Source: Gammaproteobacteria bacterium
GTDB taxonomy: Bacteria > Pseudomonadota > Gammaproteobacteria > Pseudomonadales > Pseudomonadaceae
Reading direction: 5' to 3'
Assembly (NCBI GenBank): GCA_023475025.1
Contig: JAMCWB010000032.1
Coordinates: 1 to 34,441 of the forward strand
Length of the DNA stretch: 34,441 nt
Below the pieces are notes generated by a model. The model was given only the letters and a program-made list of their open reading frames with translations. It searched no databases and had not been told where the DNA came from. Positions 1 through 34,441 of the stretch are shown one piece after another (within the stretch, counting starts at the first letter, position 1; the number at the start of each line of letters is the position of its first letter). The position numbers and the translations under genes are program-made.

Positions 1-324
1 CATGCCCTCGACGACGACTACGTCGGCATCCACGGCAGCCTGGCGATAGCGGCTGACGATGTCCTCCAGCACATCACTGAGCTCGCCATTGGCCAGGCGA
101 TGCTCAACCTGGGGTAATTCCAGTGGCTCTGGCGGTGTCAGTCCCAGGGTGCGGCTGATCAGCTCACTGGAGCGTTCCGGGCCTTCGTCGCCCGGATGCG
201 GTTGGGCAATGGGTTTGAGAAAGTGGACCTTGAGGCCGGTGCGTTGCAGGGCACGGATCAGCCCGAGGCTGATTGATGTCAGGCCGACACCAAAACCGGT
301 CGGCGCAATAAAAAAGGTATGCAT
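1..324 (-). CDS. pta: Phosphate acetyltransferase, N-terminal part (cut by window edge)
   Basis: Pta interconverts acetyl-CoA and acetyl phosphate. Together with AckA it forms the cytoplasmic acetate overflow and re-uptake pathway. Only the first 108 residues are in the window. They begin MHTFFIAPTGFGVGLTSISL, continue through KPIAQPHPGDEGPERSSEL and end in VVVVEGM at the edge. This is the N-terminal P-loop-like regulatory domain of the long Pseudomonas-type Pta; the catalytic C-terminal domain lies outside. The ATG at 324 has an AGGGAG ribosome binding site just upstream. The gene starts 19 nt after the ackA stop, so ackA-pta is very probably one operon. The frame is open to base 1 with no stop. 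Confidence 0.9.
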   Translation of the reverse strand, partial: MHTFFIAPTGFGVGLTSISLGLIRALQRTGLKVHFLKPIAQPHPGDEGPERSSELISRTLGLTPPEPLELPQVEHRLANGELSDVLEDIVSRYRQAAVDADVVVVEGM

Positions 325-343
325 GGCAACTCCCTGTTGGCGT

Positions 344-1537
344 TCAGATGACCCGGTCGAGCAAATGCAGGCTTTCTTCCGCAATCTGGCGCTCTTCATC
401 GGTTGGTATCACCAGAATAGCGCTTGAGCCCGGTGCTTCAATGTTGCCGGCCTCGCCGCGCGGCAGGTTGCAGTTGGCATCCGGGTCCAGATGCAGGCCG
501 AGTATGCCCAGGTGTCTGACGGTCAGCGCCCGGGTCAGTGCAGAGTTTTCACCGATGCCGCCGGTAAAGATCAGTCCGTCGATGCGCGGCAGTGCCACAG
601 CCAGGCCGGCCAGCGAACGGGCCAGGCGATAGCAGAACACTTCGATCGCCAGTTTGGCGCCATCATGACCATCCTTGCGTGCCTGCTCGAGTTCACGCAT
701 GTCATTGGACAGGCCAGACAGGCCCAGCAGGCCGCTTTCCCGGTTCAGCAGGCGCTCGATACGCGGCAGGTCCCAGCCCAGCGTGCGCCCCAGATGGGCA
801 TGCAGGTTAGGGTCGACATCGCCACTGCGAGTCCCCATGACCAGGCCTTCCAGAGGGGTCAGCCCCATGCTGGTATCCAGGCTGCTGCCGTCGAGCACCG
901 CGCAGCTGGAGCAGCCGTTACCCAGGTGGGCGCTGAGCCAGGCACCTTGCCCAGCAGGCCAGCCGCGCTGCAAGGCCGCCTGCTGGGTAACATACTGGTG
1001 GCTGGTGCCGTGAAAGCCGTAACGCCGGACGCCATGTACCGCGTAGAGCTCGTCGGGTAATGCATAGCGATAGGCATGTGGTGGCATGCTCTGGTGAAAG
1101 GCGGTATCAAATATCGCCACGTGAGGAATATCGGTGAACACGGCCTGGGCGGCGCGAATGCCGATCAGGTTAGCCGGATTGTGCAGGGGCGCCAGTGGTG
1201 CATTGGCTTCGATGGCAGTAATGACCTCGGGATCGATGAGGGCTGCGCCGGTAAAATGTTCCCCGCCATGAACCACCCGGTGGCCGACCGCGCTGAGTGG
1301 TTGTTCTGCGTATTGATCAATCAGTGGCAGCAGGGCAGCCATGGCATCGGCATGCCCGCCCGGTGACAATGCCTGGAGCTGTTTTTTTGTGCCAGTCTGC
1401 CAGTGCAGTACCGCGTTGGGTGATTCCAGTTGCTCGGCCAGACCGCTGAGCAAGGGCGCGCTGTCACCCTCGCGGCGCAGGGCGAACTTGATCGATGAAC
1501 TACCGCAATTGACCACCAGAACCAGACGATCTGTCAT
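344..1537 (-). CDS. ackA: Acetate kinase
   Basis: AckA makes ATP and acetate from acetyl phosphate and ADP, and runs in reverse for acetate activation. It is 397 aa, the normal family length. Visible signatures are [11 protein letters not shown] at residues 8-18, [26 protein letters not shown] and FTGGIGENS, which are the phosphate, nucleotide and metal-binding loops of the ASKHA fold. I chose the ATG at 1537 because family members begin a few residues before the NCGSSS motif. An in-frame ATG at 1585 would add 16 residues with no family support. The ribosome binding site is weak (ACGAG). The gene is first in an operon with pta. Confidence 0.95.
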
Positions 1538-1707
1538 GGAATACTCGTTATTGATGAAGTGAGTGGCCGCCCGTGCATACGACAAAAACAGGGCTTACGA
1601 CCATGATTGCTATCTTGGGTTGCTGTCATGCGTCAGTCAAGCCGTGCGTTTTGCTGATTTCATGCGTACACTTGTGATTTTTCAAGCAATAAACAGGTAT
1701 GCAAACT
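1538..1707. other. Divergent intergenic region between ackA and slyD
   Basis: This AT-richer stretch of 170 bases must hold the promoters of the divergent ackA-pta and slyD transcripts. I see no convincing -35/-10 pair, operator palindrome or small ORF with a ribosome binding site. Confidence 0.5.
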
Positions 1708-2193
1708 ATGCAAGTAACTGCCAACAAAGCCGTATCGATTGACTACACCCTGAGCAACGATGCTGGCGACGTACTGGATTCATCCAACGGCGGTGCTCCG
1801 CTGGTTTATCTTCACGGCGCCGGCAACATCATTCCGGGCCTGGAAAAGGCGCTGGAAGGCAAGCAGCAAGGTGACGAGGTCAAGGTCAGCGTTGAGCCGG
1901 CAGAAGCCTATGGCGAGTTCAACAGCGAACTGGTTGCCGTGCTGGGCCGCCACATGTTCGAAGGCGTTGATACCCTGGAAGAAGGCATGCAGTTCCACGC
2001 CTCAGGCCCTGACGGCAGCATGCAGATCGTAACCATCAAAGCGGTTGAAGGCGACGAAGTAACGGTTGATGGCAACCACCCCCTGGCCGGCCAGCGCCTC
2101 AACTTCGAAGTCAAGGTCGTTGACATCCGAGAAGCCAACGAAGAAGAAATCGCCCATGGTCATATCCATGGTGAAGGTGGCGTAGAGCACTAA
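1708..2193 (+). CDS. slyD: FKBP-type peptidyl-prolyl cis-trans isomerase, SlyD-like
   Basis: This cytoplasmic prolyl isomerase and chaperone is 161 aa from the chosen start. Family features are the opening VSIDYTLSNDAGDVLDSS, the FKBP loop LVYLHGAGNIIPGLEKALEG, the insert-in-flap chaperone segment (about residues 70-125) and the closing strand NHPLAGQRLNFEVKVVDI. The C-terminus HGHIHGEGGVEH is a short histidine-containing tail. It is much shorter than the metal-binding tail of E. coli SlyD, so nickel storage is unlikely to be strong. An ATG at 1699 is in frame, but the ACAGG at 1693-1697 is only one base from it. That element is correctly spaced (10 nt) for the ATG at 1708, which I prefer. 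The gene is monocistronic, with a terminator downstream. Confidence 0.88.
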   Translation: MQVTANKAVSIDYTLSNDAGDVLDSSNGGAPLVYLHGAGNIIPGLEKALEGKQQGDEVKVSVEPAEAYGEFNSELVAVLGRHMFEGVDTLEEGMQFHASGPDGSMQIVTIKAVEGDEVTVDGNHPLAGQRLNFEVKVVDIREANEEEIAHGHIHGEGGVEH

Positions 2194-2202
2194 GCGCGTC
2201 GC

Positions 2203-2218
2203 AAGCCGCTAGCGGCTT
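2203..2218. repeat. 16-bp perfect palindrome
   Basis: AAGCCGCTAGCGGCTT is fully self-complementary and lies 10 bases after the slyD stop. It has no T-tract and sits directly beside a dispersed GCTGAAGG-type repeat. It is probably part of a REP-like unit rather than a terminator. Confidence 0.5.
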
Positions 2219-2244
2219 GGCTGAAGGCTAAAAGCTGGAAGTCG
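2219..2244 (+). repeat. 26-bp dispersed repeat, copy 1
   Basis: This 26-base unit runs from GGCTGAAGGCT to GCTGGAAGTCG. It matches positions 26959-26984 at 24 of 26 bases, in the same orientation. Both copies lie shortly after a gene stop, after slyD here and after der there. The unit is built from the same heptamer (GCTGAAG) that forms the tandem arrays in this window. Confidence 0.65.
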
Positions 2245-2262
2245 CAAGCTGCACGAACAAAG

Positions 2263-2284
2263 CCGGGGCTCGCCCCGGTTTTTT
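2263..2284 (+). terminator. Rho-independent terminator of slyD
   Basis: The stem CCGGGG/CCCCGG at 2263-2278 has a CTCG tetraloop and is followed directly by six T residues. It lies 70 bases downstream of the slyD stop. Confidence 0.85.
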
Positions 2285-2365
2285 CTGCTTTAACAAAACG
2301 TCACCACGAAAGCAGAGTTCCTTCGATACAGGCTTGACAACTCAACACCCACCCGCATCCTGATA

Positions 2366-2526
2366 CCTTCAACCTTCAACCTTCAACCTTCAACCTTCAA
2401 CCTTCAACCTTCAACCTTCAACCTTCAACCTTCAACCTTCAACCTTCAACCTTCAACCTTCAACCTTCAACCTTCAACCTTCAACCTTCAACCTTCAGCC
2501 TTCAGCCTTCAGCCTTCAGCCTTCAG
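2366..2526 (+). repeat. Heptanucleotide tandem array, 23 units
   Basis: There are 18 uninterrupted copies of CCTTCAA (2366-2491) followed by 5 copies of CCTTCAG (2492-2526), 161 bases in all with no other substitutions. The array ends 89 bases before the nemR-like start codon. The clean block structure suggests recent expansion by slippage. The stretch holds no ORF. The same heptamer, in either orientation, recurs at 26960-26979, 27366-27400 and 27474-27507. Confidence 0.95.
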
Positions 2527-2592
2527 CGCCAGCTGACTGATCCTTGATAATCACCAAAATCAATAATCCCCTATCCGCCTATCAAGCGAAGT

Positions 2593-2608
2593 TGACCGGT
2601 CGTATAGT
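2593..2608 (+). promoter_or_regulatory. Operator-like TGACCGGTCGT overlapping a -10-like box
   Basis: The 11-mer TGACCGGTCGT (2593-2603) contains the palindrome GACCGGTC and runs into a -10-like TATAGT (2603-2608). The start codon follows at 2616, so binding here would block transcription initiation of the TetR gene. The identical 11-mer is present on the opposite strand at 3214-3224, upstream of the old yellow enzyme. Autoregulation is inferred from this arrangement. Confidence 0.65.
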
Positions 2609-2615
2609 GTTCGCC

Positions 2616-3203
2616 ATGAACGCTATCCAAGACAAACGTGCCCGCATTCTGGCGGCCGGTACCGAGGTGATGTTGCGCAAGGGCTATAACGGCACCGGCG
2701 TGCAGGAAATCACCAAGGGCGCCGGCGTGCCCAAAGGTTCCTTCTATCATTATTTTGAAAGCAAGGAAGACTTTGCCATCCAGGCGCTGCACTACTATTA
2801 CACGCCGCGTCTTGAGCGCTTTGCCCGCGCCCTGGAGGCTGGTGGTGGCTCCCCGCGCGAGCGTATCTTGCAATGTTATCGCGACCTGGTGGGCTATTTT
2901 GCCAATCAGCAGGAGCCGACCCATCAGTGCTTTATCGGCAGTTTGTGCCATGAAAAGGCTGATGAGAGTCAGCCGATAGGCTATGCCGCCAGCGCCATCC
3001 TCAAGCGCTCCAGCGATGTGCTGGCAGATTGTCTGCTGCAGGCGCGGGAGGCTGGTGAGTTGTCGGCTGATCAGGATCCGCAGGCCTTGGCGCACTTTAT
3101 TGGCTCGGCTTGGGAAGGTGCGCTGCTGCGCATGAAGATTGATCGCCAGATCGCTCCCTTGCGCGTGTTTATCGACCAGCTTGAGCGTTTGCTGCAACCC
3201 TGA
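2616..3203 (+). CDS. nemR: TetR/AcrR-family repressor, NemR-like
   Basis: This 195-aa regulator has an N-terminal helix-turn-helix (about residues 10-52) with the TetR core GVPKGSFYHYFESKEDF. The remainder is helical and ligand-binding. Overall it resembles NemR, the electrophile- and hypochlorite-sensing repressor of the nemA reductase. Cys105 in the context THQCFIGSL falls where NemR carries its redox-sensing cysteine, and Cys111 is nearby. The start at 2616 gives MNAIQDKRARI, typical for TetR proteins. An in-frame ATG at 2544 lacks a ribosome binding site and lies upstream of the promoter/operator. The next gene is an old yellow enzyme in the same orientation. NemR itself is the best-supported assignment, but other TetR subfamilies also control such reductases. 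Confidence 0.82.
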   Translation: MNAIQDKRARILAAGTEVMLRKGYNGTGVQEITKGAGVPKGSFYHYFESKEDFAIQALHYYYTPRLERFARALEAGGGSPRERILQCYRDLVGYFANQQEPTHQCFIGSLCHEKADESQPIGYAASAILKRSSDVLADCLLQAREAGELSADQDPQALAHFIGSAWEGALLRMKIDRQIAPLRVFIDQLERLLQP

Positions 3204-3213
3204 TTTTTTCCAG

Positions 3214-3224
3214 ACGACCGGTCA
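3214..3224 (-). promoter_or_regulatory. Second copy of the TGACCGGTCGT operator
   Basis: The minus strand reads TGACCGGTCGT, identical to 2593-2603. It lies 10 bases after the TetR stop and 56 bases before the old yellow enzyme start. It is likely an operator for that gene, allowing it to be derepressed independently of read-through from the regulator. Confidence 0.65.
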
Positions 3225-3280
3225 GATGGGCGGCATGATGCCCTGATGGCTGGCGTCGATCATTAACTGTGGAGTTAGCT

Positions 3281-4390
3281 ATGTCCGTTGATACCGGTTC
3301 ACTGTTCGCCCCTTTCCAGTACGGCCCGCTGTCACTTAATAGCCGCATCGTCATGGCTCCCATGACGCGCCAGTTCTCGCCCAAGGGTGTGCCCGGTGAC
3401 AATGTGGCCGAGTACTACCGCCGTCGCGCAGAGGCGGGCGTTGGCCTGATTGTGACTGAAGGTACGACCGTAGGGACGCCCGCTGCCACTATGGGCCCGA
3501 ATATCCCTCGCATCCATGGTGAAGACGCCTTGGCTGGCTGGAAAAAGGTGGTTGATGCTGTGCATGCCGCAGGTGGCAAGATTGCACCGCAGCTGTGGCA
3601 CGTGGGTAATACCCGTCGCCTGGGCACTAAGCCGGACGAGGATGTCCCTGGCTATGGCCCGATGGAAAAGCGCAAGGGTGATACCGTGTTGGTTCATGGC
3701 ATGACCCAGGCTGATATCGATGAGGTGGTACAAGCCTTTGCCCAGGCGGCTGCTGATTCCAAGGCGATCGGCTTTGATGCGGTCGAACTGCATGGTGCCC
3801 ATGGTTACCTGATTGACCAGTTCTTCTGGGAAGGCACCAACCAGCGCACTGACAAGTACGGTGGCAGCATGGAAAACCGTGGCCGTCTGGCGGTAGAAAT
3901 TATCGAAGCCGTGCGCGCCGCTGTGGGCCCGGACTACCCGATCATCTTCCGCTTCTCGCAGTGGAAGCAGCAGGATTACACCGCCCGCCTGGCACCTACG
4001 CCCGAGCTGCTGGAGCAGTTTCTCAAGCCGTTGGTAGATGCTGGCGTGGATATTTTCCACTGTTCGCAGCGCCGCTTCTGGGAGCCGGAATTCGAAGGGT
4101 CCGATCTCAACCTGGCGGGTTGGACCGGCAAGCTGACCGGCAAGCCGACTATTACCGTGGGCAGCGTCGGCCTGGACAGCGAATTTCTTGAATACATGGT
4201 TGAAACCGACAAGGTGGCCAAGACTGCCAACATCGATGACCTGCTGGTGCGCCTGGATCAAGGTGAGTTTGATCTGGTTGCCGTTGGCCGTGCGTTGATT
4301 GTTGACCCGCAGTGGTCAGCCAAGGTTCGTGAAGGTCGCTTTACCGACATCCTGCCCTTCAGTCGCGAGGCATTGGGCGAGCTGTCCTGA
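3281..4390 (+). CDS. Old yellow enzyme family NADH:flavin oxidoreductase
   Basis: This 369-aa FMN-dependent TIM-barrel enzyme is expected to reduce activated C=C bonds of enones or other electrophiles with NAD(P)H. Visible motifs are MAPMTRQ near residue 26, QLWHVGN near 104, and the signature ELHGAHGYLIDQFF followed by NQRTDKYGGSMENR (about 169-200). The substrate-binding pair is His171/His174 (HxxH), as in NemA and PETN reductase, rather than HxxN. The ATG at 3281 has GGAG six bases upstream; an in-frame ATG at 3269 does not. The preceding TetR gene and shared operator point to induction by electrophilic stress. It differs clearly from the second family member at 27536-28639. The native substrate cannot be told from sequence. 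Confidence 0.9.
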   Translation: MSVDTGSLFAPFQYGPLSLNSRIVMAPMTRQFSPKGVPGDNVAEYYRRRAEAGVGLIVTEGTTVGTPAATMGPNIPRIHGEDALAGWKKVVDAVHAAGGKIAPQLWHVGNTRRLGTKPDEDVPGYGPMEKRKGDTVLVHGMTQADIDEVVQAFAQAAADSKAIGFDAVELHGAHGYLIDQFFWEGTNQRTDKYGGSMENRGRLAVEIIEAVRAAVGPDYPIIFRFSQWKQQDYTARLAPTPELLEQFLKPLVDAGVDIFHCSQRRFWEPEFEGSDLNLAGWTGKLTGKPTITVGSVGLDSEFLEYMVETDKVAKTANIDDLLVRLDQGEFDLVAVGRALIVDPQWSAKVREGRFTDILPFSREALGELS

Positions 4391-5143
4391 TCAGTTGATG
4401 GACTCCGGTTGCCGGGTATAGTGCTCGACCCAGAGCAGGGTCGAGCCAGCCACGGCAGCTGGCATGATCAATACATTGATCAACGGAATCAGGCTGCCCA
4501 GGTAGACGGGTAGCCCGAAGCCCAGCATCAGGCTGCGTCGCTGACGCATCCACTTCAACTGCTCGCACAGACTGACGCCATCATTGTCGGCCTGATAGTC
4601 CAGGTACTGCACCGCCATCATCCACACGCCAAAAGCCAGCAGCATGGGTGTCACCACCAGGTTGATCACGGGGAGCAGGCTCAGTAACAGCAGGCCGAGC
4701 AAGCGCGGCAGGTAGTAGGCCAGTTTGGCCAGTTCGCGCCCAAGACTATGCGGTATCAACCATAACCAGCTCTGCCAGCTGGCTGGCTGGGGAGTGGTGC
4801 CTCGTCTTTGCTGGGCCAGCTTGTCGGCCAGCAAGGCATAAAAGGGTGAGCCGATCAGGTTGGCAATAATGCTGAAGGTGAAGAAAAGCACCAATAAAAT
4901 CAGTAATGCAAACAGCGGCCACAGCAGCCACTGCAGGAAAGCCAGCCAGTCGGGCAGAGTGCCGAGAAGTTGTGTCAGCAGGGCATTGAAGCTGTGCCCG
5001 GCCCAGCCAATAAGGCTGATGAGCAGGAGCATATTCAGCGCTGCTGGAATCAACACGTACCGACGCAGCCCGGGCTGCCACATGGCATGCCAGCCGGTAC
5101 GCAGGTAGCTGCTGCCAGTGGTTATCGGGGGGTGAGCAGGCAT
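4391..5143 (-). CDS. cysZ: Sulfate transporter CysZ (EI24 family)
   Basis: CysZ is an inner-membrane protein that brings sulfate into the cell for cysteine synthesis. The 250-aa protein has hydrophobic segments at about 29-49, 66-98, 145-180 and 206-237. The last two contain proline-interrupted half-helices of the CysZ type (LLPVINLVVTPMLLAFGVW; LGSLIPLINVLIMPAAVAG). GGAG lies six bases before the ATG at 5143. Its stop codon abuts the stop of the convergent old yellow enzyme gene with no spacer, so any terminator for either gene would lie inside the other. It is divergent from trxB, an arrangement I recall near cysZ in Pseudomonas. Confidence 0.88.
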   Translation of the reverse strand: MPAHPPITTGSSYLRTGWHAMWQPGLRRYVLIPAALNMLLLISLIGWAGHSFNALLTQLLGTLPDWLAFLQWLLWPLFALLILLVLFFTFSIIANLIGSPFYALLADKLAQQRRGTTPQPASWQSWLWLIPHSLGRELAKLAYYLPRLLGLLLLSLLPVINLVVTPMLLAFGVWMMAVQYLDYQADNDGVSLCEQLKWMRQRRSLMLGFGLPVYLGSLIPLINVLIMPAAVAGSTLLWVEHYTRQPESIN

Positions 5144-5330
5144 GCAAACTCCATGTTGGGTGCTTTAGTGTCAGTCGTGCCGGGCTGCGATGCGGCGATC
5201 ATAGCGGTAAACTATGCGGTTGATGAAGCTATTGAAGTTCCCGCTCTCGACACTTTTGGCATACCATGCCGGTCACTTATTTATTCTGGTCTGCTGACAT
5301 GACACCGTCAGTTTGCCTATCAGTTTTTAA

Positions 5331-6299
<969 letters not shown>

Positions 6300-6300
6300 T

Positions 6301-6376
6301 AAAACCGGGGTCAGGTCTTGCCTTTTGCCCTTTCTCTATAAGTAAAAGGCAAAAGGCAAGACCTGACCCCGGTTTT
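6301..6376. repeat. 29-bp perfect inverted repeat (REP/RAYT-type motif)
   Basis: The left arm at 6301-6329 and right arm at 6348-6376 are exact reverse complements over 29 bases, separated by 18 bases. Each arm contains GGGGTCAGGTCTTGCC or its complement. From memory, this motif recurs beside REP-associated tyrosine (IS200-like) transposase genes in proteobacteria. The right arm ends in a T6 run, so the transcript would fold as a very stable terminator-like hairpin right after trxB. No transposase is present. Assignment to the RAYT family is inference. Confidence 0.85.
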
Positions 6377-6424
6377 TTGGGCATGACCCCGGTTTTTTGG
6401 GCATGACCCCGGTTTTTTGGGCAA
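6365..6424 (+). repeat. Three 20-bp tandem repeats
   Basis: The unit GACCCCGGTTTTTTGGGCAT occurs at 6365-6384 and 6385-6404, and again at 6405-6424 with only the last base changed. The first unit overlaps the right arm of the 29-bp inverted repeat, so the end of that element appears to have been duplicated twice. Confidence 0.93.
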
Positions 6425-6450
6425 TAAAAAACCCGCTAGAAGCGGGTTTT
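6425..6450. terminator. Bidirectional terminator, mainly for tRNA-Leu
   Basis: A 10-bp perfect stem, AAAACCCGCT/AGCGGGTTTT at 6428-6450, closes a three-base loop. On the minus strand it follows the tRNA and runs into T6 then ATTGC, a good Rho-independent terminator for tRNA-Leu. On the plus strand it ends in TTTTC and could back up trxB termination. Confidence 0.85.
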
Positions 6451-6475
6451 CAGAAATCTCTGGGTATTGCTGGAA

Positions 6476-6496
6476 CCATCTGGAAAGTCCAGATGG
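6476..6496 (-). ncRNA. Hairpin in the tRNA-Leu 3' trailer that includes the CCA
   Basis: On the minus strand CCATCTGGA pairs with TCCAGATGG across a three-base loop, a perfect 9-bp stem. The stem begins with the encoded CCA of the tRNA itself, so in the precursor the CCA end would be base-paired with the trailer. It is part of the precursor transcript, not a separate gene. Confidence 0.6.
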
Positions 6497-6580
6497 TGCC
6501 TCGGGGGAGAATCGAACTCCCACTCTGTCACCAGAAACGGATTTTGAATCCGCCGCGTCTACCAATTCCGCCACCGAGGC
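6494..6580 (-). tRNA. tRNA-Leu (anticodon CAA)
   Basis: The 87-nt minus-strand sequence begins GCCTCGGTGGCGGAATTGG and ends CCCGAGGCACCA. The 7-bp acceptor stem GCCTCGG/CCGAGGC is perfect and the CCA is encoded. The anticodon stem-loop GGATTCAAAATCC reads CAA. The T arm is GGGAG-TTCGATT-CTCCC. A long variable arm, as in class II tRNAs, makes it leucine. It is followed by a trailer hairpin and a Rho-independent terminator. In Pseudomonas a tRNA-Leu lies in the same place next to queA. Confidence 0.95.
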
Positions 6581-6706
6581 ATGCGTCTAGCGCAAGCAGG
6601 GGCGGAGTATACGAACCCTTATCGGGGTGGTCAATCCTTTGCATGGTGACTAGCGCACTTTTCCGTTAAGATGGGCGCCCTTTTTCAGCTGGATGTAGCG
6701 CCTGCC

Positions 6707-8880
<2,174 letters not shown>

Positions 8881-8913
8881 ATTGCGCCGGGAATGCCCCA
8901 TTAACCCTTTCTA

Positions 8914-8919
8914 TATAAT
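8914..8919 (+). promoter_or_regulatory. Candidate -10 box for yajC-secDF
   Basis: A perfect TATAAT lies 21 bases before the yajC start, in the only spacer of any size between tgt and yajC. No good -35 hexamer stands at the right distance, so this is suggestive only. Read-through from tgt is also possible. Confidence 0.35.
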
Positions 8920-8940
8920 GACGTTTGACAGGAGTATCAC

Positions 8941-9270
8941 ATGAGTTTTTTCATTTCTGATGCCATGGCGCAGTCCGCAGGTGCACCGGGTGGTGGTGCC
9001 GGGTTCGAGTGGATTTTCCTGATCGGCTTTCTGGTCATCTTCTATCTGATGATCTGGCGTCCCCAGGCCAAACGGGCCAAAGAGCACAAGAACCTGGTCG
9101 GCAGCCTGACTGTTGGTGATGAAGTGGTCACCGGTGGCGGTATTCTCGGCAAGATCAAGAAAGTGACTGACGAGTTCGTCGTACTGGAAGTGGGCGACGG
9201 TCAGGAACTCAAATTCCAGAAAGGCTCAGTCGTTGCGGCGCTGCCCAAGGGCACGCTGAAAGCTATCTGA
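8941..9270 (+). CDS. yajC: Preprotein translocase accessory subunit YajC
   Basis: YajC is a small inner-membrane protein that associates with SecDF and the SecYEG translocon. The 109-aa protein has one transmembrane segment (about residues 24-42, WIFLIGFLVIFYLMIWRPQ) followed directly by the family motif RPQAKRAKEHKNL. A compact basic and acidic cytoplasmic domain ends the protein. GGAG lies upstream of the ATG. It is the first gene of yajC-secD-secF. Confidence 0.95.
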   Translation: MSFFISDAMAQSAGAPGGGAGFEWIFLIGFLVIFYLMIWRPQAKRAKEHKNLVGSLTVGDEVVTGGGILGKIKKVTDEFVVLEVGDGQELKFQKGSVVAALPKGTLKAI

Positions 9271-9292
9271 TTCTCCTGCACTCATCGTATTC

Positions 9293-9310
9293 GGGCGCCT
9301 TCAGGGCGCC
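9293..9310 (+). repeat. Intercistronic GGGCGCC direct repeat / hairpin
   Basis: GGGCGCC occurs twice (9293-9299 and 9304-9310). The self-complementary GGCGCC cores can pair across a five-base loop between yajC and secD. There is no T-tract, so it may be an RNA-stability or partial-attenuation element, or chance. Confidence 0.3.
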
Positions 9311-9332
9311 TTGATCGTTATCGGGCCCTGCT

Positions 9333-11201
9333 ATGCTCAATCGTTACCCTGTATGGAAATACCTGCTGGTCGTGCTGGTACTTGCGCTCGGCGTGATCTA
9401 CGCCTTGCCCAACCTGTACCCGGATGATCCGGCGATCCAGATTTCCGGTGCCAGCTCGGCACAGACCATTGAAATCTCCGATCTGACCCTGATGGAAGAA
9501 GCCTTGCGTGAGGCGGGCATCGAAACCAAGGGTACCGAGTTGGGCAGCAACAACCGCTCTGGCCTGATTCGTCTGGTCAATCGTTCCGACCAGTTGCCGG
9601 CCCAGGATGTGGTGCGTCGCGCCCTTGGGCAGCGCTATGTGGTGGCGCAGAACCTGGCGCCAACCACGCCGGACTGGCTGGTCAGCATTGGCGCTGGCCC
9701 GATGAATCTGGGTCTGGACCTTTCCGGTGGTGTGCACTTCCTGCTGGAAGTTGACATGGAGCGCGCGATCGAGAACCGCGTCAACGTCTATGAAAGCGAA
9801 CTGCGTACCACCTTGCGCGAAGCGCGCGTGCGCTTCCGCAGCCTGCCAAGCCGTGGCAACGTGCTGCAATTCGGTTTTACCGATGCGGATCAGCTGCGCG
9901 ATGCCCAGCGCGCGATCAATCGCAGCTACAGCCAGTTCCAGTTTGATACCACGACACGTGATGAACTTCAGGTGCTGCAATTGACCCTGAGTGAAGCGGA
10001 AATGCAGGAAATCCGCGAATACGCCGTGCGCCAGAACCTGACTACAGTGCGTAACCGGGTCGATGAACTGGGTGTGGCCGAGCCGCTGGTGCAGCGTCAG
10101 GGTGCCAACCGCATCGTGGTCGAATTGCCGGGTGTGCAGGATACCGCCGAAGCCAAGCGTATTCTCGGGCAGACCGCCAACCTGGAGTTCCGCCTTGCCG
10201 CCGAGCCCAATGCGGCGCGGGCAACGGTAGAAACCTTCGAATTTCGCGACGGCAGTCGTCCGCCGGCTGAGGTGGAGCGCAGCATCATCCTGACCGGCGA
10301 CCAGGTCACCGATGCGCAATCCAACTTTGATGAAAACGGCCGTCCCCAGGTAAACATCCGTCTTGATGGTCATGGTGGCGAGCTGATGACGCGCGCAACC
10401 CGCACCAATGTCGGCCGTGGCATGGCCGTGCTCTTTATCGAGCAGCGCCAGATCAGTCGCACGGTGCAGCAAGAGGTGGATGGCGAAATGCAGGAGGTGG
10501 AAATCCCGGCCTTCGTCGAAGAGAAATCCATCATCAGTCTGGCCACTATCCAGAGCACTCTCGGCAACCAGTTCCGCATTACCGGCCTGAACTCCCCGGC
10601 TGAAGCTTCCGAGCTGGCGCTGCTGTTGCGCGCTGGTGGTCTGGCGGCGCCTATGCATTTTGTCGAAGAGCGCACCATTGGCCCAAGCCTGGGGGCAGAA
10701 AACATTGCCCGCGGGGTAACCGCGACCCAGATCGGCTTCCTGCTGGTACTGGCCTTTATGGTCATTGTCTACAAGGCCTTCGGTGTCCTGGCCGGGGTGG
10801 CGTTGAGTTTCAACCTGATCCTGTTGCTGGCGCTGATGTCCATGCTGGGTGCAACCCTGACGCTGCCGGGTATTGCCGGGATCGTGTTGACCCTGGGTAT
10901 GGCGGTGGATGCCAACGTACTGATTTTCTCGCGTATCAAGGAGGAGGTCGCGGCAGGTGTGTCGATCCAGCGTGCCATCCATGAAGGCTACGACAAGGCG
11001 TTTTCGGCCATTGTCGACGGCAACCTCACCACCTTGCTGGTCGGGGTGATCCTGTTTGCCATGGGCACCGGGCCGATCAAGGGCTTTGCGGTAACCCTGT
11101 CGCTGGGCATTCTGACGTCCATGTTCAGTGCCATTATTGTTACCCGTGCCATGGTCAACTTGAGTGTCGGCGGTCGCGACCTCAAGAAACTCTGGCTATA
11201 A
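9333..11201 (+). CDS. secD: Protein translocase subunit SecD
   Basis: SecD is an RND-superfamily inner-membrane protein that, with SecF, uses the proton motive force to aid late steps of Sec export. The 622-aa protein has an N-terminal transmembrane helix (about 10-26). This is followed by NLYPDDPAIQISGAS and the large periplasmic P1 region, with LGLDLSGGVHFLLEVDM near 126. The C-terminal block of five helices contains GMAVDANVLIFSRIKEE. The long form with an extended periplasmic domain is usual in Pseudomonas. The ribosome binding site is poor for the ATG at 9333, but that start matches relatives. secF follows after 10 bases. Confidence 0.96.
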   Translation: MLNRYPVWKYLLVVLVLALGVIYALPNLYPDDPAIQISGASSAQTIEISDLTLMEEALREAGIETKGTELGSNNRSGLIRLVNRSDQLPAQDVVRRALGQRYVVAQNLAPTTPDWLVSIGAGPMNLGLDLSGGVHFLLEVDMERAIENRVNVYESELRTTLREARVRFRSLPSRGNVLQFGFTDADQLRDAQRAINRSYSQFQFDTTTRDELQVLQLTLSEAEMQEIREYAVRQNLTTVRNRVDELGVAEPLVQRQGANRIVVELPGVQDTAEAKRILGQTANLEFRLAAEPNAARATVETFEFRDGSRPPAEVERSIILTGDQVTDAQSNFDENGRPQVNIRLDGHGGELMTRATRTNVGRGMAVLFIEQRQISRTVQQEVDGEMQEVEIPAFVEEKSIISLATIQSTLGNQFRITGLNSPAEASELALLLRAGGLAAPMHFVEERTIGPSLGAENIARGVTATQIGFLLVLAFMVIVYKAFGVLAGVALSFNLILLLALMSMLGATLTLPGIAGIVLTLGMAVDANVLIFSRIKEEVAAGVSIQRAIHEGYDKAFSAIVDGNLTTLLVGVILFAMGTGPIKGFAVTLSLGILTSMFSAIIVTRAMVNLSVGGRDLKKLWL

Positions 11202-11211
11202 GGAGCGCCCT

Positions 11212-12126
11212 ATGATTACCAAGAAAACAATCAAGTTCATGGCGCTGCGCAAGTTTTTCTTTGTGGTTGCTGTGGTGCTGATGGTTGGCTCCATTGCCAG
11301 CCTGGTCTATAAACAGCTCAATCTGGGGCTCGACTTCACCGGCGGGGCTCTGGTTGAACTAAACTACAGTGAAGCAGCCGACCTTGAAGACATCCGCCAG
11401 ACCTTGCGGGCTGCCGGCTGGGAAGATGCCATCGTGCAGAACTTCGGTTCGTCGCAGGATGTGATCATCCGCCTGGCCAGTGACGATCCGGAGCTGGGCA
11501 ATGAAATTGCCCGCCTGATGCAGCGGGAAGAGAGGGGCGAGATTTCCGTCAGCCGGGTCGAATTCATTGGTCCGCAGGTGGGCGAAGAGTTGCGTGACAA
11601 GGGGGGCATGGGGTTGCTGCTGGCGGTGGCCGGGGTCTTGCTCTACGTCACCTTGCGCTTCCAGATGAAGTTCGCCGTCGGCGCCATCGCGGCCCTGGTG
11701 CATGATGTCATCTTTGTGCTCGGGGTGTTTGCTTTCTTCGGTTTGTCGTTCGATCTGACGGTACTGGCGGCCTTGCTGGCGGTGATCGGTTACTCGCTGA
11801 ACGATACCATCGTGGTGTTTGACCGCGTGCGCGAGAACCTTCGTCTGATGTACAAGGCGGACCTGGAAGAGGTGATCAACGTCTCCACGACCCAGACGCT
11901 GGCACGAACCCTGGCAACGTCAGCCTCGACCATTCTGGTGCTGCTGGCGCTGCTGATCTTCGGTGGCGAGAATATCTACGGTTTTGCCCTGGCGTTGCTG
12001 ATCGGGGTGATTATTGGTACTTACTCGTCCATTTATGTGTCCAATGGCCTGCTGATGACCATGAAGCTCACGCGCGAGGATCTGATTCCGCCGCAACTGG
12101 AAGAAGAGGAAGACGCCAGGCCCTGA
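11212..12126 (+). CDS. secF: Protein translocase subunit SecF
   Basis: SecF is the partner of SecD in the SecDF-YajC complex. The 304-aa protein has a first helix at about 14-33, then the family motif LGLDFTGGALVEL at 38-50. Five C-terminal helices include YSLNDTIVVFDRVREN. The ATG at 11212 has AGGAG directly upstream, which overlaps the secD stop region. An in-frame ATG at 11164 lies inside secD and is rejected. No terminator is visible after the gene. Confidence 0.96.
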   Translation: MITKKTIKFMALRKFFFVVAVVLMVGSIASLVYKQLNLGLDFTGGALVELNYSEAADLEDIRQTLRAAGWEDAIVQNFGSSQDVIIRLASDDPELGNEIARLMQREERGEISVSRVEFIGPQVGEELRDKGGMGLLLAVAGVLLYVTLRFQMKFAVGAIAALVHDVIFVLGVFAFFGLSFDLTVLAALLAVIGYSLNDTIVVFDRVRENLRLMYKADLEEVINVSTTQTLARTLATSASTILVLLALLIFGGENIYGFALALLIGVIIGTYSSIYVSNGLLMTMKLTREDLIPPQLEEEEDARP

Positions 12127-12166
12127 GTGCTTTGCGTTGATTCTGTTTGTTTTTAGTCAGCAAAAT

Positions 12167-12193
12167 TAAAGCGGCATCGGCCGCGGCCGATAT
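12167..12193 (+). promoter_or_regulatory. FliA (sigma-28) promoter
   Basis: TAAA (12167-12170), exactly 15 bases, then GCCGATAT (12186-12193) matches the sigma-28 consensus TAAA-N15-GCCGATAA at 11 of 12 positions. It lies 41 bases before the chemoreceptor start, predicting transcription start near 12200. It places the receptor in the flagellar and chemotaxis regulon. Confidence 0.85.
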
Positions 12194-12234
12194 AAAACTC
12201 CCTTGCGGTCGATGTATAGAATGAGAAAACTGCC

Positions 12235-13857
12235 ATGCTGAGAAATTTTCCGATTGCCGCCCGACTAGGGGCCGGCTTTGCTGCCATAGGTCTGATAGTG
12301 GTCATCCTGGGCAGTCTTGCCCTTAACAGTATGGGTAACATACGCGACCGTGGTCAGGAGGTGGATAGTTACTGGCTGCCCAATCTGCAAATGATCGGCG
12401 GCCTTAGTCAGAGCTTCATGCGCGTCCGTATTTCTACCCTGCGTATTGTGCTGGCGGAGACGGAGTCAGATATCAATCGTTTTGACAACACCACCAGTGA
12501 GTTGATGGGCCAAATGCAACAGAACGAGCAGCGCTATGAGGCGCTGCTGAACTCTCCGGCGGAGCGCCAGCTGCTCGAGCGTTTCAAGCAGGCGAAAACC
12601 AGCTATATCAATGCACAACGTGGGCTTGTTGAGCATATCCGGGCTGGGCGCACAGGGGCTGCCATGGAGCTGGTCAATGATGTGCTGTATCCCCAGGCGG
12701 ATGCGGTGACCCAGGCGCTGATCGCACTGGAAGACTATGTTATTGCCGGTGCTGGTGCGGCGGCCAATGCCTCGCAGGCTGAATATAACGCCGCGGTCAG
12801 GCTGGTGATAATCGCCATTGTGCTGGCTGCACTGCTGACAGTGATACTGGCCTGGGTGCTGACCTTGAGTATTGTACGCCCCATCCGTCAGGCGGTGGCC
12901 GCCAGCGAAGTTATTGCCAGCGGTGATCTGACCGAGACCATTGCTGCCTCGGGCAAGGATGAGCCGGCGCGCCTGTTGGCATCACTGGCCGCCATGCAGC
13001 AACAGTTGCGCGATACCATCGCTGGCATCGCCAATTCCTCGACCCAGCTGGCTTCGGCAGCAGAAGAGCTGAATGCAGTGACCGAAGACGCTACCCGTGG
13101 TCTGCAGCGCCAGGACGATGAAGTGCAGCAGGCAGCTACCGCAGTCAACGAAATGACTGTTGCCGTGGAAGAGGTTGCCAATAACGCCAGTACCACCTCG
13201 GATGCGTCGCAGGAAGCAACCCGGATTACCAATGAAGGTCGCCAGCAGGTTGATCAGACGGTGCAGGGCATCGACAAGCTGAGCAGCAATATCAAGAGCT
13301 CGTCGGAAGAAGTGCAGCTGTTGGCTGAGCGGGTACAGAGTATCAGCAAGGTGCTGGAGGTCATTGGTGCCATTGCCGAGCAGACCAACTTGCTGGCGCT
13401 TAACGCGGCGATCGAAGCGGCACGTGCCGGCGAGGCGGGCCGCGGCTTTGCTGTCGTAGCCGACGAAGTGCGGGCTTTGGCGCATCGTACCCAGGAGTCA
13501 ACCAGTGAGATTGAAGGCATGGTCAGCCAGATCCAGCAGGTGACCGAGCGGGCGGTTGAAGCCATGGGCATCAGCCGCACCATGTCAGGCAGGACGCAGG
13601 AAATGGCGGGTTCTGCCGGAGAGGCGCTGCAACGCATCAGCGATGCGATTGCGCAGATCAACGAGCGCAACCTGGTGATCGCCAGTGCGGCAGAAGAGCA
13701 GGCCCAGGTCGCTCGAGAGGTGGATCAGAACCTGGTCAATATCCGTGACCTTTCGACCCAGTCAGCGGCCGGTGCCGAGCAGACCAGCAGTTCCAGTCGC
13801 GAGTTGTCACGTCTGGCAGTTGAGTTGAATGACCTGGTCAGTCGCTTCCGCCTCTGA
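12235..13857 (+). CDS. Methyl-accepting chemotaxis protein
   Basis: This inner-membrane chemoreceptor of 540 aa has TM1 at about 11-32 and a periplasmic ligand-binding region at 33-187. That region is predicted helical and of the four-helix-bundle (4HB_MCP) kind. TM2 lies at about 188-212, HAMP at about 213-265, and the cytoplasmic coiled-coil signalling domain runs to the end. The highly conserved hairpin tip reads [20 protein letters not shown] and continues [18 protein letters not shown]. The protein ends VSRFRL without a CheR/CheB-tethering pentapeptide. Expression is predicted from the sigma-28 promoter just upstream. The gene sits between secF and suhB, blocks I recall as almost adjacent in Pseudomonas, so it looks like an insertion there. 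The ligand is unknown. Confidence 0.93.
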
Positions 13858-13891
13858 CAGCCTCAACGTCTTAGCTGCGAGCTAACAGCAG

Positions 13892-13926
13892 AAAACCCCG
13901 GGCAGCGATGCTGTACCGGGGTTTTT
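13892..13926. terminator. Bidirectional terminator between the chemoreceptor and suhB
   Basis: The stem AAAACCCCGG/CCGGGGTTTT (13892-13901 and 13916-13925) has a smaller inner stem, CAGC/GCTG, in its loop. A T-run follows on the plus strand and AAAA/TTTT pairing serves the minus strand. It lies between two convergent genes. Confidence 0.85.
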
Positions 13927-13962
13927 CTTGTGCCGTAAAAAGGCTGAAATCTTACCGCCGCT

Positions 13963-14778
13963 TTAGCGCTTCATGGCCGGCGTCAGGTGCGGCTGAATGG
14001 CGGTCAGCACGGCTTTGAAGCACTTGGGGTTGCCAGCAACGATATGGCCTTTTTCCAGGTGGCCGTGGCCGCCGGTAAAGTCGCTGACCAGGCCGCCGGC
14101 TTCCTGGATCAGCAGGCTGCCGGCAGCCATATCCCATTCTGCCAGTCCGGATTCCCAGAAAGCGTCATAGCGACCCGCTGCCACATAGGCCAGGTCCAGG
14201 CTGGCAGCGCCACAGCGGCGGATGCCGGAAGTCTGGCCAACCAGGTCACGGAACATGGCCAGATAGTTATCCAGCCCGTCCATCTGGGTGTCGCGGAAAG
14301 GGAAGCCGGTACCCAGCAAAGCGCCTTCCAGGCTCTTGCGGTTGGTCACCCGCAGGCGGCGGCCGTTCAGTGCGGCGCCACGGCCACGGCTGGCGGTGAA
14401 CTCTTCCTGGCGAACCGGGTCGAGGACCACGGCATGCTCCAGGCGGCCTTTGACCCGGCAGGCAATGCTGACGGCGAAATGCGGCACGCCACGCAGAAAA
14501 TTGGTGGTGCCGTCGAGTGGGTCGATGATCCAGACGGTGTCGGCGCCGTCACCCTTGCCAGGCATGAAACCGGATTCTTCGGCATGGATGCCGTGATCAG
14601 GAAAGGCTTTCTGCAAGTGCTGGATGATGGTGCGTTCTGCCGAGTGGTCGACTTCGGAGACGTAATCGTGCGCGTCTTTTTCGCTGACGCTGAGCACATC
14701 CAGGCGTTCCATGGAGCGGTAAATCAATTCTCCCGCGCTGCGGGCGGCGCGCAGGGCGATGTTCAACATGGGTTGCAT
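13963..14778 (-). CDS. suhB: Inositol-1-monophosphatase family protein SuhB
   Basis: SuhB is a magnesium-dependent phosphatase of the inositol monophosphatase fold. In E. coli it also joins the rRNA antitermination complex with Nus factors. The 271-aa protein has metal ligands in HAEESG (Glu67, Glu68), WIIDPLDGTTNF (Asp86, Asp89) and WDMAAGSLLIQEAGG near the C-terminus. The start at 14778 gives MQPMLNIALRAARSAGEL, as in Pseudomonas relatives. The ribosome binding site is weak. It is divergent from trmJ, a conserved arrangement. Confidence 0.95.
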   Translation of the reverse strand: MQPMLNIALRAARSAGELIYRSMERLDVLSVSEKDAHDYVSEVDHSAERTIIQHLQKAFPDHGIHAEESGFMPGKGDGADTVWIIDPLDGTTNFLRGVPHFAVSIACRVKGRLEHAVVLDPVRQEEFTASRGRGAALNGRRLRVTNRKSLEGALLGTGFPFRDTQMDGLDNYLAMFRDLVGQTSGIRRCGAASLDLAYVAAGRYDAFWESGLAEWDMAAGSLLIQEAGGLVSDFTGGHGHLEKGHIVAGNPKCFKAVLTAIQPHLTPAMKR

Positions 14779-14903
14779 AGGGTGTATCTCAACTGAGGGA
14801 TGGTGAAAAGCCGGAAATTGTAGCAGAGACTGGGCAATACATGAATGGTCTTTATGTGCTGGCTTTTGTAAGATGTCAGGTCCGTTTTTCCCCGGAGGTG
14901 CCT

Positions 14904-15683
14904 GTGCTGGAAAGAATTCGCGTGGTTCTGGTCAATACCAGCCATCCCGGTAACATTGGTGCCGCTGCCCGGGCGATGAAAAATATGGGCCTGCAGCGCC
15001 TGGTGCTGGTGCAGCCGCGCCGTTTTCCGGATGGTGAAGCCAGCGCCCGGGCCTCGGGCGCTGACGATATCTTGCAGCAGGCGCAGGTAGTTGACTCGCT
15101 GCCTGAAGCGATTGCCGATTGCCAGCTGGTACTGGGTACCAGTGCGCGGGACAGAAAGATTCCCTGGCCGGTATTGGATCCGCGCGAAGCTGCGCAGACC
15201 AGTCTGGAGCATATACGTGATATGCCCGAGGGCGATGTGGCGCTGGTGTTTGGTCGCGAGGATTCGGGGCTGACCAGCGAGGAGTTGCAGCGCTGCCAGT
15301 ATCATATTCATATCCCGTCTGATCCGGCGTTCAGTTCGCTGAATCTGGCCGCTGCCGTGCAGGTGGTCTGTTATGAGCTGCGCATGCTCGGCTTGCAGTG
15401 GGCGCAACAGCCGACCAAACTGGAAAAAGCCGCCGTCAGTGCGCGTGAGCACGATATGCCGGTCAGCGTGGCGGATATGGAAAACTATTTTCAGCATCTG
15501 GAGCAGGTGCTGGTTGAAATCGGCTTTCACAACCCGCAGAAACCCCGACAGTTGATGCCGCGTTTGCGCCGGCTGTACAGCCGTTGCGGGCTGAACCGTA
15601 TGGAAATGAATATCCTGCGTGGCATCCTGACGGAAACCCAGAAAGCCATCGGTGTGAAATCTGCCGGTGCGCGGAGAGACTGA
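14904..15683 (+). CDS. trmJ: tRNA (cytidine/uridine-2'-O-)-methyltransferase TrmJ
   Basis: TrmJ is a SPOUT-family enzyme that methylates the ribose at position 32 of several tRNAs. The 259-aa protein begins [20 protein letters not shown]. It has the knot motifs [15 protein letters not shown] and [19 protein letters not shown], then a C-terminal helical extension. I chose the GTG at 14904 because CGGAGG stands about six bases upstream and relatives start at this residue. An in-frame ATG at 14841 would add 21 residues with no family match. cysE follows after two bases. Confidence 0.92.
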
Positions 15684-15685
15684 AT

Positions 15686-16489
15686 ATGCTCAAACGCATC
15701 AAAGAAGATATCGCCAGCGTTTTCCATCGTGACCCGGCTGCACGCAACACCTTTGAGGTGATTACCTGTTACCCGGGGCTGCATGCGGTCTGGTGGCATC
15801 ATCTGGCGCATGCGTTGTGGACGCGCAAGGCGTTCTGGTTGGCGCGCATAGTATCCAACTTTGCGCGCTGGACCACGGGTATCGAGATTCACCCGGGCGC
15901 CAAGATTGGTCGTCGCTTCTTTATTGATCACGGCATGGGTGTGGTCATCGGTGAAACCGCTGAAATCGGTGATGACGTGACCCTGTATCAGGGTGTGACC
16001 CTGGGTGGTACCAGCTGGAACAAGGGCAAGCGGCATCCGACACTGGAAGACGGTGTGGTGGTGGGTGCTGGTGCCAAGGTTTTAGGACCCTTTACCGTCG
16101 GCAAGAATGCCAAGATCGGCTCCAATGCCGTGGTGACCAAGGCTGTGCCGGCCGGCGCGACGGCGGTTGGTATTCCCGGGCGCATTATCGTGCGCGAGCC
16201 GCAGGCGGACGAGCAGGACCGCAAACGCCAGGCAATGGCAGAAAAACTTGGCTTTGACGCCTACGGCGTCGGCCAGGATATGCCGGACCCGGTAGCCAAG
16301 GCGATCGGTCAGATGCTGGATCATTTGCATGCCGTGGATAGCCGTATCGAAGGCATGTGCGGGGCGCTCAAGGAGCTGGGCAGTGATTATTGTGCCAAGG
16401 ACCTGCCGATGCTGGATGATCATGACTTCGAGTCACTCAAGGATGATGTGCCGGTAGCGGCCTCGGCAGCAACTGACAAACAGAACTGA
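15686..16489 (+). CDS. cysE: Serine O-acetyltransferase
   Basis: CysE acetylates L-serine with acetyl-CoA, the first committed step of cysteine synthesis. The 267-aa protein has an N-terminal helical region and then left-handed beta-helix hexapeptide repeats (about 65-170). Signature segments are [38 protein letters not shown] and [14 protein letters not shown]. The C-terminal extension beyond about residue 190 is longer than in E. coli and is typical of the Pseudomonas and Azotobacter isc-linked form. GGAGA precedes the ATG at 15686. It lies 2 nt after trmJ and 5 nt before the desulfurase, so cysteine production is coupled to cysteine desulfuration. Normally iscR would follow. Confidence 0.94.
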
Positions 16490-16494
16490 GTGAT

Positions 16495-17643
16495 ATGAAA
16501 AAACCGATTTATCTCGATTATGCGGCAACCACGCCGGTTGACCCGCGGGTTGCCGAGCAAATGGTTGCCTGCCTGACCATGGACGGCAATTTTGCCAATC
16601 CGGCCTCGCGTTCCCACCTTTATGGCTGGCAGGCCGAGGAAGCGGTTGAGCTGGGGCGGCGTCAGGTGGCTGATCTGGTCGGGGCTGATCCGCGCGAGAT
16701 TGTCTGGACTTCAGGGGCGACCGAATCCAATAACCTGGCGATCAAGGGCATAGCGCAGGCCGGACGTGAGCGTGGCCGTCACCTGGTCACCTCGGTCATT
16801 GAGCACAAGGCCGTACTCGACAGCTGTCAGCAACTTGAGCGTGAAGGCTTTGAGGTGACCTATCTGCGCCCGGATGCCGGTGGGGTCATTCAGCCGCAGC
16901 AATTGGCTGCGGCTCTGCGTGAAGATACCTTGCTGGTCTCTCTGATGCACGTGAACAACGAGATCGGCAGCATCAATGATATTGCCGCCCTGGGTGAGGT
17001 CGCTCACAGTCACGGCGTGCCTTTGCATGTCGATGCTGCCCAGTCAACCGGCAAGCTGCCGATTGATCTGCGCGCGCTGCCGGTTGACCTGATGTCCTTC
17101 AGTGCGCACAAGACCTATGGGCCAAAAGGGGTTGGTGCGCTCTATGTGCGGCGTTCGGCAGGCTTGCAGCTGCAGGCGCAGATTCATGGTGGCGGGCATG
17201 AGCGCGGCTTGCGCTCGGGTACCTTGCCCACCCATCAGATCGTTGGCATGGGGTCAGCCTTTGCCTTGGCCGGCAGTGAAATGGCTGCTGAAACGGTGCG
17301 TATTGCGCAATTGCGCGACCGCCTGCTGGCCGGCCTTGCCGACCTGCCCGGCGTCAGCCTGAATGGCAGTGCTGAGCAGCGGGTGCCACATAACCTCAAT
17401 CTGGCTTTTGCTGACGTGGATGGCGAGCTGCTGTTGCTGGCACTCAAGGATCTGGCCTTGTCGACCGGCTCGGCCTGCACCTCTGCTGCAGTCGAGCCGT
17501 CCTATGTGCTGCGCGGCATAGGTATCCCTGATGCGCTGGCACAGAGTTCGCTGCGGCTGTCATTGGGGCGCTTTACCGATGAGGCGGACGTTGACGCTGC
17601 GGTTGAGATTCTGCAGCGGGTGGTCAGCAAGCTGCGTCACTGA
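16495..17643 (+). CDS. iscS: Cysteine desulfurase, IscS-like, lacking the IscU-binding tail
   Basis: This PLP enzyme takes sulfur from cysteine as an enzyme persulfide. The 382-aa protein opens [20 protein letters not shown]. It has [10 protein letters not shown], the PLP lysine at 206 ([12 protein letters not shown]) and the catalytic Cys328 ([17 protein letters not shown]), at the same positions as in E. coli IscS. It ends at VVSKLRH. Usual IscS is about 404 aa and continues with a conserved tail (SPLWDMYKEGVDL-like) that contacts IscU. No frame after the stop encodes that tail, so this is not a simple frameshift. iscR, iscU, iscA, hscBA, fdx and iscX are all absent between this gene and ndk. 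A role in tRNA thiolation or general sulfur transfer is inferred. Confidence 0.88.
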
Positions 17644-17704
17644 TCTGCCGTCAGGCGTAGAGAAAACTTGCACCCTGTCGGCGCAGCCCTGTTACGTATT
17701 TGCC

Positions 17705-17733
17705 GTTAACCTGCGTATAATCCGCAGGTTAAC
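17705..17733 (+). promoter_or_regulatory. Inverted repeat centred on the ndk -10 box
   Basis: GTTAACCTGCG (17705-17715) and CGCAGGTTAAC (17723-17733) are perfect 11-bp reverse complements. The seven bases between them are TATAATC, a consensus -10. A weak -35 (TTACGT) stands 18 bases upstream. No T-run follows, so it is not a terminator. It looks like an operator for a dimeric repressor that would occlude the promoter of ndk. The regulator is unknown. Confidence 0.65.
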
Positions 17734-17777
17734 AAACTTATTTAACCCTTTGATCCACTTTATAGCCGGAGAACCCC

Positions 17778-18209
17778 ATGGCCGTAGAACGCACCCTGTC
17801 GATTATCAAGCCTGATGCCGTAGCCAAGAACGTGATTGGCCAGATCCTGAGCCGTTTTGAGAACGCCGGTCTGCGCGTGGTTGCCGCCAAGATGGTCCAA
17901 CTGTCGCAAGCCGATGCTGAAGGCTTCTATGCCGAGCACAAAGAGCGTCCTTTTTTCAAGGATCTGGTCGGCTTCATGACCTCAGGCCCGGTGGTTGTCC
18001 AGGTACTGGAAGGTGAAGGCGCGGTATTGAAAAACCGTGAGCTGATGGGTGCTACCAACCCGAAAGAAGCTGACGCCGGTACTATCCGTGCCGATTTTGC
18101 TGAATCTATCGACGCCAATGCGGTCCATGGTTCAGACTCAACGACGTCGGCCGCGCGTGAAGTCGCGTACTTCTTCGCTGAAACCGAGCTGTGCCCGCGC
18201 ACCCGCTAA
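17778..18209 (+). CDS. ndk: Nucleoside diphosphate kinase
   Basis: Ndk equalises nucleoside triphosphate pools by passing the gamma phosphate through a histidine. The 143-aa protein is normal length. It shows [18 protein letters not shown] at the start, the active-site NAVHGSDS (His118) and the closing [14 protein letters not shown] region. GGAG precedes the ATG at 17778. A promoter with a perfect flanking inverted repeat lies about 55 bases upstream. In Pseudomonas, ndk normally follows iscX at the end of the isc cluster. Here it keeps its place although the cluster is gone. Confidence 0.97.
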
Positions 18210-18238
18210 GGCCTGCGCTATCAACCCCGAGTGATGCC

Positions 18239-19396
18239 ATGACCACGATCGCAACTACCGCCAAAACCAATCTTCTGGGCATGACGCTGCCCAGGCTTGA
18301 GGCATTTTTCGAGCAGATTGGTGAGAAGCGCTTTCGTGCCGGTCAGGTGATGAAGTGGATGCATCACTTCGGGGTGGATGATTTTGACCAGATGACCAAT
18401 GTCAGCAAGGCGCTGCGTGAAAAGCTCAAGGCCTGTGCCGAGATTCGTGGTCCTGAAGTGGTCAGTGAAGATATTTCCACCGACGGTACCCGTAAGTGGG
18501 TGGTGCGCGTTGCCTCTGGCAGCTGCGTGGAAACCGTCTATATTCCGCAGAACGGGCGCGGCACCCTGTGTGTCTCTTCCCAGGCTGGTTGTGCCCTGGA
18601 CTGCAGTTTCTGCTCGACCGGCAAGCAAGGTTTCAACAGTGACCTCACGGCCGCAGAAATCATCGGCCAGGTCTGGCTGGCCAACAAATCCTTTGGCAGC
18701 ACCCCGGCCAAGGTTGATCGTGCTATCACCAATGTGGTGATGATGGGTATGGGCGAGCCCTTGCTCAACTATGACAACGTACTCGATGCCATGCGCCTGA
18801 TGATGGATGACCTCGGCTATGGCATTTCCAAGCGCAAGGTGACCTTGTCGACGTCGGGTGTGGTGCCGATGATTGAGCAGCTGGCCAAAGATACCGATGT
18901 GGCCCTGGCGCTGTCATTGCACGCACCGAACAATATGCTGCGTAACCAGCTGGTGCCGCTGAACAAGAAGTACCCGTTGGAAGTGCTGCTGCCAGCCTGT
19001 AATAACTATATTGCCGGGCTCGGTGACAAGCGTTTCCTGACCATCGAGTACACCCTGATCAAGGACGTTAACGATCAGCTCGAGCATGCCGAGGAGTTGG
19101 TGGCCTTGCTACGTGACACGCCGTGCAAGATTAACCTGATTCCCTTTAATCCCTTCCCGCACTCCGGTTACGAGCGTCCGAGCAATAACGCCATCCGACG
19201 CTTTCAGGACTGCCTGTACCGTGCCGGCTACAATGTGACCGTGCGCACCACGCGGGGAGAGGATATCGACGCTGCCTGCGGCCAACTGGTTGGCCAGGTA
19301 ATGGACAAGACCCGCCGCAGTGAGCGTTACATTGCAGTACGCCAGTTGGCCGAACAGGCTGAGGATGCGGCTGCCACTACAACGTCCCGCCGATAA
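18239..19396 (+). CDS. rlmN: Dual-specificity 23S rRNA/tRNA adenine-C2 methyltransferase
   Basis: RlmN is a radical SAM enzyme that methylates C2 of A2503 in 23S rRNA and A37 in some tRNAs. The 385-aa protein carries the cluster motif CALDCSFC (Cys118, Cys122, Cys125). It has the SAM-binding [12 protein letters not shown] near 170 and the second catalytic cysteine, Cys347, in [10 protein letters not shown]. The start at 18239 gives [18 protein letters not shown]. An in-frame ATG at 18191 lies within ndk and is rejected. It follows ndk by 29 bases and precedes pilF, the usual Pseudomonas order. Confidence 0.95.
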
Positions 19397-19419
19397 CATC
19401 AAGCCAAGGAGCAAGCCTG

Positions 19420-20184
19420 ATGAGTACGACGATGTTGAAGACCGCAACACTGAGTCTGGCCCTGCTGCTGACGGCCTGCACCACCACCATGGATCAGCCC
19501 ACTCGCCAAGCCAATCCGGAAGCGGCCAAGGAGGCCTTTATCCAGCTGGGCCTGGGTTATATGCAGCAGGGTGAGACCGAGCGCGCCAAGGCCCCACTGA
19601 CAGAAGCGTTAAAGATTGACCGCCACTCGTCTTCTGCCAACGTCGCCTTGGCCCTGGTGTTCCAGCAGGAAGGGGAGTACGACGAAGCCGAGCGCCACTT
19701 TCGCGCCGCGCTGGCCAGTGAGCCGGATAACCCTCGCATTCTGAATAACTTTGGTGTCTTCATGCTGGAGCGCCAGCGGTACCAGGAAGCCCGGGATATG
19801 TTCAGCAAGGCTGCGGACAACCCCCTGTACGGTGAGCGGTCACGGGTATTTGCCAATCTGGGACTGACCCAGCTGGCACTGGATGACACCCAGGCTGCCA
19901 AAGCCAGTTTCGAGCGGTCGCTGCGGCTGAATGCACGCCAACCCCTGGCCTTGCTGGAATTGGCCAAAATCCAGTTTGCCGAACAGAACTTTGTCGGTGC
20001 CTGGGATAACTATTTGCGCTTTACCCAGTTGTCCGGCCAGGACGCCTCCAGCCTGTGGCTGGGCTATCAATTGGCGCGGCGTTTTGATGATCACAATCGT
20101 GCGGCCAGCTATGCCTTGCAGCTGCGCCGCTTGTATCCGGCAAGTATTGAAGCCCAGGCACTGGGTGGAGCAGATAACAGATGA
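19420..20184 (+). CDS. pilF: Type IV pilus pilotin lipoprotein PilF (PilW)
   Basis: PilF is an outer-membrane lipoprotein that localises and assembles the PilQ secretin for type IV pili. The 254-aa protein begins with a lipoprotein signal ending LLLTAC, with the lipidated Cys20. At least five tetratricopeptide repeats follow, for example FIQLGLGYMQQGETERAKAPL, ANVALALVFQQEGEYDEAERHF and VFANLGLTQLALDDTQAAKA. AAGGAG lies eight bases before the ATG. The stop overlaps the rodZ start (ATGA). Confidence 0.93.
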   Translation: MSTTMLKTATLSLALLLTACTTTMDQPTRQANPEAAKEAFIQLGLGYMQQGETERAKAPLTEALKIDRHSSSANVALALVFQQEGEYDEAERHFRAALASEPDNPRILNNFGVFMLERQRYQEARDMFSKAADNPLYGERSRVFANLGLTQLALDDTQAAKASFERSLRLNARQPLALLELAKIQFAEQNFVGAWDNYLRFTQLSGQDASSLWLGYQLARRFDDHNRAASYALQLRRLYPASIEAQALGGADNR

Positions 20185-21149
20185 CCGACACCTCTGTCGA
20201 AGCCAGTCAGCAGCCGCCACCGGATAATCCGTCCAGCGTGCTGGTGGCCCGTCGCGTCCAGCTGGGGCTGTCTCTGGAGTCTGTGGCCAATAGCCTCAAG
20301 CTGACGCAGCGCATGCTGCAAACACTGGAAAGCGGTGATTACGACAAGCTGCCGGGCGATACCTTTACCCGCGGTTATATTCGCAGCTATGCACGCCTGG
20401 TAGGCCTGGATGCCAACCGGCTGGCGCTGGACTATGACCGGTTGCGCGGGATAGAAACCCGTGAGCGCCAGGTCAGCGGGATCAGCCAGGTGGCACCGGC
20501 TAAGAGTAACCGCCTGTTGTTCAGGGTGAGCACCCTGGCGGTTGTACTGGCGATCCTGCTATCGCTGTTCTTCTGGTGGCGTGAGCATCAGCCGGTCAGT
20601 CTCAGTGAGCGCGCAGGGTACCCGCAGGACAGCCTGTTGCAGGATAATCAGGCTATTACTGTGGATGCTCTGGATATGCCTGAGCCCTTGCAGCAGCCGG
20701 CCTATCTTTCAGAGGTCGTGCCACCCCTTGATGTGCTGGATGCTGCGCCGACAGTCGATGCCGAGGTGGCTGTAGAGGAGCCCGCTGGCGAAGCCAGTCC
20801 TGAGGCGAGTGCTGAAACGCCGCTGCCAGCTGCCCAGGATGCGGCTGTGTCGAATGCTGCGTCGACTGCTGAGCCGGTCAATGAGCCTGCCTTGGCCGAA
20901 ACCGGTAACCGCCTGCAGCTGAGCTTCAATGCGGATTGCTGGGTACAGGTCAGCAGTCTGGCTGGACAGGTGCTGCACAGCGAGCTGATGCGGGCAGGCC
21001 AGCAGCTCGATCTGCAGCATGCCTCGGGCATGGCCCTGGTACTTGGCGCCGCGGAGGCGGTTGCTTCTGCTCGTTTCAATGGTGAAGACATTCAATTGAC
21101 CCAGAGTGGCCAGCCGTCTGGTGTGGTTCGTATTCGGCTGGGCGAGTAA
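20181..21149 (+). CDS. rodZ: Cytoskeletal protein RodZ
   Basis: RodZ links MreB to the elongasome and sets rod shape. The 322-aa protein has a cytoplasmic helix-turn-helix domain (about 20-90, with LGLSLESVANSLKLTQRMLQ and the conserved DTFTRGYIRSYARLVGL). A single transmembrane helix follows at 111-133. A long Glu/Ala/Pro-rich periplasmic linker spans about 140-245. The C-terminal beta domain begins LQLSFNADCWVQVSS and ends GVVRIRLGE. It overlaps pilF by four bases. Confidence 0.92.
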   Translation: MTDTSVEASQQPPPDNPSSVLVARRVQLGLSLESVANSLKLTQRMLQTLESGDYDKLPGDTFTRGYIRSYARLVGLDANRLALDYDRLRGIETRERQVSGISQVAPAKSNRLLFRVSTLAVVLAILLSLFFWWREHQPVSLSERAGYPQDSLLQDNQAITVDALDMPEPLQQPAYLSEVVPPLDVLDAAPTVDAEVAVEEPAGEASPEASAETPLPAAQDAAVSNAASTAEPVNEPALAETGNRLQLSFNADCWVQVSSLAGQVLHSELMRAGQQLDLQHASGMALVLGAAEAVASARFNGEDIQLTQSGQPSGVVRIRLGE

Positions 21150-21158
21150 GAGGCTTAC

Positions 21159-22271
21159 ATGCAGCAGCATTCCCCGATCAAGCGCCGTCAGTCACGGCAG
21201 ATACAGGTAGGTTCAGTTGCGGTGGGTGGCGATGCACCGATTTCGGTGCAAAGCATGACCAATACCGAAACCTGTGATGTAGCTGCGACTGTGGCTCAGA
21301 TTCAGCGCCTTGAAGCCGCTGGTGCCGATATTGTGCGGGTGTCTGTGCCCAGCATGGAAGCAGCAGAAGCTTTCGGCAAGATACGCCAGCAAGTCAATCT
21401 GCCGCTGGTCGCGGACATCCACTTTGACTACAAGATTGCCTTGCGCGTCGCCGACCTGGGTGTCGATTGCCTGCGTATCAATCCGGGCAATATCGGTCGT
21501 GAAGATCGCGTTCGTGCAGTAGTTGATGCGGCGCGACACCACGGTATCCCGATTCGTATTGGCGTCAATGCGGGTTCGCTGGAAAAGGATCTGCAGAAAA
21601 AATACGGTGAGCCAACGCCGGCCGCCCTGGTGGAATCAGCGCTGCGTCATGTCGAGCATCTGGATAAGCTCGACTTTCAGGAGTTCAAGGTCAGTGTCAA
21701 GGCGTCCAATGTGTTTATGGCGGTGGATGCCTATCGTTTGCTGGCGCAACAGATCGAGCAGCCGCTGCATCTGGGGATAACCGAAGCCGGTGGCCTGAGA
21801 TCGGGGACGGTCAAGTCTGCCGTCGGGCTGGGCATGCTGTTGGCTGAGGGGATTGGTGATACCATCCGCATCTCGCTGGCCGCTGACCCGGTAGAAGAGA
21901 TCAAGGTGGGCTTTGATATTCTCAAGTCCCTGCAATTGCGTTCGCGCGGGATCAACTTCATTGCCTGTCCGAGCTGTTCACGGCAGAACTTTGATGTGGT
22001 CAAGACCATGAACGAGCTCGAATCACGGCTCGATGACGTGCTGGTGCCGCTGGATGTGGCGGTGATCGGTTGTGTCGTCAATGGCCCGGGTGAGGCACGT
22101 GAGGCCGACATCGGGCTCACCGGTGGCAGCCCGAACAATCTGGTGTACCTGGATGGCAGCCCGGCCGGCAAGGTCGACAATGCGCATCTGGTTGACCATC
22201 TCGAACAGATTATCCGTGACAAGATAGCCGCCAAACAGGCGCTGGATGCCAGCACCATTGCTCGCGGCTAG
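21159..22271 (+). CDS. ispG: 4-hydroxy-3-methylbut-2-enyl diphosphate synthase (flavodoxin/ferredoxin)
   Basis: IspG is the sixth MEP-pathway enzyme, reducing MEcPP to HMBPP for isoprenoid synthesis. The 370-aa protein has an N-terminal TIM barrel and a C-terminal [4Fe-4S] domain. The cluster ligands are Cys270, Cys273 ([11 protein letters not shown]), Cys305 and Glu312 ([18 protein letters not shown]), matching the E. coli positions. The start at 21159 follows rodZ by nine bases. It needs an Fe-S cluster, relevant because the local ISC assembly genes are missing. Confidence 0.97.
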
Positions 22272-22286
22272 GAAAGGAAAACCCAC

Positions 22287-23564
22287 GTGAAGACCTTGCA
22301 AGCCGTTCGCGGCATGAATGATATTTTGCCCGCGGACAGTGCCTTGTGGCAGTACCTGGAAGCCACGGCAGCCAGATTGCTGGCCGGTTACGGCTATCAA
22401 CAGATTCGCATGCCGATCGTTGAGCCGACCGAGCTGTTCAAGCGCTCTATCGGTGAAGTAACCGATATCGTGGAAAAGGAAATGTACACCTTCGATGATC
22501 GCAATGGGGACTCGCTCACCCTGCGCCCGGAAGGTACCGCCGGTTGTGTGCGCGCCATGCTTGAGCATGGCCTGCTGGGCAGCGGCATGGCGCACAAGGT
22601 CTGGTATAACGGCCCGATGTTCCGCCATGAACGCCCGCAAAAGGGGCGTTATCGTCAGTTTCATCAGATCGGGGTAGAAACCTTCAACCTCAATGGTCCG
22701 GATATCGATGCCGAGCTGATCGTGCTGACGGCACGCCTGTGGCGTCAACTGGGCCTGCAGGATGCAGTGACGCTGGAGCTCAACAGTCTGGGTAGCAGTG
22801 AGGATCGAGCGACATACCGTGATGCCCTGGTGACTTACTTGCGTGAGCGTTTTGATCAACTGGATGCTGACAGCCAGCGCCGGCTGGACAGCAACCCGCT
22901 GCGCGTACTCGATAGCAAGAACCCGGATACCCAGGCCTTGCTGGTGGATGCGCCCAGGCTGGCGGACTATCTCAATGCTGAGGCGCGTGCTCACTTTACC
23001 CAGCTGTGCGCTTTGCTGGATGCCGCCGGCGTGAGTTACCGCATCAATCCACGCCTGGTACGCGGGCTGGATTATTACGGCCTGACAGTGTTTGAATGGG
23101 TAACTGACCGCCTGGGTGCCCAGGGCACAGTATGTGCCGGTGGCCGTTATGATGGTCTGGTGCAGCAGTTGGGCGGTAAACCGGCCCCGGCCGTTGGTTT
23201 TGCCATGGGGCTGGAGCGTTTGCTGCTGTTGATTCAGACCCTTGATCGGGTGCCGGCTGAACTGGCCAATCAGGTTGATGTCTATCTGGTCACTGTGGGG
23301 GAAGCGGCTCAGCGTGCCGGCCTGCAGTTGGCCGAGCAGCTGCGTGATGATTTGCCGCAGCTGCGTCTGCTGGTGCATTGTGGCGGCGGCAGTTTCAAGA
23401 GCCAGTTCAAGAAGGCGGATAAATCAGGTGCCGGCTATGCCTTGATTCTGGGTGAGCAGGAAGCACAAGAGCAGATGATCGGGCTCAAGCCATTGCGTGA
23501 TGGTGGCGAGCAGGAACAGCTGCCCTGGGCCGCGGTGGCACAGCGGCTGCAACAATTACTATGA
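22287..23564 (+). CDS. hisS: Histidyl-tRNA synthetase
   Basis: HisRS is a class II aminoacyl-tRNA synthetase. The 425-aa protein starts at a GTG (22287), giving the family N-terminus [15 protein letters not shown], with AGGAAA about eight bases upstream. Motifs are [14 protein letters not shown] and [20 protein letters not shown]. The histidine-specific loops are [15 protein letters not shown] and [13 protein letters not shown], and motif 3 is [14 protein letters not shown]-terminal anticodon-binding domain follows. Confidence 0.97.
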
Positions 23565-23605
23565 CTGACAAGCCTGGGCCAATGGCCGGGCGCAAGGAGT
23601 GACGG

Positions 23606-24247
23606 GTGACTTACCAGACAGAAGAAGAACAGGTAGCCAGGCTCAAGGAGTTGTGGCAACAACATGGTATGCCACTGTTGACTGGGGTGGTGCTGGCGCT
23701 GGCCGGCGTATTTGGCTGGCAGGGGTGGAATAATTATCAGGAAGGTCAGGCAGCCAATGCATCGACTCTCTATCAGAACATGCTGGAAGTGGCTCTGACC
23801 CAGGACACTGAAGCCTCGCGCACGCAGACAGCGGAAATTGCCGAGCAGCTGCGTGACCAGTATCCGCGCACCCGTTATGCGCGTTTTGCAGCTTTGATGC
23901 AGGCCCGTCTGGCGGTTGACAGTGGTGACTTCGCGGCTGCTGAAAGCCTGCTGCAAGAAGTGATTGCCGGTGCCCGTGACGCGACCCTGGAAGAAATTGC
24001 CCGTCAACGTCTGGCCCGCGTACTGGCTGAGCAGGATCGCCATGAAGAGGCGCTGGAACTGTTCAACACGGCCGTCAGTGGTGAGTTGCTGGCTGGTCGG
24101 GAGGAAGTGCGTGGTGACCTCTTGCTGGCTCTGGGGCGTAATGCGGATGCCCGCGCCGCCTATCAGACCGCTTTGGGCGCGCTGGAAGATCCGCGTTCAC
24201 GTCCGCAATTGCAATTCAAACTCGATGATCTGGCGGAGGAAGCCTAG
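23606..24247 (+). CDS. yfgM: YfgM family tetratricopeptide membrane protein
   Basis: YfgM is an inner-membrane protein with a periplasmic TPR-like domain. In E. coli it is an ancillary SecYEG subunit working with PpiD in handing over exported proteins. The 213-aa protein opens TYQTEEEQVARLKELWQQHG, has a transmembrane helix at about 21-39 and then helical repeats (for example RLARVLAEQDRHEEALELF). The GTG start at 23606 has AAGGAG seven bases upstream. Its stop codon shares one base with the GTG of bamB, so the two are coupled. Confidence 0.9.
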   Translation: MTYQTEEEQVARLKELWQQHGMPLLTGVVLALAGVFGWQGWNNYQEGQAANASTLYQNMLEVALTQDTEASRTQTAEIAEQLRDQYPRTRYARFAALMQARLAVDSGDFAAAESLLQEVIAGARDATLEEIARQRLARVLAEQDRHEEALELFNTAVSGELLAGREEVRGDLLLALGRNADARAAYQTALGALEDPRSRPQLQFKLDDLAEEA

Positions 24248-25389
24248 TGAATTTCAAGTACCCTGTCCTGGCAATGGGGCTGGCAGCACTGGCTTTGGTT
24301 GGCTGCGGCAGCTCCGGTAACACCTTGCCACCTGCCGAGCTGGAACGCTTTGATGCTGAAGTCGAACTGGAGCGTGACTGGCGGCGCAATGTGGGCACCG
24401 GGCAGGGGCGACAGTTCAACCGGTTGCAGCCCTCACTGGACGGCGTAACCCTCTATGTAGCCGATGCCAATGGCCGGGTGCTGGCCGTTGATCGTGATGA
24501 TGGATCGGTGCAGTGGCAGACGCGTCTGCGCGAACCATTGACCGGAGCCGTTGGCAGTGGCGCCGGTGTCGTCATGGTGGGTACCCGCGACGGCGAGATT
24601 ATTGTTCTGGACAGTGACGACGGCAGTGAGCTGTGGCGTGCACAGATGACCAGTGAAGTGCTGGCACCACCGCAAACCAACGGCGATGTGGTGGTAGTGC
24701 AGACCCAGGACGACAAGGTAACGGCGCTGGATATTTCCAGTGGCGAGCAACGCTGGATTTTTGAAGCCAGTCAGGCCGTGCTCTCGGTGCGCGGACATGC
24801 AGCACCGGTGGCCACCCTGCGACAGGTGTTTGCTGGCATGGGGAACGGCCGTGTGGTGGCGCTGGATGCCCGCTCGGGTTTACCGCAATGGGATCAGCGT
24901 ATCGCCCAGCCGCAAGGCCGCTCCGAGCTTGAGCGCATGGTCGATATTGATGGACGGCTGTTGTTGAGTGGCCAGAACGTCTATGCCGCCAGCTTCCAGG
25001 GTAATCTGGCAGCGATTGACAGCGAATCCGGCCAATTACGCTGGCAGCGGCCTGGCTCCAGCCATACGGGTCCGGCGGCGGGTTTCGGGCAGATCTATCT
25101 GAGTCATGCCAATGGCACGGTAGAAGCTTTTGACCAGGACCGCGGTACCAGTGCCTGGACCAATGACAGCCTGGCCCGTCGCCAGCTGACTGCACCGGTT
25201 GCGTTCAGCAGCTATGTGGCGGTGGCGGATTTTGAGGGTTATGTGCATTTGCTGGCGCAGACCGATGGGCGCCTGGTTGCCCGTACCCGGGTTGATCGCA
25301 AAGGCGTGCGCGCCGCACCGATCGCTGTGGGGGACCGCCTGTTCGTCTATGGCAACAGCGGTAACCTGGTCGCCTTGCAGGTCAAATAA
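24247..25389 (+). CDS. bamB: Outer membrane assembly lipoprotein BamB
   Basis: BamB is the beta-propeller lipoprotein of the BAM complex that inserts outer-membrane proteins. The 380-aa protein has a lipoprotein signal ending LALVGC (Cys20). It then has a chain of PQQ-like WD repeats, for example LYVADANGRVLAVDRDDGSV, DGEIIVLDSDDGSELWRAQM and GRVVALDARSGLPQW, making an eight-bladed propeller. The start is GTG at 24247, overlapping the yfgM stop by one base, with GAGG upstream. A strong terminator follows. Confidence 0.94.
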   Translation: MNFKYPVLAMGLAALALVGCGSSGNTLPPAELERFDAEVELERDWRRNVGTGQGRQFNRLQPSLDGVTLYVADANGRVLAVDRDDGSVQWQTRLREPLTGAVGSGAGVVMVGTRDGEIIVLDSDDGSELWRAQMTSEVLAPPQTNGDVVVVQTQDDKVTALDISSGEQRWIFEASQAVLSVRGHAAPVATLRQVFAGMGNGRVVALDARSGLPQWDQRIAQPQGRSELERMVDIDGRLLLSGQNVYAASFQGNLAAIDSESGQLRWQRPGSSHTGPAAGFGQIYLSHANGTVEAFDQDRGTSAWTNDSLARRQLTAPVAFSSYVAVADFEGYVHLLAQTDGRLVARTRVDRKGVRAAPIAVGDRLFVYGNSGNLVALQVK

Positions 25390-25394
25390 GCCTC

Positions 25395-25408
25395 AGCGCC
25401 ATGGCGCT
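25395..25408. repeat. 14-bp palindrome after bamB
   Basis: AGCGCCATGGCGCT is a perfect palindrome six bases after the bamB stop. It could be an operator for der or a small mRNA hairpin. No partner copy is seen nearby. Confidence 0.35.
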
Positions 25409-25428
25409 GCTTTACAGGTTATACTTTA

Positions 25429-25465
25429 CCGGCCGTGGCCTGATGCCACGGCCGGTTTTATTTTT
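25429..25465 (+). terminator. Rho-independent terminator of the bamB transcript
   Basis: An 11-bp perfect stem, CCGGCCGTGGC/GCCACGGCCGG, has a five-base loop and is followed by TTTTATTTTT. It separates bamB from der. Confidence 0.92.
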
Positions 25466-25490
25466 ATAGTGCCCAGCGCACGGAGAAAGC

Positions 25491-26906
25491 ATGGTTCCTG
25501 TCATTGCCCTGGTGGGCCGGCCGAATGTCGGCAAATCCACCCTGTTCAACCGCCTGACCAAGAGTCGCGATGCCTTGGTGGCCGATTTTGCCGGCCTTAC
25601 GCGTGATCGTAAATATGGCGAGGCCAGCTGGCAGGGCCAGGATTATATTGTCATCGATACCGGCGGTATTACCGGTGACGAGCAGGGCATTGATGAGTTG
25701 ATGGCCGGGCAGTCGTTGCAGGCGATTGAAGAGGCGGATGCCGTGCTCTTCATGGTTGATGCCCGGGCTGGTCGCACCGCGGGTGATGAGCTCATTGCTA
25801 CCCATCTGCGCAAGCGCAACAAGCACACCTTCCTGGTGGCCAACAAGATCGACGGCGCAGACCCGGATTCCATCCTGGGTGAGTTTGCCCACCTGGGCCT
25901 GGGTGCACCCATCGGTATTGCGGCCGCCCACGGGCGTAATATCAATCCCTTGCTGGAAGCAGTGCTGAGCGAACCGACCCAGGCTGGTGCTGAGGGTGAC
26001 GAGGACAGAGCGCTACCGGGTGTTGAAGCCATAGGGACGCGGATTGCCGTTATTGGTCGGCCGAATGTCGGCAAGTCCACCCTGGTCAACCGTATGCTGG
26101 GTGAGGATCGCGTGGTGGTCTATGACCAGGCAGGGACTACACGTGACAGCATCTACATTCCCTTTGAGCGTCACGACAAGCCCTACACGCTGATTGATAC
26201 AGCCGGCGTGCGCAAGCGCGGGCGTATTGCCGAAACAGTGGAAAAGTTTTCGGTAATCAAGACCCTGCAAGCCATCAAGGACGCCAATGTGGTGATCTTT
26301 GTCATCGATGCCCGTGAAGGGGTGGTTGAGCAGGACCTCAACTTGCTCGGCTTTGTCATCGACTCGGGGCGCGCCCTGGTGCTGGCGGTCAACAAGTGGG
26401 ATGGCATGGAGGAAAGCGAAAAACGCTATGTGAAGATCGAGCTGGAACGCCGCTTGCACTTCGCCCAGTTTGCCGATATCCACTTTATTTCCGCCCTGCA
26501 TGGCAGTGGCGTTGGTGTGCTCTACAAGTCGGTCGATAAAGCCTTTGCCAGCGCCATGACCAAGGTGCCAACCAAGCGCATGACCGAGATTCTTGAAGAT
26601 GCGGTCAAGGAACACCAGCCGCCGATGGTCAACAGTCGCCGCATCAAGCTGCGCTACGCCCACCTTGGCGGTTCCAATCCACCGATCATTATCGTGCACG
26701 GCAACCAGGTCGACTCGATTCCCAAATCCTATACCCGCTACCTGGAAAACACCTTCCGCAAGGTACTCAAACTATCGGGTACCCCGATCCGGGTTGAATA
26801 CAAAGGCGGCGACAACCCCTTCGCCGAGAAGAAGGTCAAGCTCTCGGATCGTCAGGTCAACAAGAAGCGGCGCTTGATGGCGGACAGCAAGAAAAAGAAA
26901 CGTTGA
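25491..26906 (+). CDS. der: Ribosome-biogenesis GTPase Der (EngA)
   Basis: Der has two tandem GTPase domains and acts late in 50S subunit assembly. The 471-aa protein has P-loops GRPNVGKST at residues 9-17 and again near 188. The base-recognition motifs are NKIDGAD and NKWDGM. A C-terminal KH-like domain (from about 360) ends with a lysine-rich tail, [12 protein letters not shown] lies seven bases before the ATG. No clear terminator follows; the downstream DNA is repetitive. Confidence 0.97.
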
Positions 26907-26958
26907 ATTTCTTGGGTTGGTAGTGGTGTGGGTGGTGGTTTTTGGGGTGAGGATCGAG

Positions 26959-26984
26959 GGCTGAAGGCTGAAGGCTGGAAGTCG
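26959..26984 (+). repeat. 26-bp dispersed repeat, copy 2
   Basis: This matches 2219-2244 at 24 of 26 bases. It consists of GGCTGAA-type heptamers followed by GCTGGAAGTCG. Confidence 0.65.
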
Positions 26985-27025
26985 TGTCTCCGGGTGAGTT
27001 GCTGGTTATTTGTTTCGGCCTAAGA

Positions 27026-27354
27026 GCGTGTCAGATTTTTTGTGTTCCGGCTGTCATTGTGAAGGCCGCAGGCCTGTGGCAATCCAAGTAGCGTCAAGCT
27101 TCCAGCCTTCAGATCTTCTCACCGTCATGGCGAAGGCCAAAGGCCTGTGGCCATCCATGTAGCCTTTGGTTGAGTTCGCACCCATGGATCGCCACGCCGC
27201 TATGCGGCTCGCGATGACACTGAGAGAATGACGGGTAGTGATAACGCTGCGAGAGTGACAGGCCACCAGCCATTCCGGCTGTCATTGCCAAGGCCGCAGG
27301 CCTGTGGCAGTAGACTTAGCGTCAAGCGCGCCCGAACACAAAAATCTGATACGC
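27026..27354. mobile_element. MITE-like element with terminal inverted repeats and internal repeats
   Basis: The ends at 27026-27047 and 27334-27354 are inverted copies differing by one mismatch and one T in a homopolymer (GCGTGTCAGATTTTTTGTG versus GCGTATCAGATTTTTGTG). CGGCC lies outside both ends (27016-27020 and 27357-27361), a possible but weak target duplication. Inside are two 55-bp direct repeats (27045-27099 and 27273-27327, 48 of 55 identical) and a more diverged copy near 27122-27160. An oppositely oriented relative lies at about 27183-27220. The inner units resemble the widespread GTCATTGCGA...GGCAATCC bacterial repeat. There is no transposase. Mobility is inferred from structure. 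Confidence 0.65.
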
Positions 27355-27365
27355 CCCGGCCAAAG

Positions 27366-27400
27366 GCTGAATGCTGAATGCTGAATGCTGAATGCTGAAG
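27366..27400 (+). repeat. Heptamer array GCTGAAT x4 plus GCTGAAG
   Basis: Five contiguous seven-base units begin 12 bases after the right end of the MITE-like element. Their complement family (TTCAGCC) is tandemly repeated at 27474-27507 in the opposite orientation, so the two arrays could pair. Confidence 0.9.
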
Positions 27401-27420
27401 GCCGGAAGCCTGATTTTGGT

Positions 27421-27459
27421 GTGAGTGGCTGATTTTTAGTTTGATAACCAGCCACTCAC
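27421..27459. repeat. 11-bp perfect hairpin
   Basis: GTGAGTGGCTG (27421-27431) pairs with CAGCCACTCAC (27449-27459) over a 17-base AT-rich loop. It lies between the two oppositely oriented heptamer arrays and extends their inverted symmetry. No T-tract follows on either strand. Confidence 0.75.
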
Positions 27460-27473
27460 TCAGGGAAGATTCT

Positions 27474-27507
27474 TTCAGCCTTCAGCCTTCAGCCTTCAGC
27501 CTTCAGC
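27474..27507 (+). repeat. Heptamer array TTCAGCC x4 plus TTCAGC
   Basis: Four complete TTCAGCC units and a partial fifth lie directly downstream of the minus-strand old yellow enzyme stop. The heptamer is the same as the CCTTCAG block at 2492-2526 in a shifted register. Confidence 0.9.
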
Positions 27508-27535
27508 TTCCAGCCAAAAGCTGCTAACACCCGAA

Positions 27536-28639
27536 TTAACGTAAGGCGGGATAATCAGTGTAACCCTCCGCCCCACCCCCATACAGCGTTTTCGGATTGA
27601 TCTCGTTCCAGTCGGCGCCGACCTGGATGCGCTGCACCAGGTCCGGGTTGGCGATGTAGGGGCGGCCGTAGGCGATCAGGTCGGCTAGGCCGGATTCGAT
27701 GGCGGCGGCACCACTTTCTGCGGTCATGCCGCCGGCGAGGATCAGGGTGCCCTGGTAGGCTTGGCGAATCTCCGCCAGCAGCTCGTCAAAACCTTCATAG
27801 ACACCACCGACCCAGTCGGGCTTGTTGACGTGCAGGTAGCCCAGGTTGCGCTTGTTCAGTTCGCCGACCAGGTAGGCAAAGGTGGCCTGCGGGTTGTCAT
27901 CCGCTACGCCGTTGAAGGTGCCCATGGGCGAAATGCGGATACCAACCTTGCCACTGTCGCCGGCAGCAGCAATAACAGCATCCAGCACTTCCAGCACAAA
28001 GCGCGCGCGTTTCTCGATCGAGCCACCATAGCCGTCTTCACGCTGGTTGCTGTTCGGGCAGAGGAACTGATCCAGCAGGTAGCCATTGGCGGCGTGCACT
28101 TCAACGCCGTCAAAGCCGGACTGCAGGGCATTGCGAGTGCCCTGGGCATAGGCTTCCTTGACTTCGTCCAGCTCGTTGAGGGGCAGTGCGCGGGGAGTAG
28201 CGGTCGCTGTCTTGTAGGCTTTGCCGCTGGCTTCCTGCACAAAACACTCGGCCTTGGCCTGAATGGCGGAAGGGGCCACCGGATCGGCAGCGCCGGGCTG
28301 CAGCAGGTTGTGTGAAACCCGGCCGACATGCCACAGCTGGAGGAAGATACGCCCACCGGCAGCATGCACTGCCTGGGTGGTTTGTTGCCAGCCGGCAATC
28401 TGCTCGTCACTGTAGATACCCGGCGTCCAGGCATAACCTTGCCCTTCCGGGCACACCTGGGTGGCCTCACTGATGATCAAGCCAGCATTGGCGCGCTGGG
28501 CATAATAGGTGGCGTTGAGCGCGTGAGGGATGTTGCCCGGTTGTTGCGAGCGCTGACGGGTCAGCGGGGCCATGATGACGCGGTTGGGCAAATCCAGGGA
28601 ACCCACCTTGGCGGGTTGCAGCAGAGCGGATACAGACAT
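27536..28639 (-). CDS. Alkene reductase of the old yellow enzyme family (NemA/XenB-like)
   Basis: This 367-aa FMN enzyme belongs to the classical NemA / PETN reductase / xenobiotic reductase B group. It has NRVIMAPLTRQRS near residue 19, GLIISEATQV and FLQLWHVGRVSH near 98. The signature is VEVHAANGYLLDQFLCPNSN followed by REDGYGGS. The C-terminal hallmark of the group is YGGGAEGYTDYPALR. The ligand-binding pair here is His-Asn (HxxN), unlike the His-His of the enzyme at 3281-4390. AAGGAG lies seven bases before the ATG at 28639. It has no adjacent regulator gene and no TGACCGGTCGT motif was noticed in its upstream spacer. Substrates may include enones, nitrate esters or nitroaromatics; which is unknown. 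Confidence 0.92.
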   Translation of the reverse strand: MSVSALLQPAKVGSLDLPNRVIMAPLTRQRSQQPGNIPHALNATYYAQRANAGLIISEATQVCPEGQGYAWTPGIYSDEQIAGWQQTTQAVHAAGGRIFLQLWHVGRVSHNLLQPGAADPVAPSAIQAKAECFVQEASGKAYKTATATPRALPLNELDEVKEAYAQGTRNALQSGFDGVEVHAANGYLLDQFLCPNSNQREDGYGGSIEKRARFVLEVLDAVIAAAGDSGKVGIRISPMGTFNGVADDNPQATFAYLVGELNKRNLGYLHVNKPDWVGGVYEGFDELLAEIRQAYQGTLILAGGMTAESGAAAIESGLADLIAYGRPYIANPDLVQRIQVGADWNEINPKTLYGGGAEGYTDYPALR

Positions 28640-28753
28640 GCGTTACTCCTTGCAGTCAGACGGAGCCGCAAACATGTGTGCGGCAGTGCGCAGACAATAC
28701 GTTGGCTCCGGAAAGCTGACAAGGTTGAATAAATATCCGGTATCACTTGTTAT

Positions 28754-28786
28754 CAGGCCCCGGGAGACGCTGTCTGCCGGGGCCTG
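28754..28786 (-). terminator. Stem-loop after leuA (weak terminator)
   Basis: CAGGCCCCGG and CCGGGGCCTG form a 10-bp perfect stem, with AGAC/GTCT pairing inside the loop. It lies 30 bases past the leuA stop. On the minus strand it is followed by ATAACAAG rather than a T-run. It may protect the 3' end or act with Rho rather than terminate alone. Confidence 0.45.
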
Positions 28787-28815
28787 AGGTTGTGTATCAG
28801 GGTTTGGTTTGCTCG

Positions 28816-30486
28816 TCAGGCAGCGTGCGCCGCAGCCTGCTGCAAGGCCCGGTTCAGGGCGCTGAACAGAGCGCGGAAACTGGCCGCGGTAATGTTTTCG
28901 TTGATGCCGATACCATGCAGTGAGCGTTCTCCCTCGAGGCGCAGCTCGATATAGGCGGCGGCCTGGGCATTGGTGCCAGAGCCAATCGCATGCTCATGGT
29001 AGTCCATGATTTCGGTCTTGAATGGCAGCGCCGCGACGACTGCTTCCAGCGGCCCCTTGCCCATACCATGCCAGTGCAATTCTTCACCCTGATGGCGGAC
29101 GCGCAGATCGACGACACTGGTACCGTTCTCTTCCTGCAAGCGATGACCCAAGAGCTCATAGGGGCTGCTGTTTTGCAGGTATTCGCGATCCAGCAGGGCG
29201 TGAATCTGCAGTGCGGTCATTTCCAGCCCGAGGCGATCGGTTTCGCCCTGAACCACCTGGCTGAACTCGATCTGCAGGCGGCGTGGCAAGCTGATGCCGT
29301 ACTCCTGCTCCAGCAGGTAGGTGATACCGCCCTTGCCGGACTGGCTGTTGACGCGGATGACGGCTTCATAGCTGCGGCCGATGTCAGCCGGGTCAATCGG
29401 CAGGTAGGGCACTTCCCACAAGCCATCAGCAGACTGCACGGCAAAGCCCTTGCGGATCGCATCCTGATGCGAGCCGGAGAAGGCGGTATGCACCAGATCG
29501 CCGACATAGGGGTGGCGCGGATGCACGGGCAGCTGGTTGCACTCTTCAACGACCTTGCGCACCGCATCTATGTCAGAGAAATCCAGCCCGGGATGCAGGC
29601 CCTGGGTGTACATGTTCAGCGCCAGGGTCACCAGGTCGACGTTACCGGTGCGCTCGCCGTTGCCGAACAGGCAGCCCTCGACCCGATCAGCGCCGGCCAG
29701 CAGGCCGAGTTCGGTGGCGGCCACGCCGGTGCCCCGGTCGTTATGGGTATGCAGGCTGACCAGCACGCTGTCGCGGCGGCTGACATGCCGGCAGAACCAT
29801 TCGATCTGGTCGGCGTAATGGTTCGGGGTGCTGACCTCGACCGTGGCTGGCAGGTTGAGGATCGCCTTGTTGTCGGGGGTCGGCTGCCAGACGTCGAGCA
29901 CCGCATCGCAGACCTGCACGGCGAAATCCAGCTCGGTGGAGGTGAAGATTTCCGGCGAGTACTGGAAGGTCCACTGGGTATCCGGCTGCTGGGCGGCCAG
30001 TGCCTTGATCCGCTTGGCGGCATTCACGGCGATATCGACCACGCCCTGCTTGTCCTGGTTGAAGACGATGCGGCGGAAGCTCGGCGCGGTGGCATTGTAG
30101 ACGTGGACGATGGCCTTCTTCGCACCGCGCAGAGACTCGAAGGTACGGGTGATCAGGTCGTCACGCGCCTGGGTCAGCACCTGGATGGTCACGTCATCGG
30201 GAATATGGTCGTTCTCGATCAGCGTGCGGACGAAGTCGAAATCGGTTTGCGAGGCCGACGGAAAGGCCACTTCGATCTGCTTGACGCCGACCTTGACCAG
30301 GGTCTGGAAGAATTTCAGCTTCTTCGCCGGGTCCATCGGTTCGATCAGCGACTGGTTGCCGTCGCGCAGGTCGGAGCTGCACCAGATCGGCACCTCGGTA
30401 ATGGTCCGGGAAGGCCACTGGCGGTCTGGCATGTTCACCGGCTGGAAGGCGCGGTACTTGCTGGATGGGTCTTTGAGCATGCTCAT
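28816..30486 (-). CDS. leuA: 2-isopropylmalate synthase
   Basis: LeuA condenses acetyl-CoA with 2-oxoisovalerate, the first step of leucine synthesis, and is feedback-inhibited by leucine. The 556-aa protein is of the long form found in Pseudomonas and actinobacteria. It has the DRE-TIM barrel motif [11 protein letters not shown] (about 37-47), the metal site [11 protein letters not shown] (His246, His248) and [21 protein letters not shown] linker and a C-terminal LeuA dimer/regulatory domain follow (about 430-556). I chose the ATG at 30486 ([14 protein letters not shown]) because AGGA stands eight bases upstream and relatives start there. An in-frame GTG at 30561 would overlap a candidate leader ORF. 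Confidence 0.95.
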
Positions 30487-30553
30487 GATGTCGATCCTGT
30501 AACTGTCTGGCTGATGCGCGCGCAGGCGCACGGGCAAATAGAGGTGGCGCGGC

Positions 30554-30631
30554 TTAGCCACGCAGTCGCAGGCTGATCAGATGAAGGCAGCGATGCTGTC
30601 GGAGAGTGATCAGGGTGTTAGGTGTTTTCAT
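30554..30631 (-). CDS. Candidate leucine-rich leader peptide of leuA
   Basis: A 25-codon ORF, ATG at 30631 to TAA at 30554, starts [10 protein letters not shown] and ends [10 protein letters not shown]. It lies 67 bases before the leuA start. Six of 25 codons are leucine, four of them within the last ten codons, as expected for translation-sensing attenuation of a leucine gene. A plausible promoter lies just upstream. I see no intrinsic terminator with a T-run between it and leuA, so control would have to work through Rho, ribosome access or coupling. The ribosome binding site is weak. The existence of the peptide is inference. Confidence 0.5.
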
Positions 30632-30636
30632 GCTGA

Positions 30637-30665
30637 AAACTTTACGGGTAATTGATTTGCATGGC
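30637..30665 (-). promoter_or_regulatory. Candidate leuA promoter
   Basis: On the minus strand TTGCCA (5 of 6 to the -35 consensus), 17 bases, then TAAAGT (4 of 6 to the -10) stand immediately before the leader ORF. Transcription would begin very near its ATG. An alternative TTGACG -35 lies a little further upstream. Confidence 0.4.
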
Positions 30666-30670
30666 AATAG

Positions 30671-30687
30671 TTGCGTCAAAAACGCAA
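30671..30687. promoter_or_regulatory. Inverted repeat TTGCGT-N5-ACGCAA
   Basis: A 6-bp perfect inverted repeat with a five-base spacer lies just upstream of the leuA promoter candidate, between leuA and ybdG. It could be an operator. No other copy was noticed in the window. Confidence 0.35.
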
Positions 30688-30799
30688 TGTTATGCTTGTG
30701 ATATTGGTTTTATGGGTTTTTTGTTGCGAAGGGTGTTGTTTTTCTTTGCTCAGCAGCAGAAAGCGGCGCACCAGGTGGTGCGCCGCAACTGGCATGGTC

Positions 30800-32047
30800 T
30801 CAGTTTGCCGGGCTGGCGCTGCCCATTTCACGCATGTCCTGGCCGCTGGGGCTTTGGAATACGCGCAGGCCGAACTCCGGCAATATTGCCAATAGATGGT
30901 CAAAGATATCCGACTGGATACCTTCATGGGGGCCCCAGGCCACGGTGTTGGTGAAGCACCAGATTTCCAGCGGCAGACCCTCGGCAGTGGGTTGCTGCTG
31001 GCGCACCAGCGTCGTCATGCCCTGGTGAATGCCGGCGTGATGGCGCAGGTAGTGCTGCACATAGGCGCGGAAACTGCCGAGGTTGGTGATGCGTCGAGTG
31101 TTGACCGGTTCCTTGCCGTGTTCGGCGAGACGGGTGTTCCATTCGCGCAGCTCGTCGTCCTTTTGCTCCAGATAGTCGTCGAGGAGCATGAAGCGGCGCA
31201 GGCGGGCGATTTCTTCATTACTGAGAAAATGTACGCTGGTCTGGTCCAGGTAAAGGCTGCGTTTGATCCGCCGCCCACCGGACTCGCTCATGCCTCGCCA
31301 GTTCTTGACCGGGTCGCTGATCAGGCGTTTGGTGGGAATGGTGGTGATGGTTTTGTCCCAGTTCTGCACCTTGACGGTATGCAGGGCAATATCGATTACA
31401 TCGCCATCGGCGTTCAGCGCGGGCATTTCGATCCAGTCGCCGACCCGCACGATGTCGCTGGAGCTGATCTGCACGCTGGCGACCAGCGACAGCAGAGTGT
31501 CCTGAAAGATCAACATCAGTACCGCGGCCATGGCGCCCAGACCCGAGAGCAGAATCAGCGGCGAGCGGTCGATCAGTGACGCGATAATCAGAATGGTGGC
31601 CAGCGCGTAGATGACGATCTTGACGACCTGGACATAACCCTTGATCGGCTTCAGGTGGGCGTCCGGGCGGCGGGAGTAGACGTTGTTGATCAAGGTCAGT
31701 ACGGCGCTGATCGCCAGGGCGATGGTCAGTACGATGAACGCGCTGCACACATTGCGCACGATGGTGACCAGGGTTTCCGGCAGGCCGGGGACCAGCGTGA
31801 TACCGGTGGAGATGATCAACGCCGGCACGATATTGGCCAGGCGCGCAACGACATGCGAGTCGTGCAGCAGTTCGTTGCTGCCCAGTGGCGTGGCGCGCAA
31901 GGCGCGGAACAGGCCGCGCAGGATGATGCGCTTGACGATCCAGTTGCCGAGCCAGGCGACCAGGATCAGCAGGCCGAGGCTGAGCAGTGTGTAGAGTTGC
32001 GGGTAGTGTTCGAGCCACGTCAGGGTGGCTGTGTATTGGGCTTCCAT
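30800..32047 (-). CDS. ybdG: MscS-family mechanosensitive channel, YbdG-like
   Basis: This inner-membrane small-conductance mechanosensitive channel protects against osmotic downshock. The 415-aa length is that of E. coli YbdG. Hydrophobic segments lie at about 18-37, 70-88, 99-121, 141-159 and 163-182. The last, pore-lining helix leads into FQDTLLSLVASVQISSSDIVRVGDWIEM, the MscS beta-domain entry. A soluble domain follows with the YbdG-type NWDKTITTIPTKRLISDPVKNWRGM. The ATG at 32047 has AGGA six bases upstream. An in-frame ATG at 32098 would add 17 residues and lacks support. It is probably transcribed alone, since the hairpin-containing spacer separates it from the M23 gene. Confidence 0.92.
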   Translation of the reverse strand: MEAQYTATLTWLEHYPQLYTLLSLGLLILVAWLGNWIVKRIILRGLFRALRATPLGSNELLHDSHVVARLANIVPALIISTGITLVPGLPETLVTIVRNVCSAFIVLTIALAISAVLTLINNVYSRRPDAHLKPIKGYVQVVKIVIYALATILIIASLIDRSPLILLSGLGAMAAVLMLIFQDTLLSLVASVQISSSDIVRVGDWIEMPALNADGDVIDIALHTVKVQNWDKTITTIPTKRLISDPVKNWRGMSESGGRRIKRSLYLDQTSVHFLSNEEIARLRRFMLLDDYLEQKDDELREWNTRLAEHGKEPVNTRRITNLGSFRAYVQHYLRHHAGIHQGMTTLVRQQQPTAEGLPLEIWCFTNTVAWGPHEGIQSDIFDHLLAILPEFGLRVFQSPSGQDMREMGSASPAN

Positions 32048-32205
32048 TAACAATCCTTGCTTATCGGGTTTCAAGGCGGTTTGCCATTGCGCAGACATTC
32101 GCCTTATTCACCATACCAAAGAAATCCCGCCGGTTCAGGCGTTGGCGTTTGGGCTGATGCTCAGACCCTGGCTGCGCCGGTCGGTTCCCTGGTAGCCCGG
32201 GAGGT

Positions 32206-32282
32206 TCGAGCACTAGCTCGTACCATTTTCTATCCGAGAGCTTCTGTGTATCAGGCAGTCCGCTGATCGAGCTAGTGCTCGA
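32206..32282. repeat. 15-bp perfect inverted repeat in a longer imperfect palindrome
   Basis: TCGAGCACTAGCTCG (32206-32220) and CGAGCTAGTGCTCGA (32268-32282) are exact reverse complements with a 47-base spacer. Weaker pairing extends outward (CCGGTCGGTTCCCTGG near 32177 with CCCAGAGAACACCGG near 32287). It fills most of the M23-ybdG spacer. There is no T-run and no gene. It is REP-like or a cleavage/protection hairpin. Confidence 0.75.
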
Positions 32283-32342
32283 CCGTCCCAGAGAACACCG
32301 GCTTCCTAGTCTCGAAGCACAATTCTGTGAAAGAGCTGCGTC

Positions 32343-33179
32343 TCAGGGTATGAAGGCGCCGATGAATATCGCCGGGTCGACCCGCGCATTGTTCAGGCTG
32401 ACGTTCCAGTGCAGATGTGGCCCGGTGGCGCGACCGGTAGCGCCGACCTTGCCCAGTACCTGACCGCGATCCAGCTCATCGCCGATCTGCACGTCAATCT
32501 CGGAAAGATGGCAGAACATGCTGATCAGGCCCTGGCCATGGTCAACGAACACTGTCTTGCCATTGAAGAAGTAATCACCAACCAGAATCACTTCGCCGGC
32601 CGCCGGGGCGCGTATCGGGGTGCCACTGGGTACGGCAAAGTCCAGGCCGGAATGTGGATTGCGCTCTTCGCCATTGAAAAAGCGGCGCAAACCAAAAGCG
32701 CTGGACAGTCGCCCGTCTACGGGTCGGTCGAGCATGAGATTGCTGGGTTGACGCGGACTGAAACGCCGGTAGGCGGTCAGCTGTTCCTCCAGCTCGCGGG
32801 CGATCCGACGCTGATGGGCCGGGTCCGGGGTGACGTGCTGCTGGTTGCGCAGGGTGATGTGTTGGGCCGGGTAGTGGCGGTCGCCGACCTCAAAGCTCAA
32901 TCGGCTGCCATCATCCAGTTCGATATGCTGAGTACCAACTGCGGTACCCAGCGGAATGCCGGTGATGGCTATCCAGCGCTTGCCCTCTTCGCGGATCACC
33001 AGCACCGGCTGATCCTGAAAGCGCACGCGGGGTGCGCTTGCCTGTTCCGGCAGGCCAATCACGGCAACACCACCCGGAACCGGCTTGTTCAGCAGACGGG
33101 TGATAAAACCCTCAGCCTGCACGGGCAGGCCAAGGCAGATGAACAGCAGGCTGATAAGCAGGGTAGTAGGGCGGGTCAT
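32343..33179 (-). CDS. M23 (LytM-domain) peptidase, periplasmic
   Basis: This 278-aa exported protein has a signal peptide cleaved after AQA-like VQA (about residue 22). Two small beta-rich N-terminal segments follow (about 30-110), then a C-terminal LytM domain (about 155-275). The zinc and catalytic residues are intact: His176 and Asp180 in NPHSGLDFAVPSG, His224 in MFCHLSE, and His255/His257 in GPHLHWNV. It is therefore a likely active peptidoglycan DD-endopeptidase rather than an EnvC/NlpD-type activator. It begins seven bases after the xseA stop and is probably cotranscribed with it. Confidence 0.92.
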   Translation of the reverse strand: MTRPTTLLISLLFICLGLPVQAEGFITRLLNKPVPGGVAVIGLPEQASAPRVRFQDQPVLVIREEGKRWIAITGIPLGTAVGTQHIELDDGSRLSFEVGDRHYPAQHITLRNQQHVTPDPAHQRRIARELEEQLTAYRRFSPRQPSNLMLDRPVDGRLSSAFGLRRFFNGEERNPHSGLDFAVPSGTPIRAPAAGEVILVGDYFFNGKTVFVDHGQGLISMFCHLSEIDVQIGDELDRGQVLGKVGATGRATGPHLHWNVSLNNARVDPAIFIGAFIP

Positions 33180-33186
33180 CGGGTCT

Positions 33187-34441
33187 TCAGTCCAGGAGTG
33201 ACAGGGTGTGAGGTTGGCCGTTCGGATCGTCGACCCGCAGACTCAGGCGGCCTTCTGCCAGACGTGCCTCCAGGCGTTGACCGGGTTGCGTGTCCTGACT
33301 GCGGCGAACGGCGCGACCCTGGCCATCCAGCAGGATGCTGTAGCCGCGGCCGAGGGTCGCCAGCGGGCTGATCAGGTGCATGTTCTGTACCAAGGCTTCA
33401 AAGCGTGCTTTACGCTGCCGCAGACTGTGCTGGATCGCCCGCGGCAGACGCTCTTGGTAGTGTTGCAGGCGCTGGCGCAACAGCGCCAGTTGTTGCCCCG
33501 GATGGCGTGCCTGCAAGCGTGCCTGCAGGCGCTCATGGCGTTGCTGCAATAGACTGAGTTGTTGCCGCAGGCTGCGCTGCAGGCGCAACTCCAGATCGTC
33601 CAGGCGTTGTGCCTGTTGGGCCAGGCGTTGCCCTGGGTGGCGCAGGCGTCGGCGCAGACTGTCCAGTCGCAGGTGTTCGCGGGCCAGACGCTCGCGCATG
33701 CGTTGCTGCAGCTGGCGTTGGGCGCGAGTGACCTGGGCCAGCATGACCTGCTGGTCCGGGCTCAGGAGTTCAGCGGCGGCGGAGGGCGTCGGTGCGCGCA
33801 CGTCGGCGACGAAGTCACAGATGGATACATCGGTTTCGTGACCAACCGCACTGACCGTCGGTGTCTTGCAGGCAAACAGGGCGCGGGCCACCTGTTCCTC
33901 GTTGAAGGGCCAGAGGTCTTCCAGTGAGCCGCCGCCGCGGGCCAGGATCAGGGCATCAAAACCACCGCGGTCAGCCAGTTGCAGGGCGCGCACAATTTGC
34001 GGCGCGGCGTCACGACCCTGCACCGCGGTCGGCACAATAAACAACTCGATAAAGGGTGCGCGTCGGCCGAAGACGCTGATGATGTCGCGTACCGCCGCAC
34101 CACTGGGCGAGGTAATCACGGCAATCCGCCGCGCCTGGGTCGGCAAGGTACGCTTGCGCTCAGTGGTAAACAGGCCTTCATCCTGCAACCTGGCTTTGAG
34201 CGCCTCAAAGGCCTGACGCAGGGCACCATCGCCGGCGGTTTCCAGTGCATCGACAATCAGCTGATAGTCGCCGCGGCCTTCGTACAGGCTGACGCGGCCA
34301 CGTACCTTGACCTGCAAGCCGTCGCGCAGGGTCAGGCGCACGCGGCTGGCATGCTGGCGAAAAAAGGCGCAGCGAATCTGTGCCTTGTTGTCCTTGAGGC
34401 TGAAATACATATGCCCGGAGGAGGGGCGCGCCAGATTGGAC
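33187..34441 (-). CDS. xseA: Exodeoxyribonuclease VII large subunit (N-terminus beyond window)
   Basis: XseA is the catalytic subunit of ExoVII, a single-strand nuclease used in repair and recombination. About 417 codons are present. The frame is open to the window edge, where it reads SNLARPSSGHMYFSLKD, the end of the N-terminal OB-fold. About 30 residues are missing. The catalytic region has RRIAVITSPSGAAVRDI, ILARGGGSLEDLWPFNEE and SAVGHETDVSICDFVADVRAPTPSAAAE. It is followed by a long arginine- and glutamine-rich coiled coil that binds XseB and a short C-terminal domain (LGRGYSIL). The methionine at 34410 is internal, not the start. Confidence 0.95.
   Translation of the reverse strand, partial: SNLARPSSGHMYFSLKDNKAQIRCAFFRQHASRVRLTLRDGLQVKVRGRVSLYEGRGDYQLIVDALETAGDGALRQAFEALKARLQDEGLFTTERKRTLPTQARRIAVITSPSGAAVRDIISVFGRRAPFIELFIVPTAVQGRDAAPQIVRALQLADRGGFDALILARGGGSLEDLWPFNEEQVARALFACKTPTVSAVGHETDVSICDFVADVRAPTPSAAAELLSPDQQVMLAQVTRAQRQLQQRMRERLAREHLRLDSLRRRLRHPGQRLAQQAQRLDDLELRLQRSLRQQLSLLQQRHERLQARLQARHPGQQLALLRQRLQHYQERLPRAIQHSLRQRKARFEALVQNMHLISPLATLGRGYSILLDGQGRAVRRSQDTQPGQRLEARLAEGRLSLRVDDPNGQPHTLSLLD

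Follow-up and report, generated by a model that had tools for sequence, protein, structure and literature searches.

In many relatives of the pseudomonad studied here, the interval between cysE and ndk is filled by iscR-iscS-iscU-iscA-hscB-hscA-fdx-iscX. The window, by which we mean the whole stretch of 34,441 nucleotides that was analysed (contig JAMCWB010000032.1 of assembly GCA_023475025.1), carries one gene for an IscS-like cysteine desulfurase at this place. This arrangement raises the question of how Fe-S clusters are assembled in such a cell and which partners the remaining desulfurase serves, and it bears on how a single desulfurase divides its sulfur among Fe-S clusters, tRNA and cofactors. 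IscU competes with TusA for the one IscS of E. coli (PMC11446229); a genus with the IscU branch removed and the TusA branch kept is a ready comparison.

A lone desulfurase gene between cysE and ndk

All genes of the interval lie on the plus strand. The conserved upstream neighbour trmJ (14841 to 15683), which has TrmJ counterparts upstream in many compared loci, is followed by cysE for serine O-acetyltransferase (15686 to 16489, ATG to stop; TIGR01172, 258.1 bits against a cut-off of 210.65). A junction of 5 bases (16490 to 16494), where Pseudomonas relatives such as L007, L014 and L017 have iscR, leads to the iscS-like gene (16495 to 17643, ATG to stop; 382 amino acids). A gap of 134 bases (17644 to 17777), at which relatives carry iscUA-hscBA-fdx-iscX, separates it from the conserved downstream neighbour ndk (17778 to 18209; NF001908, 220.2 bits against a cut-off of 155). 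Both spacings given in the preliminary description agree with these coordinates (16489 to 16495 and 17643 to 17778). Its central observation, a single desulfurase where relatives have an isc operon, also holds: tblastn at E ≤ 1e-8 with the proteins of a Pseudomonas isc operon (L016) found no IscR, IscU, IscA, HscB, HscA, Fdx or IscX within 4.1 kb around the window iscS (L084).

The flanks had been described as intact. The order is indeed present, with trmJ-cysE upstream and ndk-rlmN-pilF-rodZ-ispG-hisS downstream, and most of the names pass their NCBIfam cut-offs: RlmN (TIGR00048, 464.5 bits; cut-off 290), PilW/PilF (TIGR02521, 231.1; 154), IspG (NF001540, 536.7; 345) and HisS (TIGR00442, 502.4; 286.75). 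TrmJ lies above the subfamily cut-off of TIGR00050 and slightly below the equivalog cut-off (279.6 against 280). The names SuhB and RodZ are less secure, being top matches below their cut-offs (319 against 332 and 89.2 against 208).

Comparison of the locus across relatives showed that the arrangement is genus-wide and not peculiar to this genome. The order trmJ-cysE-iscS-ndk-rlmN, without any isc-operon match in between, was found in 29 of 30 genus loci, and the thirtieth (L111) stops at a contig edge. Among 78 loci from outside the genus, chosen by similarity to the window IscS, IscU adjoins IscS in 72 and is absent in six, and the Pseudomonas loci with IscU occupy the same trmJ-cysE place as the window iscS. 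The nearest named locus (L004, 92% identity) comes from a metagenome genome labelled Pseudomonas sp.

A SUF operon lies elsewhere in the genome

A profile search with PF01592 detected no IscU in the whole window genome, and IscU is absent from all 37 genus genomes. Since the 33 genomes that are at least 90% complete all lack it, missing data are ruled out as the source of the absence. A complete isc cluster elsewhere in the genome, which would make the window gene a paralogue, is ruled out by the same counts. The genus thus has no IscU scaffold in any of its 37 genomes, and HscA, HscB, Fdx and IscX are missing from around iscS. The proposal that another system such as SUF must supply the clusters was borne out on contig C59 of the window genome, which carries iscR-sufB-sufC-sufD-sufS-sufA-sufT-sufE, so that SufB, SufC, SufD, SufS and SufE are encoded in one operon; the genome has two SufBD proteins. 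IscR, SufB, SufC, SufD, SufS and SufT score above specific NCBIfam cut-offs, and SufA and SufE are top matches below theirs. Gene order was identical in all 16 genus genomes read out of the 37, the window genome included. The SufS of C59 (L003:5631-6872, minus strand) scores higher with the model for family 2A encapsulin cargo desulfurases (623.7 bits, below that model's cut-off of 800) than with the sufS model, whose cut-off it passes (574.8 bits).

Among 148 genomes of the family, sampled from 19 genera, SufBD was found in 19/19 genomes of this genus versus 0/129 others, and IscU in 0/19 versus 128/129, the sole miss being an 83% complete genome. Because only one of the 19 genera shows this swap from ISC to SUF, we infer that the window genus is Halopseudomonas. 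According to Lo Sciuto et al. (2024), ISC is the system of the large majority of Pseudomonadales, and Halopseudomonas and P. phragmitis lack it, having only a SUF system similar to SufABCDSET (PMC11559095). The swap itself is therefore already known and not new. The consulted part of that paper does not mention the orphan iscS between cysE and ndk, the loss of its tail or the residue changes described below.

The remaining desulfurase is an IscS without its C-terminal tail

The window protein aligns without gaps with residues 1-381 of E. coli IscS (1p3w), one residue short of its own end; the E. coli enzyme has 404 residues. It passes the group I IscS-subfamily model NF010611 (PRK14012; 593.5 bits against 548) and falls short of the IscS equivalog TIGR02006 (575.6 against 643.2), its match spanning positions 1-379 of the 402 in that profile. 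A mere SufS paralogue can be dismissed, as the protein scores 575.6 bits on the IscS model versus 159.9 on sufS, and SufS has a gene of its own on C59. The catalytic residues His104 and Cys328 and the PLP lysine Lys206 are retained in the window protein and in all 30 genus sequences. IscS was found in 36 of the 37 genus genomes; the one without it (G024) is 83% complete, and the copy in G004 is split over two contigs.

In the window, the protein ends ...RH followed by the stop codon (17635 to 17643), where tailed relatives continue with xxSPLWxM...GxDxxxxxW.... All 30 genus loci encode IscS of 382-384 residues, and the C-terminal IscU-docking tail is absent in each. In the E. coli complex, IscU touches IscS at helix 8 (Glu309-Ala316), at Glu347, at the end of helix 11 and along the C-terminal helix Arg379-Lys391 (Shi et al., 2010; PMC2854127). 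The missing tail is the segment that carries most of this docking helix. The same authors cite abolished IscU binding after deletion of IscS residues 376-404, although their table grades IscU binding by a tail-type deletion as 'Low' and not as none, and the tail mutants L386R and M389R still bind IscU (PMC2854127). With its catalytic residues intact, the window IscS would be expected to form a persulfide on Cys328; lacking the docking tail, it is predicted to be unable to bind IscU and probably supplies sulfur only for tRNA and cofactors. Our search found no paper treating tail loss in IscU-less IscS in its title or abstract, with most subscription journals outside the search; as far as the literature was searched, a tail-less IscS with an apparently narrowed set of partners is the new part of these observations.

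The tail accompanies IscU across Gammaproteobacteria

The 404-residue form of IscS is encoded in all 72 named loci in which IscU adjoins and in none of the six without IscU. Four of these six IscS end at 381-386 residues, and each of the other two carries an altered end of 19 residues; that of L075 keeps the motif SPxW. The whole genomes behind the six, for which completeness is not given, yielded no IscU (0/6), and both controls were positive (2/2).

A class sample of 274 genomes contains a close IscS (E ≤ 1e-110) in 166 and an IscU/SufU/NifU domain in 229. We compared the C termini of 149 IscS sequences from 146 of these genomes; 19 of the 165 IscS-bearing genomes other than our own were left out. 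To count as IscU-type, a protein had to reach E below 1e-36 in an open frame of less than 250 amino acids, a line that we set ourselves against SufU- and NifU-like matches. By this definition the tail is present in 120 of 121 IscS sequences from 118 IscU-bearing genomes; these tails bear SPxW and are 21-27 residues long (23 in 113 of them). The full tail occurs in one of 28 IscU-lacking genomes (G343), and six of the 28 retain the first tail residues (SPxW), as does L075. The apparent exceptions were followed up individually: in G197 IscU adjoins iscS, in G405 it lies at the edge of another contig, and in G343 there is none. The G343 locus (L296, G343:C212:6000-13500) carries iscR, a tailed iscS, iscA, hscBA, fdx and iscX with no iscU between iscS and iscA, which reflects either a real loss or an assembly fault. 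The single tail-less IscS from an IscU-bearing genome is a second copy in G380 (L294, G380:C42:1-5000) with no IscU match in 5 kb; the other copy in that genome is tailed and adjoins IscU, and the pair may stem from a duplication in which the copies divided the labour.

Sixteen IscU-lacking class loci (L278-L293) were viewed more widely, and in 12 of them a distant IscU-like protein (26-44% identity) lies near IscS; G303 carries a NifU-type protein. 'No canonical IscU' is therefore the accurate wording for these genomes, and tail loss does not always mean that a scaffold is absent. Within the Erwiniaceae, the scaffold module is missing beside iscR-iscS in two Pantoea (L036 and L075), whose genomes lack both IscU and the full tail; Mixta has both, which makes this a well-nested event. 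On a tree of 85 sequences from which the tail columns had been removed, IscU presence changes four times and the tail three times. The three supported independent pairs run on average 2.9 in the same direction and none in the opposite one, and three pairs cannot give a sign test of 0.05. The association between tail and IscU is thus very regular, and it rests on about three independent events.

Partner-contact residues

We compared the 30 genus sequences with 106 tail-bearing sequences (72 from named loci, 29 from class loci and five from family loci, many of them from close Pseudomonas), leaving out L004 and L005 as near-copies of genus loci. Residues that contact TusA or were mutated in E. 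coli (W45, E49, R55, D65, R220 and R237) are kept in all 30 genus sequences, and position 52 is Glu in all 30 and in 89 of the 106. At the IscU face, L333, present in 106 of 106 tail-bearing sequences, is Val in all 30 genus sequences. Mutation L333A in E. coli IscS lowers only the IscU-dependent modification s2C (Table 3 of PMC2854127). E309 is replaced by Asp in all 30, and E347 is retained in 11 of 30. S326, another IscU-specific position in the table of PMC2854127, is unaltered in the genus. K221 and R223 are altered in all 30 sequences.

For statistics we counted a position as changed when at least three of the 30 genus sequences differ at a site where at least 104 of 105 tail-bearing sequences share one residue, G343 being one of the 106 and excluded here. 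Among 155 near-invariant positions, IscU contacts changed at 5 of 11 versus 26 of 144 elsewhere (p 0.044), CyaY/IscX contacts at 4 of 8 versus 27 of 147 (p 0.051) and TusA contacts at 0 of 4 (p 0.58), each value being one of three uncorrected tests. The statistics of the residue pattern are marginal.

TusA-family proteins (PF01206, which also takes in TusA paralogues) were found in all 37 genus genomes. Of the 19 genus genomes in the family sample, 17 gave a strong ThiI match. The nearly complete genomes G006 and G013 gave only a weak ThiI-domain match (E about 1e-5 to 1e-4). The presence of the TusA and ThiI families and the retained TusA-contact residues would fit a putative role as a dedicated thiolation desulfurase. 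A point against the proposed change of partners is Phe89, the mutation of which in E. coli IscS lowers ThiI binding: it is invariant in the 106 tail-bearing sequences, yet the 30 genus loci (L084-L113) have Ala (29) or Ser (one) here although ThiI persists. A second such point is that CyaY (frataxin) is encoded in 29 of 37 genus genomes, although R223 is altered in all 30 sequences read. In E. coli CyaY binds and inhibits SufSE (PMC11446229), and by analogy such binding could explain its survival here. The window genome and its nearest relatives (G000, G020, G027 and G028) have no CyaY and share R225Q and E227Q in IscS; four other genus genomes without CyaY retain R225.

IscR-type sites

A site resembling an IscR type-1 operator starts 59-78 bases upstream of the suf-operon iscR in all 16 genomes read, with 2-4 mismatches of 25 to the E. 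coli consensus. In single-base shuffles of these upstream regions (200 each), the best sites had 5-7 mismatches (median 9-10). Three isc-linked iscR genes of Pseudomonas have an IscR-type site with 3-5 mismatches. In the window, the regions upstream of trmJ, cysE, iscS and ndk contain no such site (9-10 of 25 mismatches; best for iscS, 10). As matches to a consensus, these sites are candidate operators. With a site at the suf iscR and none in the window, IscR control appears to have been retained with Fe-S assembly, and iscS now stands behind cysE. In a free tree whose bootstrap had not settled, the SUF-linked iscR does not group with the old Pseudomonas iscR; a same-origin tree gave an AU p of 0.073.

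Discussion

We consider it likely that the scaffold module was lost in the ancestor of the genus, that Fe-S assembly passed to SUF, and that iscS was kept as a tail-less sulfur donor to TusA and ThiI. The genes iscU-iscA-hscBA-fdx-iscX, together with iscR, would have disappeared from the cysE-ndk interval, and assembly would have been taken over by iscR-sufBCDS-sufA-sufT-sufE elsewhere, under a putative IscR-type operator. The retained iscS would lie directly behind cysE without an IscR site. Cysteine made with CysE would be desulfurated by IscS, and the persulfide on Cys328 may be handed to TusA (for s2U in tRNA and for Moco) and to ThiI (for s4U and thiamine), with SufS-SufE presumably feeding SufBCD. 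With no IscU to serve, IscS would have lost the tail that carries most of the docking helix; several IscU- and IscX/CyaY-contact residues would have changed and the TusA contacts stayed fixed.

The preliminary description had called the event an internal loss, which the synteny with IscU-bearing Pseudomonas loci supports and the IscS tree leaves open to replacement. The whole isc operon, iscS included, could have been exchanged in one recombination for an iscS-ndk segment of a SUF-only gammaproteobacterium from the sea that already had a tail-less IscS. In the free tree, genus IscS groups with the tail-less IscS of Marinomonas, Parahaliea, OM182 and L083 and not with Pseudomonas (support 87/69), and in L015, L068 and L083 ndk begins about 160-190 bases past iscS, much as in the window. 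However, this support is weak and the branches are long, a clade of the genus with Pseudomonas is not rejected (AU p 0.294), and trmJ-cysE upstream is the same as in Pseudomonas; we regard replacement as unlikely. The loss of the tail might also be a neutral relic passed on by descent and uninformative on partner use, as the small number of independent changes (about three) and the tail start retained in six IscU-lacking genomes would allow. This reading seems distinctly unlikely to us, given that no independent pair runs the opposite way, that both IscU and the full tail disappeared in the two Pantoea and survive in Mixta, also of the Erwiniaceae, and that within G380 the copy away from IscU is the tail-less one and the copy beside it is tailed.

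The kept IscS might still contribute to Fe-S assembly, either as an additional sulfur source for SufE/SufBCD or by charging Fe-S proteins directly. We hold this to be very improbable, since the SUF operon encodes its own SufS and a SufE-like protein and the window IscS lacks the IscU dock. A precedent in its favour is Mycobacterium tuberculosis, which likewise combines a lone iscS from a shortened ISC operon with a full SUF system, and in which loss of iscS shifts SUF expression and the regulons governed by Fe-S transcription factors (PMC10848736). That lineage is distant, and its IscS has been linked to redox balance and to the expression of SUF (PMC10848736).

Under the favoured scheme of scaffold loss with a retained thiolation desulfurase, the window enzyme can be set beside two others. 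With E. coli IscS (1p3w, 3lvj-3lvm) it shares residues 1-381 without gaps and the catalytic and TusA-contact residues, and it differs in lacking the tail past 382 and in E309D, L333V, the altered R223 and other changes. In the SUF-only bacterium Bacillus, YrvO with MnmA is the desulfurase for tRNA thiolation, a NifS-like enzyme coupled directly to MnmA. YrvO resembles the window IscS as proposed here in being separate from Fe-S assembly; it is a different NifS-like enzyme, whereas the window IscS would be a former ISC hub that has apparently been narrowed.

Whether loss of IscU generally narrows the IscS hub to a thiolation-only enzyme, with the tail gone, the IscU, IscX and CyaY contacts drifting and the TusA face held, we judge to be evenly balanced. 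If it does, the tail would be a sequence marker across Gammaproteobacteria for an IscS that serves IscU, and hence a cheap test of partner use in unannotated genomes. The genus would then be a natural separation-of-function mutant. Halopseudomonas set against Pseudomonas also offers a natural contrast between SUF-only and ISC-only life.
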